Source: Qipengyuania sp. JC766
GTDB lineage: Bacteria; Pseudomonadota; Alphaproteobacteria; Sphingomonadales; Sphingomonadaceae
NCBI RefSeq assembly: GCF_040717445.1
Contig: NZ_JBFEFL010000001.1
Coordinates: 930,001-994,000, forward strand
DNA length: 64,000 nucleotides
Direction of reading: 5' to 3'
The translations under genes were made by a program, and so were the position numbers. Each line of letters starts with the position of its first letter. Position 1 is the stretch's first letter. Positions 1 to 64,000 of the stretch are shown here, piece after piece. The notes beneath the pieces were generated by a model, which worked only from the letters and a program-made list of their open reading frames with translations, searched no databases and was not told the DNA's origin.

Positions 1-181
1 CGGAACAGAAGCCCTTGCCCGCACCGGTCAGCAGGACCGCGCGCGCATCGCCTAGGTCGTAGAACGCAGCCGACAGTTCCTGCGCCAGCTGGATCGATGC
101 GGCGTTGAGGCGATCCGGGCGGTTCAGCGTGATCTTCGCGACATCGCCTTCGCGTTCGACAAGGATCGTTTCATGGCTCAC
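1..181 (-). CDS. Enoyl-CoA hydratase/isomerase family protein, N-terminal part
   Basis: Only the first 60 codons lie in the window; the rest continues past base 1. The frame opens (M)SHETILVEREGDVAKITLN, typical of the first beta strands of crotonase-fold enzymes, and reaches GAGKGFCS, the conserved loop that precedes the oxyanion-hole region. Enzymes of this fold hydrate 2-enoyl-CoA or isomerise acyl-CoA; the exact substrate cannot be told from the N-terminus. I chose a GTG start at 181 because GGGAGAG lies 8 bases upstream. It is co-oriented with mce and pccB, which suggests a fatty-acid, branched-chain amino-acid or propionate degradation operon. Confidence 0.85.
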   Translation of the reverse strand, partial: MSHETILVEREGDVAKITLNRPDRLNAASIQLAQELSAAFYDLGDARAVLLTGAGKGFCS

Positions 182-272
182 GCGTGCACTCTCCCGGTGA
201 TGGTTCGGATTTCCGCCGTCTGTGGCCCTTAAGCCGGGTCAGGGCAAGGGTGGCGGAGCGGCTTCCGCCCGA

Positions 273-731
273 TCAGTGTGCGCCGTCCCCGTGGCCCTTC
301 GGGGGCGTTTCCATGATCTCGGTCAGCTGGCCCATCATGTCCTTGGGGTGGAGGAAGAAGATCGGCGTGCCATGCGCGCCGATGCGCGTCGGACCGAGGA
401 TGCGCTTGCCCTTCCCCTCGAACCACGCGCGCGCAGCCTCGATGTCCTCGACCTCGTAGCAGACATGGTGCTGGCCGCCGGCCGGGTTCTTGGCGAGAAA
501 GCCGTTTATGGGGGAGCTTTCGTCGAACGGCTCGATCAGCTCGATCTGCGTGCCCTTGCCCACTTCCCCCGCGCTATCGGGCGTATCGACGAAGCAGACC
601 TTCACGCCCTGCTCGGGCAGGTCGAAAGGCTCGGTGATCCGTACCGCGCCCATGGTGTCGCGGTAATATGCGATGGATTCCGCGATCGAGGACGTCGCGA
701 CGCCGATGTGGTTGAGACGGCCGAGTTTCAT
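273..731 (-). CDS. mce: Methylmalonyl-CoA epimerase
   Basis: This 152-residue vicinal-oxygen-chelate (glyoxalase fold) protein begins MKLGRLNHIGVATSS, the usual opening of methylmalonyl-CoA epimerases. Family-typical features include the metal-ligand His in NHIGVA, the segment TQIELIEPFD, HHVCYEV with a second metal His, and a C-terminal FLHPKDMMGQLTEIME carrying the last acidic ligand. The enzyme interconverts the 2S and 2R forms of methylmalonyl-CoA after propionyl-CoA carboxylase. A longer frame exists to 743, but the ATG at 731 overlaps the upstream stop codon (ATGA) and gives the family N-terminus, so I start there. It is the last gene of a pccB-lipoprotein-mce run. Confidence 0.93.
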   Translation of the reverse strand: MKLGRLNHIGVATSSIAESIAYYRDTMGAVRITEPFDLPEQGVKVCFVDTPDSAGEVGKGTQIELIEPFDESSPINGFLAKNPAGGQHHVCYEVEDIEAARAWFEGKGKRILGPTRIGAHGTPIFFLHPKDMMGQLTEIMETPPKGHGDGAH

Positions 732-1462
732 TCGAAACCGCAATGCGAAAGCACCGCCTCGTCGTCTGTGGTAAATTCGGAGCCATTCCAGCGATATTGC
801 AAAACACCGGTCTCCGATCCCGAATAAGCCACCTCGAAGCCTTTACCTTTGAATATAGATCTAATCTTGCCTTCGATAGCGAAATCCTCACCGTCGAAGG
901 ATGTACCGCCATAATAGTCAGGTATGGTCGCAATAGTGCGTGGACCATTCGCAGTAAGCTCAGTCAGGACGGTACATCCCTCGGTTATCCCCTGGCCAGT
1001 GAAGCCGCCGGAAGCGTAGATCGTAGGGTTTTCGGTAAATTTATCGGAGAGTGCCCATTCAGCTAATGCTCCCAAACTTCCCAATCGAACTGCCTCCGGA
1101 TACCGCTCTTTCACAAACAACCCTTCGCGAGGATCGCTGAAATAGAATACATCGAGACGGCCAGCTGTCGAATGCGAACCAGTCGGTTCTACCAAGGTTC
1201 CTTCGCTAACCAGAGCAAGTCCTTCAGCGATCGAAACCATCTCGTGATTCCGAAAAATCCATTCTGCTCCATCTGCATCGCGAAGTGGTTCTTGAGATGG
1301 AAAAGCAATCTGCGCCAGCTCGGATTCATCCAGTTGAGAAACTGGAATTACCGGCTCAGCGCCTTCAGATCTCGCCGCTTCAAACTCGCGCTCGGCAATT
1401 GCTGCATCGCCACTCTCAGAACAACTGGTTAGCATCAAACCAGCTACGACGAGGTACTTCAT
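728..1462 (-). CDS. Hypothetical lipoprotein, AT-richer than its neighbours
   Basis: I do not recognise a family for this 244-residue protein. The first 14 residues end in LTSC, a lipobox, so it is probably an exported lipoprotein with a mature acidic N-terminus (SESGDAAIAE). The rest is soluble and acidic, with FYFSDPREGLFVKERY and a Cys-containing C-terminus LSHCGFE. The DNA is clearly less GC-rich, by eye near 50-55%, than pccB or mce on either side, and uses codons such as AAT, ATA and TTA that neighbours avoid. It starts 7 bases after pccB and its TGA overlaps the mce ATG, so it is translated as part of that operon despite its different composition. A recent insertion is plausible. Confidence 0.75.
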   Translation of the reverse strand: MKYLVVAGLMLTSCSESGDAAIAEREFEAARSEGAEPVIPVSQLDESELAQIAFPSQEPLRDADGAEWIFRNHEMVSIAEGLALVSEGTLVEPTGSHSTAGRLDVFYFSDPREGLFVKERYPEAVRLGSLGALAEWALSDKFTENPTIYASGGFTGQGITEGCTVLTELTANGPRTIATIPDYYGGTSFDGEDFAIEGKIRSIFKGKGFEVAYSGSETGVLQYRWNGSEFTTDDEAVLSHCGFE

Positions 1463-1469
1463 TTCGGCC

Positions 1470-3002
1470 TCACAACGGAATATTATCGTGCTTCTTCCAC
1501 GGGTTCTCGAGCTGCTTACCGCGCAGCTTGCGCAGTCCCAGCGCGATCCGCCGACGGGTCGAGTGCGGATAGATCACCTCGTCGATATAGCCGCGTGAAG
1601 CGGCGACGAAGGGGTTGGCGAAGCGGTCTTCGTATTCCTTCGTCTTCTCGGCGATCTTTTCGGGATCGTCGCGGTCCTGGCGGAAGATGATCTCCACCGC
1701 GCCCTTCGCGCCCATCACGGCGATCTCGGCGGTGGGCCAGGCGTAGTTCAAGTCGCCGCGCAGGTGCTTGGACGCCATCACGTCGTACGCGCCGCCATAG
1801 GCCTTGCGGGTGATCACGGTGATCTTGGGCACGGTCGCCTCGGCATAGGCGAACAGCAGCTTCGCGCCGTGCTTGATGATGCCGTTATGCTCCTGCGCCG
1901 TGCCGGGCAGGAAGCCGGGCACGTCCACGAAGGTCAGGATCGGGATGTCGAACGCGTCGCAGAAGCGCACGAAGCGCGCGGCCTTCTTGGAACTGGCGAT
2001 GTCGAGCACGCCGGCGAGCACCATCGGCTGGTTCGCGACCACGCCGACCGTGCGCCCTTCCACCCGGCCGAAACCGCAGATGATGTTGGCTGCATGCGCC
2101 GGCTGGATCTCGAAGAAATCGCCCTCGTCCAGCGTCTTCCGGATCACCTCATGCATGTCGTACGGCATGTTCGCATTGTCGGGGATGAGCGTGTCGAGCG
2201 ACGGCTCCTCGCGGTCCCAGGCATCGGCGGTCGGGCGTTCGGGCACGTCCTCCCGGTTCGACAGCGGCAGGTAATCGACGAAATTGCGGGTCTGCAGCAA
2301 AGTCTCGATATCGTTCTCGAACGCGATGTCGGCGACGCTGGTCTTGGTCGTGTGCGTGACCGCCCCGCCCAGTTCCTCCTGCGTCACTTCCTCGTTGGTG
2401 ACCGTTTTCACCACGTCGGGCCCGGTTACGAACATGTAGGAACTGTCCTTCACCATGAAGATGAAGTCGGTCATCGCCGGGGAATAGACCGCCCCGCCCG
2501 CGCACGGGCCCATGATGAGGCTGATCTGCGGCACGACGCCCGATGCGAGCACGTTGCGCTGGAACACCTCGGCATAGCCGCCGAGCGATGCCACGCCTTC
2601 CTGGATGCGGGCGCCACCGCTGTCGTTGAGGCCGATGACCGGCGCGCCGACCTTCATCGCCATGTCCATCACCTTGCAGATCTTCTCCGCGTGGCGCTTG
2701 GACAGGGAACCGCCGAAGACGGTGAAGTCCTGGCTAAAGACGAACACCAGACGCCCGTTGATCGTGCCGCTGCCGGTGACGACGCCGTCGCCCGGGATGC
2801 GCTGTTCCTCCATGCCGAAATCGATGCAGTCATGCTCGACATAGGTATCGAGTTCCTCGAAGCTGTCCTCGTCCAGCAGGATCTCGAGCCGTTCGCGCGC
2901 GGTCAGCTTGCCCTTGGCGTGCTGCGCGTCGATCCGCTTCTGCCCGCCACCCATGCGGGCGGCTTCGCGGCGGCGTTCCATTTCGGCGATATTGGCGGAC
3001 AT
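1470..3002 (-). CDS. pccB: Propionyl-CoA carboxylase beta subunit (carboxyltransferase)
   Basis: The 510-residue length and sequence match the carboxyltransferase subunit of acyl-CoA carboxylases, best fitting propionyl-CoA carboxylase. The N-terminal half holds [33 protein letters not shown] and the oxyanion segment [12 protein letters not shown]; the C-terminal half holds [31 protein letters not shown] and the terminal [11 protein letters not shown]. It moves carboxyl groups from biotin to propionyl-CoA, giving (S)-methylmalonyl-CoA, the substrate of the neighbouring epimerase. The biotinylated alpha subunit is not in this window. It is the first gene of its operon on this strand, with about 220 bases of untranslated DNA upstream. 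Confidence 0.95.
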
Positions 3003-3147
3003 CCGCAGGCTCCCGTGAAATCAGCGTTTTCGGATCGCCTTGCGCCATGCCGAGCGGCCATCGCTCGGTCAAGGCGGGCCCGTCCGGCTTTGCGTCCCCG
3101 CTGGTCAACAATCGCCCGATTAGAGCGGGTTAGAGCCCTTTTTGCAG

Positions 3148-3172
3148 GGAACCCGGTTTGCGTTCCGGAGTT
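3148..3172 (+). promoter_or_regulatory. EcfG-type general stress promoter upstream of csbD
   Basis: GGAAC at 3148-3152 is followed after exactly 16 bases by AGTT at 3169-3172. The known alphaproteobacterial EcfG/RpoE2 consensus is GGAAC, 16-17 bases, CGTT, so only the first -10 base differs. It lies 55 bases before the start codon of the CsbD-family gene, a class often found in general stress regulons. The match is by eye; no transcription start is known. Confidence 0.5.
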
Positions 3173-3226
3173 AACTTATCACAGGCGGCGATCGTGCCGC
3201 AGACTGTTTTTTCTAGGAGAATTACG

Positions 3227-3409
3227 ATGGGTGAATTCACGGACAAGGCGAAGGCTGCGGCCAACGACATTGCCGGCAAGACCAAGGAAGCCATCGGCGA
3301 AGCGACCGACAACCGCAAGCTGGAAGCCGAAGGCGAAGCGCAGCAGGCGAAGGCCAAGGCCCAGAAGGCCAAGGGCACTGTCAAGGGCGCGCTCGGCGAC
3401 AATATCTAA
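3227..3409 (+). CDS. CsbD family stress-response protein
   Basis: A 60-residue, highly charged, Ala/Lys/Glu-rich helical protein. It carries the CsbD signature: MGEFTDKAKAAANDIAGKTKEAIGEAT at the N-terminus, LEAEGEAQQAKAKAQ in the middle and GTVKGALGD at the end. CsbD-like proteins are small cytoplasmic proteins induced by general stress; their molecular role is not established. I start at the ATG at 3227 because TAGGAGA ends 6 bases before it; a longer frame from 3158 lacks this and is not family-like. The gene stands alone with an EcfG-like promoter upstream and an intrinsic terminator downstream. Confidence 0.9.
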   Translation: MGEFTDKAKAAANDIAGKTKEAIGEATDNRKLEAEGEAQQAKAKAQKAKGTVKGALGDNI

Positions 3410-3432
3410 CGTCGATCCGACCCGAAAACGAG

Positions 3433-3464
3433 AAGGCCGCGGCGATTGCCGGGGCCTTTTTCTT
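3433..3464 (+). terminator. Intrinsic terminator after csbD
   Basis: AAGGCC at 3433-3438 pairs with GGCCTT at 3453-3458; additional GC pairs are possible inside the loop. The stem runs into TTTTTCTT. It begins 24 bases after the csbD stop and lies just before the convergent glutathione reductase gene. Confidence 0.7.
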
Positions 3465-3496
3465 ATGCTGCGCTGACGAAGCGGGAGAACTCCCGC

Positions 3497-4849
3497 TTAT
3501 TTCAGCAGGACGAGTTCTTCCGCCACGGTCGGGTGGATCGCGGTGGTCGCGTCGAAATCGGCCTTGGTCATGCCGGCCTTCACCGCCACGGCGGCCGCCT
3601 GCATGATCTCCGGCGCTTCCGGGCCGATCATGTGGATGCCGACGATCTTGTCGTTCGCGCCGTCGCAGATCATCTTGATGAGGCTGCGTTCCTCGCGCCC
3701 GGCAACCACGTTCTTCATCGCCCGGAAGTCCGACTGGTAGACCTTGACCTGGCCGAGCGCGTTCTTCGCCTCGCCCTCCGTCATGCCGACGGCGGCGATG
3801 GGCGGGTGGCTGAAGACGGCGCTGGGGATGCAGGAATGGTCGACCGCGGTCGGCTTGTCCCCGAACACGGTGTCGGCAAAGGCCTGGCCTTCGCGGATCG
3901 CCACGGGGGTCAGCTGCACGCGCGCCGTCACGTCGCCCACGGCGTAGATGTGGTCGACATTGGTCTTGCTGAACCGGTCGACCTTGATCTCGCCCTTCTC
4001 GCCCAGCTCGATGCCCGCTGTCTCGAGACCGAGGCCCTCGGTGTTGGGCACGCGGCCCGTGGCATACATCACGGCCTCGACCTCGATCGGGTCGTGATTG
4101 CTCATGCAGACGCGCAGGCAGCCGTTGTCGAGCTGCTTGATGTTCTCGAACTCAGCATTGAAGCGGAAATCGATGCCCTTCTTGACCGAGATCTGCAGCA
4201 GGCGGTCGGTCAGGCTCTGGTCGTAGCTGCGCAGCAGCGTGTCGGTCCGGTTGATGATCGTGACCTTGGTGCCGAATTCGTTGAAGATGCCGGCAAACTC
4301 GTTGGCGATGTAGCCGCCACCCGCGATCAGGATGCGTTTGGGCAGTTCGTCCAGGTGGAACGCCTCGTTGCTGGTGATGCCCAGCTCGCCGCCGGAACAG
4401 CCCGGGATGTGCGGGCGCGCGCCGGTGGCGATCAGGATGTATTTCGCCGTGACGGTCTTGCCGCTCGCCAGCTTGATCTCGTGCGGGCCCACGATCTCCG
4501 CCCGTTCGTCGAAGATGGTGACGTCGTGGCTTTCCAGCGTCTTGCGATACACGCCGTTGATGCGGTCCACGTCCGCCATCACGTTGTCGCGCAGCTTGAC
4601 CCAGTCGAAGCTCTTGCCCTCGATATTCCAGCCGAAGCTCTGGCAGTCCTCCAGGTCCTCCGCGAAATGCGCGCCGTAGACGAGCATCTTCTTGGGCACG
4701 CAGCCGCGAATGACGCAGGTGCCGCCGATGCGGTGTTCCTCCGCCACGGCGACCTTCGCGCCATGCGCCGCCGCCACGCGGCAAGCGCGCACGCCGCCCG
4801 ATCCCGCGCCGATCGTGAACAGGTCGTATTCGTATTTATCGGCGGACAT
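3497..4849 (-). CDS. gor: Glutathione-disulfide reductase
   Basis: The 450-residue flavoprotein has the FAD-binding GAGSGGVRA near residue 14, the redox-active disulfide in GGTCVIRGCVPKK, an NADPH Rossmann segment GGGYIANEFAGIF near residue 170, the ATGRVPNT and YAVGDV motifs, and the C-terminal dimer-interface active site AIHPTVAEE with the catalytic His-Glu pair. The IRGCVPKK form is typical of glutathione reductase rather than dihydrolipoamide dehydrogenase or mercuric reductase. It reduces oxidised glutathione with NADPH in the cytoplasm. It is transcribed alone and converges on csbD. Confidence 0.92.
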   Translation of the reverse strand: MSADKYEYDLFTIGAGSGGVRACRVAAAHGAKVAVAEEHRIGGTCVIRGCVPKKMLVYGAHFAEDLEDCQSFGWNIEGKSFDWVKLRDNVMADVDRINGVYRKTLESHDVTIFDERAEIVGPHEIKLASGKTVTAKYILIATGARPHIPGCSGGELGITSNEAFHLDELPKRILIAGGGYIANEFAGIFNEFGTKVTIINRTDTLLRSYDQSLTDRLLQISVKKGIDFRFNAEFENIKQLDNGCLRVCMSNHDPIEVEAVMYATGRVPNTEGLGLETAGIELGEKGEIKVDRFSKTNVDHIYAVGDVTARVQLTPVAIREGQAFADTVFGDKPTAVDHSCIPSAVFSHPPIAAVGMTEGEAKNALGQVKVYQSDFRAMKNVVAGREERSLIKMICDGANDKIVGIHMIGPEAPEIMQAAAVAVKAGMTKADFDATTAIHPTVAEELVLLK

Positions 4850-4923
4850 TCAAGGCTCTCCTGCTGGCACGAGCGCGCGATATGGCGGGCCGCGCCTGCA
4901 GGTTCAACCGCAGTCTGCCGAAC

Positions 4924-5643
4924 TCAGGCCCCGTCCGCGTCAAAGGAAATTTCCGCCGGATCACTGAAGACACTGAGAGCGAGGGCAGCCACGATTAGCG
5001 TTCTGGCCAGTCCGGGATCGGTGCCTTGCGCCATATGGAGCACGGGCCGCCCGTTCAGTTCCAGCGCCCCCACCGCCCGGCCGCGCCGTTCGAAGACGTA
5101 GCCGATGGGCGTGATCGTGCCGATGCGCGTCCGGGTAAGGTCGTGCGCGGACCGGATCCGGACGACCTCCCCGCCGAGCGCGATTTCGCCGATCCGTTCG
5201 TAGCGATAGGCGGCCGTGCCCCTTCCGGTCACTTCCTGCAGTTCGAACCGCGCCGGGATCGGCCGGCCGTCGGCGGTGAATTCGCAGCGATAGGCCATCG
5301 GCGCGGTGGTCATCTCGACACCGTCGCCCAGCGAAAGGGCCTGCTCGTCCATCCCGCAGCGGCCCTCGATTGCGGACGTGATTTCCGGGCCTCTTACGGC
5401 GAAACGAGCCAGCGCGTACCGCTCTATCACCGTGTCGAACACGTCCGTACGGCCCCCGGTCTGCCGGAAGGTCCCGGAATAGGGGCCGGCTTCGAAGCGC
5501 CCCGTGTTCCAGCCGCTGAAGCCGCGAAATTCGATGGACTGCGGGTTTGCGCCAAGGCTTTCGGGCACCTGCATCCGGGCCGGCTGGATCGCCGAACATC
5601 CCGCCAGAAGGAGAATGCCAAGCCAAAGTGTGTGTCGAAGCAT
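4924..5643 (-). CDS. Hypothetical lipoprotein, about 239 residues
   Basis: The protein begins MLRHTLWLGILLLAGCSAIQ: a short basic N-terminus, a hydrophobic core and the lipobox LAGC, so it is an exported lipoprotein. The mature part is beta-rich, with segments such as YSGTFRQTGGRTD, a two-Cys pattern (GRCGMDEQ and AYRCEFTADG, perhaps a disulfide) and a more hydrophobic C-terminal stretch ARTLIVAALALSVF. I do not recognise a named family. The ATG at 5643 is supported by GGGGGAG 6 bases upstream; the frame stays open further upstream, but that part has no coding character. It appears monocistronic. Confidence 0.8.
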   Translation of the reverse strand: MLRHTLWLGILLLAGCSAIQPARMQVPESLGANPQSIEFRGFSGWNTGRFEAGPYSGTFRQTGGRTDVFDTVIERYALARFAVRGPEITSAIEGRCGMDEQALSLGDGVEMTTAPMAYRCEFTADGRPIPARFELQEVTGRGTAAYRYERIGEIALGGEVVRIRSAHDLTRTRIGTITPIGYVFERRGRAVGALELNGRPVLHMAQGTDPGLARTLIVAALALSVFSDPAEISFDADGA

Positions 5644-5662
5644 GAACGGCTCCCCCTGTCGC

Positions 5663-5683
5663 CCGCCGGCGCTTTGCCGGCGG
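5663..5683. repeat. Short perfect inverted repeat
   Basis: CCGCCGGC at 5663-5670 and GCCGGCGG at 5676-5683 form an 8-bp stem with a 5-base loop. It lies 20 bases before the start of the lipoprotein gene at 5643, in its 5' untranslated region. There is no T tract, so it is not a terminator. It may simply be a GC-rich hairpin. Confidence 0.4.
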
Positions 5684-5847
5684 CATGAGCCGGATGCGCC
5701 GCGCCAGGTGAACGGCGGCTGTCCGCAACGGCGCGGCTTCGCGGTACCGGGAACCTTCGCGCACGCGGGCCCATTCAGGACCATAAGTGGCGGCAAGCCG
5801 CAGGAGCGCTGCGCCGTCATCACCGAACCTGAGACAAGAAAGGCCGG

Positions 5848-6954
5848 ATGACGCAACCGATAGAGAATATCGTCGACCAGGGGGCGGGCCTGCTGCCTTA
5901 TCCCTGGAGCCTGCTTGCCGTCGCGGTGCTTGCGACCCTGCTCGCGCTTGCCGTCCACCAGCTCGTCTTCCGGGTCCTGTCGCGGATCGCGCGGCGGACC
6001 GACAGTCCGTCCGACACGCTGCTGATCCGCAAGCTCGCTTCGCCCACCCGAGTCGCGGTGATCGCGCTGGCGCTGGTCCTGACCGCGCGCGAAATACCCG
6101 CCTTCGAGACGGTCTGGCAGAAGGTCGCCGGCTTCGTGATGCCCGCACTGGTCGGCTGGATCGCGATCGCGATCCTCCATGCACTGGTCGAAACGATGAA
6201 GCTGCGTGCCGACATCACCGTGGCGGACAACCTCTCCGCGCGGCGGCGGCGCACGCGGCTGACGATGCTGAACCGCATAGCGACCTTCATCATCATCTTC
6301 GTGACGGTGGGCCTCGCCCTGCTGTCCATTCCCGGCATCCGCGACATCGGCCTGACGCTGGTCGCCTCCGCGGGCCTTGCTGGCCTCGCCGTCGGTGCGG
6401 CGGCGCAGCCTGCGCTCAAATCGCTTATCGCCGGGGTCCAGATGGCCCTGACCGAGCCGATCAATATCGACGATGTCGTGATCATCGAAGGGGAATGGGG
6501 CCGGATCGAGGATATCCGCACGACCTATGTGGTGGTCCGCATCTGGGACGATCGCAGATTGATCGTGCCGACCACGCAGTTCCTGGAAAGCGCATTCCAG
6601 AACTGGACCAAGAAGACCGCCGAACTGCTCGGCTCGGTCGAACTCTATCTCGATCCCGCCACGCGCATCGGACCGATCCGCGCCGAATTCGAACGCCGTA
6701 TCGCGCAGAACGAACGCTGGGACGGCCGGGTCCAGGTCGCGCAGGTCACAGAAACCAGCCGCGATGCCATCGTCCTTCGCCTGCTGATGAGCGCGAAGGA
6801 TTCACCCACGCTGTTCGACCTGCGCTGCGATATCCGCGAAGCGATGCTGGAATGGCTGGCGGACAACCAGCCCGCCGCCTTTGCCAGACTGCGCGTCGTC
6901 TCGCCGGAGCCCGAGGAATCGGACGTGCGGGCCAGGATCGACGCGCAGGTCTAA
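5848..6954 (+). CDS. MscS-family mechanosensitive ion channel
   Basis: This 368-residue inner-membrane protein has about four hydrophobic helices at the N-terminus (roughly residues 18-40, 65-82, 95-115 and 145-165). The MscS pore helix follows as LTLVASAGLAGLAVGAAAQPALKS with its Ala/Gly packing pattern. The beta domain then has GVQMALTEPINIDDVVIIEGEWGRIEDI and the conserved LIVPTTQFLES. Such channels open on hypo-osmotic shock and release solutes. Residues 225-368 form the cytoplasmic domain. The closing stop is 8 bases from the end of the convergent helicase gene. It is larger than E. coli MscS because of the extra N-terminal helices. Confidence 0.92.
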   Translation: MTQPIENIVDQGAGLLPYPWSLLAVAVLATLLALAVHQLVFRVLSRIARRTDSPSDTLLIRKLASPTRVAVIALALVLTAREIPAFETVWQKVAGFVMPALVGWIAIAILHALVETMKLRADITVADNLSARRRRTRLTMLNRIATFIIIFVTVGLALLSIPGIRDIGLTLVASAGLAGLAVGAAAQPALKSLIAGVQMALTEPINIDDVVIIEGEWGRIEDIRTTYVVVRIWDDRRLIVPTTQFLESAFQNWTKKTAELLGSVELYLDPATRIGPIRAEFERRIAQNERWDGRVQVAQVTETSRDAIVLRLLMSAKDSPTLFDLRCDIREAMLEWLADNQPAAFARLRVVSPEPEESDVRARIDAQV

Positions 6955-6962
6955 ATTCCGGA

Positions 6963-8348
6963 TCAGCCGCGCGCCGCGCCGCCGCTCCGGTTGCGATTGC
7001 CGCCCTGTCCGCCACGGCCACGGCCGCCGCCCGGCTTGCCTTGTCCGGCTCCGGCGGGCCTGCCCTTGCGGGCGGGATGCTTGGCCTTGGGCTTGGACTG
7101 GCGCGGACCGCTCTCGCCGCGCGGGATCACCTTGGGCTTCTTCTGCCGCTGATTGGGCGCCTCGCGCTTGGTCGGGCCGACGCCCTCCACCACCGCGCGG
7201 AAATTGTCAGGCAGGGGAAGCCGGTCGAATTCGGCGTCGGTCTGCCTGTTGATGTCCTTCAGGTAAGCGCGCTCGTCCTCGGCACAAAAGGCGATGGCGA
7301 TGCCGTCCGCTCCGGCGCGGGCGGTCCGTCCGATGCGGTGGACATACTGTTCCGGCACGTTGGGCAGTTCGTAATTGATGACGTGGCTGACGCCGGGAAT
7401 GTCGATCCCGCGCGCGGCAACGTCCGTCGCGACCAGGATCGGCGTCTTGCCGCGGCGGAACTCGTCCAGCGCGCGCTGGCGCTGCGGCTGGCTCTTGTTG
7501 CCGTGGATGGCGTTCGCCGGAAGGTTCCTTTGCGCCAGCTTCTTCACCACGCGGTCCGCACCGTGCTTGGTGCGGGTGAAGACCAGCACGCGCTCGATCT
7601 TGCCCGGGATGGGATGGCGGCCCGACAGGATGAGTTCGAGCAACGACTGCTTCTCGTCCTGCTGCACCATGAAGAGATACTGGTCGATCCGCTCCGCCGT
7701 CGTCGCCGCCGGGGTGACGCTGACCGTGACGGGATCGTGGCAGTACTGCCCGACAAGATCCTTGATCTGCTTGGGCATGGTGGCGGAAAAGAACAGCGTC
7801 TGGCGGTCTTCGGGGACCAGCTGGCTGATCCGGCGCAGCGCGTGGATGAAGCCGAGGTCCAGCATCTGGTCCGCCTCGTCCAGCACCAGGATTTCCACCT
7901 TGGAGAGGTTGAAGGCCTTCTGGTCGATCAGGTCGAGCAGGCGGCCCGGCGTCGCGACGAGGATGTCGGTGCCGCGATGCAGCTTGTTGCGGTCCTTGTT
8001 GACGCTGGTCCCGCCGACGATCGAATGCACGCGCATGCCGGCCATCGCGCCGTAATCCTTGGCGCTCTGGGCGATCTGCCCGGCCAGTTCGCGCGTCGGT
8101 GCCAGCACCAGCATGCGGCAGGACTTGAACGGGGTCTGGTTGTCGGCCTCGCGCAGCCGGTCGATGCTGGGCAGCATGAAGGCCGCCGTCTTGCCGGTAC
8201 CGGTCTGGGCGATACCCAGGAGGTCGCGCCCTTCCAGCACGGGCGGGATCGCCTGCGCCTGGATCGGCGTGGGATTGGAGTAGCCCTTGAGGTCGAGGGC
8301 CTGGAGGACGGGCTGGGACAGGCCCAGCTGGTCGAATGTCGTGGTCAT
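6963..8348 (-). CDS. DEAD-box ATP-dependent RNA helicase, RhlE-like
   Basis: All helicase motifs are visible in this 461-residue protein: the Q-motif region YSNPTPIQAQAIP, motif I AQTGTGKT, PTRELAGQ, TPGRLLD, VLDEADQMLDLGF, SAT in FFSATMP, ARGIDIPG and HRIGRTARAG. The tail from about residue 390 is basic and low-complexity, ending in Gly/Arg/Asn repeats, as in RhlE-type proteins that act in RNA remodelling and cold growth. I start at the ATG at 8348 (MTTTFDQLGLSQPVL), the family N-terminus; the frame is open about 66 codons further upstream without coding features. It is divergent from the small gene at 8676. Confidence 0.93.
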   Translation of the reverse strand: MTTTFDQLGLSQPVLQALDLKGYSNPTPIQAQAIPPVLEGRDLLGIAQTGTGKTAAFMLPSIDRLREADNQTPFKSCRMLVLAPTRELAGQIAQSAKDYGAMAGMRVHSIVGGTSVNKDRNKLHRGTDILVATPGRLLDLIDQKAFNLSKVEILVLDEADQMLDLGFIHALRRISQLVPEDRQTLFFSATMPKQIKDLVGQYCHDPVTVSVTPAATTAERIDQYLFMVQQDEKQSLLELILSGRHPIPGKIERVLVFTRTKHGADRVVKKLAQRNLPANAIHGNKSQPQRQRALDEFRRGKTPILVATDVAARGIDIPGVSHVINYELPNVPEQYVHRIGRTARAGADGIAIAFCAEDERAYLKDINRQTDAEFDRLPLPDNFRAVVEGVGPTKREAPNQRQKKPKVIPRGESGPRQSKPKAKHPARKGRPAGAGQGKPGGGRGRGGQGGNRNRSGGAARG

Positions 8349-8675
8349 TTGAAAATCGTACTCGCAATGATGCGCGGCGCGCAGCGGGAGCCTGTGGCTC
8401 GCGCACAACGCGACGCGGGGGATGAAACCGCCCGCGTGAAAAGGGTAGGTTAGAAACTGGACCGAGAGGCTGCCGGGACCGGGCGTATTCCGCACCGTCG
8501 CTTCACGCAGGCTGGCGTCTCGATGCCGGGCAAATGGCTGCCGCACTGCACAATGTCAAGCTGGCCGCGCAAATCATTCGTCGCATTGGGAAAATCGAAA
8601 CCATCGCGATTTACCCGTCGGACAAGAATCGAAGGCTACCCTGCCATACAACGCCAGACCGGGACTTTGCGCGCC
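8349..8675. other. Gene-free stretch between divergent genes
   Basis: These 327 bases separate the RhlE-like helicase (leftward) from the 91-residue gene (rightward). I see no tRNA, terminator or convincing coding frame. Part of it probably serves as the helicase 5' untranslated region. A small hairpin, GAGCC-TGT-GGCTC at 8388-8400, lies about 40 bases upstream of the helicase start. Confidence 0.4.
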
Positions 8676-8951
8676 GTGATCGAAATCGAAATCCAGAACG
8701 AGGACCATCAGACAGAAACCCGCGTGCGATTTTCCGCCGTCCCGCGCATCGGCGAAGGCGTACGGCTGAAGGAACCCGACGGCTTCTGGGCGAGCTACGA
8801 CGTCATGGACGTATGGTACCAGAAGGCGGAATACGGGGATGTCTGGGTCCCCTATCTTCACGTGCGCAAGACACCTTCGGAAAGCGCAGGCGTCCACCAG
8901 CCGGACAATCTCGTCCCGTTCGAAAGGGAGGCAGGACAATTCAGAACCTGA
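8676..8951 (+). CDS. Hypothetical 91-residue protein preceding a response regulator
   Basis: No family is recognised. The sequence from IEIEIQNEDHQTETRVRFSAVP through WYQKAEYGDVWVPYLHV has alternating hydrophobic residues, suggesting a small beta-sheet or barrel domain. The start is uncertain: the frame is open from an ATG at 8523, but the first 50 codons there lack coding character, so I prefer the GTG at 8676. Its stop at 8951 lies just before the response regulator, and the segment GGGAGG at 8926-8931 inside its 3' end looks like the next gene's ribosome site. The two may be translationally coupled and functionally linked. Confidence 0.55.
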   Translation: MIEIEIQNEDHQTETRVRFSAVPRIGEGVRLKEPDGFWASYDVMDVWYQKAEYGDVWVPYLHVRKTPSESAGVHQPDNLVPFEREAGQFRT

Positions 8952-8968
8952 TCAAGCGCTCCGGCCAG

Positions 8969-9457
8969 ATGCCGGAGCCCGCCAACGAGCAGGCCGATGC
9001 GCCCGCACCGCGCGTCCAGCCCGAGGCCGCCCCGCCTTCCGAAGCTGCGGAGCCGAAACCGCTCGGCCGCAATCCGGTGGCACCGGGCGCGCGCCGCGCG
9101 CTGATCGTCGATGACAGCCGGATGGTCCGCCGGATCTCGCGCGGGCTCCTTGAAGGCTGCGGCTACACGGTCACCGAAGCCGAGAACGGCACCGAGGCGA
9201 TTGCCCGCGTGCGCGCCGACGGCATGCCGCAACTGGTGATGCTGGATTGGAACATGCCCGAAATGAATGGGCTGGAAACGCTGAAGGCCCTGCGCGAAAA
9301 CGCGGGCGACGCGATGCCGCGGGTCCTGTTCTGCACCACCAATTCCGACTCGCTCGACATCCACAAGGGGATCGAGGCAGGCGCGCAGGAATGGATGGTG
9401 AAGCCGTTCGACAAAGCCGCGCTGGAAGCGAAGCTCGAACGGATCGGCGCCATCTGA
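8969..9457 (+). CDS. Single-domain (CheY-like) response regulator
   Basis: The protein has a 40-residue Pro/Ala/Glu-rich N-terminal tail, then a full receiver domain: RRALIVDDSRMVRR with the acidic pair, the phosphoacceptor Asp in QLVMLDWNMPEMNG, the switch Thr in LFCTTNSDS and the conserved Lys in WMVKPFDKA. There is no output domain, so it probably signals by protein contact, as in chemotaxis or stalk/cell-cycle phosphorelays. The kinase is not in the window. The ATG at 8969 has no good ribosome site; GGGAGG at 8926-8931 is instead 7 bases before an in-frame ATT at 8939, so translation may start further upstream, or depend on coupling to the preceding gene. Confidence 0.85.
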   Translation: MPEPANEQADAPAPRVQPEAAPPSEAAEPKPLGRNPVAPGARRALIVDDSRMVRRISRGLLEGCGYTVTEAENGTEAIARVRADGMPQLVMLDWNMPEMNGLETLKALRENAGDAMPRVLFCTTNSDSLDIHKGIEAGAQEWMVKPFDKAALEAKLERIGAI

Positions 9458-9494
9458 GCTTGCCGCCCGAAGATGGCGGGGACGCGCGGCGCCC

Positions 9495-10394
9495 CTAGCG
9501 GTCGAAGCGGACCAGTCCTTCGCGTTCCAGCTGCGCGATCGCGACCTGCTGCAACTGACCCGCGACCTTCGGTTCGATGCCGAGTTCGTGCGCGGCTCGT
9601 TCCCCGTCGCCGAACTTGCGCACGTCGTAACCGGTGATCTGCGCGAACACGACCAGCGCTTCCAGATACGATCCTTCCGCGCTCGCGTGGTAATGGTCGT
9701 AGCTCCAGAGATCGATCTGGTCGTAGGTGCGCCCGTCATACGGATTGGGATCGGCGATCTGCATGTCCATCGCCCGGTTCCACGCCTCGCCCACGGGTAT
9801 CACGCCGTCGATCGCGTCCGATGCCTCGTCGGCCCGGTCCAGTCCGCGCCGGACATCCATCGACATCGCGTCCACGGGCTGCCCGAACCAGTTGCCTTCC
9901 GGGCGATAGGCCTGGTCCGCCCTGCTCCAGGTCGCCATCAGCAGGACCCGGACATCGTCGTTGCGCATCTCGAACATCCGCGCCAGCGCCGGGGCATCGC
10001 GCAGGGTCGTGGTCGCGTCGCCCGGGTTCTGCGGATCGAGGACCGAGAACTGCTGCATGACTACCACGTCCCACGCCCGGTCGATCAGGTCGCGCCGCTC
10101 GTTCAAATGGAAGTCCAGCGTGGTCCCGCCGCGAAGCTCGTGCGCGACGCGCCACTCGATCCCGGCCTGCTCCGCGAATTTCGCGAAGAGGGCCGGGATG
10201 CCTCCCACGCCCTCCCCGTTTAAATCCTCGACGCTGTCCGGCCGGTACCGCAGCACGGCGGAGTTGGCGCCTTGCGTGAAGCTGTTGCCGATGAAGAGGA
10301 TCGTCTGAGGATCTGCCTCCTCCGGCTCGGCGAATGCGGGCGCGGCGTTCAGCAGCGCAAAAGCGGCGAGTATGGTCCCGATCAAGCGGTTCAT
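9495..10394 (-). CDS. Secreted SGNH/DUF4886-like hydrolase
   Basis: A 299-residue protein with a cleavable signal peptide (MNRLIGTILAAFALLNAAPAFA). The mature part opens ILFIGNSFTQGANS, where GNS stands in for the GDS nucleophile block of SGNH hydrolases, as in DUF4886-type proteins. A later VVVMQQFS and the C-terminal SYDHYHAS supply candidate catalytic Asp and His. Members are thought to be esterases or acetyl hydrolases; the substrate is unknown. Its ATG at 10394 overlaps the pgi stop codon, so it is the distal gene of a pgi operon, and it faces the response regulator tail to tail. Confidence 0.75.
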   Translation of the reverse strand: MNRLIGTILAAFALLNAAPAFAEPEEADPQTILFIGNSFTQGANSAVLRYRPDSVEDLNGEGVGGIPALFAKFAEQAGIEWRVAHELRGGTTLDFHLNERRDLIDRAWDVVVMQQFSVLDPQNPGDATTTLRDAPALARMFEMRNDDVRVLLMATWSRADQAYRPEGNWFGQPVDAMSMDVRRGLDRADEASDAIDGVIPVGEAWNRAMDMQIADPNPYDGRTYDQIDLWSYDHYHASAEGSYLEALVVFAQITGYDVRKFGDGERAAHELGIEPKVAGQLQQVAIAQLEREGLVRFDR

Positions 10395-11935
10395 TGACGT
10401 ACTCCTGCCAGGTCCAGAAGGGCCTGCGTGCTGGGATCGAAGGACCCGCCACCGCTCTCGATATCCTTCGCCATCTTCTTGCCGAGCTCCACTCCGAACT
10501 GGTCGAACGGGTTGATTCCCATAAGAACCGCATTCGCGAAAGTGCGGTGTTCGTGAAAGGCGATCAGCGCGCCCAGCGTCGGCGCGTCGAGGTCGTCCGC
10601 CAGCATCGTCGCGCTCGGCCGGTCGCCGGGAAACGCGCGCGCCGGGTCCGTCCCGTCCGCGCTCATGTTCCCGCCTTCCATCAGCGCCGCCCCTTGCGCG
10701 AAGCAGTTGGTCAGCAGGATCCGGTGGTGCGCCGGGTCGAGCGTGTCGCCCGGCGCGATGCTGGCGATGAAATCGACCGGCACCAGGTGCGTCCCCTGGT
10801 GCAGCAACTGGAACACCGCATGCTGCGCATCCGTGCCCACGCCGCCCCACGTAATCGGCGCCGTCGGCCCGTCCACGTCCTCGCCCGCGCTCGTCACCCG
10901 CTTGCCGTTCGATTCCATCTCCAGCTGCTGGAGATAGTCCGGCAGCAGGGCGAGCCGCTCGTCGTAAGCGAAGCAGGCGCGCGTCTGGCATCCGCGCAGC
11001 CGCGCATAATACTGGTCCGCGAATGCCGCCCGCAGCGGCAGATTGTCGCGCCCGTCCGTGTCGCGGAAATGCTCGTCCATCGCGCGCGCGCCGGCCAGCA
11101 TCGCCTCGAATTCGTCCCACCCGGCGGCCAGCGCGACCGGGAAGCCGATGCTCGACCACAGCGAGTATCGCCCGCCCACGCTCTCGCCGAAGGGCAGGAT
11201 CCGCGTCTCGTCCACGCCCCATTCGACCGCCTTGTCCGGACTGGCCGTCAGCGCGATCACACGTCCCCCCGGATCGGACACGCCGTTGTCCTCCAGCCAT
11301 TTGAGCGCGCTCTGCGCATTGGTCATCGTCTCGATCGTAGTGAAGGTCTTAGATGCGACCGCGATCAGCGTCTTTGCCGGATTACATTTCGCGAAGGCAG
11401 CTTCCAGCGCCAGCCCGTCGATATTGCTGACCACGTGGCAGTCGACCAGTTCCAGGTCCCGCGTCAGGGCGCTTACCGCCATGGCCGGGCCGAGCGCGCT
11501 CCCCCCGATGCCGATATGGATCAGGTGCTCGATCTCGCCCAGCGCGCCGGCATGGATCGCTTCGACCAGCAGCCGCATGCGCTGGTGGAGCGCCTGCGCC
11601 TCTTCCACCGAACTATCGGCACCGGTCCCGCGCTGGGCGGTGTGTTCCGCGGCGCGGCCTTCCGTCACGTTGATCGTCTCGCCCGAGAGCAACGCTCTAC
11701 GCTTGCCCGCGAAATCGCACGCCTGCGCCAGCTCCTCGAAACCGTCCAGCAGCACGTCGTCGAGATGGGTCTTGGACCAGTCGAAGCGGATCCCGCCCGC
11801 CGTCTCGCCCTCGCCCCATTCGAAACGCGTCGCCAGTTTCCCGACCCGGTCGGGGTCCGCATCGAACAGGGCGTGCAGGCCCTGTCGTTCGTGCCCTGCC
11901 AGTCTGTCGAGGATCGTACCAGCCGCGTCGCCCAT
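10391..11935 (-). CDS. pgi: Glucose-6-phosphate isomerase
   Basis: The 514-residue enzyme interconverts glucose-6-phosphate and fructose-6-phosphate. Visible family blocks are HIGIGGSALGPAM, the phosphate-binding VASKTFTTIETM, GGRYSLWSSIGFP, a catalytic His region in QLLHQGTHLVPVDF, and the C-terminal GINPFDQFGVELGKKMA with the catalytic Lys. The length fits the usual bacterial range. It is divergent from lepB, 48 bases away, and translationally coupled to the downstream SGNH-hydrolase gene by an ATGA overlap. Confidence 0.95.
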   Translation of the reverse strand: MGDAAGTILDRLAGHERQGLHALFDADPDRVGKLATRFEWGEGETAGGIRFDWSKTHLDDVLLDGFEELAQACDFAGKRRALLSGETINVTEGRAAEHTAQRGTGADSSVEEAQALHQRMRLLVEAIHAGALGEIEHLIHIGIGGSALGPAMAVSALTRDLELVDCHVVSNIDGLALEAAFAKCNPAKTLIAVASKTFTTIETMTNAQSALKWLEDNGVSDPGGRVIALTASPDKAVEWGVDETRILPFGESVGGRYSLWSSIGFPVALAAGWDEFEAMLAGARAMDEHFRDTDGRDNLPLRAAFADQYYARLRGCQTRACFAYDERLALLPDYLQQLEMESNGKRVTSAGEDVDGPTAPITWGGVGTDAQHAVFQLLHQGTHLVPVDFIASIAPGDTLDPAHHRILLTNCFAQGAALMEGGNMSADGTDPARAFPGDRPSATMLADDLDAPTLGALIAFHEHRTFANAVLMGINPFDQFGVELGKKMAKDIESGGGSFDPSTQALLDLAGVRQ

Positions 11936-11983
11936 CGAAAATTCCTTTTGCCTTGTCGCGCGTGCGGACTATCGACTGCGGCC

Positions 11984-12823
11984 ATGAATGCAACGACCGA
12001 TAGCGACATCGCCGACACCGGAAGCAAGAAAGCCAGGGAAGAGAAGAAGGAGGACAACTTTCTCGTCTTCGTCCTGAAGCTCGCCCTCATCGTGGTGGTG
12101 TTCCGCAGCTTCTTCTTCTCCCCGTTTAACATCCCGAGCGAAAGCATGCTGCCGACGCTGATGAACGGGGACTACCTCGTCGCGAGCAAGTGGAGCTACG
12201 GTTACACCAAGCATTCGATGCCCTTCAGCGCGCCGGTCATCCCGGGCCGCATCTTCGCCAGCGAGCCGGACCGCGGCGACGTGGTCATTTTCAAGCACCC
12301 GATCGACACCTCCGACTACATCAAGCGCGTTATCGGCCTTCCCGGTGACACGGTGGCGATGCGCGACGGCGTGGTGATCCTGAACGGAACGCCGCTGGAA
12401 CGCGAGCGCGCTCCGGACCTGCTCGTGCCGCTGAGCGACAATACGGAATGCCACCAGATGGCCCGGCTCGACACGCTGGATAACGGTGAGCCCGCCTGTC
12501 GCTACATGCGCTATCGCGAAACGATGCCGGGAGAAGACGGCGCGAGCTATTACACCTTCGATCTCGCCAACATGCCGCAGGACAATTTTGGGCCGATCGA
12601 AGTGCCCGAAGGCCAGATGTTCCTGATGGGCGACAACCGCGACAATTCGCTCGACAGCCGGTTCGCCGCGGCGCCCCGTGGCGGGATCGGTCTCGTCGAC
12701 CAGGACCTATTGGTGGGCAAGGCGCAGTTCCTCATGTGGTCGACCGACGGCAGCGCCAACTGGTTCCTCCCCTGGACCTGGTTCCAGGCCCTGCGCGGCG
12801 ATCGCCTGGGCACCGGGCTTTGA
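11984..12823 (+). CDS. lepB: Signal peptidase I
   Basis: This 279-residue membrane peptidase has one transmembrane helix (about residues 27-46: FLVFVLKLALIVVVF), then the catalytic Ser54 in IPSESMLPTL and the general-base Lys114 in SDYIKRVIGLPGD. The C-terminal box MGDNRDNSLDSR is complete. It removes signal peptides from exported proteins at the periplasmic face. The N-terminal 26 residues are charged and cytoplasmic. The stop overlaps the rnc start (TTGA). The lepB-rnc-era order is a widely conserved operon, which supports all three calls. Confidence 0.95.
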   Translation: MNATTDSDIADTGSKKAREEKKEDNFLVFVLKLALIVVVFRSFFFSPFNIPSESMLPTLMNGDYLVASKWSYGYTKHSMPFSAPVIPGRIFASEPDRGDVVIFKHPIDTSDYIKRVIGLPGDTVAMRDGVVILNGTPLERERAPDLLVPLSDNTECHQMARLDTLDNGEPACRYMRYRETMPGEDGASYYTFDLANMPQDNFGPIEVPEGQMFLMGDNRDNSLDSRFAAAPRGGIGLVDQDLLVGKAQFLMWSTDGSANWFLPWTWFQALRGDRLGTGL

Positions 12824-13494
12824 AGGGCGGCCTGTCAGGGGAAACGCGCGACTGGCTGAAGGATACGGGATTCACAGTCGCCGATGAAGGGCGCTGGGTC
12901 GAAGCACTGACCCACGGGAGCACCGGCGCATCGCGCGACTACCAGCGGCTCGAGTTCCTGGGGGACCGCGTGCTGGGCCTCAGCATCGCAGACTGGCTGT
13001 TCGAGCGGAGCGACGCGTCCGAGGGCGTCCTCGCCCAGCGCCTGAATGCGCTCGTCAGCAAGGCCAATTGTGCGGCCGTCGCGCGGCAGATCGGTGCATC
13101 CGCGCATATCCGCCTCGGCAAGCAGGCCCGCGACGATGGCGCGGCGGACAGCGACAATGTGCTGGGCGACATCATGGAATCGCTGCTGGGCGCCAACTTC
13201 CTCGATGGGGGGTTCGACGCCAGCCGCGCGCTCGTCCACGATCTCTGGCAGGCGCAGACCGAAGGCGAAGTGGGGCGGTCCAAGCATCCCAAGAGCGCGC
13301 TGCAGGAATGGGCTGCCGGAAACAGACGCGCAGGTCCCAAATACGAGCTGGTCGACCGCTCGGGCCCGGACCATGCCGCCCGCTTCACGGTGCGTGTCAG
13401 CATTCGCAATGTCGGCGAGGCGGAGGCGACGGCCGGCAACAAGCAGGAAGCGGAAACCGAGGCCGCGCGGATCTTCATGGAGAAATTCGGATGA
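12820..13494 (+). CDS. rnc: Ribonuclease III
   Basis: The 224-residue protein has the RNase III signature RLEFLGDRVLGL, the second catalytic acidic pair in GDIMESLLGANFLDGG, and a C-terminal double-stranded-RNA-binding domain (HPKSALQEWAAG through GNKQEAETEAARIFM). It cleaves double-stranded RNA in rRNA maturation and antisense turnover. I chose a TTG start at 12820 because it overlaps the lepB stop as TTGA and gives the expected length; no ATG exists near the N-terminus. The stop overlaps era by ATGA. Confidence 0.93.
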   Translation: MKGGLSGETRDWLKDTGFTVADEGRWVEALTHGSTGASRDYQRLEFLGDRVLGLSIADWLFERSDASEGVLAQRLNALVSKANCAAVARQIGASAHIRLGKQARDDGAADSDNVLGDIMESLLGANFLDGGFDASRALVHDLWQAQTEGEVGRSKHPKSALQEWAAGNRRAGPKYELVDRSGPDHAARFTVRVSIRNVGEAEATAGNKQEAETEAARIFMEKFG

Positions 13495-14396
13495 GCGACG
13501 AAACAGGCCAGCGATGCGGTGTCGTCGCGATCATCGGCGCGCCCAATGCGGGCAAGTCCACGCTCGTCAACCAGCTGGTGGGCCAGAAGGTGGCGATCAC
13601 CAGTGCCAAGGCGCAGACGACCCGCGCGCGGATGCTGGGCATCGCCCTGCACGAAAAAGTGCAGATGGTCCTGGTCGATACGCCGGGGATCTTCTCGCCC
13701 AAGCGCAAGCTGGACCGGGCGATGGTCAGCGCGGCATGGGACGGGGCGGAAGCGGCCGACGCGGTCCTCCTGCTGGTCGATCCGATCAAGCAGCGCCGGC
13801 ACGAACTGGAACCGCTGCTGGAAGCGCTCGGCCGGCGGCCGGAGCGCAAGATCCTCGTCCTCAACAAGGTCGACAAGGCGCGGAAGGAGCCCCTTCTCGC
13901 ACTGGCTCAGGAACTGGGCGACAAGGCCGAATTCACCGAGGTCTTCTTCGTCTCCGCGCTGACCGGCGACGGGGTTCCGGAAATGAAGGCGGCGATTGCC
14001 GGAATGATGCCGGAAGCCCCCTGGATGTACCCGGAAGACCAGGTCAGCGACGCCAGCGAACGCCTTCTGGCGGCGGAAATCACGCGCGAGCAGCTCTATC
14101 GCCAGCTGCACGAGGAACTGCCGTATGACAGCGCCGTGCGGCCCGAACGCTATATCGAACGCAAGGACGGCAGCGTGGAAATCCACCAGCAGATCGTCAT
14201 CGCCCGCGAAAGCCAGCGCCCCATCGTCCTCGGCAAGGGCGGGTCGCGCATCAAGGCGATCGGCGAGGCAGCGCGCGGCGAACTGAGCGAACTGCTCGGC
14301 GTGCCCGTGCACCTCTTCCTGCACGTGAAAGTCGAGGAAGGCTGGGCCGAAAGCCGCGAAGTGTACGAGGAAATCGGGCTGGAATGGAAAGGCTGA
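13491..14396 (+). CDS. era: GTPase Era
   Basis: This 301-residue GTPase has a G1 loop GAPNAGKSTL, G3 DTPGIF, G4 NKVD and G5 SALTGDG. The C-terminal KH domain has the LGKGGSRIKAIG loop and ends in the usual HLFLHVKVEEGWAE. Era binds the 3' end of 16S rRNA and helps assemble the small ribosomal subunit at the membrane. It starts inside the rnc stop codon (ATGA), so the two are translationally coupled. Confidence 0.96.
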   Translation: MSDETGQRCGVVAIIGAPNAGKSTLVNQLVGQKVAITSAKAQTTRARMLGIALHEKVQMVLVDTPGIFSPKRKLDRAMVSAAWDGAEAADAVLLLVDPIKQRRHELEPLLEALGRRPERKILVLNKVDKARKEPLLALAQELGDKAEFTEVFFVSALTGDGVPEMKAAIAGMMPEAPWMYPEDQVSDASERLLAAEITREQLYRQLHEELPYDSAVRPERYIERKDGSVEIHQQIVIARESQRPIVLGKGGSRIKAIGEAARGELSELLGVPVHLFLHVKVEEGWAESREVYEEIGLEWKG

Positions 14397-14441
14397 GCGG
14401 CGTATTATCGCCCGCAGCGTAACCTGACGGAGCTCCCCCCA

Positions 14442-14861
14442 ATGCGCCCGATCCTCACCACCGCCGCCTGCCTCTCCCTCGCGGCCTGCACCACCTACGG
14501 CGAAGGCCAGGACGAACGAGCCGAAGGCTGCCCCGCCTATGACAGCCGCAACTGGACGGCATGGATCGACCGGATGCCCGGACCGGGGTCGCGCCCGACA
14601 CTCAACATCAGCGGCGAGGTCGACATGCCCACGCCGGGCTACACCGTCCGGCTGGTGGCTGGCCCTGCCGATCGCGCGCAACCGCCGGGCCTTCGCTTCC
14701 GGCTGGAAGCGACCGCCTCGGACGGCATGGTGACGCAGGTGATCACCCCCACAGAAGTGCGCTACCGCGAACCCACGCCTTACAGCCGGATCCGCGAGAT
14801 CATCATCACGTGCGGCGACGGCACGCTGGCGACCATTCCCGACGTGATGATCACCGAATAG
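14442..14861 (+). CDS. Small hypothetical lipoprotein
   Basis: A 139-residue protein starting MRPILTTAACLSLAACTTYG; the lipobox LAAC marks it as an exported lipoprotein. The mature part is beta-rich, with the segment SRNWTAWIDRMPGPGSRPTLNISGEVD and a later Cys in IIITCGDGTL that could pair with the Cys in EGCPAYDS. I think similar proteins accompany sphingomonad genes without a known role, but no function is assigned. It follows era by 45 bases and ends 7 bases before the end of the convergent topA, with its terminator embedded in topA. Confidence 0.75.
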   Translation: MRPILTTAACLSLAACTTYGEGQDERAEGCPAYDSRNWTAWIDRMPGPGSRPTLNISGEVDMPTPGYTVRLVAGPADRAQPPGLRFRLEATASDGMVTQVITPTEVRYREPTPYSRIREIIITCGDGTLATIPDVMITE

Positions 14862-14868
14862 GCCAAAC

Positions 14869-17448
14869 TCAGTCCCCGGTCTTGGCCGGGGACTTTTTGG
14901 CCGCTGCCTTCTTCTTGGCAGGCGCCTTCTTCTTGGCGGCGGGTTTCTTCGCCGGGGCCTTGCGCTTCTTTTTCGCCGGTCCCTTGGCCACCCGCGCATC
15001 GATCAGTTCGATCGCCTGGGCTTCGGTCAGGTCTTCGGGCTTCACGTCCTTGGGGATCGTGGCATTGGTCGTCCCGTCGGTGACATAGGGGCCGTAGCGC
15101 CCGGGCATGACCTTCATTTCGGCGCCGCTGGTCGGGTGCTCGCCCAGCGTCTTGATCGGCTCCGCCTTCTGGCGCCCGCCACCCTTGCGATTGGCCGCCT
15201 GCGCGAGGATATCGACCGCCCGGTTCATGCCCACTTCGAACACTTCGCGCGTGTTCGACAGCTTGCCGTACTTGCCGTCGTGCCTGAGATACGGCCCGTA
15301 ACGCCCAATCGCGGCTTCGATCTCCTTGCCGGTTTCCGGGTGCGCGCCGACGATGCGCGGCAGGTCGAGCAGCTTGATCGCCCATTCCAGGTCGAAATCG
15401 TCGAGATCCTTGGGGATGCTCGCCCGTTTGGCTTCCTTGCCCTCGCCCATCTGGACGTAGGGACCGAAGCGTCCCGACTTGCGTTCGATTTCGAGGCCGG
15501 TTTCCGGGTGCTTGCCCATCGCACCTTCCTCGCCGCCGTCGCCGCCGTCCGCTCCGGGTTGGGCGAACCGGCGGGTGAACTTGCACTCGGGGTAATTCGC
15601 ACAGGCGACGAAGGCCCCGTAGCGGCCGCCACGCAAGTGCAGTTCGCCGCCTTCGCGGCCTTCCTGGTCGCAGAGCGGGCAATAGCGCGGCGGCTTCCCG
15701 TCGGCGCGCGGCGGGAAAAGGAAATCGGACAGGTACTCGTCGAGGACCTCGGTGACTTCGGAAGGCTTCTTCTCCATCACCTCTTCGGTCTTGGGCTTGA
15801 AGTCCTGCCAGAAGGCGGCGAGCAGTTTCTTCCATTCCTCGCGCCCGTCGCTGACCGTGTCGAGATCGTCCTCCATCCCGGCGGTGAACTCGTACGCCAC
15901 GTATTTCGGGAAAAAGCGCTCGAGAAACGCTGTCAGCAGCCGGCCGGATTCCTCTGCGAAGAAACGCTTCTGCTCCATGCGGACATAATCGCGGTCGCGC
16001 AGGGTCTGGATCGTGCTGGCATAGGTCGAAGGCCGACCGATACCCAGTTCCTCCAGCCGCTTGACCAGGCTCGCTTCGGAATAGCGGGGCGGCGGCTGCG
16101 TGAAATGCTGGTTAGCCTCGACTGCCTTCTTCGCCGGACAATCGCCCTTGTTGATGACCGGCAGCAGATTGTCGCCGTCGTCCCCGCCGTCATCCTTGTC
16201 GTCGAAACCTTCCTGGTAGACCGCGAAGAAGCCGGGGAACTTCACCACCTGCCCGGTCGCGCGCAATTCGTGCTGGCCGGTCCCGTCGCGCAGGGTGACG
16301 GTCGTGCGCTCGAGCTGCGCCGGGGCCATCTGGCTCGCCATCGCCCGCTTGAAGATCAGGTCGTAGAGCTTGCCCTCGTCGCCGGAACCGGCGCGGTCGC
16401 GCGTGAAGTTGGTCGGCCGGATCGCCTCGTGCGCTTCCTGAGCATTCTTCGCCTTCGTGCTGTAATGGCGCGGCTTTTCCGGGAGGTAGCGCGCATCGTA
16501 CCGGTCGCTGATGGCCTTGCGCGCGGCGCTGATCGCGCTGCCGTCCATCTGCACGCCGTCGGTCCGCATGTAGGTGATCGCGCCCGCTTCGTAGAGCGAC
16601 TGCGCGCAGCGCATCGTATGGCTGGCGGAGAAGCCCAGCTTGCGCGCGGCTTCCTGTTGCAGCGTGCTGGTGGTGAATGGCGGCGCGGGATTGCGCTTCA
16701 GCGGCTTCGTCTCGGTATCCTCTACCGTGAAGCGGCCCTGCTCTACCGCGGCCCTCGCCTTGTCCGCACTGCCCTTGTTGCCCAGGGACAGCTTTTCGAG
16801 CTTCTTGCCTTCGAAGCGGACGAGCCGCGCGTCGAATTCCGTGCCGTCCTGCTCCAGCTTCGCGATGACGGACCAGTATTCGTCGGCGACGAAGGTCTCG
16901 ATCTCGTGTTCGCGCTCGCAGATCAGCCGCAGCGCGACCGACTGGACGCGGCCCGCCGACTTGGCGCCGGGCAACCTGCGCCAGAGCACCGGGCTCAGCG
17001 TGAAACCGTAGAGATAGTCGAGCGCCCGGCGCGCGAGATACGCATCGATGAGATCGCCATCGAGGTCGCGCGGCCGCCCCATCGCCTCGGTAACTGCGCT
17101 CTTGGTGATCGCGTTGAAGGTCACCCGGTCGACCTTCTCGGGCAGCGCCTTGCGCTTCTTCAGCAGCTCGCGCACGTGCCAGCTGATCGCTTCCCCTTCC
17201 CGGTCGGGGTCGGTGGCGAGGACCAGCCGGTCCGCCTTCTTGGCCGCGTCGGCGATCTCCTTGAAGCGGCTCTGCTTGTCGCGATAGAGTTCCCAGTCCA
17301 TCGCGAAATCCTCGTCCGGGCGGACGCTGCCGTCCTTGGGCGGCAGGTCGCGGACGTGGCCGTAGGATGCGAGGACCTTGAAGTCCTTGCCGAGATATTT
17401 CTCGATGGTTTTCGCCTTGGCCGGCGATTCGACGATGACCAGTTGCAT
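14869..17448 (-). CDS. topA: DNA topoisomerase I
   Basis: The 859-residue type IA topoisomerase begins MQLVIVESPAKAKTIEKYLG (Toprim domain) with the acidic triad in ATDPDREGEAISW. The catalytic Tyr is in ITYMRTDG near residue 295. A four-Cys zinc motif (CPLC ... CANYPEC) follows near residue 590, then three C-terminal repeats containing GRYGPYV-like cores, and a Lys/Ala/Pro-rich tail of about 35 residues that should bind DNA. It relaxes negative supercoils. The end of the tail is encoded over a terminator for the convergent gene. It lies downstream of dprA, as in many alphaproteobacteria. Confidence 0.96.
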   Translation of the reverse strand: MQLVIVESPAKAKTIEKYLGKDFKVLASYGHVRDLPPKDGSVRPDEDFAMDWELYRDKQSRFKEIADAAKKADRLVLATDPDREGEAISWHVRELLKKRKALPEKVDRVTFNAITKSAVTEAMGRPRDLDGDLIDAYLARRALDYLYGFTLSPVLWRRLPGAKSAGRVQSVALRLICEREHEIETFVADEYWSVIAKLEQDGTEFDARLVRFEGKKLEKLSLGNKGSADKARAAVEQGRFTVEDTETKPLKRNPAPPFTTSTLQQEAARKLGFSASHTMRCAQSLYEAGAITYMRTDGVQMDGSAISAARKAISDRYDARYLPEKPRHYSTKAKNAQEAHEAIRPTNFTRDRAGSGDEGKLYDLIFKRAMASQMAPAQLERTTVTLRDGTGQHELRATGQVVKFPGFFAVYQEGFDDKDDGGDDGDNLLPVINKGDCPAKKAVEANQHFTQPPPRYSEASLVKRLEELGIGRPSTYASTIQTLRDRDYVRMEQKRFFAEESGRLLTAFLERFFPKYVAYEFTAGMEDDLDTVSDGREEWKKLLAAFWQDFKPKTEEVMEKKPSEVTEVLDEYLSDFLFPPRADGKPPRYCPLCDQEGREGGELHLRGGRYGAFVACANYPECKFTRRFAQPGADGGDGGEEGAMGKHPETGLEIERKSGRFGPYVQMGEGKEAKRASIPKDLDDFDLEWAIKLLDLPRIVGAHPETGKEIEAAIGRYGPYLRHDGKYGKLSNTREVFEVGMNRAVDILAQAANRKGGGRQKAEPIKTLGEHPTSGAEMKVMPGRYGPYVTDGTTNATIPKDVKPEDLTEAQAIELIDARVAKGPAKKKRKAPAKKPAAKKKAPAKKKAAAKKSPAKTGD
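14871..14898 (+). terminator. Intrinsic terminator lying inside the 3' end of topA
   Basis: AGTCCCCGG at 14871-14879 pairs perfectly with CCGGGGACT at 14886-14894 across a 6-base loop, and runs into TTTTT at 14894-14898. It sits 10 bases after the lipoprotein stop. On this strand it is a textbook terminator; the opposite strand has no T tract after the stem, so topA is not terminated by it. The same bases encode the last codons of TopA. Confidence 0.85.
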
Positions 17449-17539
17449 GGGAGTGGTTGAAGTCCTCTACGCGTATACGTGCATGTACGCGCGAAAGTGG
17501 GGTCGGGGAATCGCCCCCGTCAAGCGGCTTTGCGCATGA

Positions 17540-18253
17540 TCAGCTGAACACGTCCCCCAGTTCCTGCCGGTCGGTATGCACCAGGCTGTAGACCGCGACC
17601 CCGAAGGCGGCCGTAAGGACCGAGCTGATCGCATCCGCGAAAGCGGCCACGATTTCCGTGACGACCGGGGTGGAGGCGAAGGCGGAGCCCGCCCCGAAGA
17701 CGGCCGCCACGATGCCGAAGATCAGGAAGATCACCAGCCCGGCGAAAAATATCTGCCAGGAATGCCCTTCGGTGGCGCGCCAGCTGGCGCCCAGCGCGTC
17801 GGTCACCCCCTCGCCCGATCCGACCAGAAATCCCGGCGCGGCGCACCAGCGGGTGATCAGGATCAGGCCCGGGATGATGAGCAGGATGAAGCCGACGATG
17901 ATTCCCAGCAGCGACAGGATACTGAGCCCGATATAGGCCCAGATGCGGTTGCGTGTGTCGAACCGCATACCGGCGGTCTCCACCAGCTTTACGAGCAAGA
18001 AATAGCCCGCAATCACGCTGACGATGGCGGCGGATATCTGGAAGGCGACGCCTGCGGGGCCCGCAGTCCCGTCTATCGTGATCCCGCCGCCAAGGCCGAA
18101 GAAGGCTCCCTCGTCGTCCGCGAGACCGGCGACAAATCCTGCCGAATGCACTCCGCCGACCACGAGTACGAAAGCGCCGGCATAGGCGGCTGCCGAGCCG
18201 AGCAGGTCCATCGTCTGGCTCAGAAAGCCGGAAAAGTCGGCATCGCGTTTCAC
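17540..18253 (-). CDS. Hypothetical integral membrane protein
   Basis: The 237-residue protein has about five hydrophobic helices: near residues 17-37, 68-90, 105-135 (SILSLLGIIVGFILLIIPGLILI), 165-190 and 200-225. The central block with PGLILITRW and a following GASWRATEG resembles the glycerophosphodiester phosphodiesterase membrane-domain/YciC-like family, but I am not certain. No catalytic residues are evident. The GTG at 18253 overlaps the dprA stop (GTGA) and is preceded by GGGGGG, so it belongs to the plsY-dprA operon. Its role is unknown. Confidence 0.7.
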   Translation of the reverse strand: MKRDADFSGFLSQTMDLLGSAAAYAGAFVLVVGGVHSAGFVAGLADDEGAFFGLGGGITIDGTAGPAGVAFQISAAIVSVIAGYFLLVKLVETAGMRFDTRNRIWAYIGLSILSLLGIIVGFILLIIPGLILITRWCAAPGFLVGSGEGVTDALGASWRATEGHSWQIFFAGLVIFLIFGIVAAVFGAGSAFASTPVVTEIVAAFADAISSVLTAAFGVAVYSLVHTDRQELGDVFS

Positions 18254-19356
18254 GTCTCGTTCCCCCCGTGGATACTCACTCGCCCCCCGGCGTGGCGCTG
18301 CAGCCTTCCGGCAATTTCCAGTTCCAGCAGCGCAAGTTGCACCGCGGCTGCACCCGCACCCGATTGCCGGATCAGCTCGTCCACCGCAACCGGTGCGGTG
18401 GTCAGCAGGTCCGCGATCTCGGCCGGTTCCGCATCGGCGAGTTCCTCGGGCGCATGATCGAAATGGCGTTCCGCTTCCCGCACGGTCGATTTCGGCTGGC
18501 CGTCGAACCCGCCCAGCAATTCGACGACATCCTGCGCGGACTGGACGAGGACCGCCCCTTCGCGGATCAACTGGTTACAGCCATGGCTTCGTGCGTCGAG
18601 CGGACTGCCCGGTATCGCCATCACTTCGCGTCCCGCTTCGCCGGCCAGCCTCGCCGTGATGAGAGAACCCGATTTGGGGGCCGCTTCCACGACGAGCGTG
18701 CCCACGGCCAGACCGGCGATGATCCGGTTGCGGCTCGGGAAGTGGCTGCCGCGCGGCTCGGTGCCGGGCGGCTGCTCGGCGAGCAGCAGCCCCTCGTTCG
18801 CGATGCGGTCCTGCAACTGCGCGTGCTGCGGCGGGTAGGCGATGTCGATACCGCTGGCGATGACGCCGACGGTCTGCGGTATCGCGCCTTCATGGCAGGC
18901 GCCGTCTATGCCCCGAGCGAGGCCGGAGACGACCACGAAGCCTTCTCCGCTCAGCTCCCGTGCAAGATCGCGCGCCAGCTTCACCGCCGCTGCGCTGGCG
19001 TTGCGCGCGCCGACCATCGCCACGCAGGGCCTCCCCGCAAGCGACACGTCGCCGCGCCAGGTCAGGATCGGCGGCGCGCCTTCGGCTTGCGACAGCAGTG
19101 CGGGATAATCGGCCTGATCGTGGAAGAGGTAGCGCGCGCCTGCCTTGCGAACGGCGTCGATCTCCCGCTCGATGCCCTCGACCGGCGCTGCGCGATAGGC
19201 CGCCCCGCCCCGCTTGCCGAGTTCCGGCAGGGCCTCGATCGCGGATTGCGCATCGCCGAACCGCGCCAGCAGCTGTGCATAGCTGACCGGTCCGATGCGC
19301 GGACTGCGCAGGAGACGGATGCGGGCGAACGCCTCGCCCTGCGACAGGCCGGTCAC
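18250..19356 (-). CDS. dprA: DNA-processing protein DprA
   Basis: This 368-residue protein has an N-terminal helical domain (RLLRSPRIGPVSYAQLL), the DprA Rossmann fold with MVGARNAS, SGLARGIDGACHEGAI, the segment SHFPSRNRIIAGL, AAPKSGSLITARLA and AIPGSPLDARSHGCN, and a C-terminal winged-helix domain (PVAVDELIRQSG onward). DprA loads RecA on incoming single-stranded DNA during transformation. The GTG start at 19356 overlaps the plsY stop as GTGA. The downstream membrane-protein gene overlaps in the same way. Confidence 0.93.
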   Translation of the reverse strand: MTGLSQGEAFARIRLLRSPRIGPVSYAQLLARFGDAQSAIEALPELGKRGGAAYRAAPVEGIEREIDAVRKAGARYLFHDQADYPALLSQAEGAPPILTWRGDVSLAGRPCVAMVGARNASAAAVKLARDLARELSGEGFVVVSGLARGIDGACHEGAIPQTVGVIASGIDIAYPPQHAQLQDRIANEGLLLAEQPPGTEPRGSHFPSRNRIIAGLAVGTLVVEAAPKSGSLITARLAGEAGREVMAIPGSPLDARSHGCNQLIREGAVLVQSAQDVVELLGGFDGQPKSTVREAERHFDHAPEELADAEPAEIADLLTTAPVAVDELIRQSGAGAAAVQLALLELEIAGRLQRHAGGRVSIHGGNET

Positions 19357-19973
19357 GATTTCCCGCCGACCCTCGGTTCCTCGCCGCGCATCAGGCGGCC
19401 AATATTGGCCCGGTGCTGGACGAGTACGATCACCGCGATCGCGACAAGCGGCGCGACGAGATCCGCAAGTCCGAAGATCGCCGCGGCGATCGGCGCGGCG
19501 ACTACGGTCAGCATCGAGGATACCGAGGAGATCCGGCTGATCGCGAGCGTCGCTGCCCAGATCCCGGCGCACAGCAGGACGAGCGGCCAGTTGAGTGCGG
19601 CGAGCACGCCCGCAGCGGTGGCGAAGCCCTTGCCGCCCTTGAACTTCAGCCACGGCGTGAAGCAGTGACCGGCAACCGCCGCCACGGCGGCAATTTCCGC
19701 CGGACCTCCGAAGATCGATTGCGCCTGCGGGAACAGCACGGGCGTCGCTAGGACGGGTATCGCCCCCTTGGCGGCGTCCAGCAGGACGGTGGCCGCAGCC
19801 AGTCCCTTGTTGCCCGTGCGAAGGACATTCGTCGCCCCGATGCTGCCGCTGCCTATATTTCGCACATCGCCCAGGCCGGCCATGCGCGTCAGCAGCAGTC
19901 CGAAGGGAATCGACCCGAAGAGAAAGCCCACCAGAAAGGCCCAGATGCTGTCCAACACGTCGCTCCCCTGCAT
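19353..19973 (-). CDS. plsY: Glycerol-3-phosphate acyltransferase PlsY
   Basis: The protein of about 200 residues has five or more membrane helices and all PlsY signatures: GSIPFGLLLTR, the motif NIGSGSIGATNVLRTG, LLDAAKGAIPVL, GHCFTPWLKFKGGKGFATAAGV and a C-terminal HRANIGRLMRGEE. It acylates glycerol-3-phosphate from acyl-phosphate, the first step of phospholipid synthesis. The start is uncertain: I give the ATG at 19973, but GGGGAG (19963-19968) fits a GTG at 19958 or TTG at 19955 better, and those give a more usual N-terminus. It is divergent from murI. Confidence 0.92.
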   Translation of the reverse strand: MQGSDVLDSIWAFLVGFLFGSIPFGLLLTRMAGLGDVRNIGSGSIGATNVLRTGNKGLAAATVLLDAAKGAIPVLATPVLFPQAQSIFGGPAEIAAVAAVAGHCFTPWLKFKGGKGFATAAGVLAALNWPLVLLCAGIWAATLAISRISSVSSMLTVVAAPIAAAIFGLADLVAPLVAIAVIVLVQHRANIGRLMRGEEPRVGGKS

Positions 19974-20061
19974 GCGGCGCATCGCAAGTGCACGCCGCCA
20001 CCCGCACCTAAATCGACAGGCACCCCTTCGACAAGTTCCGGTGACACGGTAAGGGGCCGCA

Positions 20062-20856
20062 ATGGATCGAAATTCTCCCATCCTGCTGTTCGATTCCGGT
20101 GTCGGCGGGCTAACGGTGCTGGCGGAACTGCGCGAATTGCAGCCCGACGCGCCGGTCCTGTTCGCCGCCGATCATGCCGGGATGCCGTACGGCACCAAGA
20201 CCGAGCCCGAGGTCGCCGCACGGGTCGCGGGGCTGCTCGGCCGGATGGCGGAACGATACCAGCCCAGCCTGATCTGCATCGCCTGCAATACCGCCAGCAC
20301 GATCGCCCTCAGCATGGTGCGCGAGGTCCTCGAAGTGCCGATCGTCGGCACCGTGCCCGCGATCAAGCCGGCGGCGGGCATGACGAAGACGGGCACGATC
20401 GGCCTGCTCGGGACCGAGGCTACGATCCGGCAGCCTTACGTGGACCAGTTGGAACAGGACTTCGCCAGCGACCACCGCCTGCTCCGCCATGCCGCGCCGG
20501 GCCTGGTGCAACTGGCGGAAGCCAAGCTGCGCGGCCGGGACGTGTCGGTCGACGACGTCACGGCGGAGGTCCGCGCGCTCGTCATGCAGCCGGGCGGTCA
20601 GGATATCGACACGATCGTGCTCGCCTGCACCCATTTCCCACTCCTGCTGGACGAGCTGGCCGAAGCGTTCGGCGACGGGATCGCATTCGTCGACGGATCG
20701 CGGGGAATCGCGCGCCGGATCGCCGCCTTGACCGAGGGCATGAAGCTCGAACGGGCCGAGCCGGATCGCGCGGTCACCACAGGCGACTTGGAAAGCTTCA
20801 AAGAACTCACCGACAGTTTCGTGGCATTCAACATCCATCGCCTTGAGCGCTTCTAG
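20062..20856 (+). CDS. murI: Glutamate racemase
   Basis: The 264-residue enzyme converts L- to D-glutamate for peptidoglycan. It opens with [14 protein letters not shown], and both catalytic cysteines are present: Cys75 in IACNTAST and Cys189 in [10 protein letters not shown]. The segment GMPYGTKTE and the C-terminal [11 protein letters not shown] are also typical. Length is normal. It is transcribed away from plsY and about 70 bases ahead of hemA on the same strand. Confidence 0.95.
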
Positions 20857-20910
20857 CTGCGAACGGCTCGCAAAGATCGCGCTGGAAACCCGCGGGAGAC
20901 CTCACTATTC

Positions 20911-20923
20911 GCTCGCAGCGAGC
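20911..20923. repeat. Short palindrome adjoining the hemA start codon
   Basis: GCTCGC at 20911-20916 and GCGAGC at 20918-20923 are perfect inverted repeats around a single A, ending one base before the hemA ATG. The best upstream purine run, GGGAG at 20894-20898, is too far from the ATG unless RNA folding shortens the distance. Confidence 0.4.
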
Positions 20924-20924
20924 C

Positions 20925-22145
20925 ATGAACTACGATCAAGTCTTCGACCAGGCCATCGACCGCCTCCATTCGGAAGGCCGGTACAGGGTGTTCATCGACA
21001 TCCTGCGCAACAAGGGCGCCTATCCCAATGCGCGCTGCTTTGCCGGGCATAACGGGCCGAAGCCGATCACGGTGTGGTGCTCCAACGATTATCTCGCCAT
21101 GGGCCAGCACCCCAAGGTGATCGAAGCGATGGAGCAGGCGCTGCACGACGTCGGCGCCGGCAGCGGCGGCACGCGCAATATCGGCGGCAACACGCATTAC
21201 CACGTCGAACTGGAAGCCGAACTCGCCGACCTGCATGGCAAGGACGCCGCGCTGCTGTTCACAAGCGGCTACGTTTCCAACGATGCGACGCTCTCGACCA
21301 TCGCCAAGCTGCTGCCCGGCTGCGTGATCTTTTCCGACGAACTCAACCACGCCAGCATGATCGCGGGCATCCGCAATTCCGGTTGCGAGAAGCGGGTCTT
21401 CCGCCACAACGACCTCGCCCACCTGGAAGAATTGCTGGCCGCAGAAGATCTCGACGTGCCCAAGCTGATCGCGTTCGAAAGCGTGTACTCGATGGACGGG
21501 GACGTCGCCCCGATCCATGCGATCTGCGACCTGGCGGAGAAGTACAACGCGCTGACCTATATCGACGAAGTGCACGCGGTTGGCATGTACGGCGCGCGCG
21601 GCGGCGGCATTTCGGAACGCGACGAAGCGGCGCAGCGCATCGACATCATCGAAGGGACGCTGGGCAAGGCGTTCGGCGTCATGGGCGGCTATATCGCGGC
21701 CGATCGCAAGATCGTGGACTGCATCCGGTCCTATGCGCCCGGGTTCATCTTCACCACCTCGCTCAGCCCGGCACTCGTGGCTGGCGTGCTCGCCGCGGTG
21801 AAGCATCTCAAGGCATCGAGCGAGGAGCGCGAGGCGCAGCAGGCCAACGCCGCCGCACTCAAGCGCAAGCTTTCCGAGGCCGGCCTGCCGGTGATGCCGA
21901 GCACGACGCACATCGTCCCGCTGATGGTGGGCGATCCGGTCCGCGCCAAGAAAATCAGCGATATCCTGCTCGCCGAATACGGCATGTATGTGCAGCCGAT
22001 CAATTTCCCGACCGTGCCGCGCGGTACGGAAAGGCTGCGCTTTACGCCCGGCCCCGCGCATACCGATGCGATGATGGACGAGCTGACCGAAGCGCTGGTG
22101 GAGATCTGGGACCGGCTCGAACTGGAGCTCAGGCAGGCCGCCTGA
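20925..22145 (+). CDS. hemA: 5-aminolevulinate synthase
   Basis: This 406-residue PLP enzyme condenses glycine and succinyl-CoA to 5-aminolevulinate, the alphaproteobacterial (C4) entry to haem. It begins [20 protein letters not shown] and has [10 protein letters not shown], the Gly-rich [28 protein letters not shown] and the PLP Lys248 in [14 protein letters not shown]. The C-terminal [18 protein letters not shown] is typical. It is followed by the PAS-GGDEF-EAL gene after a 95-base gap. Confidence 0.96.
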
Positions 22146-22240
22146 CATCCGTCCGGCGCAAGTTCGCGCCTGCCTGATCCGGCCGTTCACCGGCCAGCGT
22201 TAGCAGCTTTTCAACCATATTCAGGCAAGGCTTCCGGCCC

Positions 22241-24451
22241 ATGGCAGTCGGAAATCTTCTCAAGGGTCTTGGCGGCGGGAAACGCGCCGATGCCGGTACG
22301 ATGCACGCCGATCCGGCGCTGCGCGCCCGGGTCCTCGACCAGTTCGATGCGGCCGGGATCGGCTGGATCTGGGGAACGGACCGCGACGGCAAGCTGATCT
22401 ACCTGTCCGAACGCGCCGCCGAGAAGCTGGACCGGCCCATGCCGGACCTGATCGGCAGGCCGCTCGAAGAACTCTTTGAAATCGACATGGAAAGCCCGGA
22501 ACGCGAAAGCTCGCGGCCGATCCATTTCCAGATCAAGGCGCAGAAGAAGATCCGCGAACAAGTCGTGCGCTTCTCGCTCGGCAAGTCGGCGCAGGACGTT
22601 CGCCAGACATGGTGGTCGCTGACCGGCTATCCCGTATTCGCCGAAAACGGGGACTTCGACGGATATCGCGGCAACGCCGCCGACGTGACCAGCGAATACG
22701 AGCGCAAGCTGGTCGATTCCCGGCTCGCCGACTTCGATTCGCTGACCGGCCTGATCAACCGGCACAACATCAACCGCCAGCTGGACAGCACGCTGGCCGG
22801 TTTCGGCTCGCAGAACCGCGCGCTGGCGCTGCTCATGCTCGATCTCGACAAGTTCAAGCGCGTCAACGACACACTCGGTCACCAGGCGGGCGACGAACTG
22901 CTAGTCCAGGTCGCGGAACGCCTGACCGGCATCGTCGGCACGCGCGGCAAGGTCGCGCGCCTTGGCGGGGACGAGTTCCAGGTCATGATCCCTGACGAGG
23001 ACGACCGCGGCAAGCTGGGCGAGATGGCGGAGAAGATCATCCAGATCCTGTCCCAGCCCTACCCGCTGGAAGACGAGAAGCGCGCGATCATCGGCGCGTC
23101 GGTCGGGATTGCGATCGCACCCTTCGACGGACAGACGCGCGAGGAGCTTGTCCGCAGCGCCGATCTCGCCCTTTATGCCGCCAAGAATGGCGGACGCGGA
23201 CAATTCCGCTTCTACGCCTCCGACCTCAAGGACGAGGAAGAGGTCCGGCAGAACATCATCGACGAGATGCGCGAGGCGCTGGAGAACGACCAGTTCCGCC
23301 TGCTCTACCAGCCCGTGGTCTCCATCGCGACCGGCGAGGTCACCTGCCTCGAGGCTCTGATCCGGTGGGAGCATCCCGAGAAGGGTACCATCGCGCCCAA
23401 CATGTTCATCCCGATCGCCGAGGAATCGGACATCATCAACGTGCTGGGCGAATGGGTCCTGCGTACCGCGTGCGAGACCGCGACGACATGGCCGCGCAGC
23501 GTACGGGTCGCGGTGAACGTGTCGGCGGTGCAGTTCGCCAATCCCGGGCTGGCAGCCGTGGTCGCCAATGCGCTGGCGCATTCCGGCCTCGCGGCAGACC
23601 GGCTCGAGCTCGAGCTCACCGAAAGCATCTTCGTGGGCGACACTGACGAAACCGAAAAGGCGTTCAAGCGGCTCAAGGATCTCGGCGTCCGGCTGGCGCT
23701 GGACGATTTCGGGACCGGCTATTCCTCGCTCAGCTATCTGCGCGGCGCCCCGTTCGACAAGATCAAGGTCGACCGCAGCTTCGTCGACAGCTGTACCCGC
23801 AAGGACCGCAACAGCGCCAAGATCATCGCCGCGATCGTGGGCCTCTCGAACGCGCTCAACATGGAAACGACCGTGGAGGGCGTCGAGGCATTCGACCAGC
23901 TCGAGGTCGTGAAGGCGCAAGGCGCGAAGCTGGTCCAGGGCTTCCTCTATTCCCGCCCGATCACGCCCGAGGCAGTGCAGGAAAACATCGCCAGCGGCGA
24001 ATTCCGGATCGAGCCCGACGGCCCCGACACCTACCGGCCGGAACGCCGCTCGGTCTATCGGCGCGTGGGCGCGATCCACGAGGACTATTACTACAACGCC
24101 GTCATGCGGGACCTCTCCAGCGTGGGTGCGGGGATCGAAGGCATCGTCGGCGTCGAACTCGGCACGCAGCTGGTGCTCGACATGGGCGAAGGCCAGCTGG
24201 CCGTGGCGACGGTAACGCGCAGTGACGGCGACCGTGTCGGCCTCGAATTTGAGACGCCGCTGGTGAACGACGGCGCCGGCGGCCTTTGCACCCGCCACCG
24301 CGTCTCCCCCTACACCATCGCCGCGGCCGGCCTCCCGGCCTCGCCCGGGACGGCCGGCCCTACCGAAGGCAAGCGGGACCAGTCGAAGCCCAAATTCCTG
24401 GAAGTGGCGGTCGGTCAGAGTGGTGTTGCCGCGTCCTCCCAGGCTGCCTGA
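22241..24451 (+). CDS. PAS-GGDEF-EAL protein with C-terminal PilZ-like domain
   Basis: A 736-residue cyclic-di-GMP protein. Residues about 30-150 form a PAS-like sensor (GWIWGTDRDGKLIYLS). The GGDEF domain has SLTGLINR and an intact RLGGDEF near residue 243, so diguanylate cyclase activity is possible. The EAL domain has CLEALIRW near residue 370, DDFGTGYSSLSYL and VEGVE, so phosphodiesterase activity is possible too. From about residue 590, RPERRSVYRR and RDLSSVGAGIEG match the two PilZ c-di-GMP-binding motifs, followed by a beta-barrel-like stretch. No membrane helices are seen, so it is cytoplasmic. Which activity dominates cannot be read from sequence. Confidence 0.88.
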   Translation: MAVGNLLKGLGGGKRADAGTMHADPALRARVLDQFDAAGIGWIWGTDRDGKLIYLSERAAEKLDRPMPDLIGRPLEELFEIDMESPERESSRPIHFQIKAQKKIREQVVRFSLGKSAQDVRQTWWSLTGYPVFAENGDFDGYRGNAADVTSEYERKLVDSRLADFDSLTGLINRHNINRQLDSTLAGFGSQNRALALLMLDLDKFKRVNDTLGHQAGDELLVQVAERLTGIVGTRGKVARLGGDEFQVMIPDEDDRGKLGEMAEKIIQILSQPYPLEDEKRAIIGASVGIAIAPFDGQTREELVRSADLALYAAKNGGRGQFRFYASDLKDEEEVRQNIIDEMREALENDQFRLLYQPVVSIATGEVTCLEALIRWEHPEKGTIAPNMFIPIAEESDIINVLGEWVLRTACETATTWPRSVRVAVNVSAVQFANPGLAAVVANALAHSGLAADRLELELTESIFVGDTDETEKAFKRLKDLGVRLALDDFGTGYSSLSYLRGAPFDKIKVDRSFVDSCTRKDRNSAKIIAAIVGLSNALNMETTVEGVEAFDQLEVVKAQGAKLVQGFLYSRPITPEAVQENIASGEFRIEPDGPDTYRPERRSVYRRVGAIHEDYYYNAVMRDLSSVGAGIEGIVGVELGTQLVLDMGEGQLAVATVTRSDGDRVGLEFETPLVNDGAGGLCTRHRVSPYTIAAAGLPASPGTAGPTEGKRDQSKPKFLEVAVGQSGVAASSQAA

Positions 24452-24545
24452 AGCCTGACTAATCTCGCAGACCCCATTGCCCGGGTCTTGACGAGCCCGA
24501 ATATGCCCCTGACATGCCGACGCTCGCAACAGGAGGCGCGCGACC

Positions 24546-25319
24546 ATGGCAGAAACGATGATCGAACTGGCGGACGGCTACTGGTCGATCCGGGGCGAGT
24601 TCAAGGTGGCGGGCGTGCTGAACCTCGGCACGCATTGCGCGCTGGTGCGCAAGGCGGACGGGCGGTTCGTGCTGCTGGACAGCTATACCCTGCCGGACAA
24701 CATCAAGGCCCGGGTGGATGCGCTGACCGATGGCGGGACCGCCATCGACGCCATCCTGAACCTCCACCCGTTCCACACGCTGCATTGCGAGTGGATGCAT
24801 GAAGCGTACCCGCAGGCCGCGCTTTACGGAACGGCGCGGCATCGCTCGCATCTGCCGGACCTTCCTTGGGAAGAGGTCGGCTGCGAGCACGATGCGCTGG
24901 CCGATCTCTTCGGCACCGACTTCGCCTTCTCCGTCCCGCGGGGAATGCCGCTCGTCTGCGACGACGAAACGGTCCATTTCGCTTCCGTCCTGGCCCTTCA
25001 CCGGGACAGCGGCATCATCCATGTCGACGACACCTTCGTCTATCTGGACAAGGGTTTCCCCTTCTCCCTCCTGCCGATAAACCGCCGGTTCGGGTTCCAT
25101 CCCACCCTGGCGAAGGCGCTGGACCCGGAAGCCGGCGCCGCGGACCGGTTTCGCGAATGGGCGATAGAACTTGGAATCGAATGGGCCGACGCGCGCCGCA
25201 TAGTCGCCGCGCATGACGGCATCCTGGAGCTTGCCGAAGGCGAATTTCCCGACCGGATCGGAGAAGCACTCGGCCGCGTCGGCCCGGTGCTCGAAAAGCA
25301 CCGGGCGCGCTACGGCTGA
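24546..25319 (+). CDS. Metallo-beta-lactamase-fold-like protein with altered metal motif
   Basis: The 257-residue protein resembles MBL-fold hydrolases in layout: N-terminal strands ending in LLDSYTLPDN, then a His-rich segment LHPFHTLHCEWM, HVDDTFVYLD in the middle and AAHDG near the end. The canonical HxHxDH motif is HPFHTLH here, with Leu in place of the metal-binding Asp, so it may bind one metal or none. I assign no substrate. The ATG at 24546 has GGAGG 8 bases upstream. It is convergent with the downstream decarboxylase gene and stands alone. Confidence 0.6.
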   Translation: MAETMIELADGYWSIRGEFKVAGVLNLGTHCALVRKADGRFVLLDSYTLPDNIKARVDALTDGGTAIDAILNLHPFHTLHCEWMHEAYPQAALYGTARHRSHLPDLPWEEVGCEHDALADLFGTDFAFSVPRGMPLVCDDETVHFASVLALHRDSGIIHVDDTFVYLDKGFPFSLLPINRRFGFHPTLAKALDPEAGAADRFREWAIELGIEWADARRIVAAHDGILELAEGEFPDRIGEALGRVGPVLEKHRARYG

Positions 25320-25337
25320 GCGCGGATCACCTGCGCG

Positions 25338-26540
25338 TCAGCGCAGGCTCACCACATTGTCGCTCGCGGGGCGTTCGCGGTCGCCGCGATAAAGGCTGGC
25401 CATCGGTTCGTCGTCGACGATCACCTGCTCCGCGTCGCCGAAGCCGTTGAAGCCCGTCTTCATGGCGGCGCCGTAGGCACCCAGCATTCCGATCTCGATA
25501 TAGTCGCCGGCCTGGATATCGCCCGGAAGCGGGAACGGGCCGCGCATGTAGTCGGCATCGTCGCAGGTCGGACCGTAGAAGGCGAATTCCTCCTCCGGAT
25601 CGCGCAGGTCGTCTTCCAGCGCGCGCAGGGGGAAACGCCAGCCCACATGAGCAGCATCGTAGAGCGCGCCGTAGGCACCGTCGTTGATGTAGAGTTCGTC
25701 ACCCCGGCGCTTCTCGACCCGCACGATGAGCGAGGAATACTCCGCGCACAGCGCGCGGCCCGGTTCGCACCACAGTTCCGCGTTGTAGGCGATCGGCAGC
25801 GCGTAGAAATGCTGGTGGATGATCTGGAAGTAATCTTCCAGCGGCGGGGGTTCCATGCCCGGATAGATGCTCGGAAAACCGCCGCCCACATCGATCATGT
25901 CGATCACGACGCTGGCCTCGGCAATGGCCGCGCGCACGCGGTCGAGCGCCTGCACGTAGGCGAACGGGCTCATCGCCTGGCTGCCTACGTGGAACGCGAT
26001 GCCGAGCCAGTCGCAATGCTGGCGCGCCATCTGCAGCAGCGCGGTCGCATCGCCCAAATCGCACCCGAACTTGGAAGCGAGCGAGAGTTCGGCATATTCG
26101 CTGGAGACGCGCAGGCGCAGCAGCAGCCGCAGGTCCGTCGCAGCTTCGCCCGCATCGCTGCGGCATGCTTCCACGATCTTTTCCAGCTCTTCGGCCGTGT
26201 CGAAGACGAACGTCTTCACCCCGTGCTGGAAATAGGCCTCGCGCACGGCCCGCGCCGTCTTGACCGGGTGCATGAAGCACAGGTCCGCCTCGGGCAGAGT
26301 CGCGCGCGCCAGGCGGACTTCGGCGATGGAGGCGACGTCGTATTTGACGATCCCGTTATCCCACAGGATCCGCAGCAGGTCCGGCGAAGGGTTCGCCTTG
26401 ACCGCGTAGAGCGGCTTGCCCGGAAACTTCTCGACGAAGAATCGGGCGGCGCGCGCGGCGGCGTGGGGACGGTTCAGGATGACCGGCTCGTCCGGCGTCA
26501 GCGCGCGAGCTACGGACCAGGCGTCGGGATAAGTGTGCAA
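25338..26540 (-). CDS. Fold-III PLP ornithine/lysine decarboxylase
   Basis: This 400-residue alanine-racemase-fold decarboxylase has the PLP lysine in LYAVKANPSPDLL, HVGSQ, the phosphate-binding GGGFPSIYPG, CEPGRALCAEYS and the active-site Cys-Asp in YGPTCDDADYM. This is the eukaryotic-type ornithine decarboxylase family. It makes putrescine (or cadaverine; specificity is unclear) for the carboxyspermidine pathway encoded further right. The start is TTG at 26540: GGGGG lies 9 bases upstream and no ATG is available in this region. A 9-codon upstream ORF ends one base before the TTG, and a structured leader precedes it. Confidence 0.9.
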   Translation of the reverse strand: MHTYPDAWSVARALTPDEPVILNRPHAAARAARFFVEKFPGKPLYAVKANPSPDLLRILWDNGIVKYDVASIAEVRLARATLPEADLCFMHPVKTARAVREAYFQHGVKTFVFDTAEELEKIVEACRSDAGEAATDLRLLLRLRVSSEYAELSLASKFGCDLGDATALLQMARQHCDWLGIAFHVGSQAMSPFAYVQALDRVRAAIAEASVVIDMIDVGGGFPSIYPGMEPPPLEDYFQIIHQHFYALPIAYNAELWCEPGRALCAEYSSLIVRVEKRRGDELYINDGAYGALYDAAHVGWRFPLRALEDDLRDPEEEFAFYGPTCDDADYMRGPFPLPGDIQAGDYIEIGMLGAYGAAMKTGFNGFGDAEQVIVDDEPMASLYRGDRERPASDNVVSLR

Positions 26541-26670
26541 TTCAAGGGACCCCCTGGGCGTCGTTAAACATACCCGCTGCCTTGCGTTGAGAGTCCCCCG
26601 AGAAAACGGGGAGGACAGCGGGAGCGCGCATATAAAACGCTGCGGATGAACCGCAAGCGAAAATGCGCGC
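26541..26670 (-). promoter_or_regulatory. Structured 5' leader of the ornithine decarboxylase gene (possible speF-type RNA)
   Basis: On the minus strand two nested hairpins fill this leader. The first pairs 26663-26670 with 26624-26631 (8 bp, GCGCGCAT) and encloses CGC/GCG and TGCGG-TTCAT-CCGCA stems. The second pairs 26616-26622 with 26573-26579 (CCCGCTG/CAGCGGG) and encloses CCCCG/CGGGG (26607-26611 with 26596-26600). The inner C-rich arm could also pair with the G-rich ribosome site near 26550. An alphaproteobacterial leader RNA called speF is known upstream of such decarboxylases; I cannot confirm membership without the covariance model. Confidence 0.55.
26542..26571 (-). other. Candidate 9-codon upstream ORF in the decarboxylase leader
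   Basis: ATG at 26571 opens MFNDAQGVP and stops with TGA at 26544-26542, one base before the TTG start of the decarboxylase, in a different frame. The purine-rich stretch that would serve the decarboxylase lies inside it. The arm CAGCGGG of a leader hairpin ends two bases before the ATG. A leader peptide or translational coupling is possible, but nine codons can arise by chance. Confidence 0.35.
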
Positions 26671-26716
26671 TTCCTTCAATACGAAACAGCCTGCGGAAAG
26701 GTCCGGCGGCCCGTCG

Positions 26717-27289
26717 TCAGAACTGCACCTGCGGGCGCTGGTCGACCACGCCCTTCTCGCTGTCGTCGAGGCGGTGGAAGTCGTAGTGCCGGAAGCCGAG
26801 CAGGCCGGCGAACAGCACCGCGGGGAAATTTTCGATCGCGGTGTTGTAGCGCGACACGGCGGCGTTGAGCGCGCGGCGCGCGGCGGCGAGCTTGTCTTCC
26901 ACGTCGCTCAGCTCGTCCTGCAACTGCAGGAAGTTCACGTTCGCCTTCAGCTCGGGATACGCCTCGGCCAACGCCAGCAACCGGTCGAGCGCGATCTTCA
27001 GCTGCGCCTCGTCTTGGGAGTTCAGCTCACCCTGCGCGGCGGTCGAACGCGCGGAAATCACCGCGTCGAGCGTCTCCTTCTCGTGCGCGGCATAGCCCTT
27101 CACCGTGGCGACGAGGTTGGGAACCAGATCGTGCCGCTGGCGAAGCTGGACATCGATGTCCGCCACGCCCTGGTGGCAGTTCTGCCGCAGTGCCACGAGC
27201 CGGTTGTAGATGACGATCAGCAGGATCGCGAGGCCGACCGCCAGGACGACGAGAGCGGAGGTCCAGAAAGTAGAGAGTATCGGTTCCAC
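26717..27289 (-). CDS. LemA family protein
   Basis: The 190-residue protein has one N-terminal membrane helix (about residues 8-28: ALVVLAVGLAILLIVIYN), then the LemA helical bundle with RQRHDLVPNLVATVKGYAAHE, ENFPAVLFAGLLGFRHYDF and a long antiparallel coiled segment. The function of LemA proteins is unknown. I start at GTG 27289 (VEPILSTFW), which has AAGGGGGAA just upstream, instead of the longer frame to 27442. It is divergent from the DUF3137 gene, a common partner of lemA. Confidence 0.9.
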   Translation of the reverse strand: MEPILSTFWTSALVVLAVGLAILLIVIYNRLVALRQNCHQGVADIDVQLRQRHDLVPNLVATVKGYAAHEKETLDAVISARSTAAQGELNSQDEAQLKIALDRLLALAEAYPELKANVNFLQLQDELSDVEDKLAAARRALNAAVSRYNTAIENFPAVLFAGLLGFRHYDFHRLDDSEKGVVDQRPQVQF

Positions 27290-27370
27290 GTTTTCCCCCT
27301 TCAGCGAAGTGCCGTTAGGACTATCATAGCCGATAATGTTTAAGGAAGCCTGCGGGGGCTTTTGATCGAT

Positions 27371-28495
27371 ATGCTGGAAAGACCGAACGCCGATGCGCTG
27401 ATGCAGGGCCCGCTTGGCGGCTGGCTGCGGCAGCAGACGCATGTGCGCGAAGAAGCGCGCAGCAAGGCGAATTCGCGCCTGTTCATGGTGCTGATCATCG
27501 GCCTGCCGGTGCTGGTCTTCATGGTGCTGCTCGACCCGCTCGGCCTCGACTTCAAGTTCTTCCTCGTGATGGCCGGCACGGGCCTCGGATGGTGGTGGTC
27601 GCAGGCGCCCAAGCGCGAGGCGATCAAGCAGGTGAAGATCGGCATCAACGACGCGATCGCCGACACGCTGGGCCTAGAATACACCATCGAAGTCGACCAG
27701 CTGGACGGTTTCCACACCGCCCGCGCCCACGAGATGTTTCCCGGCTTCACCCGCGCCAGCTTCGAGGACCAGTGGTGCGGCCAGGCGATGGGGCACCGTT
27801 TCTGCCTGCACGACGCGCACCTGGAGGAGCGCCGCGGCTCGGGGAAGAACCGCCGCTGGGTCACGACGTTCCGCGGCGCGGTGATGACCATCGGCTGCAC
27901 ACGCGAGGTTCACGGGGTCACTCTCGTCCAGCGCAGCGGCAAGCATCGCAAGTTCTTCGGCGGGGCGAAGGACACGATCCGGCTGGACGGGCGCGAACTG
28001 GCCTATGTCGACATGGTCCATCCCGGGTTCGAGGACGTGTTCGACATCTATTCGACCGACCAGGTCGAAGCGCGCTATCTCGTCCACCCGGCCTATGTCG
28101 AACGGCTGCTGAAGCTGGAACAGGGCCTGCAGGGGCAGGATATCCGTGCCTTGTTCGTACGCGGGGAACTGATCGTGGTGATGAAGGCGAACAGCCTTTT
28201 CGAAAGCGGATCGATAGAGGCGAGCCAGGACCGCGTCCTGCTCGAACGGACGATCGAGCAGTTCGGTCGTCTCGCCGATCTGGCCGCCTCGCTCAACGAA
28301 TGGGACCGCGCCGCGCGCAAGCGCCACCGCGAAGAGCTGGTCGGGCTGCAGCAGGACCGGCGCGATACGGCGCAATTCGTCGCTGGGGCAACCGCCGCCG
28401 CTGCGGTCGCCGGAGCCATCCCGGCTCGGCCGGGCGGGTTCGGGCGCAAGGGGCTTGGCGGCGACCCGCGATCGGAGACCGACCCGCAGGACTAG
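27371..28495 (+). CDS. DUF3137 domain protein
   Basis: A 374-residue protein with two N-terminal membrane helices (about residues 38-55 and 60-80, LFMVLIIGLPVLVFMVLL then a WWW-containing stretch) and a large cytoplasmic region with the DUF3137 pattern: FHTARAHEMFPGF, RRWVTTFRGAVMTIG and HPGFEDVFDIYSTDQVEARYLV. The function is unknown. Genes of this type often lie beside lemA, as here. Either TTG at 27362 or ATG at 27371 could be the start. The 3' end overlaps the convergent nspC by 4 bases. Confidence 0.85.
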   Translation: MLERPNADALMQGPLGGWLRQQTHVREEARSKANSRLFMVLIIGLPVLVFMVLLDPLGLDFKFFLVMAGTGLGWWWSQAPKREAIKQVKIGINDAIADTLGLEYTIEVDQLDGFHTARAHEMFPGFTRASFEDQWCGQAMGHRFCLHDAHLEERRGSGKNRRWVTTFRGAVMTIGCTREVHGVTLVQRSGKHRKFFGGAKDTIRLDGRELAYVDMVHPGFEDVFDIYSTDQVEARYLVHPAYVERLLKLEQGLQGQDIRALFVRGELIVVMKANSLFESGSIEASQDRVLLERTIEQFGRLADLAASLNEWDRAARKRHREELVGLQQDRRDTAQFVAGATAAAAVAGAIPARPGGFGRKGLGGDPRSETDPQD

Positions 28496-29667
28496 CCGAG
28501 CCGGTTGCGGAAATCCTCGTATTCGAAGGCTTTTACCTGCTCCAGCGCATCGGTTTCGCTGTCCCACAGCCAGATGCTCGGCAGGGGAACGCCGTTGAAC
28601 GTGTTGGTCTTCACCATCGAGTAATGCGCCTGGTCGAGGAAGGCGATCCGCTGCCCCGGCTCGCACGGCACCGGCAGGGAATAGTCACCGATGACGTCGC
28701 CCGCGAGGCATGACGGCCCGCCCAGCCGGACCGCCTGCCCTTCCCCCACGCGCTCGCCCAGCATGGCGGGACGATAGGGCGCCTCGATCACGTCGGGCAT
28801 GTGGCAGGTGGCCGAGACGTCGGTGATGGCGAACGGCACTTCGTTGACGCCCGCGTCGAGGATGGTGCCGACGAGGATGCCGGCATCGAGCGCCACCGCC
28901 TCGCCCGGTTCGAGGTAGATTTCCGCCTGCGAGTCTTCCTTCGCATCGCGCAGGAATTCGATGAGCTCCTCGCGCTGGTAATCGGCGCGGGTGATGTGGT
29001 GTCCGCCGCCCATATTGATCCACTTGAGCTGGCCGAACCAGGGCTCGATGGCATCGAACACCTTGTCCCAGGTCTGGCGCAGCGGTTCGAAGTCCTGCTC
29101 GCACAGATTGTGGAAATGGATCCCGTCGAGCCCCGCCATGTGGTCGAATTCGAGCTGGCTGATCGGAAAGCCCAGCCGGCTGCCCGGGCTCGACGGGTCG
29201 TAGCGCGGCACTTCTCCCGTCGGCACCTGCGGGTTGAGCCGCAGGCCGACGTCGAACCCGCCCCCGCTCGCCCGCGCCGCATCGAGGATCAGGGACGCGC
29301 GCTCCATCTGCTGGGGCGAATTGAAGATCACGTGGTCGGACAGGCGGCAGACCTCTTCCAGGTCCTCGGGCTTGTAGGCCGCGCAATAGGTGCTGATCTC
29401 GCCGTCGTAGAACTCGCTCGCCAGCCGCGCTTCCCACAGGCCGGAAGTGCAGACCCCGTCCAGATATTCGCCCAGGATCGACGCGACCGGGAACATGCTG
29501 AAGGCCTTCAGCGCCGAGAGCATCTTGATGTCCGCCGCATCGCGAATGTCGGCCAGGATCTGGCAATTGGCGCGCAGTTTCGCCGCATCGACGACGAAGG
29601 CGGGACTGTCGACGCGGTTGAGGTCGAACTGGGCGAAGGCGCCCGGATCGCCGGCTCTCGTTTCCAT
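28492..29667 (-). CDS. nspC: Carboxynorspermidine/carboxyspermidine decarboxylase
   Basis: The 391-residue fold-III PLP enzyme has the PLP Lys in LSALKAFSMFP, FNSPQQMERA, HFHNLCEQDFEPL, GGGHHITR, EPGEAVALDAGILV and the catalytic Cys in GGPSCLAGDVIGDY. This set distinguishes NspC-type carboxy(nor)spermidine decarboxylases from diaminopimelate decarboxylase. It releases CO2 from carboxyspermidine to give spermidine. It is the third gene of an operon after the dehydrogenase and an S41-type peptidase, 3 bases after the latter. The 3' end overlaps the DUF3137 gene. Confidence 0.93.
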   Translation of the reverse strand: METRAGDPGAFAQFDLNRVDSPAFVVDAAKLRANCQILADIRDAADIKMLSALKAFSMFPVASILGEYLDGVCTSGLWEARLASEFYDGEISTYCAAYKPEDLEEVCRLSDHVIFNSPQQMERASLILDAARASGGGFDVGLRLNPQVPTGEVPRYDPSSPGSRLGFPISQLEFDHMAGLDGIHFHNLCEQDFEPLRQTWDKVFDAIEPWFGQLKWINMGGGHHITRADYQREELIEFLRDAKEDSQAEIYLEPGEAVALDAGILVGTILDAGVNEVPFAITDVSATCHMPDVIEAPYRPAMLGERVGEGQAVRLGGPSCLAGDVIGDYSLPVPCEPGQRIAFLDQAHYSMVKTNTFNGVPLPSIWLWDSETDALEQVKAFEYEDFRNRLG

Positions 29668-29670
29668 GGG

Positions 29671-30966
29671 TCAGCGTGCCTCCAGCAATTCGAGCGCTGC
29701 CGCCAGCGCGGGATCCGAACCGTCCGCGGCCGTGCTGGCGGGTTCGGTGGGAATGTCCGCGACATAGTCCTCGCGTGGCGTACCGTCGGGGTGGAACAGC
29801 GATTCCCCGCCGAAATCGACGCGCGCGCCGCTCAGTTCCAGCTGCGCGTTCCACACGCCGCCGAGCAGGTCGCCCATGTTCGATCCTATGGTGGTGGCGG
29901 CGCTGGCCGCATCCATGCCGATCACGATGCCCTCGCCCATGCTGCCGGTCCAGCGGCCGTGAAGCACGACCACCGGGCCTTTAAAAAGCGGCTCTCGCGG
30001 GAAGACGTATTCGACGAACTGGCGCGGTACCGTGAATTCGCGTTCCAGCACGGGCACGCGGTGCATCTGGTATGGTCGGGGCGCGTCGACGAAGTGGCCT
30101 ATGACCGACCGGCCGACTTCGGTGTTCCCCCCGCTCGGGGTCTCGCGCATGTCGAGCACGACGCCCCGCGCACCGTCGGCAATCGCCTTTTCCAGCGCAG
30201 CGTCGAAGGCGGTTATCGTGTCGTTGTCGCCGAGCGAATTGAGCGGCCGCAGGACGGCGATATCGCCTGCGGCGCCCGCAAAGGACAGTTCGACCAGCTC
30301 CCGGTCGGCCAGGCCATTCGCCCAGTCGCGCGTCGAACCGAGCTGCACCTCGCGAACCGGCGCTTCGGCCGACCTGACCGAGAGCAAGCGGTTCCCCGTG
30401 CGCAGTCCGTTGACCGCCAGGGTCAGTCCGTAATCGAACTGCGCATCCGAGGGGTCCGGAAGGACGGTTCCGAACGGTGCCCGCGCCGCATCGCGTGCCG
30501 GCAAGCCAGCGATGGACACGATCTCGTCGCCCGGTCTCAGGCCTGCATCGAATGCGGGCGATCCGCGCCGCACGTCCACGATGACCGCCCGGCCATCCTC
30601 GAAACAGGCGTCAAGGTCGGCGGACGACATGAGGATCGCATAGTCGTCGTCATCGAACGGCCCGACGAGCAGGTGCGGGTCCATGAATGTCAGCCCGGTG
30701 CGATGCATGATCCGCCGCAGCGCCTTCCGGTCGCCGGCCTCCGCAGCCAGCGCACGGGACCGGCGCAGCTGCGCCTCCACGTCGATATCGTCGCGCTCGA
30801 TATAGGCGTACTCGCTGCGCAGCAGCTGTTCGAACTCGTCCCACGCCGCAACCGCATCGAACTCAGGCGCGTCCGCGGCAGACGTCGCAGGAACCTCCTG
30901 CGCGAGCACCGGCGAAGCAACGGCCGGTAATGCTGCCAAGACGAGGGCCGACAGGACCGTGCGCAT
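29671..30966 (-). CDS. Exported S41-family peptidase-like protein
   Basis: The 431-residue protein starts with a signal peptide (MRTVLSALVLAALPAVASPVLA) and has a PDZ-like segment (RRGSPAFDAGLRPGDEIVSIAG) near residues 125-150. The following domain is like C-terminal processing peptidases/S41: GARGVVLDMRETPSGGNTE, then WTGSMGEGIVIGMD with the candidate nucleophile Ser, and GSNMGDLLGGVW. The usual Lys of the Ser-Lys dyad is not clear. It is sandwiched between the two polyamine genes with gaps of 2 and 3 bases. No polyamine link is known for such peptidases. Confidence 0.83.
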   Translation of the reverse strand: MRTVLSALVLAALPAVASPVLAQEVPATSAADAPEFDAVAAWDEFEQLLRSEYAYIERDDIDVEAQLRRSRALAAEAGDRKALRRIMHRTGLTFMDPHLLVGPFDDDDYAILMSSADLDACFEDGRAVIVDVRRGSPAFDAGLRPGDEIVSIAGLPARDAARAPFGTVLPDPSDAQFDYGLTLAVNGLRTGNRLLSVRSAEAPVREVQLGSTRDWANGLADRELVELSFAGAAGDIAVLRPLNSLGDNDTITAFDAALEKAIADGARGVVLDMRETPSGGNTEVGRSVIGHFVDAPRPYQMHRVPVLEREFTVPRQFVEYVFPREPLFKGPVVVLHGRWTGSMGEGIVIGMDAASAATTIGSNMGDLLGGVWNAQLELSGARVDFGGESLFHPDGTPREDYVADIPTEPASTAADGSDPALAAALELLEAR

Positions 30967-30968
30967 CG

Positions 30969-32180
<1,212 letters not shown>

Positions 32181-32416
32181 GTGCCGTTTGCCTCTTCGTG
32201 TGTGTGGATTTGCGGGTGCCCTAGAGCAATGCGCGCGCCGCGCCAATCGATCCGGTTCCGCTTTCCTACAGCCGCCCCGAATCGCTATGAACCTGTGATG
32301 AGCTGCCCTCCTCCCCTGCCGTCCGCCGCGCCCGTTTGCGCCCATGAAACCCCCGGTTTTTTTGCCCCTGGACAGTGGTCCAGGTGGTCCATGTCTCCGG
32401 TTCCGGACGCTTCGCG

Positions 32417-33373
32417 ATGAGCGCCGGACGGATGCCGACTCGCGACGGGGTACGCGCCGCGGCGGACGCGGTCGGCGCGATCCTGCCGCCCACGCCGCTG
32501 CTGCCGGTCGAGATCGGGGACGTTACGTGCCACGTGAAGGCGGAAAGCCTGCAACCGATCGGCGCGTTCAAGATACGCGGCGGCTGGTGGCGGCTTTCGA
32601 GCATGGACGATGCCGAGCGCGAGCGCGGCGTCGTCGCCGTGTCGAGCGGCAACCATGCCCAGGGGGTTGCCTGGGCCGCGCGGCGGCTGGGTATCGCCGC
32701 GACCATCGTGATGCCGCGCAACGCCCCTGCGGCGAAGCTGGAAGCGACCCGCGCGCTGGGCGCCGAAGTGGTGCTCTACGAACGGCCGGGCGAGGACCGG
32801 GACGAGGTCGCCGCGCGGCTGGTCGCGGAACGCGGATCGGTGCTGGTCCACGCCTTTGGCGATCCTTGGGTCATCGAGGGACAGGGCAGCGCGGGCGTGG
32901 AAATCGCCCGACAGCTGGGCCGCCAGCCGAGCCGGATCGTCGCCTGCTGCGGCGGGGGCGGCCTCGCGGCAGGCCTCGCACTCGCCTGTCCGGACAGCGC
33001 GATCGTGCCGGTGGAGCCTGTCGGCTGGGACATGGTGGGGCAGTCGCTCACCAAGGGACAGATCGTGCGTGTGGCGGACGATCCGCCTACCACCATCTGC
33101 GATGCGCTGCAGCCCGATGCGACCAAGCCGATCAACCTCGCCGTCCTGTCGGGCCGGGCCGAACCGGGTGTCACCGTCACCGATGCCGAGGTGCGCGCGG
33201 CCCAGCGCTTCGCCTTTGCCCGGCTCCAACTGGTGGTGGAACCCGGCGGCGCAGCCGCCTTGGCCGCTGCGCTGGCCGGAAAGGTGCCTCTGGACGAGGA
33301 CACCGTGATCATGGTCACCGGCGGCAACGTGGACCCCGCCGCGTTCGCCAGAACGATCACGACCGACGATTAG
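32417..33373 (+). CDS. Threonine/serine dehydratase
   Basis: The 318-residue fold-II PLP enzyme lacks the regulatory C-terminal domain of biosynthetic IlvA, so it is like catabolic TdcB or the serine racemase group. The PLP Lys is in QPIGAFKIRGGWW, followed by SSGNHAQGVAWA and the phosphate loop CCGGGGLAAG. It deaminates threonine or serine to 2-oxobutyrate or pyruvate. I start at the ATG at 32417; the frame is open 14 codons further. It is transcribed divergently from the polyamine operon, 236 bases away, and is not clearly linked to its neighbours. Confidence 0.88.
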   Translation: MSAGRMPTRDGVRAAADAVGAILPPTPLLPVEIGDVTCHVKAESLQPIGAFKIRGGWWRLSSMDDAERERGVVAVSSGNHAQGVAWAARRLGIAATIVMPRNAPAAKLEATRALGAEVVLYERPGEDRDEVAARLVAERGSVLVHAFGDPWVIEGQGSAGVEIARQLGRQPSRIVACCGGGGLAAGLALACPDSAIVPVEPVGWDMVGQSLTKGQIVRVADDPPTTICDALQPDATKPINLAVLSGRAEPGVTVTDAEVRAAQRFAFARLQLVVEPGGAAALAAALAGKVPLDEDTVIMVTGGNVDPAAFARTITTDD

Positions 33374-33447
33374 CGGGGGTTTGTCCTTAAACCGTAGCCA
33401 CCCGGCGGTTACAGAAGCCCCCCCTCCCGAACCCAAGGCGACTTTCC

Positions 33448-34680
33448 ATGGCAACCCGGCCCGACACCACGAAGAAACCCCGGATCATCGACGATGCGGT
33501 GGTTCGCAAGGAAGGCAAGCGTGGCGAGAAGCTGCTCGACAAGGCGTTTGCCACTGCCTTCAAGGGCCTCGTCTACGCGCAGATCTGGGAAGACCCGGTC
33601 ATCGACATGGAAGGGCTGGAAATCCGGCCCGACAGCCGTGTCATGTGCATCGCCAGCGGTAGCTGCAACGCGCTGTCCTACCTGATCGCGGACCCGGCGG
33701 AAGTAACCGCGGTGGACCTCAATCGCGCCCATGTGGCGCTGGGCCGGCTCAAGATCGCGGCAGTGAAGCACCTCGACAATTACGAGCGCTTCCGCCGGTT
33801 CTTCGTCCATTCGGACCACAAGGAGAACAAGGAGGTCTACAAGCGCGAGATCGCCCCGCATCTCGATGTGGAAAGCCGCAAGTACTGGGAAAAGCGCGAC
33901 TTCACCGGCCGGCGCCGAATCACCTATTTCACCCGCGGGATCTACAAGCAGGGGTTGCTCGGCAACTTTATCGGCATCGCGCACCTCTTCGCCCGTCTTT
34001 ACAAGGTGGACCTGTCGCGCGTCCTTGCCGCGAAGAACCTCGAGGAACAGCGCGCCGTGTTCGAGAAGGAAGTCGCGCCGGTCTTCGACAGGAAGTTCAT
34101 CCGCTGGCTGACGGACCAGCCGGCCTCGCTCTTCGGTCTCGGCATCCCGCCCGCGCAGTTCGACGCGCTGGCCGGAAACGAGAAGATGGCCGAGGTCCTG
34201 CGCAAGCGGCTGGAAAAACTCGCCTGCGATTTCGAGGTCAGCGACAACTACTTCGCCTGGCAAGCCTTCGGCCGCGGCTATTCGCGCAACGAGGACGCGC
34301 CCCTGCCGCCCTATCTCCAGCGCGGCAACTGGGACGTCCTGCGCGAACGGATCGATCGGCTGGAGGTCCGCAATGCGAACATGGTCCACTTCATGGGGGA
34401 GCGCGAGGCAGGTACTCTCGATCGGTTCGTCCTGCTCGACGCGCAGGACTGGATGGACGACGACCAGCTGAACGGCCTGTGGGAACAGATCACGCGGTCC
34501 GCCGCGCCGGGCGCCCGCGTGCTGTTCCGGACTGCGGCCGAACCGTCACTGCTGCCGGGGCGCGTCAGACCCGAAATCCTCGACCGCTGGACGTATCACG
34601 AGGAACTGTCGCGCGACCTGACGCAGCGCGACCGGTCCTCGATCTATGGCGGCGTGCACCTGTACGAGCTGGCCGGATGA
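33448..34680 (+). CDS. btaA: S-adenosylmethionine:diacylglycerol 3-amino-3-carboxypropyltransferase (BtaA)
   Basis: The 410-residue DUF3419 protein has LVYAQIWEDPVIDMEGL, CIASGSCNALSYL (SAM-binding loop), VDLNRAHVALGRLK and NYFAWQAFGRGY, as in BtaA. BtaA transfers the aminocarboxypropyl group of SAM to diacylglycerol, forming diacylglyceryl homoserine, the first step to the betaine lipid DGTS. The next gene is a SAM methyltransferase overlapping by ATGA, which matches btaB. The whole pathway is therefore in two adjacent genes. I saw no clear Pho box upstream. Confidence 0.92.
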   Translation: MATRPDTTKKPRIIDDAVVRKEGKRGEKLLDKAFATAFKGLVYAQIWEDPVIDMEGLEIRPDSRVMCIASGSCNALSYLIADPAEVTAVDLNRAHVALGRLKIAAVKHLDNYERFRRFFVHSDHKENKEVYKREIAPHLDVESRKYWEKRDFTGRRRITYFTRGIYKQGLLGNFIGIAHLFARLYKVDLSRVLAAKNLEEQRAVFEKEVAPVFDRKFIRWLTDQPASLFGLGIPPAQFDALAGNEKMAEVLRKRLEKLACDFEVSDNYFAWQAFGRGYSRNEDAPLPPYLQRGNWDVLRERIDRLEVRNANMVHFMGEREAGTLDRFVLLDAQDWMDDDQLNGLWEQITRSAAPGARVLFRTAAEPSLLPGRVRPEILDRWTYHEELSRDLTQRDRSSIYGGVHLYELAG

Positions 34681-35324
34681 GCGACCCGCAGGCGCAGGGG
34701 CATGCCGCACTGATGGACTCGGTCTATCGCGGACAGCGGCACATCTACGACCTGACGCGCAAGTACTACCTCTTCGGCCGCGACCGGCTGATTGCCGCTC
34801 TCGACTGCGGGCCCGGCGATGCCGTGCTGGAAATCGCCTGCGGGACCGGGCGCAACCTCGCGAAGATCGGCAAGGCCTATCCCGGCGTCGAACTCTACGG
34901 CATCGATATCTCGAGCGAGATGCTCAAGAGCGCCCGCACGACGCTGGGCGACAACGCGACACTGGCCCCCGGAGACGCGCGCGACTTCGATGCGGAGGCG
35001 CTGCTGGGGCGCGGCCGGTTCGACCGGGTGGTCCTGTCCTACTCACTGTCGATGATCCCCGACTGGGAGCGCGCGCTCGCCCATGCCGCCACGCTGGTCG
35101 CCCCCGGCGGATCGCTCCATGTGGTCGATTTCGGGACGCTCGAGACGATGCCGGGCCCCCTCGCCGCACTGCTGCGCGGCTGGCTGGCGAAGTTCCATGT
35201 CGAACCGCGCGCAAGCCTGCTGCCCGAGGCCGGGCGGCTGGCGGACAGCGAGGGGTTGCGCCTTCGGAGCGAGCGGGGTCGGCTGTCCTACTTTACCCGG
35301 CTCGATCTTGGCCGGCCGCGATAG
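34677..35324 (+). CDS. btaB: Diacylglyceryl homoserine N-methyltransferase (BtaB)
   Basis: The 215-residue class-I SAM methyltransferase has YDLTRKYYLFGRDR, motif I LEIACGTGRNLAKIG, YGIDISSEM, and LSYSLSMIPDW. This N-terminal pattern is characteristic of BtaB, which trimethylates diacylglyceryl homoserine to the betaine lipid DGTS. The ATG at 34677 overlaps the btaA stop (ATGA). Such lipids replace phospholipids during phosphate limitation in alphaproteobacteria; here I infer that use, as no regulation is visible. Confidence 0.9.
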   Translation: MSDPQAQGHAALMDSVYRGQRHIYDLTRKYYLFGRDRLIAALDCGPGDAVLEIACGTGRNLAKIGKAYPGVELYGIDISSEMLKSARTTLGDNATLAPGDARDFDAEALLGRGRFDRVVLSYSLSMIPDWERALAHAATLVAPGGSLHVVDFGTLETMPGPLAALLRGWLAKFHVEPRASLLPEAGRLADSEGLRLRSERGRLSYFTRLDLGRPR

Positions 35325-35385
35325 GTTGCGTTTGACAATTGGACGGGCACGGTCCCATCGTCCGGGCAAACAGGGAGAGGATTCG

Positions 35386-35838
35386 ATGCAAGCTCAGATA
35401 CTGGCCCCGGCCGCAGTGCTCGTCGCGTGGTCGCTGGTCATGCTGTTCTGGATGGCGTTCACCCGCCTGCCGGCAATGAAGCAGGCCAGTTCCGGCCTCG
35501 GCAAGGCGAAGCCGGGCGGGCGCGGGCAGGACTTGGAAGGCGTGATCCCCGACCGGATCAACTGGAAGGCGCACAATTACACGCACCTGATGGAACAGCC
35601 GACCATCTTCTACCCGGTCGTGCTGATCCTGGCCGTCATGGGTGCGGTTGCGATCGACGTCGTCTGCGCCTGGATCTACGTCGCGCTGCGCATCGTGCAT
35701 TCGGTCTATCAGGCGACGGTCAACAAGGTCTCCGTCCGGTTTACGCTGTTTGCGCTCAGCACGCTCGCACTGATCGTCCTTGCGGTGCGCGCGATCATGG
35801 TCACCCTGTTCTTCGACCCGGGCCTCGCCCCGGCATGA
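35386..35838 (+). CDS. MAPEG family membrane protein, copy 1
   Basis: The 150-residue protein has four hydrophobic helices and the MAPEG-like segment NYTHLMEQPTIFYPVVLIL, where the Glu-Gln-Pro turn is typical. Eukaryotic MAPEG members handle glutathione or eicosanoids; the bacterial proteins are mostly uncharacterised. GGGAGAGG lies 7 bases upstream of the ATG. The stop overlaps the next gene (ATGA), which is a paralogue. A TTGACA sequence at 35332 upstream is a candidate -35 box but has no good -10. Confidence 0.85.
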   Translation: MQAQILAPAAVLVAWSLVMLFWMAFTRLPAMKQASSGLGKAKPGGRGQDLEGVIPDRINWKAHNYTHLMEQPTIFYPVVLILAVMGAVAIDVVCAWIYVALRIVHSVYQATVNKVSVRFTLFALSTLALIVLAVRAIMVTLFFDPGLAPA

Positions 35839-36266
35839 CGATGCCCGAGTTCTTCCAGCCGGTCATCGCCCTGATGATCTGGACCATGGTCATGTGGGTC
35901 TGGATGTACGCCACGCGCATCCCGGCCATGAGCCGGGCACCGGGAGTAGAGACGAAGAAGCTGGTCGGCACGACAGGCGCGAGCCTGCGGTCGCAATTGC
36001 CGGACAAGGTGAACTGGAAGGCGGACAACTACAATCACCTGCACGAACAGCCGACGCTGTTCTACGCGGTGATGATCGTCCTCGCCCTGCTCGATCAGGG
36101 TACATCGGCCAACGCGTTTCTGGGCTGGATCTACATGGCGCTGCGCGTGATCCACTCGCTGGTGCAGGTGACCGCGAATGTCGTCATGGTGCGCTTCGCC
36201 CTTTTCGCGCTGAGCAGCGTGGTCCTGGGCGTGCTGATCGTGAAGGCGGCGCTGGCCGCCTTCTAG
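35835..36266 (+). CDS. MAPEG family membrane protein, copy 2
   Basis: The 143-residue protein repeats the layout of the preceding gene: an N-terminal helix, an Asn-rich segment NYNHLHEQPTLFYAVMIVL, and two further helices. The matching NWKAxNYxHLxEQPTxFY cores show a tandem duplication. It begins inside the stop codon of copy 1, so the two are coupled and may form a hetero-oligomer. It converges directly on trxB, with a 1-base gap. Confidence 0.85.
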   Translation: MTMPEFFQPVIALMIWTMVMWVWMYATRIPAMSRAPGVETKKLVGTTGASLRSQLPDKVNWKADNYNHLHEQPTLFYAVMIVLALLDQGTSANAFLGWIYMALRVIHSLVQVTANVVMVRFALFALSSVVLGVLIVKAALAAF

Positions 36267-36267
36267 A

Positions 36268-37251
36268 TCATTCGGCCGCTTCGACCTGCGGCATCTCTTC
36301 GCGGGCGAAGTCCATCGTCGCCAGGAACCGCTCCGCATCGAGCGCGGCCATGCAGCCCGTTCCCGCGGCCGTCACCGCCTGGCGATAGGTGTGGTCCATC
36401 ACGTCGCCGCAGGCGAACACGCCCGGCAGCTCGGTCTTGGGCGTACCCGGCTCCACCACGAGGTAGCCGCTGTCGTCCATTTCGAGCTTGCCCTGGAACA
36501 GCTCGGTCGCCGGCGCATGTCCGATCGCGACGAAGGCTCCGTCCACCTTCAGCTCCGACCTTTTGCCGGTCTCCGTATCGCGCAGTACCAGATGGGTCAG
36601 CCCGCCCGCCAGAGGATCGCCTTCGAAGCTCTCGACGGTCTTGTTCCACATCGGGGTGATCTTCTCGGACGCGAACAGCCGCTCCTGCAGGATCCGCTCG
36701 GCCCGCAGTTCGTCGCGGCGATGGATCAGGGTGACGTCGTGCGAATGGTTCGTGAGATAGAGCGCTTCCTCGACCGCAGTGTTGCCGCCGCCGATCACCG
36801 CGACCTTCTTGCCGCGATAAAAGAAGCCGTCGCAGGTTGCGCAGGCCGATACGCCCTTGCCACCAAGCTCCTGCTCGCCCGGTACGCCAAGCCACTTGGC
36901 CGATGCACCCGTGGCGATGACCAGCGTGTCGCCGATATACTCGTCGCCGCTGTCGCCGACCGCACGGTATGGCGGCCCGCCATCGAGATCGACCGAAACG
37001 ATCGTGTCCCACATCATGCGCGTGCCGACATGCTCGGCCTGCGCCTTCATCTCTTCCATCAGCCAAGGGCCCTGCACCACGTCGCGAAAGCCGGGATAGT
37101 TCTCGACATCGGTGGTGATGGTCAGCTGGCCGCCCGGCTGGAGGCCCTGCACCACGATCGGCTCCAGCATGGCCCGCGCGCCATAGATGGCGGCGCTGTA
37201 GCCGGCAGGGCCGGAACCGATGATGAGCATTTTGGTGCGATGGGTCGCCAT
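36268..37251 (-). CDS. trxB: Thioredoxin reductase
   Basis: The 327-residue flavoprotein has FAD-binding IIGSGPAGYSAAIYGARA, the redox pair Cys137-Ala-Thr-Cys140 in GVSACATCDGFF, the NADPH loop IGGGNTAVEEALYL and the C-terminal VFACGDVMDHTYRQAVTAAGTGC. It reduces thioredoxin with NADPH. I start at the ATG at 37251 (MATHRTKMLIIG); an in-frame start 4 codons upstream is also possible. The gene is single on this strand. Confidence 0.95.
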   Translation of the reverse strand: MATHRTKMLIIGSGPAGYSAAIYGARAMLEPIVVQGLQPGGQLTITTDVENYPGFRDVVQGPWLMEEMKAQAEHVGTRMMWDTIVSVDLDGGPPYRAVGDSGDEYIGDTLVIATGASAKWLGVPGEQELGGKGVSACATCDGFFYRGKKVAVIGGGNTAVEEALYLTNHSHDVTLIHRRDELRAERILQERLFASEKITPMWNKTVESFEGDPLAGGLTHLVLRDTETGKRSELKVDGAFVAIGHAPATELFQGKLEMDDSGYLVVEPGTPKTELPGVFACGDVMDHTYRQAVTAAGTGCMAALDAERFLATMDFAREEMPQVEAAE

Positions 37252-37362
37252 GGGTCGTTCCAATCGAGAGTCTTGAAGTCAGTCAGCAGCCATATGAAGT
37301 CGCGCCGGGTTTCCGCAAGGGCCACAAGGCCGCGGGTGAACAGCCGCGACCGCGGTTCACGC

Positions 37363-38151
37363 TCACGCCAGATAGCGCTGCCTCAGTGTGTCGGCCAGTT
37401 CTCGGTCGACCCCGAGCGCCCGTTCGACGAAGCCATCGATCGACCCAAAATCAGCCTCGACCTCTCTCGTGAAAGTCGCGAGATACTCCTCTCGCACTTC
37501 CATCAGGTTGCGGATGGTTTCTTCGTCCAGCTTGCCCAGCCTGGCCTCGATGCCGGGCAGGGACTGGGATTTGAGCACGTCGACCGTGGGTGCGAGATTG
37601 GTCAGCAGAAACTCCGCCATCTGGTCGTCGCGGCCGACACCGAGAACGTGCAGGACCAGTGTGGCGGCGACACCCGTCCGGTCCTTGCCGGCGAAGCAGT
37701 GGACGAGGCTAGCGCCCTCCCGCTCGGCAAGAACGCGAAAATACCGGCCGAACATCTCGATCATCGCCGGATTGCGGGCCATCCTCTTGTACACCTGCGT
37801 CATCCGGCGCCTTGCGTAGTCCGCATCCACGGCCGTATCACCTAGGTCTTCATGCGGCGGGCTCGAGCTGGTTTCGCCGTCGTAGAAGACGACCTCGCCA
37901 ACGAACCCCTCGACCCGGCGGCATGGATTGCGCTCGCGCTCCGCATTGCCCCTGAGATCGATGACCGTACGGATATCGAGGGCCGCAATCGCGGCGAGGT
38001 CGGCATCGCTGGCACCGACATGCTGGCCGGAACGAAACAGAAGGTCGCGTCGCACCATGGCGCCATCCGCGCCCCGATACCCTCCGAAATCCCGGAAGTT
38101 GTGGATCCCTTCGGTGGGAAGGAAGGCGGACACGGCGTTGCTGCGAATCAT
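37363..38151 (-). CDS. Tyrosine/serine protein phosphatase-type enzyme
   Basis: The 262-residue cytoplasmic protein opens GIHNFRDFGGYRGADG and carries the cysteine phosphatase signature HCFAGKDRTG with the catalytic Cys and Arg, in the compact PTP/DUF tyrosine-protein phosphatase family. The substrate is unknown; it could be a phosphoprotein, phospholipid or sugar phosphate. The ATG at 38151 gives MIRSNAVSAFLPTEG. It is divergent from the GH97 gene and shares the intergenic region containing a LacI-type palindrome, so it may be part of that regulon. Confidence 0.85.
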   Translation of the reverse strand: MIRSNAVSAFLPTEGIHNFRDFGGYRGADGAMVRRDLLFRSGQHVGASDADLAAIAALDIRTVIDLRGNAERERNPCRRVEGFVGEVVFYDGETSSSPPHEDLGDTAVDADYARRRMTQVYKRMARNPAMIEMFGRYFRVLAEREGASLVHCFAGKDRTGVAATLVLHVLGVGRDDQMAEFLLTNLAPTVDVLKSQSLPGIEARLGKLDEETIRNLMEVREEYLATFTREVEADFGSIDGFVERALGVDRELADTLRQRYLA

Positions 38152-38243
38152 GGCGAGGACGGTGGCAGGTCCCGCCTTCCCGGTGAAGAACTTCCCGCTG
38201 CGATGTCGGAACCGCCGCATCCGATAGACCCCGGGTCACCGGA

Positions 38244-38257
38244 TGTAACCGGTTGCA
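38244..38257. promoter_or_regulatory. Palindromic LacI-type operator 1 (GH97 promoter region)
   Basis: TGTAACCGGTTGCA differs at one base from the palindrome TGTAACCGGTTACA. It lies 72 bases before the GH97 start and 93 before the divergent phosphatase start. The same core AACCGGTT recurs at 44518 and 50902, all around the carbohydrate genes and near a LacI-family regulator. Confidence 0.6.
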
Positions 38258-38328
38258 GGACTTCCGGGCTTCGGTCACAAGGATCGCCTAGACGGTCGCC
38301 CATGACATTGCGACCGGGGAGAAATCAC

Positions 38329-40380
38329 ATGACCGGTCCGCTTCTCAAAGCGATCGCACGCCTGCTCGCGCTTCTGTCCCTTTTTCTGGGGTCCGGTATC
38401 TCCGGAGCTTCCGCGCAGGATGGACCCGAGCTGCGAGAATGCTCGCCCGACGGGCGCCTCTGCTTCGAACTCGCGACGGCAGGCGGGATCGCCGTTTACA
38501 GCATCGATCGCGATGGCGTTCCGGTCATCGAACCGTCGAAGCTGGGCTTCATGCTGCGCGGAGCCGGCAAGTGGCAGAACGGCGTCGAACTTGGCGAGGC
38601 GGAGCGAAGCAGCCGGTCCGAACGGTGGGAGCAGCCCTGGGGTGAGCGCCGCTTCGTCGACAACACCTATCGCGAGATCCGGGTGCCGGTCACCGAGACC
38701 GGCAAGACCCGCCGCCGGATCGATGTCGTTGCCCGCGTCTACGACTACGGTGTCGGCTTCCGCTTCGAATTTCCCGCTCAGGAGCAGCTTTCCGACGTCC
38801 TGGTCGACGAGGAACTGACCGAATTCACCCTGGCCGGCGATGCCACCGCCTGGTGGATACCGGGCGGCGAGTGGAACAGGTACGAGTATCTCTACAACAC
38901 CACGCCGGCGGCGGAGGTCGGCGTGGCACATTCACCGATAACGTTCCGCCGGGCGGACGGCCTTCATGTCGCCATCCACGAGGCCGCGCTGGAGGATTAT
39001 AGCGCGTTCTGGCTCCAGCGCATCGAAGGGCAACGCTTCCGGACCGTTCTCGCGCCCTCGTCCCAGCCCTGGAAGGTCCGGCGTCAGGCGCCGTTTCACA
39101 CGCCATGGCGGACCGTGATGGTGGCTGCCGATGCTCCGGCGCTCTACGCGGCATCGGACCTGATCCTCAATCTCAACGAGCCGAACAGGCTGGGCGACAC
39201 CAGTTATGTACGGCCCCAGAAGTATGTCGGAATCTGGTGGGCGATGCATCTCGACAAGTGGAGCTGGAACGACGGACCCAAGCACGGCGCGACCACCGAA
39301 CACACCACCGACTACATAGACTTCGCGGCCGAGCACGGCTTCGATTCCGTCCTTGTCGAAGGATGGAACGAGGGATGGTGGAGCGAGAGCGGTCGCAACT
39401 TCCAGTTCGCGACCGCCTACCCCGATTTCGACATGGACCGGCTCAGTGCCTACGCGGCCGAAAAGGGCGTGGAGATCATGGGTCACCACGAAACTGCGGG
39501 CAATGCCGGCCTGTACGAGCGGCAGCTCGAGCGTGCTTTCGATTACTACGAGAAGCACGGCGTGCATTCGGTGAAGACCGGCTACGTCGCCGATGCGGGC
39601 GGCGTGCTGCGCGAGGATCCCGACGGTACCGAGCAATGGGAATATCACGACGGGCAATACATGGCGCGTCATCACGTGCTGGTCGCGGAGCGGGCTGCCG
39701 AACACCGGATCGCGATCAACGCGCACGAGCCGATCAAGGACACCGGCATGCGGCGTACCTACCCCAACCTGATGACCCGTGAAGGTGCGCGGGGCACGGA
39801 GTACATGGCATGGGGAGAACCGCCCAATCCTCCCGAACACGAACCGATCCTGCTGTTCACGCGAATGCTCGCGGGTCCGTTCGACCTGACTCCGGGGATC
39901 GTCAGCCTGGAAGGGCGTGACGGGCGTGCCCTTCCCAACACGCTAGCGCGGCAGCTGGCCGACTATGTGGTAATCTACTCGCCACTGCAGATGGTGGCGG
40001 ATCTGCCCGAAAACTATGCCAAGGCCCCGGACGCGCTCGATTTCATCAAGCAGGTCCCGGTCGACTGGGAAGAAACCCGCGTCCTGGCGGCCAGGGTCGG
40101 CGAATACGCCGTCGTCGCCCGGCAACGGCGTGCCGGCAACGACTGGTGGATCGGGGGCGTGACGGACAGCACACGCCGCGAGGTGACTATCGACCTGTCG
40201 TTCCTGCCTGAAGGGTCCACCTACACGGCCGAAATCTGGCGCGATGGCGCAGGCGGGGGGATCGACGGAGACCGGTTCGCGATGGTCCGCGAGATACGCA
40301 AGTTGCGCGCCGGCGATATTGTGACGCTCGCGATGGAGAGCGGCGGCGGTTTTGCGATGAGTCTCAGACCGGCGTCCTAG
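38329..40380 (+). CDS. Glycoside hydrolase family 97 enzyme (alpha-glucosidase type)
   Basis: The 683-residue exported protein starts with a signal peptide ending GASAQ. It has the GH97 layout: an N-terminal beta-sandwich, a barrel with KYVGIWWAMHLDKWSW, GFDSVLVEGWNEGWW, GHHETAGNAGLYE, VKTGYVADAGG, INAHEPIKDTG and TYPNLMTREGARGTEY, then a C-terminal domain. Retaining GH97 enzymes have an Asp at the strand where this one has VKTGY, so it likely belongs to the inverting SusB-like alpha-glucosidases. GGGGAGA precedes the ATG at 38329. It would trim alpha-glucosides in the periplasm. Confidence 0.92.
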   Translation: MTGPLLKAIARLLALLSLFLGSGISGASAQDGPELRECSPDGRLCFELATAGGIAVYSIDRDGVPVIEPSKLGFMLRGAGKWQNGVELGEAERSSRSERWEQPWGERRFVDNTYREIRVPVTETGKTRRRIDVVARVYDYGVGFRFEFPAQEQLSDVLVDEELTEFTLAGDATAWWIPGGEWNRYEYLYNTTPAAEVGVAHSPITFRRADGLHVAIHEAALEDYSAFWLQRIEGQRFRTVLAPSSQPWKVRRQAPFHTPWRTVMVAADAPALYAASDLILNLNEPNRLGDTSYVRPQKYVGIWWAMHLDKWSWNDGPKHGATTEHTTDYIDFAAEHGFDSVLVEGWNEGWWSESGRNFQFATAYPDFDMDRLSAYAAEKGVEIMGHHETAGNAGLYERQLERAFDYYEKHGVHSVKTGYVADAGGVLREDPDGTEQWEYHDGQYMARHHVLVAERAAEHRIAINAHEPIKDTGMRRTYPNLMTREGARGTEYMAWGEPPNPPEHEPILLFTRMLAGPFDLTPGIVSLEGRDGRALPNTLARQLADYVVIYSPLQMVADLPENYAKAPDALDFIKQVPVDWEETRVLAARVGEYAVVARQRRAGNDWWIGGVTDSTRREVTIDLSFLPEGSTYTAEIWRDGAGGGIDGDRFAMVREIRKLRAGDIVTLAMESGGGFAMSLRPAS

Positions 40381-40415
40381 GCACTGGTTCACAGACCAGC
40401 GGGTCCAGCGCCCCG

Positions 40416-42080
40416 TTAGTGATGGTCGTGATGCCCGCTGCCTGCTGCGGCATCGGCATCGCGGCGTCCCTTCGCAATGGCAGAGGCCATCGTGACGGGA
40501 TCGTCGACTGCCGGACCGTCACCGTCCCGGTAGCGGGCGCGAAGGTCTTTCAGTTTCTCCTTCAGACCGCGCACGATCGGCTGAACGGACGGGTCGTCGA
40601 TCCGGTTGTCCATCTCGCTCGGATCGGTCTGCAGGTCGTAGAATTCCCACTGGTTGATGTCGCCGTAGAACCGCATCAGTTTATAGCGGCCAGACTTCAC
40701 GCCGTAATGCGCTCGCACGGCATGGAATCCGGGATATTCATAGTAATGGTAATAGACATCTTCCCGCCAGTCGCGCGGCGGTGAACCGCCCGTCACGTCG
40801 CGCAGCGAACGGCCCTGGATCGTGGCGCGATCCGGCAGACCGGCGTAATCGAGGAATGTCGGCGCATAGTCGACATTCTGGACCGGTACGCTGACCCGGG
40901 TGCCCGGGGCGATGTGGCCGGGATATTGCATGACCAGCGGCGTACGCAGGCTCTCCTCGTACATGAACCGCTTGTCGAACCAGCCATGTTCGCCGAGGTA
41001 GAAGCCCTGGTCGGAAGTGTAGACGACGATCGTGTTGTCCGCCTTGCCCGTCGCCTCGAGCCAGTCGAGCACGCGGCCGACGCTCTCGTCCACGGCCGCG
41101 ACGGTCCCGAGATATTCGTGCATGTATCGCTGGTACTTCCAGATCGCCATTTCGCGGTCCGACATCTCGGCCGCATTCATCGCGTCGTTTTCCGGCTGCA
41201 GTGCGCCGAAATAGGTCGCGCGCTGTTCCGGGGTCATACGCTTGAAGTCGTCGGTCCAGGGATTGAAGCGAAGTTCGCTCGAGCCTTCCTCCAGGGTCAT
41301 CTTCAGATCGTGACCCTCGTACATGTGCTCGTAGATGCTCATTTCCTGGTCCGCCGCGGCGGGCCGACCGTCGTAGTGATCGAAATAGTTTGTCGGCACC
41401 GGGAATTCGGTGCCGATGTATTTCTGCACATGGCGCAGGGCCGGCATGAAATTGCGATGCGGCGCCTTGTGGTGAATGAGGATCGCGAACGGTTCGTCCG
41501 AGCGCGCATTCTCCTCCAGCCAGTCGATGCTCAGGTCCGTGACGATATCGGTGGCATAGCCTTCCACCACGTTTCGCCCGCCCGGGGTGATGATGTCCGG
41601 ATTATAGTACTTCCCCTGATCGTCGAGCACGGCCCAGTCGTCGATCCCGGCACCTTCGGGCGAATAGTTGAGGTGCCACTTGCCGAACAGCGCGGTACGG
41701 TATCCGGACTGCCCGAGGGCGCGCACCCAGTTCCACTGGCCGTTGTCGAAACGCTGCCCATTGCGAGTGAACCCGTGCATGTGGGAAAACTGGCCAGTCA
41801 GCATCGTCGCGCGGCTCGGCCCGCACAGGGAATTGGTGACGTAGCTGTTTTCGAACAGCGCTCCGTTTTGCGCGATCCGGTCGATATTCGGAGTGGGCGC
41901 CAGGCGGCCGATCTCCGTCCCGTAGGCGGAAATGGCCGTCTGCGCGTGATCGTCGGTCATGATGAAGACGATGTTCGGACGCTCCGCCTTCGTTGAACCC
42001 TCTCCGCTCTGAGCCGCGGACGGCGCGGCCGTCGCCAGCGCCAGGATCCAGGCAAAGCCGAAAGCCGATCCGCGCATCAT
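40416..42080 (-). CDS. Exported sulfatase (S1-type)
   Basis: The 554-residue protein has a signal peptide (ending PSAAQ) and the sulfatase motif NSLCGPSRATMLTG, where Cys86 would be converted to formylglycine. The metal-binding Asp pair is in FIMTDDHAQT (residues 43-44), and GKWHLN, and APHRNFMP are also typical. It ends in GHHDHH. It should remove sulfate esters from a glycan, but the subfamily and substrate are unclear. It is 5 bases downstream of the GH3 gene on the same strand, so they form an operon. No formylglycine-generating enzyme is in the window. Confidence 0.92.
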   Translation of the reverse strand: MMRGSAFGFAWILALATAAPSAAQSGEGSTKAERPNIVFIMTDDHAQTAISAYGTEIGRLAPTPNIDRIAQNGALFENSYVTNSLCGPSRATMLTGQFSHMHGFTRNGQRFDNGQWNWVRALGQSGYRTALFGKWHLNYSPEGAGIDDWAVLDDQGKYYNPDIITPGGRNVVEGYATDIVTDLSIDWLEENARSDEPFAILIHHKAPHRNFMPALRHVQKYIGTEFPVPTNYFDHYDGRPAAADQEMSIYEHMYEGHDLKMTLEEGSSELRFNPWTDDFKRMTPEQRATYFGALQPENDAMNAAEMSDREMAIWKYQRYMHEYLGTVAAVDESVGRVLDWLEATGKADNTIVVYTSDQGFYLGEHGWFDKRFMYEESLRTPLVMQYPGHIAPGTRVSVPVQNVDYAPTFLDYAGLPDRATIQGRSLRDVTGGSPPRDWREDVYYHYYEYPGFHAVRAHYGVKSGRYKLMRFYGDINQWEFYDLQTDPSEMDNRIDDPSVQPIVRGLKEKLKDLRARYRDGDGPAVDDPVTMASAIAKGRRDADAAAGSGHHDHH

Positions 42081-42085
42081 CCGCC

Positions 42086-44428
42086 TCACTCCTGGATCGT
42101 GAAGGTCACCGGCGTGCTCGCCTCGGCTCCCGAAGACGGCGCGATCCAGAGTTGGAACTCGCCCGGCTCCCATCCGTGCGACATGTCGGCACGCGTGAAA
42201 GCCAGATCTTGGGGCGCAATCTCGAAAGTCACCGTGCGGCTTTCGCCCGGCTGGAGCATGATCTTCTCGAAGCCCTTCAGTTCCTGGACCGGCCGGGTGA
42301 CCGAACCGACGAGGTCGCGCACGTACAGCTGGACCACTTCCTCCCCGGCGCGTTGGCCGGTATTCGTAATGGTCGCACTCGCAGTGATGTTGCCACCCGC
42401 CGCCATCTGCGCGGAGCTAAGCGTGACCGGCGAATAGGTGAAGTCGGTGTAGCTGAGCCCGTATCCGAAACGGTAGAGCGGATCGTTCGGCGTGTTGAGA
42501 TACCGCGAGACGTATTTCGCGCCCGGCGCGCCCAGCTCGATCGGCCGGCCCGTGTTCTTCATGTCGTAGTGGATCGGCGCCTGACCCACATTGCGGGGAA
42601 AGGTCACCGGCAGCTTGCCGGACGGGTTGTACTTGCCGAACAGCACGTCCGCCACCGCGTGGCCGCCCTGCGTGCCCGGATACCAGGCGTGGAGGATCGC
42701 CGGCACGTTGTCTTCAGCCCAGGTGATCGAATTGGGCCGGCCGCTCAGCATTACGAGGACGACAGGTTTGCCCGTCGCCACGAGCTGCTCCAGCAAGGCT
42801 TGCTGGTTGCCGGGGAGGTCCAGCGAGGTGCGACTGGCGGCCTCACCCGTCATGTCCCACTTCTCGCCCATCGCGGCGACGATGACGTCCGATCGCTCGG
42901 CCAGCGCCAGCGCTTCTGCGAAACCGTCGGTCTTGCCCTCGTCGGCGAACTCGTAGCTCGCGCCCTTCGCGTATTCGACAGTCACACCGTCGGCAGCATT
43001 CGCCCGCAGGCCTTCCAGCAGGGTCACGGGCCGCGTCTGGCGATCACCGGCGGCGGCCCAGCTGCCGATCATGTCCGGCTTGCTGTCCGCGAGCGGCCCT
43101 ACGAGCGCGATCGACTTCGCCGACCCCACGAGCGGGAGTACATCGCCTTCATTCTTGAGCAGGACCATGGACTTGCGCGCAACATCGCGCGCGGCCTCGA
43201 GGAATTCGGGCTTGTAGAGCGTCGCTTCCTGCCGGGCGCGGTCGGAATACCGATAGGGATCCTCGAACAGGCCGAGGCGGTATTTCATTTCCAGAACCCG
43301 GCGCACGGCCGTGTCGATCGCGGCGATATCCACGCGGCCTTCCGCCACCGACTGGGCAAGGTTCTCCATGAAGACCGCACCCTGCATGTCCATGTCGACG
43401 CCGGCATTCAGCGCCTGTTCGCCCGCCTGCTTCAAATCCTCCGCGTAGCCATGCGGCACCATCTCGTTGATCGAGGTGTAGTCGGTCACGACGAAGCCGT
43501 CGAAACCCCACTCGTCGCGCAGGATGTCGGTGAGAAGGTACCGGCTTCCGCTGGCGGGGACGCCGTCGACCTCGTTGAAGCTGGTCATGAAGGACGCGAC
43601 GCCCGCATCGATCGCGGCCTTGAACGGCGGCAGGTACACGTCGCGCAGCGTCCGGTCGCTGACGTCGACGGTGTGATAATCGCGGCCGGCCTGCGCCGCG
43701 CCATAGGCGGCGAAGTGCTTCGCGGTTGCGATGACCGTGTCGACGGCGGAGAGGTCGTCACCCTGGTAACCCTCGACCCGCGCCTTTGCGACCTTGCTCC
43801 CGAGATAGACGTCTTCGCCTGCGCCTTCCGAAATGCGGCCCCAGCGCGCATCGCGGGCGACATCGACCATCGGCGAGAAGGTCCAGTGGATTCCTTCGGC
43901 GCTGGCTTCCTCGGCCGATACGCGCGCGGACAATTCGACCGCTTCCATGTCCCAGCTGGCCGCTTCGCCTAGCGAGATCGGGAAGATCGTGCGGTGTCCG
44001 TGAATCACGTCGTACCCGAACAGGAGCGGGATCTTCAGGCGAGTCCCGTTGATCGCGAGATCCTGCAGTTCGCGCGTGTAGTCGGCGGTATAGGCATTGA
44101 AGATCGAACCGACCTTCCCCGCCCGGATGTCCGCCTTGTAGGTATCGCGCATCGTCGGGCCGGTGGACTCCCAGTCGCTCGTCAGCAGTGTCAGCTGGCC
44201 GATCTTCTCGTCCAGTGTCATGCGGCCGATGAGTTCGTCCAGGAACCGGTCCATTTCCGCATCGGGTGCGGCCCATTCCGGCTGGCCCGGCTCTATCTCG
44301 ACCGTACCGGCAGCGGACGGCTGGGCCGACATGTCCCGCGCCTGTGCCGGCGAAGTCGCCAGTGCCGTGGCGAGACAGATGGCGAGTGGTCCGCTCAGGG
44401 CGAACTGGTGGATCGAATTGCGCTTCAT
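42086..44428 (-). CDS. Glycoside hydrolase family 3 beta-glucosidase (BglX-like)
   Basis: The 780-residue exported enzyme has a signal peptide, the GH3 N-terminal barrel (MTLDEKIGQLTLL, FGYDVIHGHRTIFP, KHFAAYGA) with the nucleophile Asp316 in FDGFVVTDYTSI, the GH3 C-terminal domain (KSMVLLKNEGDVLPL, GTQGGHAVADVLFGKYNPSGKLP) and a fibronectin-like end domain (GFEKIMLQPGESRTV). BglX-like enzymes cleave beta-glucosides at the non-reducing end. It is the first gene of an operon with the sulfatase, divergent from the TonB receptor, and its promoter overlaps a LacI-type palindrome. Confidence 0.94.
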   Translation of the reverse strand: MKRNSIHQFALSGPLAICLATALATSPAQARDMSAQPSAAGTVEIEPGQPEWAAPDAEMDRFLDELIGRMTLDEKIGQLTLLTSDWESTGPTMRDTYKADIRAGKVGSIFNAYTADYTRELQDLAINGTRLKIPLLFGYDVIHGHRTIFPISLGEAASWDMEAVELSARVSAEEASAEGIHWTFSPMVDVARDARWGRISEGAGEDVYLGSKVAKARVEGYQGDDLSAVDTVIATAKHFAAYGAAQAGRDYHTVDVSDRTLRDVYLPPFKAAIDAGVASFMTSFNEVDGVPASGSRYLLTDILRDEWGFDGFVVTDYTSINEMVPHGYAEDLKQAGEQALNAGVDMDMQGAVFMENLAQSVAEGRVDIAAIDTAVRRVLEMKYRLGLFEDPYRYSDRARQEATLYKPEFLEAARDVARKSMVLLKNEGDVLPLVGSAKSIALVGPLADSKPDMIGSWAAAGDRQTRPVTLLEGLRANAADGVTVEYAKGASYEFADEGKTDGFAEALALAERSDVIVAAMGEKWDMTGEAASRTSLDLPGNQQALLEQLVATGKPVVLVMLSGRPNSITWAEDNVPAILHAWYPGTQGGHAVADVLFGKYNPSGKLPVTFPRNVGQAPIHYDMKNTGRPIELGAPGAKYVSRYLNTPNDPLYRFGYGLSYTDFTYSPVTLSSAQMAAGGNITASATITNTGQRAGEEVVQLYVRDLVGSVTRPVQELKGFEKIMLQPGESRTVTFEIAPQDLAFTRADMSHGWEPGEFQLWIAPSSGAEASTPVTFTIQE

Positions 44429-44502
44429 GGCTTCCCCTCTCTCATGGCTGTGTCCGCCATGTCACTTTCCGGGGCCGAACGGATTCGGCGGGTTGTGGCA
44501 AG

Positions 44503-44532
44503 ACTATACAGTCCGAATGAAACCGGTTACAA
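44503..44532 (-). promoter_or_regulatory. Candidate sigma-70 promoter of the GH3-sulfatase operon
   Basis: On the minus strand TTGTAA (44532-44527) and TATAGT (44508-44503) are separated by 18 bases. The -35 half lies within the palindrome at 44518-44531, so a bound regulator would block RNA polymerase. The GH3 start is 75 bases downstream. Confidence 0.5.
44518..44531. promoter_or_regulatory. Palindromic LacI-type operator 2 (between GH3 and TonB receptor)
   Basis: TGAAACCGGTTACA has one mismatch from the palindrome TGTAACCGGTTACA. It lies in the 194-base region between divergent genes: 90 bases before the GH3 start and 92 before the receptor start, so it could control both. It overlaps the -35 box of the leftward promoter. 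Confidence 0.6.
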
Positions 44533-44622
44533 GATGCATCTCAAAATGTTGATTCGAGCACGGCAGGAGCCGGCCCGTTTTCAGAGGTCCAGCACGCACG
44601 GACCATGTGGGGAGAGATTTTG

Positions 44623-47600
44623 ATGGGATTTTCGCGCACTACTCGTTCGTCCGTCGCCGGTCGCTTGGCCAGTGCCTTGGTGCTTGGCAGCACTGCCAGC
44701 GCCCTGGCAATCGGTTTCGCGACCCCGGTCGCCGCGCAGGAAGTGAACGCCTCGCTTCGCGGCCGGATTTCGGGCGGCGCCACCGAGGTGACGGCGGTCA
44801 ATGTCGATACCGGAGCAAGGCGAACGGTGTCCGTCGGTTCTGACGGGCGATACAATTTTGCCGTCCTTGCTGCGGGCGAGTATCGGCTCGATGTGACGAC
44901 CTCCAGAGGCGTCCTCCCGACCGACGTCTTCGAACTTTTCGTGGCGCAGAATGCGATCCTCGATTTCGACGTCGCCGAACTGCTCGCTGCGCAGGCTGCC
45001 GACACGACTACTCCGGATATCGCAGCGGGGGACAACGTGATTCTCGTGACCGGCCAGCGGATCCGCAGCCTGGAAGGCGGCGAAGTCGGTGCCAATATTA
45101 GCGAGCGGGAAATCGAAACGCTTCCGCAGAACAACAGGAACTTCCTGGCATTCGCGGACCTCGCGCCGGGCGTTTCCTTCGAAAATCCCGACGGCCAGTC
45201 GCGCATTCAGGGCGGCGGTCAGAACAGCCGCACGGTCAACGTCTATATCGATGGCGTCGGTCAGAAGGATTATGTCCTGAAGAACGGCATCACCGGGCAG
45301 GACAGCTCGCAGGGCAACCCCTTCCCCCAGCTGGCGGTCGGCGAATATCGCGTGATCAGCTCGAACTACAAGGCGGAGTTCGACCAGGTCAGTTCGGTGG
45401 CCATCACGGCGGGGACCAAGTCGGGCAGCAACGAATTCCACGGCACTGCCTTCGTCGATTACACCGATACCGACATGCGCGCACTCACACCGCTGGAAAA
45501 GTTCGGCGGACGCGAGAAGGCCGAAACCAAGGATCTCCAGTTCGGTGGCGCGCTCGGCGGCCCGATCATCAAGGACACGCTTTTCTTCTTCGGAACCTAC
45601 GAAGGGAAACGTCGTCGTCTGCCCGTCGTGATCGAGCCCGGCGCCAACTTCCCGGTCAGCTTCTTCCCGACCGAGTTTCAGGACCTTTTCGGCCCGACCC
45701 AGCAGGAATTCAACGAAGACCTGTTTTTCGGCAAGCTGACCCTTCAGGCGACCGACCGCGACCTCTTCGAAATCACCGGAAAGTATCGCAACGAATCCGG
45801 TATCTTCCTTGGCAACGGCAGCTCTGCTGTGGAAACGGCTTCGTCTCAGGACGTCGATGAGAAACGGGGCCTGTTCCGCTGGGTGCACAGCGGCGACAAT
45901 TTCGTGAACGACTTCAAGGCGACATACGAGAGCGCTTTCTGGTCGCCTCGTCCGCAAGAATTCACGCCCGGGCAAATCTATACCTTTGGCGGGGTCAGCC
46001 CCGTCACGGGCCAGAATCTCGTCCGCCCGCAGATTCTGCGGATCGGAGGCAGCCCGAACTTCCAGGACAAGGGTCAGGAAGGCTATTCCGTTCAGAACGA
46101 TTTCACTTGGACCGGTCTCGACAACCACACGATCAAGGCCGGTGTGAAGTCGAAATGGGTCCGGCTCGACCGGGTCGAGCAGAACTTCTTCAACCCGCAA
46201 TATTCCTACAACGTGAACCTGGTGCCGGGCGAGTTCAACACGACCATTCCCTATCGGGTCCAGTTCGGTGCCGGCACCGGTCAAGGCACGCCTTCGGTTA
46301 TCTCGAACAACTGGCAGTTCGGCGTTTACATCCAGGACGACTGGATCGTGAACGACCGCCTGACTCTCAACTTCGGTATCCGCTGGGATTACGAGGAAAC
46401 GCCGTCCTATCTCGATTTCGTGACGCCGGCGGATGTCGTCGCCGCCGTTTCGGAAGAGAACTATCCGAACATCTACCAGCCGGGCGTCGAGTACGACATC
46501 AACGACTACATCACCGATGGCACGCAGCGCGAAGCCTTCCTGGGCGCATTTCAGCCGCGCCTGGGCTTCAGCTACCAGTTCCTCGATCAGGGAAAACTGA
46601 CCCTGTTCGGCGGTTACGGGCGTTCCTACGATCGCAACCAGTTCGATTTCATCGCGCAGGAAGTGAGCATCAATGCGTACAGCACGCGCGAGTTCAACTT
46701 CATCACCGGTGATCCGAACAACACTTGCAACCCCAGCCCGACCTGCGTGCCTTTCGATCCGATCTACCTGACAGAAGAGGGTCGCCAGCTTCTGCTCGAC
46801 AATGCAGGCGTTGGCGCCGGTCGAAGTATCCGCCTGATCAACAACGATCTGAAAGTGCCCTATTCGGACCAGTTCAGCCTCGGCCTGCGAAGCGACCTGA
46901 CCAGCCTGTTCAATGTCGAGGTCGGATACCGGCATATCAAGAGCCGCGACGGGTTCGCCTATCTTCTCGGCAACCGGCGCGAGGACGGCAGCTTCTTCAC
47001 GCCGCCCCCGGCCACTCCAGGTTCGCCGTTCGGCTTCGCGCCTCCGGGATGGGGCTCGATCATCATCGGGACGAACGGACTGAAGACCGATGAAGATGCG
47101 GTGCACTTCAAGTTCGTGAAGCGCTATACCCAGCAATCTCCTTGGAACCTCTCGGCAACCTATACCTACACCGACGGGACCGAGAACCGTGCCTTCGGCG
47201 AATACTTCTCGTTCGATTTCCCGACGCTGGACGATTACACCGTCAAGACCTCGAGCGGCCTGCGCAAGCATCGCCTGGTCATTGCCGGCGCGGTCGACCT
47301 GCCGACGGAAACGACGCTTTCGGGCAAGTTCCTCATTTCGTCGCCGGCGTATCTCAACAGCTTCGTCCGTACGCCGGGCGGCAACCCGCCGGTGGAGGTC
47401 GTGACGGTCGAAACCGAAGGCAACGGGGATCGCTGGGGCTTCCGGCAGCTCGATTTCGCGGTGACTCAGAACATTCCGTTGAATTTCCTGAGCGACCGGA
47501 CGCGGGTCTATGTGCGTGCGGACCTCATCAACGCGCTGAACGACCGGAACTACAACAGCTTCAACGGCGTAACCGGATTGCGGAACCCGAACTCCTTCAG

Positions 47601-47652
47601 CACCAGCGGACCGCCCCGCACGTTGAAGCTGTCGGCCGGCTTCGACTTCTAA
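44623..47652 (+). CDS. TonB-dependent receptor, Oar-like with carboxypeptidase-regulatory domain
   Basis: The 1009-residue outer-membrane protein has a signal peptide (ending PVAAQE), a small N-terminal beta-sandwich (LRGRISGGATEVTAVNV ... SDGRYNFAVLAAGEYRL) typical of Oar-like receptors, a plug domain (NNRNFLAFADLAPGVSFE, VYIDGVGQKDYVL, SGSNEFHGTAF) and a beta barrel ending LKLSAGFDF with a terminal aromatic residue. The TonB box is not obvious. It probably imports the glycan or oligosaccharides attacked by the neighbouring enzymes. GGGGAGAG precedes the ATG at 44623. Confidence 0.92.
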   Translation: MGFSRTTRSSVAGRLASALVLGSTASALAIGFATPVAAQEVNASLRGRISGGATEVTAVNVDTGARRTVSVGSDGRYNFAVLAAGEYRLDVTTSRGVLPTDVFELFVAQNAILDFDVAELLAAQAADTTTPDIAAGDNVILVTGQRIRSLEGGEVGANISEREIETLPQNNRNFLAFADLAPGVSFENPDGQSRIQGGGQNSRTVNVYIDGVGQKDYVLKNGITGQDSSQGNPFPQLAVGEYRVISSNYKAEFDQVSSVAITAGTKSGSNEFHGTAFVDYTDTDMRALTPLEKFGGREKAETKDLQFGGALGGPIIKDTLFFFGTYEGKRRRLPVVIEPGANFPVSFFPTEFQDLFGPTQQEFNEDLFFGKLTLQATDRDLFEITGKYRNESGIFLGNGSSAVETASSQDVDEKRGLFRWVHSGDNFVNDFKATYESAFWSPRPQEFTPGQIYTFGGVSPVTGQNLVRPQILRIGGSPNFQDKGQEGYSVQNDFTWTGLDNHTIKAGVKSKWVRLDRVEQNFFNPQYSYNVNLVPGEFNTTIPYRVQFGAGTGQGTPSVISNNWQFGVYIQDDWIVNDRLTLNFGIRWDYEETPSYLDFVTPADVVAAVSEENYPNIYQPGVEYDINDYITDGTQREAFLGAFQPRLGFSYQFLDQGKLTLFGGYGRSYDRNQFDFIAQEVSINAYSTREFNFITGDPNNTCNPSPTCVPFDPIYLTEEGRQLLLDNAGVGAGRSIRLINNDLKVPYSDQFSLGLRSDLTSLFNVEVGYRHIKSRDGFAYLLGNRREDGSFFTPPPATPGSPFGFAPPGWGSIIIGTNGLKTDEDAVHFKFVKRYTQQSPWNLSATYTYTDGTENRAFGEYFSFDFPTLDDYTVKTSSGLRKHRLVIAGAVDLPTETTLSGKFLISSPAYLNSFVRTPGGNPPVEVVTVETEGNGDRWGFRQLDFAVTQNIPLNFLSDRTRVYVRADLINALNDRNYNSFNGVTGLRNPNSFSTSGPPRTLKLSAGFDF

Positions 47653-47665
47653 TCCTTTCTCCCAT

Positions 47666-47702
47666 GGGCGCGGTGGACAGTGGTCTACCGCGCCCCTTTT
47701 TT
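47666..47702 (+). terminator. Intrinsic terminator after the TonB receptor
   Basis: GGGCGCGGT at 47666-47674 pairs perfectly with ACCGCGCCC at 47687-47695; the loop is 12 bases. A T run at 47697-47702 follows. It ends only 14 bases before the next gene on the same strand. Confidence 0.88.
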
Positions 47703-47715
47703 ATATCGAGAGAGC

Positions 47716-49212
47716 ATGACCAGGACAGCGATCTTCGCCCTCGCCCCGGCCGCCCTGCTGGCAGGCTGCATGACATCGCCTGCCAGTCCCGGCACGGCTG
47801 CCGATCACACCGTCGAGCCTCTCGACCGGGCGGAATTTTCCGAAGATCTCAGCCAGCGCACGTTTCGCTATTTCTGGGAAACGACCGACACACAGCGCTG
47901 TCTCGCGCCCGATAGATGGCCGAGCAATCCGTTCTCATCCATCGCCGCCACCGGTTTCGCCCTCACCGCATACGGCATCGGTGCGGAACGCGGTTACGTG
48001 ACGCGGGAGGAAGCGGCCCGGCGCACGCGCGACTGCATGGAATTCTACTGGGAAGCGCCGCAGGGACCCGAAGTCAGCGGGACGGCCGGGCACAAGGGTT
48101 TCTTCTACCATTTCCTCAACAACGAGGACGGGACCCGGCGCGGGAATACCGAACTGTCCACCGTCGATACGGCGCTGCTCCTCGGCGGCATCCTTTTCGC
48201 GCAAAGCTATTTCGACCGTGACGATCCGGTCGAGGCGGAAATCCGCGATCTGGCGGAGCGGATCTATCGCCGCGTGGACTGGACCTTCGTCCAGCGCGAA
48301 AACAGCGCGATCCCGTCGGCGAACGGCGGCAGCGGCAAGGCCATCGTCATGGGCTGGTATCCCGAACGCGGCGATGGCGGCGATTTCGGCACGCACGACT
48401 GGGTCGGCTACAACGAGGGCATGCTGGTCTACATCCTGGCCGCGGGGTCACCGACCCATCCGGTCGGCAAGGAAGCCTGGGATACCGGCTGGGCCGCCCG
48501 TCTCGAAGAGGACTGGGGCTCGTTCTACGGCTACGAGCACCTCCAGTTCGAGCCGCTGTTCGGCCACCAGTACAGCCATGTCTGGGTCGATTTTCGCGGC
48601 ATCCGCGACGAGTTCATGCGTGGCAAGGGTATCGACTATTTCGAGAACAGCCGCCGCGCGACCCTGAGCCAGCGGGCTTACGGCGCCGACAATCCGAACA
48701 GGTGGGTCGGATATTCGGGGGATGTCTGGGGCTGGACTGCATCGGACGGTCCGACTGCCGCGGCAAACGGCCGGGAGGTGAACGGCACGCCGCGCACCTT
48801 CATGGGCTATTCTGCGCGCGGCGCGAGCGCGATCCGAGTGGTGGACGACGGCACCATCGTGCCCACCGCGGCCGGAGGATCGATCCCCTTCGCTCCCGAG
48901 GCGACCATCCCGGCACTCATGAACATGCGCGCTGCCTACGGGCACAGGCTCTATACCCGCTACGGGTTCAAGGATGCCTTCAATCCCAGCTACACCTTCG
49001 TCAACGCCGGCAGCCGCAGCGGCACTGTCGATCCAACCACGGGCTGGGTCGCAAGCGACCATCTGGGCATCGACCAGGGCCCCATCCTCGCCATGATGGA
49101 AAACCATCGCAGCGGGCTCGTATGGGAGACGATGCGGAAAAACCCCCACGTCCGCCGCGGGCTCGAACGGCTCGGCTTCACCGGCGGCTGGCTGGAGGAA
49201 GAGGCCGAGTGA
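47716..49212 (+). CDS. Glucoamylase-like (PF10091-type, GH144-related) lipoprotein
   Basis: The 498-residue lipoprotein (LLAGC lipobox near residue 18) has the recognisable family segments TFRYFWETTD, SSIAATGFALTAYGIG, GHKGFFYHFLNN, ELSTVDTALLLGGIL, WVGYNEGMLVYILA, FGHQYSHVWVDFRGIRDEF and YFENSRRATLSQRAYG. As far as I know this family includes the endo-beta-1,2-glucanases of GH144 and similar proteins of unknown specificity; I therefore do not assign the substrate. The receptor gene precedes it but a strong terminator intervenes, so expression would need readthrough or an own promoter. Confidence 0.82.
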   Translation: MTRTAIFALAPAALLAGCMTSPASPGTAADHTVEPLDRAEFSEDLSQRTFRYFWETTDTQRCLAPDRWPSNPFSSIAATGFALTAYGIGAERGYVTREEAARRTRDCMEFYWEAPQGPEVSGTAGHKGFFYHFLNNEDGTRRGNTELSTVDTALLLGGILFAQSYFDRDDPVEAEIRDLAERIYRRVDWTFVQRENSAIPSANGGSGKAIVMGWYPERGDGGDFGTHDWVGYNEGMLVYILAAGSPTHPVGKEAWDTGWAARLEEDWGSFYGYEHLQFEPLFGHQYSHVWVDFRGIRDEFMRGKGIDYFENSRRATLSQRAYGADNPNRWVGYSGDVWGWTASDGPTAAANGREVNGTPRTFMGYSARGASAIRVVDDGTIVPTAAGGSIPFAPEATIPALMNMRAAYGHRLYTRYGFKDAFNPSYTFVNAGSRSGTVDPTTGWVASDHLGIDQGPILAMMENHRSGLVWETMRKNPHVRRGLERLGFTGGWLEEEAE

Positions 49213-49219
49213 TTCGGCC

Positions 49220-50086
49220 TCAGTCCTCGATGAGCAGATCCACCAGCACGGGGTAGTGATCCGAGGGCAGACGCCCGCCCCAGTGCTGCGTCAGAACCGC
49301 GTATGATGCGACCGAGACGCCCGGCGACACGAAGACGTGGTCGATCGGCTGCTCCGCGTTGCGCGCGATATCGAACCCGGAGAACGTGCCGGTCGGTCCG
49401 TAAGGCGCCCTTTTGCTGGCACCCCGCGTATCGACGAGGCCGAATTGCGCGTCCGAAATCACGGCGTAGGGCTCGGATCCGGGAGCCGAATTGAGGTCTC
49501 CCATCACGATGACCGGTATGCCGGCGGCGATACTGGCGCTGGCCCATTCGCCGATAAGGCGGGCGGATTCTGCCCTCGCCCGTTCGCCGACATGGTCGAA
49601 ATGGGTGTTGAGAACTCTCAACTGTTGTCCGCTCCTGCGATCCTGCACTTCGGCCCAAGTCGCGATGCGGGGCAAGGCGGCGTCCCATCCGGTCGACGGT
49701 TTTCCGGGCGTTTCGGACAGCCAGAACGTGCCGCTGTCGAGCAACGCGTAGCGGGTCCGGTCTATGAAAAGCGGCGAGAATTCGCCGCCCGCCACCCCAT
49801 CGTCGCGCCCTACCCCCACGACGTCATACTGCGGGAGGGCAGCTTCGAGGTACTGCTTCTGGCTCAAAAGGACTTCCTGCATGCCCAGCAAATGCGGTCG
49901 TTCATGGCTGATCAGGGCCGCGACCATTTCCTTGCGGTGGGGCCAGGCGTTGGGGCCATCCGACTGGGTGTCGAGACGAATGTTGAAGGTCATGGCCCGA
50001 ACGGGTTCCGGGGTGGCGGTCGGCGCCGGCGTGTGGACGCAGGCGGCCAGAGCCAGCAGAAAGAGCAGCGAGAACAGTCTTTTCAT
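49220..50086 (-). CDS. Endonuclease/exonuclease/phosphatase-fold lipoprotein
   Basis: The 288-residue protein has a lipobox LAAC and a full EEP domain: RAMTFNIRLD, GMQEVLLSQKQYL, RVLNTHFDHVGE, IVMGDLNSAPGSEPY and LPSDHYPVLVDL, which supply the metal and catalytic His/Asp residues. Such proteins can be DNases or phosphodiesterases; extracellular ones in carbohydrate loci are often annotated as metal-dependent hydrolases of unknown substrate. It is 3 bases downstream of the esterase gene and thus in its operon. Confidence 0.87.
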   Translation of the reverse strand: MKRLFSLLFLLALAACVHTPAPTATPEPVRAMTFNIRLDTQSDGPNAWPHRKEMVAALISHERPHLLGMQEVLLSQKQYLEAALPQYDVVGVGRDDGVAGGEFSPLFIDRTRYALLDSGTFWLSETPGKPSTGWDAALPRIATWAEVQDRRSGQQLRVLNTHFDHVGERARAESARLIGEWASASIAAGIPVIVMGDLNSAPGSEPYAVISDAQFGLVDTRGASKRAPYGPTGTFSGFDIARNAEQPIDHVFVSPGVSVASYAVLTQHWGGRLPSDHYPVLVDLLIED

Positions 50087-50089
50087 CGC

Positions 50090-50881
50090 CTATTTCTCCC
50101 CGATTTCGGACATTTTCCGGTGCTTCAGGAGCCAGAGGTAGAGGGCGGGATCGGCGTAGGCGGGGTCCCAGGAGTTGTGGCCAAGGTCGGGGTAGATGGT
50201 CAGGCGGCTCCGGCGGCCGCCGCAGGCGCGGATCGCGCGCGACATGGCGAAACTGCCTTCCGGCACGACCACGTCGTCCCGGTCTCCGTGAAAGGCCCAG
50301 ACCGGTATTTCCGTGAGATTGCAGGCGGTTGCCTCATCCCCGCGGCCGGCGACCGGGGCGATGGCGGCGAACAGGCCGGGCTCCTGCGCGGCCCAGCGCC
50401 AGGTGGCATGCCCGCCCCTGCTGAGCCCGGTGAGGTAGATCCGGTCCGGGTCGACAGGGTGCGATTGAAGCGCTCGATCCAGTATCGCACGCAGTTTTTC
50501 GATGTTCCAATCCTCGTCCGACGGCAGCAGCGGCGAAATCAGGATGAAGGGAAAGTCCGGATCGGCATCCGCCACCTTGGGAGGACCATGCACTTTCACC
50601 CGCGCCACGTCCGATCCGCGCTCTCCGGAGCCGTGAAGGAAGATCATCAGCGGCCACAGCTTGCGGTCCTCCGGATCCTGCGCGGCGAGTGCGCGGGGGA
50701 CATGCAGCTGCCACTCATAGCCGCCCTCTTCCACCGGTGCCTGGGGGAACTGGCCCGCCACCAGGGGCGCGTCCGGCGCGGGGTTCGCGGAAGCCGATGT
50801 CATGCCCGCACAGCCCGCGATTGCCAGGGCCAGCGGCGCGAGGATTGCCAGCCGGACGGGCCGGCGGGAAAGCGTGGGCAT
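50090..50881 (-). CDS. Alpha/beta-hydrolase esterase lipoprotein
   Basis: The 263-residue lipoprotein (lipobox IAGC) has an alpha/beta-hydrolase core: PLMIFLHGSGERG, the nucleophile elbow TGLSRGGHATW, the Asp in FHGDRDDVVVP and the His in LGHNSWDPAY. This is like PHB-depolymerase/feruloyl-esterase-type carbohydrate esterases. It would remove ester groups from the glycan. I start at the ATG at 50881; the frame is open to 50920. A palindromic operator lies 21 bases upstream, and the EEP gene follows 3 bases after the stop. Confidence 0.87.
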   Translation of the reverse strand: MPTLSRRPVRLAILAPLALAIAGCAGMTSASANPAPDAPLVAGQFPQAPVEEGGYEWQLHVPRALAAQDPEDRKLWPLMIFLHGSGERGSDVARVKVHGPPKVADADPDFPFILISPLLPSDEDWNIEKLRAILDRALQSHPVDPDRIYLTGLSRGGHATWRWAAQEPGLFAAIAPVAGRGDEATACNLTEIPVWAFHGDRDDVVVPEGSFAMSRAIRACGGRRSRLTIYPDLGHNSWDPAYADPALYLWLLKHRKMSEIGEK

Positions 50882-50901
50882 GGGCGGGCGTCCTTCATGA
50901 A

Positions 50902-50915
50902 AGTAACCGGTTACA
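50902..50915. promoter_or_regulatory. Palindromic LacI-type operator 3 (esterase promoter region)
   Basis: AGTAACCGGTTACA contains the perfect 12-base palindrome GTAACCGGTTAC and has one mismatch from the shared 14-mer. It lies between the end of the LacI-family gene (50979) and the esterase start (50881), 21 bases before the latter, so a bound regulator would sit near the transcription start. Confidence 0.65.
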
Positions 50916-50978
50916 TGCATACTCGCAGAGCGTCGCGTGCTGGCAAGGACTTTCTCCCCTGTGCGAACCTGTGCGGAG

Positions 50979-51971
50979 CTATCCGACGGTGGAGCTGCGG
51001 ATCGCCAGCGTGGGCGGAATGATCAGCGAATCCTCCGCCCCGATCTCTTCGCCCTTCAGCATGCGCAACACCATCAGCGCGGCGGCGGAGCCGAGCCGGG
51101 TGATGTCGGAATGCACCGTCGTCAGCTGCGGCGTGACGTAGCGCGCCAGCGGGATGTCGTCGAAGCCGGCGACCAGCAGGTCCTTGCCCGGCTCCACCCC
51201 CTGCTCGCGCAGTTCGGCCATCAGGTCGATCGCCATCAGGTCGTTGCCGGCAAAGACCGCGTCGAACCGGATCTTGTCGCTCAGCAGCAGCCGCGCGGCG
51301 TGCCGCCCCGCATCCTCACGGAAGGTGCCGGGAATGACGTAGGGCTGCGTCTCGCCCAGTCTTTCGCGCAGGCTGTCGCGATAGCCGCGCTGGCGTTCGC
51401 CCGCATCGCGGTTGCTGGACGGCCCGCCGATATGGACGATGCGGCGCGCGCCGCAGTCGATCAGGTGGTCGGTCACCATCCGCGCGCCCGCGTAATTGTC
51501 CACCGTGACGTAGGGAAAGCCCTTGGCGCTGCCATGGGCGTTGAGGAGCACGGTGGGAATGTCCTTGGCCAGCGCCTCGTCCATCGCGTCGGCGCTGGAA
51601 TTGGGCGGCATGACCAGCAGGCCGTCCACCCGCCCGCGCATCGCGCGGATCGCCTGCCCGGTTTCCTGCGCGCTGCCGTGCATATTGCCCAGCAGCAGCG
51701 TCTTGCCCGCGCCGTGGACCACCAGGTCGATGCCGCGAATGATTTCGGAAAAGAACTCGCCGAAAAGGTCCGGCAGGATCACGCCGATCGTGTCGGTCTT
51801 GCGCCGGGTGAGGCTGCGCGCGCCGCTGTGCGGCACGTAATTCAGTTCCGCCGCCTTCGCCTCGATCTTTTCGCGCGTGGCGCGCGTGACGTTGTCCATG
51901 CCGTTGAGGGCACGCGATGCGGTGGCGACGGATACGCCGGCCGCCTTGGCCACTTCCCGGATCGTTACCAT
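50979..51971 (-). CDS. LacI-family transcriptional regulator
   Basis: The 330-residue protein begins with the LacI helix-turn-helix and hinge: VTIREVAKAAGVSVATASRAL, NVTRATREKIEAKAAELNYVPH. The effector domain follows (TDTIGVILPDLFGEFFSEII, FAGNDLMAIDLMAELREQG, VAGFDDIPLARYVTPQLTTV). It should bind a palindromic operator, and the three AACCGGTT palindromes near its neighbours are natural candidates. The ligand is probably a sugar from the locus. There is no such palindrome in front of its own start, so autoregulation is not evident. Confidence 0.93.
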   Translation of the reverse strand: MVTIREVAKAAGVSVATASRALNGMDNVTRATREKIEAKAAELNYVPHSGARSLTRRKTDTIGVILPDLFGEFFSEIIRGIDLVVHGAGKTLLLGNMHGSAQETGQAIRAMRGRVDGLLVMPPNSSADAMDEALAKDIPTVLLNAHGSAKGFPYVTVDNYAGARMVTDHLIDCGARRIVHIGGPSSNRDAGERQRGYRDSLRERLGETQPYVIPGTFREDAGRHAARLLLSDKIRFDAVFAGNDLMAIDLMAELREQGVEPGKDLLVAGFDDIPLARYVTPQLTTVHSDITRLGSAAALMVLRMLKGEEIGAEDSLIIPPTLAIRSSTVG

Positions 51972-52054
51972 TGTCCCCTCATCCCAGTCGTTTAGCCCCT
52001 TTCCCGCCCGCCGACAAACATTTCACAGTATCGCGAATGCCCTTCGGCAGCGGG

Positions 52055-53275
52055 TTAGAACCGCCGGATGCTGGCGAGGATCAGGCTGGACAATGCCAGC
52101 AGCACCGCGAGGAGGACGAACAGGCCCCTGAAGCCGAATGCCGGTATCAGGGCCAGCACGATCCACGGCATGACCAGCGACGGCACCGTATTGGTGAGGT
52201 TGAAGATGCCGAGGTCCCGCCCGCGCCGGCTGGGCCGCGGCAGGACGCGCAGCGTCTGACCGGCATGGAGCGAGAGGAACACGCCCGCCGTCAGGCCGAA
52301 CAGGACGTAACCGGCAATGCCGCCGGCAACGCCCGGAGCGACCGCCAGGATCAGGATGCCGATCGCGGACAGCGCAGTCGCCACGGTCAGCGGCAGGCGC
52401 GGACGCCCCGCCCTGTCCGACCAGCGCCCGACCACCAGCGATACCGGGACGGAAGCGAACAGCACGATCGTGAAGATGCGCGCCGTGTCGTTTTCCGTGA
52501 AGGCGGGATCGAGGCTGCTGAACCACAGGAACAGGAAGGCGAACAGGGTGGCTTCCGGGATCTGGACCAACAGGCGGGCGACCCACATGCGCGCCACGGG
52601 ATAGCCCTTGTCAGCCGGATCGGTGTCCACGACCAGCACTCCGCCCGCTTCGACTGTTGCGGGTTCCATCAGCTGCGGCATGGGCCGGGGACGGCCGAAG
52701 ACCACCAGCGGCAGGATCATCGCCGCGACCAGCAGGGCGTTGAGGACCAGTCGCGTGTCCGCATCCGCCAGCCCCGGCAGCGTGATCAGCGCACCCACCA
52801 GCGCGCCGGTGGCGGGCGCGACGGACAGCAGGCCGCCCAGCGTGCCCTTTTGCGCATCGGGCACGTAATCCCCGCCCATCGCCATGAGCGGGCCTAGCAT
52901 CATGTTGAGCGCGGCCTGCCATGCGGCGATCAGGACCAGCAGCATCGGCACCGTGGTCACCCGGTTCATCATGCACAGCAGGATGCCCGACAGGACCAGC
53001 CCCGCCACAATCCAGCCCCGCCGGTTGCGCGTCCGGTCGCTGAGCCAGCCGAAGCCGATATTGGCAAGGCTGGCCGAAACCGCGCCGACGAAGGCGGCAT
53101 AGGACAGGACTTCCAGGCTTTGCACGTCCCAGACCTCGCGCGCGCGCAGGGGCAGCAGCAGGGTCAGGAACGGGGCGTAGGAAGCGGACGCGCCGGCCGA
53201 TGCCAGTGCGTAGAGCAACAGGAAACGCCGGGTCTGCAGCGCGCCCGTATCGGACTGGGTCAGGGAACGGGCCAT
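52055..53275 (-). CDS. MFS transporter
   Basis: The 406-residue inner-membrane protein has about twelve hydrophobic helices and the MFS loop-2/3 motif GWLSDRTRNRRGW, repeated after helix 8 as GRWSDRAGRPRLP. A charged central loop lies between the halves (PQLMEPATVEAGG ... DPADKGY). It is related to the sugar-efflux-like MFS group, but direction and substrate cannot be told. It lies 83 bases upstream of the LacI gene on the same strand, so it could import the products of the glycan locus. Confidence 0.87.
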   Translation of the reverse strand: MARSLTQSDTGALQTRRFLLLYALASAGASASYAPFLTLLLPLRAREVWDVQSLEVLSYAAFVGAVSASLANIGFGWLSDRTRNRRGWIVAGLVLSGILLCMMNRVTTVPMLLVLIAAWQAALNMMLGPLMAMGGDYVPDAQKGTLGGLLSVAPATGALVGALITLPGLADADTRLVLNALLVAAMILPLVVFGRPRPMPQLMEPATVEAGGVLVVDTDPADKGYPVARMWVARLLVQIPEATLFAFLFLWFSSLDPAFTENDTARIFTIVLFASVPVSLVVGRWSDRAGRPRLPLTVATALSAIGILILAVAPGVAGGIAGYVLFGLTAGVFLSLHAGQTLRVLPRPSRRGRDLGIFNLTNTVPSLVMPWIVLALIPAFGFRGLFVLLAVLLALSSLILASIRRF

Positions 53276-53327
53276 GCCGCACCGTCCGTATTGCGCCGCG
53301 CGATCATCCCAAAGCCTTTTCGCGAAG

Positions 53328-54203
53328 TCAGCGGAAGACCACCGTGCGAATGCCGTTCAGGAACACGCGGCGTTCCGCCACCCAGCGCACCGCGCGCGCC
53401 AGCACTCGCGCTTCCACATCGCGCCCGATCCGCGCCAGGTCGCTTTCCGTGGCGCGGTGGTCCACCCGTTCGATGTCCTGTTCGATGATCGGTCCTTCGT
53501 CGAGGTCGCTGGTCACGAAATGGGCGGTTGCGCCGATCAGCTTGACACCGCGCTCATGCGCCTTCCCGTAAGGCCGGGCGCCCTTGAAGCTGGGCAGGAA
53601 GCTGTGATGGATATTGATGCACCGGCCCTCCAGCCGTTCGGTCAGGTCCGGCGACAGGATCTGCATGTAGCGGGCCAGCACCAGGTAATCGGCCCCGCTG
53701 GTCTCGAAAACGTCGAGTATCCGACCTTCCTGCGCCTGCTTGTCCGCGGGATCGACCGGCAGGTGATGATAGGGAACGCCGTGCCATTCGGTCAGCTGCC
53801 GCAGGCTGTCATGGTTCGAAACCACGCCCACGATGTCCACCGGGATGTTTCCTGTGTGCCAGCGATGGAGCAGGTCGTTGAGGCAGTGGCTGCCCTTCGA
53901 TACGGCGATCAACAGCCGGGGCCGGTGGTCGGACGCGACGATGGCCCATTCCATTCCGAAACCGGACGCGACCGTGGCGAAGCCTTCGCGCAGCCGGTTC
54001 GCGTCGGCGGGGAAATCCTCGCCCTCGGCGCGAAATTCGATCCGCAGGAAGAAACGGCCTGCGTCGAGATCGGCATATTGCTGGCTGTCGAGGATGAAGC
54101 CGCCGATCCCGGCGAGATAGCTGCTGACGGCCGACACGATGCCGACCCGGTCCCGGCAGGACAGGGTCAGGATAAAGGCGGGCCTGGCTTCGGACGCGGT
54201 CAT
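53328..54203 (-). CDS. purU: Formyltetrahydrofolate deformylase
   Basis: The 291-residue protein has an N-terminal ACT domain (LTLSCRDRVGIVSAVSSYL, residues about 8-85) and a formyltransferase-fold domain with VSNHDSLRQLTEW, LARYMQILSPDL, INIHHSFLPSFKGARPY and GATAHFVTSDLDEGPIIEQ, including the Asn-His-Asp catalytic set. It hydrolyses 10-formyl-THF to formate and THF. I start at the ATG at 54203. The next gene to the right is Ku on the opposite strand. Confidence 0.94.
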   Translation of the reverse strand: MTASEARPAFILTLSCRDRVGIVSAVSSYLAGIGGFILDSQQYADLDAGRFFLRIEFRAEGEDFPADANRLREGFATVASGFGMEWAIVASDHRPRLLIAVSKGSHCLNDLLHRWHTGNIPVDIVGVVSNHDSLRQLTEWHGVPYHHLPVDPADKQAQEGRILDVFETSGADYLVLARYMQILSPDLTERLEGRCINIHHSFLPSFKGARPYGKAHERGVKLIGATAHFVTSDLDEGPIIEQDIERVDHRATESDLARIGRDVEARVLARAVRWVAERRVFLNGIRTVVFR

Positions 54204-54355
54204 GCACCCGGTCATATCCGCGCATCCGGCCCGCGCCAAAGCCGTTTACCATTGGCGGGATGCGCCCGTCCCGTGCCGCGGCAAGGCACCCCATGCTTTG
54301 TGGATGCCGGAACACACCGGCGGGCACTGCGCTTTGGCAGGGAAGGGAACCGCAA

Positions 54356-55186
54356 ATGGCAGCACGCGCATACTGGCAGGGGCAGATCAGGCTGGCGCTC
54401 GTCTCGATCCCGGTCGAGATCTACACCGCCACGAAATCCGGGGCGAAGATCCGCTTCAACCAGATCCACGAACCGAGCGGCAAGCGCATCTCCTACGAAA
54501 AGGTCGTGCCCGGCATCGGCCCGGTGGACCGGGACGAGATCATCAAGGGCTACGAGATCTCCAAGGGCAATTACGTCCTGCTGGGAGAGGACGAGATCGA
54601 GGCGGTGAAGATCGAAAGCCGCAAGACGCTCGAACTGGTCCAGTTCGTCGACAGTTGCGAGATCGATCCGCTCTATTTCGAGAAGCCCTATTACGTCGCG
54701 CCCAAGGACGAGCTGGCGGAGGAAGCCTTCATCGTGCTGCGCGAAGCCTTGCGCAAATCGAAGAAGGTGGCGTTGGGTCAGTTGTCCGTGCGCGGGAGCG
54801 AGAAGCTGGTCGCGCTGAAACCGTGCGGGCGCGGCCTGCTGCTGGAAACGCTGCGCTATGCCGACGAGGTACGTGCGGGCCAATCCTTCTTTTCAGAGAT
54901 CGACGAGGCGAAGCCCAAGAAGGAATTGCTGGACCTCGCCAGCACGCTGATCGAACAGCGCAGCGCCCCGTTCGATGCGAGCGAGTTCGAGGATCGCTAT
55001 GTCGATGCGTTGCGCAAGCTGATCGACAAGAAGGCCAAGTCGAAGAGCAAGAAGGCGATTATCGAGGATGTCGACGATGGCGGTGGCGCGGAAGGATCGA
55101 ACGTCATCGACCTGATGGCCGCGCTGAAGAAATCGGTCGGCGACGAGAAGCCGAAATCGGGCTCGCGGCGCAAGAAGTCGGCCTGA
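54356..55186 (+). CDS. ku: Non-homologous end-joining protein Ku
   Basis: The 276-residue Ku protein starts MAARAYWQGQIRLALVSIPVE, then IRFNQIHEPSGKRI, KGYEISKGNYVLL, the dimer/ring region FVDSCEIDPLYFEKPYYVAP and a Lys-rich tail of about 40 residues. Bacterial Ku is a homodimer that encircles DNA ends and recruits LigD, whose gene starts 4 bases after the Ku stop. GGAAGGGA precedes the ATG at 54356. Upstream GGAAC at 54309 lacks a good -10 partner, so stress control is not certain. Confidence 0.95.
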   Translation: MAARAYWQGQIRLALVSIPVEIYTATKSGAKIRFNQIHEPSGKRISYEKVVPGIGPVDRDEIIKGYEISKGNYVLLGEDEIEAVKIESRKTLELVQFVDSCEIDPLYFEKPYYVAPKDELAEEAFIVLREALRKSKKVALGQLSVRGSEKLVALKPCGRGLLLETLRYADEVRAGQSFFSEIDEAKPKKELLDLASTLIEQRSAPFDASEFEDRYVDALRKLIDKKAKSKSKKAIIEDVDDGGGAEGSNVIDLMAALKKSVGDEKPKSGSRRKKSA

Positions 55187-55189
55187 CCC

Positions 55190-57685
55190 GTGGCCCGCCG
55201 GACGGACCCCCTCGCCACCTACAATGCGAAGCGCGACTTCGGGCGCACGCCCGAGCCCGCGGGAGAGGAGGAAAGCAGCGAGAGCGGCAATTTGTTCATC
55301 GTCCAGAAGCACGACGCGACGCGGCTGCACTGGGACCTGCGGCTGGAAGTGGACGGCGTGCTGAAGAGCTGGGCCGTGACCAAGGGCCCCTCCCCCGATC
55401 CGGACGTGAAGCGGCTGGCCGTCCGGACGGAGGACCACCCGATGTCCTATGCGGATTTCGAAGGCGTCATTCCCGAGGACGAATATGGCGGGGGGACCGT
55501 CATGCTGTGGGACCGCGGCACCTGGTCCCCGATCGAGGGCAAGAGCGCGAGCGACCTCGAGGACGGGCACCTGCACTTCTGCCTCGAGGGCGAGCGGATG
55601 AAGGGCGAATGGCTGCTCGTCCGGATGAAGGGCAAGCCGAAGGAGAAGCGCGAGAACTGGCTGCTGCGCAAGATCGGGGACGACCATGCCGAGGACGGCG
55701 ACGTGCTGGTCGAGCGGGAACTGACCAGCGTGAAGACCGGCCGGTCGATGGCGGAAATCGCGGCCGGCAAGGATGAGGCGGCGGAATTCCTCGAAGCGAT
55801 GGAAAAGGACAAGCCGAAGGCTAAGCGCGGAGCAAAGGCGCGCAAATCCGGCAAGAGCGCACCCCTGCCCGGCTATCGCAAGCCGCAGCTCGCGACACTG
55901 GTGGACGAGGTGCCGACCGGCAATCGCTGGATGCACGAGATAAAGTTCGACGGCTATCGCGCGCTGGTTGCCGCGCGTGGCGAGGAGGTGCGCATCTACA
56001 CCCGCAGCGGCAAGGACTGGACCGACAAGTTCGCGCCGCTGGCCGAGGCGATGGGCGCGCTCGACCTGCCGTCGTGCCTGATCGACGCGGAAATCGTCGC
56101 CTACGATGCGAAGGGCAATCCCGACTTTTCCAGCCTGCAGAAGGTGCTGAAGCGCGGCCACGGTTCGCAGGGGAAATCCGACGCCCTCGCCCTGCACGCC
56201 TTCGACCTGCTGGAAGTGGATGGCGAGGACCTGGCGGACCTTCCCAATATCGAGCGCAAGGAGCGGCTGTCGGCGCTGCTGGCCGACGCCGCCGAGCCAA
56301 TCCATGTCGCCGACCACGTGCTGGGCGCGGGCGAGAAGCTCTACCGCGCGATGTGCGATGCGGGGCAGGAAGGCATCATCTCCAAGACCGTGGACGGGCG
56401 CTATTCCAGCCGGCGGAGCAAGTCCTGGGTCAAGGTGAAGTGCACCCGGCGGCAGGAATTCGTGATCATCGGATCGAAGGAATCGAGTGCCAAGGGCCGC
56501 CCCTTCGCCTCGCTCCTGCTGGCGCAGCACGAGAACGGGAAGCTCGTCTACAAGGGCAATGTCGGCACCGGCTTTTCCGCCGACGACCTCGACGAGCTGG
56601 CGGCGAAGCTGAAACGGATCGAGCGCAAGACACCGCCCGCCGAAGTCGACCGCGCATCCTCGCGCGGAGTGACCTGGGTGACGCCGAAACTGGTCGCGGA
56701 AATCGCCTTTGCCGAATTCACCGCGGACGGGAACGTGCGCCACGGCAGCTTCCTCGGCCTGCGCACGGACAAGGACGCGGACGATGTCGTCCCCGAGCGC
56801 GCCGCAAAGGCGCAAAAGGCACCGGAGCGCGTCGAGATTTCCAGCCGCGACCGCATCGTCTTTCCCGAGAGCGGACAGACCAAGGGCGAACTCGCCGACT
56901 ATTACGAGGCGGTCGCACCGATCATGCTGCCCCATGCCGCCCGCCGCCCCGTCAGCCTCGTCAGGTGCCCCCAGGGACGCGCGAAGAAATGCTTCTTCCA
57001 GAAGCACGACAGCGGTGGCTTCGGGGATGCGGTGCATCACGTGCCGATCAAGGAGAAGGACGGCGGCCACGAGGACTACCTTTTCGTCGACGATGCGCGC
57101 GGGCTGCTGCAATGCGTGCAGATGGGCACGATCGAGTTCCACGGCTGGTGCTCGCGCTCGGACGCGGTGGAAAAGCCCGACCGGATGATCTTCGACCTCG
57201 ACCCGGACGAAGGCCTCGATTTCGAAGAAGTCAAAACCGCCGCTCGCGACATTCGCGACCGGCTGGCAGACCTCGGCCTCGTCAGCTTCGCCATGCTTTC
57301 GGGCGGCAAGGGCGTGCATGTCGTGGTGCCGCTGACCCCCGGACACAGCTGGGACGTCCACAAGGATTTCGCGAAGCGGTTCGCGGAGGCACTCAGCATG
57401 GCGGAGCCCGACCGTTTCACCGCGACCATGAGCAAAGCCAAGCGCAAGGGTCGCATCTTCATCGACTGGCTGCGCAACCAGCGCGGGTCGACCGCCATCC
57501 TGCCCTACTCCGCCCGCGCCCGGGCCGGCGCGCCGGTCGCGGTCCCGCTCGCCTGGAACGAGTTGAAGGCGATGAAAGACGCGAAGCCTTTCTCCATCGA
57601 CCAGACGAAAAAGCTGCTCGACCGCGCGCGGTCCAAGGCGCTCCAGGGCTGGGGAATGGCAAATCAGACGCTCCCCGATCACTGA
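55190..57685 (+). CDS. ligD: Multifunctional DNA ligase D
   Basis: The 831-residue enzyme has the order phosphoesterase-ligase-polymerase. The 3'-phosphoesterase spans residues about 20-190 (QKHDATRLHWDLRLEVDG, HPMSYADFEG). The ligase has the catalytic Lys in HEIKFDGYRAL near residue 247, LIDAEIVAY and GIISKTVDGRYSSRRS. The polymerase/primase domain from about residue 550 has DRMIFDLDPDEG, SGGKGVHVVVPL and RKGRIFIDWLRN. It repairs double-strand breaks with Ku. Translation starts at GTG 55190, immediately after the Ku stop. The domain order is the common one in alphaproteobacteria. Confidence 0.95.
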   Translation: MARRTDPLATYNAKRDFGRTPEPAGEEESSESGNLFIVQKHDATRLHWDLRLEVDGVLKSWAVTKGPSPDPDVKRLAVRTEDHPMSYADFEGVIPEDEYGGGTVMLWDRGTWSPIEGKSASDLEDGHLHFCLEGERMKGEWLLVRMKGKPKEKRENWLLRKIGDDHAEDGDVLVERELTSVKTGRSMAEIAAGKDEAAEFLEAMEKDKPKAKRGAKARKSGKSAPLPGYRKPQLATLVDEVPTGNRWMHEIKFDGYRALVAARGEEVRIYTRSGKDWTDKFAPLAEAMGALDLPSCLIDAEIVAYDAKGNPDFSSLQKVLKRGHGSQGKSDALALHAFDLLEVDGEDLADLPNIERKERLSALLADAAEPIHVADHVLGAGEKLYRAMCDAGQEGIISKTVDGRYSSRRSKSWVKVKCTRRQEFVIIGSKESSAKGRPFASLLLAQHENGKLVYKGNVGTGFSADDLDELAAKLKRIERKTPPAEVDRASSRGVTWVTPKLVAEIAFAEFTADGNVRHGSFLGLRTDKDADDVVPERAAKAQKAPERVEISSRDRIVFPESGQTKGELADYYEAVAPIMLPHAARRPVSLVRCPQGRAKKCFFQKHDSGGFGDAVHHVPIKEKDGGHEDYLFVDDARGLLQCVQMGTIEFHGWCSRSDAVEKPDRMIFDLDPDEGLDFEEVKTAARDIRDRLADLGLVSFAMLSGGKGVHVVVPLTPGHSWDVHKDFAKRFAEALSMAEPDRFTATMSKAKRKGRIFIDWLRNQRGSTAILPYSARARAGAPVAVPLAWNELKAMKDAKPFSIDQTKKLLDRARSKALQGWGMANQTLPDH

Positions 57686-57716
57686 AATAAACCGCTTCAT
57701 AACAAAAGCCCGGTTA

Positions 57717-57742
57717 GGAACGGCCATAGTTGGGCGGGCGTC
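57717..57742 (+). promoter_or_regulatory. Weak EcfG-type promoter candidate upstream of the SPS-like gene
   Basis: GGAAC at 57717-57721 is followed after 17 bases by CGTC (57739-57742), one base off the EcfG -10 CGTT. A start site would fall next to the GTG/ATG at 57750-57753, so the mRNA would be essentially leaderless; no good ribosome site is visible there. Low confidence. Confidence 0.28.
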
Positions 57743-57752
57743 CCTTCGAGTG

Positions 57753-59822
57753 ATGCAGCCCCTTACCATCATGCACCTCGCTCTCGGCGGATGTCTTCGG
57801 AGCGAACCGAAATACGGCATTACCGAAGACACCGGCGGGCACATCACCTACATCCTCGGCGCGGCGCGCGCGCTGGCCCGTCGGTCCGACGTCGCCCGGT
57901 GCGAGATAGTGACGCGGCTGTTCGACGAGCCGGCACTCGGGCGAGTCCACGCAAACGAGAGCGAGATCGTCGCGCCCAAGCTCGGCATCACGCGGATCGA
58001 CAGCGGCAACCGGCGCTACCTGTCCAAGGAAGCGCTGGCCGGAGACCGGGAAGCGTTCACCGCTGCCCTTATCGAAAACCTGCGCCGCCGCACGAGCCTG
58101 CCCGACTGCATCCACGCCCATTTCGCCGACGCTGCCGAAGTCGCGCGCAAGGTGCGCGATGCCTTGGGTATACCCTTCATCTACACGCCCCATTCGCTCG
58201 CCGCCGACAAGGCGGCGTGCTGCGAAACGGTGCCGTCGTGCCTCGAACACCGCCTGGCGGAAGAGGATCGTGCCATCGGCCAGGCCGACGCCATCGTCGC
58301 CTCGTCGCGCGACGAATGCGAGCGGCAGGTGATGGCCTACCCCTCGGCGAAGGAGGAAACCGTTTGGCGCATCCGGCCGGGCATCGACCAGCGCGTGGCC
58401 GACAACGCGGATATGGCCGCCGCCAGGGAGGCCATCGCCCCGTTCCTGCGCGATCCGTCCCGGCCCATCGTCCTGGCCATCGCTCGCCCGGTCCGCAAGA
58501 AGAACCTCGCGGCGCTGGTCGAGGCATTCGGCCGGCACCCCGACCTGCCCGCCACGGCCAACCTCGTCATCCTGCCCGGCCTTCGCGACAGCATGACCGG
58601 CGGCGAAGCGGAACAGGCCGAGGTCATGCGGGACATTTTCGACGCGATCGACCGCTTCGACCTGCACGGCATCGCGGCTTATCCGCGTCAGCACGATGCC
58701 AGCATCGTTCGCGGTCTCTACCGTCTTGCGGCGGAAAGCGGCGGCGTGTTCGTCAATCCGGCCCTGTTCGAACCGTTCGGCCTGACCATCCTCGAAGCGG
58801 CCGTTCACGGTCTGCCGGTCGTGACGACATCCAGAGGCGGACCCTCCGATATCGTCGCGGAAATTGGCCACGGCGATCTCGTCGATCCGACCGACACAGA
58901 CGCGATCGGCGCGGCGATCTTCGATCTTGTCCGGGATCGCGCCCGCCACCGGCGATACGCAGCCAGCGCGGCCGACAGGATCGGCGCGGTCAGCTGGGAC
59001 GCCTATGCGGAGCAATTCATGGGCGCCGTGCGAAGCGTGACCGGGGAACAAGCATCCGCAACGGTCCAAGGCCTGGCACGCCCCACACATCTGCTGGTGT
59101 GCGACATCGACAATACGCTAACCGGATGCCGGAATTCCGCCGCCGAACTGTCGGCCTATCTGCGCGACAATCCGCACATCGCCTTCGGTATCGCCACGGG
59201 CCGCAGCCTGGTCGAAGCGCGCCGGATCCTCAACGACTGGAAGCTGCCGTCTCCGTGCGTCTGGATCACGTCGGTCGGCTCTGAAATCCACTGGGCCGAT
59301 GGCGGACGTTTGCGGCGTGACGAAGAGTTCGCCCGGCGGATCGCATCGGGCTGGGACGCGGAACGGGTCGACCGCCTGATGGAACCCCTGTCCCAGTTCG
59401 ATCCGCAGCCATGTGTCGACCAGAAGCGCTTCAAGCGGAGCTTTTTTTGCGCGGATGCGACCGAGGCCGACGCGTTACGCCCGCATCTGGCAGATCGCGG
59501 CATCCCAGCCCGGGTCATCTTCAGCCATGGCCGGCTGCTCGACATATTGCCGGCGCGCGCCGGCAAAGGTGCCGCCGTGCGTTTCGCGGCAGAGAGCATG
59601 AGGATTCCAGAACACCGGGTCATCGTGGCGGGCGACAGTGGCAACGACCGGGACATGATCGAAAGCTGTGCGCAATCGATCCTCGTATCCAATTGCGAAC
59701 CGGAGATGCAGGCGGTCGGTCGCCGCACCGGAGCCTTCATGGCGCGGCAGGCCCATGCGGCCGGTGTCCTGGAGGGCCTGCGCGCCCATCTCGCTATTTC
59801 AAACAGGGAGGTCGCGGCTTGA
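57753..59822 (+). CDS. Sucrose-phosphate synthase-like glycosyltransferase fused to HAD phosphatase
   Basis: The 689-residue protein fuses two domains. The first (about 1-430) is GT4-like and opens LGGCLRSEPKYGITEDTGGHITYILGA, the sucrose-phosphate-synthase pattern, with IARPVRKKNLAALVEAF and the catalytic EPFGLTILEAAVHG. The second (about 450-680) is a HAD phosphatase: VCDIDNTLTG, GIATGRSLVEAR and VAGDSGNDRDM, as in sucrose-phosphate phosphatase. It could make and dephosphorylate sucrose-6-phosphate or a related disaccharide phosphate such as mannosylfructose-6-phosphate. The GTG at 57750 precedes the ATG at 57753. The stop overlaps the next gene (TTGA). Confidence 0.85.
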   Translation: MQPLTIMHLALGGCLRSEPKYGITEDTGGHITYILGAARALARRSDVARCEIVTRLFDEPALGRVHANESEIVAPKLGITRIDSGNRRYLSKEALAGDREAFTAALIENLRRRTSLPDCIHAHFADAAEVARKVRDALGIPFIYTPHSLAADKAACCETVPSCLEHRLAEEDRAIGQADAIVASSRDECERQVMAYPSAKEETVWRIRPGIDQRVADNADMAAAREAIAPFLRDPSRPIVLAIARPVRKKNLAALVEAFGRHPDLPATANLVILPGLRDSMTGGEAEQAEVMRDIFDAIDRFDLHGIAAYPRQHDASIVRGLYRLAAESGGVFVNPALFEPFGLTILEAAVHGLPVVTTSRGGPSDIVAEIGHGDLVDPTDTDAIGAAIFDLVRDRARHRRYAASAADRIGAVSWDAYAEQFMGAVRSVTGEQASATVQGLARPTHLLVCDIDNTLTGCRNSAAELSAYLRDNPHIAFGIATGRSLVEARRILNDWKLPSPCVWITSVGSEIHWADGGRLRRDEEFARRIASGWDAERVDRLMEPLSQFDPQPCVDQKRFKRSFFCADATEADALRPHLADRGIPARVIFSHGRLLDILPARAGKGAAVRFAAESMRIPEHRVIVAGDSGNDRDMIESCAQSILVSNCEPEMQAVGRRTGAFMARQAHAAGVLEGLRAHLAISNREVAA

Positions 59823-60976
59823 GCGCACACACCAAACCGATCGGCATCTTCGTGCACCATCAGGGGCGCGGCCATGCCGAGCGCGCGGCGGCACTGGCGA
59901 ATGCAATGGCGGCGGATGTCCCGGTGCGCCTGTTCAGCGCGCGCGAAGACATATTCCCTGCGCTTTCCGGCGATATCGAAATCGTGTCCCTGCCATCGCT
60001 GTTCGAACCGGACGGCGTGGCACCGTCCGCGCTGGATGACCTCGAAACGCCCGATACGCTGCATTGCGCCCCCGTGGGCTGGCAGCAGATCACCGATGCT
60101 GTCGCGACACTGACCGCCTGGTTCGCGCGCGAACGGCCCGCGCTGTTCGTCACGGATGTGTCGGCGGAGCTGGGCCAGCTGGCGCGCATCGCGTCCGTCC
60201 CGCACATGGCCGTGCTCCAGCATGGCGAGCGGGACGATCCCGGGCACATGGCATCCTATCGCGGCGCGGCCGGCTTGCTGGCGCCCTACGCGCGCGCCCT
60301 GGAACAGGTCGGGCGTCCGCCGTGGATGACCGAAAAGACGATCTACGCGCCCGGCATCGGCATCGACTGTTCGAGCCTTTCGTCCAAGGCGGAAGCGCGC
60401 CGTAAGCTCGCCCTGCCGGAGGATCGCGAGCTGGTCGTGGTGGTGAGCGGCGGGGGCGGAACCGGCTTTCCGACCGCGCCGCTTACCATCGGTGCGCGCT
60501 TCGACAGCCGCAGCGAATGGGTGACTCTGGGCCGCGTCGAAAGCGAATGGCACGAAACGCCGCCCGCTAATCTGAGGCACCTTGGCTGGGTGGAAAACCC
60601 GGAAGACTGGATTTCGGCGGCCGATCGCGTCGTCTCCAGCGCGGGCAATACCACGGTCCACATGGTCGCCTCCGCGGCCAAACCGTGGGTCGTCGTGCCC
60701 GAATGGCGGTATTTCGCCGAACAGCTGTGCAAGGCGGAAGCCCTCGACCGGGCCGGGGTGGCCGCCGTTTCGCGCCACTGGCCCGCATCGGGCGCGGAAT
60801 GGTCGCGCCTGTGGCATGCCGCATCCTGCTTGGATCCGGAGGCCCAGCGGGCGCTGGTGAAACCCGACGCCGCGAAGAATGCCGCGGAAGAAATCCTCTG
60901 CCTCACCGAACGGCTCTGGAAAGTCAGGCCGCCAGTGGCGCACGAAACCGTCAAGCCGGAGCTGACCGTCGTATGA
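59819..60976 (+). CDS. GT-B glycosyltransferase, MurG/GT28-like
   Basis: The 385-residue protein opens IGIFVHHQGRGHAERAAALANAM, a GT-B signature like MurG-type and related transferases, and has VVVSGGGGTGFP and the C-terminal donor-site segment RVVSSAGNTTVHMVASAAKPWVVVPEWR. It should transfer a nucleotide-linked sugar; the acceptor is unknown. The start is TTG at 59819, overlapping the previous stop (TTGA) and preceded by GGGAGG. The stop overlaps the next gene (ATGA). The three genes form a coupled operon. Confidence 0.82.
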   Translation: MSAHTKPIGIFVHHQGRGHAERAAALANAMAADVPVRLFSAREDIFPALSGDIEIVSLPSLFEPDGVAPSALDDLETPDTLHCAPVGWQQITDAVATLTAWFARERPALFVTDVSAELGQLARIASVPHMAVLQHGERDDPGHMASYRGAAGLLAPYARALEQVGRPPWMTEKTIYAPGIGIDCSSLSSKAEARRKLALPEDRELVVVVSGGGGTGFPTAPLTIGARFDSRSEWVTLGRVESEWHETPPANLRHLGWVENPEDWISAADRVVSSAGNTTVHMVASAAKPWVVVPEWRYFAEQLCKAEALDRAGVAAVSRHWPASGAEWSRLWHAASCLDPEAQRALVKPDAAKNAAEEILCLTERLWKVRPPVAHETVKPELTVV

Positions 60977-61872
60977 GCGTTTCCGTCTGCACGCTGGCCT
61001 TCGGCCGCGAGAAGCACCTGTGCAACCTGGTCCGCGGGCTGAGCCTCGGCAGCAGCTTTCCGGACGAACTGGTAATCGCCGTGCTGCAGGAACAGGCCTA
61101 CGACCTGCCTTCCGCCCCCTTCCCGGTTCGCCAGATCGCGATGGGCAATGCCGGCCTGTCGCTTGCCGAGGCGCGCAATCGCGCTGCCGGCGAAGCGACC
61201 GGAGACCTGTTGGTATTTCTGGACGTCGATTGCATCCCCGGACCGGACTGCGTTGCGGATTACGTGCGGGCGGCGCAATCGCACGATGGCGTGATGATGG
61301 GCGAAGTCGCCTATCTCCCGTCGGGTGCTACCGCGAACGGGATCGATTTCCGCAGCTTCGAATCGGTGGGCGTGCGCCATTCCGAACGCGCCGGACCGCC
61401 CGAAGGGCCGAGCCGGGAGTGCAGCGACTATCGCTGCTTCTGGTCGCTCAATTTCGCACTGAGCGCCAGGGAGTTCCAAATCGTCGGCGGGTTCGACGAA
61501 CGGTTTCGCGGCTATGGCGGCGAGGATACCGATTTCGGACGGACGGTCGCATCGCTGGGCCTGCCGATCTGGTGGCTGCGCGGCGCAAAGGCGTTCCATC
61601 AATATCACCCCCACCACATGCCGCCGGTCCATCATCTCGACAGCGTGCTCGCCAACGCGCACGTATTCATGGAGAAGTGGGGCGAGCCGACCATGCAGCA
61701 CTGGCTGCGCGCCTTCGTGCTGATGGGGCTCCTGGAGCGGACTCCGCACGGATGGCGCAAGCTGCGCGATCCCTCGGACGCGGACCTAGCGCTGACACGC
61801 CAGCAGGCCGACCAGCCCTATGCCAGCAGCGCGATCGTGCTGGAGCAGCTGGAAGCGGCCGCGCTCTCCTGA
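60973..61872 (+). CDS. Family 2 glycosyltransferase
   Basis: The 299-residue GT-A protein begins MSVSVCTLAFGREKHL and has LAEARNRAAGEATGDLLVFLDVDCIPGPD, with the DxD-type metal motif DVD, and FDERFRGYGGEDTDFG, the usual second acidic segment. There are no membrane helices. It probably adds one sugar in the same pathway as the two preceding genes. It overlaps the upstream gene by ATGA and is convergent with the GT4 gene, 3 bases away. Confidence 0.88.
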   Translation: MSVSVCTLAFGREKHLCNLVRGLSLGSSFPDELVIAVLQEQAYDLPSAPFPVRQIAMGNAGLSLAEARNRAAGEATGDLLVFLDVDCIPGPDCVADYVRAAQSHDGVMMGEVAYLPSGATANGIDFRSFESVGVRHSERAGPPEGPSRECSDYRCFWSLNFALSAREFQIVGGFDERFRGYGGEDTDFGRTVASLGLPIWWLRGAKAFHQYHPHHMPPVHHLDSVLANAHVFMEKWGEPTMQHWLRAFVLMGLLERTPHGWRKLRDPSDADLALTRQQADQPYASSAIVLEQLEAAALS

Positions 61873-61875
61873 GGA

Positions 61876-62985
61876 TCAGGCCGCGATCGTTACCGCGGTT
61901 TCGGCAGGTTGCACGCCGGCAATGGCGTCGCGATAGGCCGCGACATAGCCGTCGATCATCTGTTCGATCGAGAACAGCCGTTCGATGCGATCGCGGCAGC
62001 AATCCCCGTCCAGCGCTTCGGCGCGACGCATCGCATCGGCCAGCTCGTCGACGTCCCCGCCCCGCACCAAGGCGCCGCAAGGGCCCAGCACTTCGCGCAT
62101 CGCACCGCGATCGAACGCGATCACCGGCACGCCGAGAGCCATTGCCTCCGCAGCGACAAGACCGAAAGGTTCGTCCCACATCGGCGTGACGCAAACCGCC
62201 AGGGCCTGCGAGACGGTGGTCCTCAACTCCTTGCCGGACAGATGGCCAAGATAACGGATCCGGTCGCCTAGGAACGGCGCGACATGCGCATCGAAATAGC
62301 CGCGGTCCTCGATCGATCCGACGATGTCCAGTTTGCGTCCGGCCATACGCGCCGCGGCGACAGTTTCGCGCAGGCCCTTCGTCTCGGTGATGCGCCCGAA
62401 CCAGAGAAGCCGGTCGTGCCGGGTCTCGTCAGAGCGCCATTCGCCGGTGTCGATACCGTTATGGACGACCCGCATGTTCCGGCCGCGATCATCCCCCCAG
62501 AGGCCCAGTTGCTGGCGCGAGGTGACCGTCACGATCTGCCCCGGCCTGTCCTTCACTGCGCCGACCGCGCGGCGCATCCTCGCAAACGGCGGCACGTGCT
62601 GGGATGTCACCATCGGCACGCCATCGCGCGCGGCCCAGACGGCAAGGTCGGTCGACAGCGAATTGTTGTGCACGACGTCGAAATCGTCCGCCAGGATCGC
62701 CTTCCACGCGCGCGCAAAAGCTTCCGTCTGGAAGTCGGCGAGTTCGTCCGTATCGCGCCATTCGGCCCAAGGCAGGACCGCTTCGTAAGGCTGATCGCAA
62801 ATGGGCCTCAGCTGGCGTGCTTCGCTGCCCGCAGCGGCGAACAACGTCACCTGATGTCCCGCCCGCTCAAGCGATCCGACCAGCGTGTGACAATGCGCTT
62901 CCATCCCGCCCATGAAGGGCGGCGCGATCGGATGCCGGATGTGGCCGATGACGGCGATCTTCAATGTGGGGAGCCCGATTTGCAA
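61876..62985 (-). CDS. Family 4 glycosyltransferase
   Basis: The 369-residue GT-B enzyme has LKIAVIGHIRHPIAPPFMGGMEAH with a Gly-rich acceptor loop, VHNGIDTGEW, LLWFGRITETKGL and the donor motif DEPFGLVAAEAMALGVPVIAF. It should be a retaining transferase using a nucleotide sugar. The start is ambiguous between TTG 62985 and a TTG 7 codons later. It faces the other glycosyltransferase genes tail to tail, so it may serve the same glycan but from its own promoter. Confidence 0.88.
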   Translation of the reverse strand: MQIGLPTLKIAVIGHIRHPIAPPFMGGMEAHCHTLVGSLERAGHQVTLFAAAGSEARQLRPICDQPYEAVLPWAEWRDTDELADFQTEAFARAWKAILADDFDVVHNNSLSTDLAVWAARDGVPMVTSQHVPPFARMRRAVGAVKDRPGQIVTVTSRQQLGLWGDDRGRNMRVVHNGIDTGEWRSDETRHDRLLWFGRITETKGLRETVAAARMAGRKLDIVGSIEDRGYFDAHVAPFLGDRIRYLGHLSGKELRTTVSQALAVCVTPMWDEPFGLVAAEAMALGVPVIAFDRGAMREVLGPCGALVRGGDVDELADAMRRAEALDGDCCRDRIERLFSIEQMIDGYVAAYRDAIAGVQPAETAVTIAA

Positions 62986-63046
62986 AAGTTAAGTCGTCGT
63001 GGTCGAAACCGGTGCGGCGCAAGCCGCGTTCCTGTTCGAACAATTG

Positions 63047-63072
63047 CTAACTCGCCTGGTCTCGCGAGTTAG
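63047..63072. promoter_or_regulatory. Perfect inverted repeat upstream of the Crp/Fnr gene
   Basis: CTAACTCGC at 63047-63055 and GCGAGTTAG at 63064-63072 are perfect 9-base inverted repeats with an 8-base spacer. They lie 32 bases before the Crp/Fnr start, in the 119-base region shared with the divergent GT4 gene. The geometry suits a dimeric regulator. It differs from the classical CRP and FNR half-sites. Confidence 0.55.
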
Positions 63073-63104
63073 GCCAAGGGCAACTGCCGGAAAGGAGCGA
63101 ATTG

Positions 63105-63890
63105 GTGGACGATTTCGAAGCATATCCCAAGACAGGGCGGTTCCTCGCCAGCCGCCTGCGCCACGCCATGACCGACCGGGAAAAGGACCTGCTCGAAAGC
63201 CTCGTGGAAGAGGTGGTCGAGATGCAGGGCGAACACATACTCGTATCGCGCGGCGACTTCTGCGAGAACTCGACGATCCTCATCGAAGGCTTCATGCTGC
63301 GCACGATCCATGCGGAAAACGAGCGCAGCATCGTCGGTTTCCAGGTCCCGGGGGACTTCGTGGACCTGCATGGGTTCGCGCTCAAGCGCCTCGATCACGA
63401 CCTCGTCACGCTCGGGCGCACGAAAATCGGCATCGTGCCTCATGAAAGGCTGCGCGAAGTGCTGGTCAACGAACCGCATCTTGCCCGCATGTTCTGGTTC
63501 GGCACGCTGCTCGATGCGGCGATCCACCGCGAATGGGTGGCCAAGATCGTCAAGCTGCGGGCCGTGGGCCGCGTGGCCCATATCCTGACGGAACTGTGGT
63601 ACAGGCTGCGCATGGTCGGCCTCGGCCGCAGTTCAGGGTTCGTGACCCCACTCACCCAGATCCACCTGGCCGACATTTGCGGCCTCTCCGAGATCCATGT
63701 CAGCCGTTCGCTGCGCGATCTTCGCCAGGCGGAAATCGTCGACTTCCGGCGCGGGCGCATCACCATCCTCGATGCCGACAAGCTGAAGCAGATGGCGCGG
63801 TTCGATCCGGCCTACCTCTACGGAGAAGGCGGTCTGGAGGTCGGCGACGCGCTGGCTTACGGAACGGGCGAGAGACAGCCGACATCGTGA
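63105..63890 (+). CDS. Crp/Fnr-family transcriptional regulator
   Basis: The 261-residue protein has an N-terminal cyclic-nucleotide-like sensor domain (residues about 15-130) and a C-terminal winged-helix domain with LADICGLSEIHVSRSLRDLRQAEIV as its recognition helix. There is no Cys cluster of the FNR type, so oxygen sensing by iron-sulfur is unlikely. Candidate starts are TTG 63102 and GTG 63105; AAGGAG is best spaced for the latter. The stop overlaps the sulfotransferase start (GTGA), so they are one transcript. The inverted repeat upstream may be its operator. Confidence 0.88.
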   Translation: MDDFEAYPKTGRFLASRLRHAMTDREKDLLESLVEEVVEMQGEHILVSRGDFCENSTILIEGFMLRTIHAENERSIVGFQVPGDFVDLHGFALKRLDHDLVTLGRTKIGIVPHERLREVLVNEPHLARMFWFGTLLDAAIHREWVAKIVKLRAVGRVAHILTELWYRLRMVGLGRSSGFVTPLTQIHLADICGLSEIHVSRSLRDLRQAEIVDFRRGRITILDADKLKQMARFDPAYLYGEGGLEVGDALAYGTGERQPTS

Positions 63891-64000
63891 GCGGCTTCAC
63901 GGGTCGCTACGTCTTCGTGGCCGGTCTCCACCGGACCGGCACGAGCATACTGGCAAGGCTGCTGGCCCAACACCCGGAGGTGGCGACGATCTCGCACTCG
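63887..64000 (+). CDS. Sulfotransferase, N-terminal part
   Basis: The window ends after 38 codons. GTG 63887 overlaps the regulator stop. The frame reads VSGFTGRYVFVAGLHRTGTS followed by ILARLLAQHPEV. The segment GLHRTGTS matches the 5'-phosphosulfate-binding loop of PAPS-dependent sulfotransferases. The remaining 200 or more residues lie beyond the window. Together with four glycosyltransferase genes it suggests that a sulfated glycan or glycolipid is made here, but the acceptor is unknown. Confidence 0.8.
   Translation, partial: MSGFTGRYVFVAGLHRTGTSILARLLAQHPEVATISHS

Follow-up and report, generated by a model that had tools for sequence, protein, structure and literature searches.

The odc1 (uORF-25-1) motif was described by Brewer et al. 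in 2021 (PMC8632094) as a decarboxylase leader in alphaproteobacteria. In the text that defines the motif, a helix termed P1 has the ribosome-binding site in its right side, a pseudoknot joins the 5′ end to a loop, and conserved bases are located just before the loop strand. The main start codon is UUG and a second UUG, positioned two bases upstream of it, opens an upstream ORF (uORF) that encodes a conserved peptide of 11 amino acids; the text on this uORF reports finding no evidence for variation in its length. The reporter section, in which the S. echinoides element was placed in E. coli, states that both starts are used, that of the uORF about threefold more. According to the same section, mutants in the bases just before the pseudoknot strand reduce main-ORF expression, and those termed M4 and M5 do so with little effect on the uORF. 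Where it discusses odc1, the text names no ligand. The speF RNA also lies upstream of COG0019 decarboxylases [Corbino et al. 2005, PMC1273637], and the metabolites tested in the speF part of that paper did not bind.

Here we discuss a leader of approximately 80 nt on the minus strand of Qipengyuania sp. JC766 DNA, between a LemA-family gene and an ornithine/lysine decarboxylase-type gene. It lies within the 64,000-nucleotide stretch that was analysed as a whole (hereafter the window). Judged against the published text description in PMC8632094, not against its alignment or consensus figure, this leader is probably a member of the odc1 motif and would control translation of the decarboxylase. 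As read from its sequence, it is a new and well-supported member of an already published orphan motif. As far as the text of PMC8632094 shows, selection on the uORF stop and the exceptions in uORF length are additions to the published account.

The decarboxylase leader and its distribution

The gene at 25338–26540 (minus strand) starts with UUG and encodes 400 amino acids with Pfam domains PF02784 and PF00278; among proteins of solved structure, its closest relatives are lysine/ornithine decarboxylases (E 1e-38). These features point to a PLP-dependent enzyme of the ornithine/lysine decarboxylase type, with the substrate assigned by likeness. Carboxynorspermidine decarboxylase-like and synthase-like genes are located near it on the same strand (28492–32345, minus). 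They score below the NCBI cut-offs for those names and are likely to form a spermidine-type polyamine pathway cluster. Since they stand close by on the same strand, a polyamine setting is likely for the decarboxylase as well. The 170-nt leader is more stable than its own dinucleotide shuffles (z −2.93), one of 200 shuffles being as good.

The element resembles odc1 in several respects. It immediately precedes an ornithine decarboxylase-type gene in an alphaproteobacterium, and the two UUG codons are spaced by two nucleotides (UUG-NN-UUG), the first opening a uORF of 11 codons. The sequence would allow the 5′ end to form a pseudoknot with the loop, with conserved bases before the loop strand. 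It would also allow a P1 whose right side contains the ribosome site, although a competing hairpin folds better in the window. The element departs from the published text in the long inner hairpin that separates the pseudoknot strand from the P1 strand, and from most of its relatives in the loop, which reads ACGCAA instead of CCGCAA. Rfam 15 gave no match in the window or in the loci of 18 relatives at the gathering score, and none on 26200–27400 at E ≤ 5. Because odc1 was absent from these Rfam 15 scans, routine annotation will tend to miss it. In the collection of papers searched, the term "odc1 motif" was found in PMC8632094 only; five others that contain both odc1 and riboswitch have titles on other subjects, and no follow-up was apparent among the titles listed by broader searches.

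Relatives of the leader were collected through the enzyme. A search of 59 genomes for the decarboxylase gave a match to it or to a paralogue in 57; the 80 named loci are mostly labelled Erythrobacter and related genera. First-round leaders came from 110 loci, two of which lacked the anchor (L069 and L073), and later loci were the best-scoring model matches together with divergent genomes chosen on purpose. From the resulting 198 loci, 16 were left out: L020, with a one-base start spacing; 13 that were distant or non-orthologous; and L115 and L170, which are from the same genome, had a mis-mapped frame and have an 11-codon uORF by eye. The remaining 182 represent 141 distinct leaders. Three of these lack the loop motif. 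Removing the 13 without a 6/6 helix leaves 128 parsed leaders, in which helix counts are conditional on pairing. Covariation was counted in alignment A2, comprising 38 motif-anchored leaders without long insertions from a set less than 90% alike, plus L115 (39 in all). Since L115 had been added by eye for its compensating change, the count was repeated without it.

A covariance model, R1, was built from 39 relatives with the window left out. In the genome of the window its single match is the window leader (E=2.7e-9). Among 296 sampled genomes of the order, R1 matches 213. G096 (E 0.005) is the one match outside the family of the window, and the non-matches listed include a single family genome, G153, which is also without the decarboxylase. 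At class level, R1 matches 10 of 385 genomes, of which five belong to the family and five match weakly (E 4.6e-4 to 0.008). The five weak matches and that in G096 were treated as chance, because these genomes are without a close decarboxylase relative at E 1e-30. No ribosome-site/double-start pattern was found at 12 decarboxylase loci that represent six further families in the order. Within one bacterial family, nearly all of the genomes sampled have the element. A natural partial deletion occurs in L202 (genome G312), which has lost the 5′ half of the RNA, and in L203 (G159), from the same genus, the 5′ half is altered; both retain the ribosome site and an 11-codon uORF.

The conserved helix, P1 and the ribosome site

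The leaders share a block that opens with GCTGCC. Next come either CCAA or an insertion, then GGG(G)AC and, after a short linker, CCGCAA and GGCAGC; a variable linker leads to GG[AG]GGTCCCTTGA[AG], which is followed by TTG. The strands of the conserved helix (the odc1 pseudoknot helix) are, in the window, CCCGCTGTC (26614–26622, minus strand) on the 5′ side and GGCAGCGGG (26573–26581, minus strand) on the 3′ side, and their pairing is predicted from covariation in relatives. In the 39 motif-anchored leaders, 99.1% of the cells in GCTGCC/GGCAGC pair and three of the six pairs change on both sides. Without L115, two of six do so, in three cells in all, and the covariation score was then reached by 0 of 500 shuffles. 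Moreover, when pairing was not required, 128 of the 138 leaders with the loop motif pair 6/6 at their best placement, versus 26.3 with a permuted strand. At least four leaders (L034, L037, L060 and L102) have five pairs and an A·C at the outer position.

The initial annotation had described two long hairpins with GC-rich inner stems in this leader, and both are present (hairpin 1, with arms of 9 bp, is discussed below). Hairpin 2 has the outer arms CCCGCTG and CAGCGGG (26622–26616 with 26579–26573) and a GC-rich inner stem. When related leaders were compared for covarying pairs, as that annotation had proposed, only the outer stem of hairpin 2 proved to be the conserved helix. Next to the 3′ strand of the helix is the loop motif, ACGCAA in the window (26582–26587, minus strand); it reads CCGCAA in 117 of the 128 parsed leaders and ACGCAA in one. 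Between the 5′ helix strand and the P1 strand, the window carries an insertion (26601–26613, minus strand) that supplies hairpin 2 with the C-rich side of its inner stem. Long insertions are found there in 20 of the 128 leaders.

The 5′ strand of P1, CGGGGGACTCTC (26589–26600, minus strand), can pair with the ribosome site and the first UUG, and 12 bp are possible in the window (26600–26589 with 26554–26543). The ribosome-binding region, GGGGGTCCC (26546–26554, minus strand), also serves as the 3′ strand of P1 and is near-invariant in the alignments. It had been suggested that the C-rich inner arm is the alternative partner of the ribosome site. In the relatives, it is the G-rich GGGAC strand that can pair with the ribosome site and the first UUG, and in the window the inner stem competes with that pairing. 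An uninterrupted P1 run of at least 7 bp is present in 123 of 128 parsed leaders, compared with 6.8% of shuffled segments, and 117 of 128 have a P1-like minimum fold. P1 shows little covariation because it is nearly invariant. The apparent covariation of CAU facing AUG and CAA facing UUG was discarded, as CAU also faces UUG in 38 leaders.

P1 and the conserved helix cross, and together they would therefore form a pseudoknot. The conserved helix appears in the minimum fold of only 11 of the 128 leaders. For the window, the nested minimum is −32.2 kcal/mol, compared with −31.8 when the helix is forced and −26.5 when P1 is forced, all being nested energies in which the pseudoknot is not scored. 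Forcing P1 hence costs 5.7 kcal/mol relative to the nested minimum, because the extra inner hairpin formed by the long insertion uses the P1 strand. The modeled folds make P1 less certain in the window copy than in its relatives. A further pairing, in which the 5′ helix strand would also mask the enzyme start, was dropped, since its count (83 of 128 minimum folds) is near the expectation with a permuted strand (73.4).

The overlapping uORF, its stop and a possible choice of start codon

Two TTG codons separated by two bases share one ribosome site in the window. The second, at 26540, starts the decarboxylase; the first, at 26545–26543, which the initial annotation had missed, opens an ORF of 11 codons that overlaps the enzyme gene. 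This uORF (26510–26545, minus strand) has a UUG start, reads LNCTLIPTPGP by plain translation, ends at TAG (26512–26510) and is out of frame with the enzyme. The short frame described instead was one of 9 codons. It does run from ATG at 26571 to TGA at 26542, ending one base before the TTG at 26540; it is not conserved. An in-frame leader ATG occurs in 24 of 139 leaders and gives 9 codons in 2 of the 139, which rules out the 9-codon ORF as a conserved part. The proposal of a conserved leader that acts in cis on polyamine synthesis and contains a translated ORF is supported, with the ORF of 11 codons in place of that of 9.

Among the 141 distinct leaders, the start pair is UUG/UUG in 137, AUG/AUG in 2, and UUG/AUG and GUG/UUG in 1 each. 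The uORF has 11 codons in 130 leaders, 16 in 8, 22 in 1 and 48 in 2. Its length, then, is not invariant and differs in 11 of 141 leaders, whereas the published text on odc1 (PMC8632094) reports no evidence for length variation. In the leaders with 16 codons (L036, L053, L101, L066, L079, L086, L093 and L094), five extra codons are found near the enzyme start and the GTA-based stop is retained; the insertion in L053 looks like a tandem repeat of YPDAR codons. In L200 and L069 (the latter from Pontixanthobacter aquaemixtae), GTG replaces GTA, the stop is lost and the uORF extends to 48 codons; the helix and the ribosome-site sequence are also changed in these two leaders.

Conservation of the uORF could be a by-product, since it overlaps the enzyme gene. 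The null expectation was consequently obtained by redrawing synonymous enzyme codons from the usage of the gene itself. Under this null, exactly 11 uORF codons are expected in 10.0 leaders, versus the 130 of 141 observed. Presence of the stop depends on the codon at enzyme position 10 (GTA, CTA, TTA, ATA or CTG-A), and the codons used there are mostly uncommon (GTA accounts for 198 of 4105 Val codons and CTA for 97 of 4735 Leu codons). As the leaders are related, changes were also counted on a tree, built from later codons of 138 genes (3 of the 141 were left out for short genes). Across the same 106 taxa, the third base changes 2 times at Val-10 and 27 times at codon 11. When the plain alignment column is used, which includes shifted rows, 112 of 118 have A as the third base of Val-10 and 6 changes are counted, compared with 28 to 65 third-base changes in each of 20 other well-conserved Val columns. 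The stop state itself changes 3 times on the tree and the codon form of the stop 20 times. Both the excess of 11-codon uORFs over the null and the 2 versus 27 changes on the tree indicate selection on synonymous enzyme codons that preserves the uORF stop.

Collectively, the comparison of leaders reveals crossing complementarities, two starts on one ribosome site and a selected uORF stop. A model built on these features would work as follows. As long as P1, or its competitor the inner hairpin in the window copy, is held, initiation would be low. Once the ribosome site is open, ribosomes would split between the futile start of the uORF and that of the enzyme, and the conserved loop and helix would shift the balance between the two starts in response to a signal. 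Given the gene under control, this signal would most likely be a polyamine or its precursor ornithine. We propose tentatively that odc1 may be a start-codon selector, in which the signal-bound pseudoknot shifts ribosomes away from a decoy UUG and onto that of the enzyme, five bases downstream, and in which termination on the decoy frame is a working part; this reading may well prove wrong. An element that turns expression on fits better than simple product repression, because the mutants in the reporter section of PMC8632094 lower main-ORF expression. Counting against the model of translational control as a whole are the fold energies of the window, which disfavour P1, the rarity of the helix in minimum folds, the scant covariation in P1, the lack of the 5′ half in L202 and the variation in uORF length. 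If true, the start-codon selector would be a metabolite switch that acts by choice between overlapping starts, not by simple masking. The odc1 motif is an orphan control RNA on polyamine synthesis, with the uORF stop, on the evolutionary evidence, a selected working part.

The peptide was compared with the codon null as well. In the 130 leaders with 11 codons, it is less varied than the codon null at positions 4, 7, 8, 10 and 11, and weakly so at position 6; positions 5 and 9 are not less varied and position 3 is near the null, kinship being ignored in these comparisons. Since relatedness and codon bias near starts may contribute, this pattern is a hint only of conservation at the peptide level. 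It bears on an alternative model, in which the peptide stalls the ribosome at its own stop when polyamine or ornithine is high, and thereby blocks the enzyme start just upstream, while the RNA fold tunes access. Selection on the stop would agree with such stalling. So would the bias at positions 7 and 11, where Leu/Ile/Pro or Leu/Gly/Pro are favoured although the codon null predicts Arg (z −6.1 and −5.4); no reduction of this kind was seen at positions 5 and 9. However, the null ignores relatedness, which by itself lowers the observed variety, and the peptide is strongly clade-dependent (e.g., LSCTSILTPGL and LSCTSIIARWG). Moreover, uORFs of 16, 22 and 48 codons exist, much of the conservation lies upstream of the uORF, and a choice of low-structure codons near starts could explain part of the bias. 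Stalling is therefore a rather unlikely explanation in our estimation, though one that keeps a real chance.

A second alternative retains the pseudoknot and changes what it binds: a regulatory protein would bind it and set translation, and the RNA would bind no metabolite. In favour of this reading, the motif is small and strongly conserved, and the matches of R1 are convincing in one bacterial family only. There is no candidate protein, however, and the loop-mutant effects given in the reporter section of PMC8632094 arose in E. coli, which must either possess such a protein or not need it. We consider control by a protein unlikely.

The upstream hairpin and known leader elements

Upstream of the conserved block, the window has a putative promoter (26629–26656, minus strand) with TTGCGG (26656–26651), a 16-nt spacer and TATATG (26634–26629), for which the predicted RNA start is near 26622. 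The pattern TT[GT][CA]NN, 15–19 nt and TA[TA]NNN, ending 6–11 nt before the 5′ helix strand, is present in 119 of 128 leaders versus 1.3% of shuffled stretches; a strict promoter scan of the window leader, with the E. coli consensus, found none. Across this promoter extends hairpin 1 (26623–26671, minus strand), an inverted repeat with the arms AGCGCGCAT and ATGCGCGCT (26671–26663 with 26631–26623, 9 bp) and the inner stem TTGCGG..CCGCAG. The initial annotation took it to be part of the leader RNA. However, it overlies the promoter-like stretch, and a −10 element at 26634–26629 would place the RNA start downstream of it, so hairpin 1 is probably not transcribed. One weak terminator-like hairpin lies inside it (26656–26640, minus strand; 0.5 expected by chance).

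Taken alone, hairpin 1 has a z of −6.0 against mononucleotide shuffles; its equivalents in the 128 leaders average −0.72. Inverted repeats of at least 7 bp that end at its place are found in 21 of 128 leaders, which is above chance. Perfect inverted repeats of 8–14 bp across the promoter spacer were seen in L101, L096, L099, L090, L080 and L030, as well as in the window (26671–26623); the arm sequences differ between species, and L096 and L101 are without a TATA box there by eye. In addition, a GGAACTT stretch recurs approximately 55–65 nt upstream of the element, upstream of the promoter, in L048, L080, L105, L161, L099, L101 and L096, and is possibly a second promoter of another type.

Hairpin 1 might have a function, as an operator repeat in the promoter, as a DNA hairpin or as an RNA hairpin made from an upstream start. 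Repeats of at least 9 bp at the same place occur in 10 of 128 leaders versus 0.45 expected, with differing arms, and the class of at least 8 bp changes 8 times on the tree. These repeats at the promoter may mean something; most leaders are without them. Against a function, 107 of 128 leaders lack even a 7-bp repeat there, the −10 element, into which the right arm extends, is also found in leaders without the repeat, and repeats are likewise somewhat in excess 75 nt farther upstream, where 2 of 128 leaders have one of at least 9 bp. A functional hairpin 1 is thus unlikely.

The initial annotation had offered the speF RNA as the identity of the leader. Both are alphaproteobacterial leaders of COG0019 decarboxylases, with the same downstream gene family; they differ in size and fold, as the approximately 75-nt architecture here contrasts with a speF stem with a large insertion that is followed by a long bulged stem-loop, and the speF description in PMC1273637 includes no double-UUG uORF. 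The speF model (RF00518) is without a match in the window and in the 18 relatives' loci at the gathering score, and a covariance-model scan with stricter filters matched 0 of 60 genomes of the order and was likewise empty for the genome of the window. The 14 control genomes of the order scan were also without a match, and a scan of 240 genomes of the class with the stricter filters served as positive control, giving matches in 8, of which 6 were over the cut-off. That the leader is speF, or a divergent copy of it, is accordingly highly improbable.

The element that we assign to odc1 may also be compared with metabolite-sensing RNAs. The SAM-II and preQ1 riboswitches are small pseudoknots that sequester the ribosome site in their second helix, and the window element would likewise be a small pseudoknot with a second helix over the ribosome site. 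To our knowledge, these riboswitches share no sequence with the window leader, which also differs from them in having no Rfam match in the scans above. With regard to the uORF, E. coli speFL is an ornithine-sensing leader peptide encoded by a short ORF ahead of ornithine decarboxylase, and the window uORF is similarly a short ORF ahead of a gene of that type. The speFL frame lies upstream of its target gene, whereas the window uORF runs across the enzyme start and uses the same ribosome site as the enzyme.
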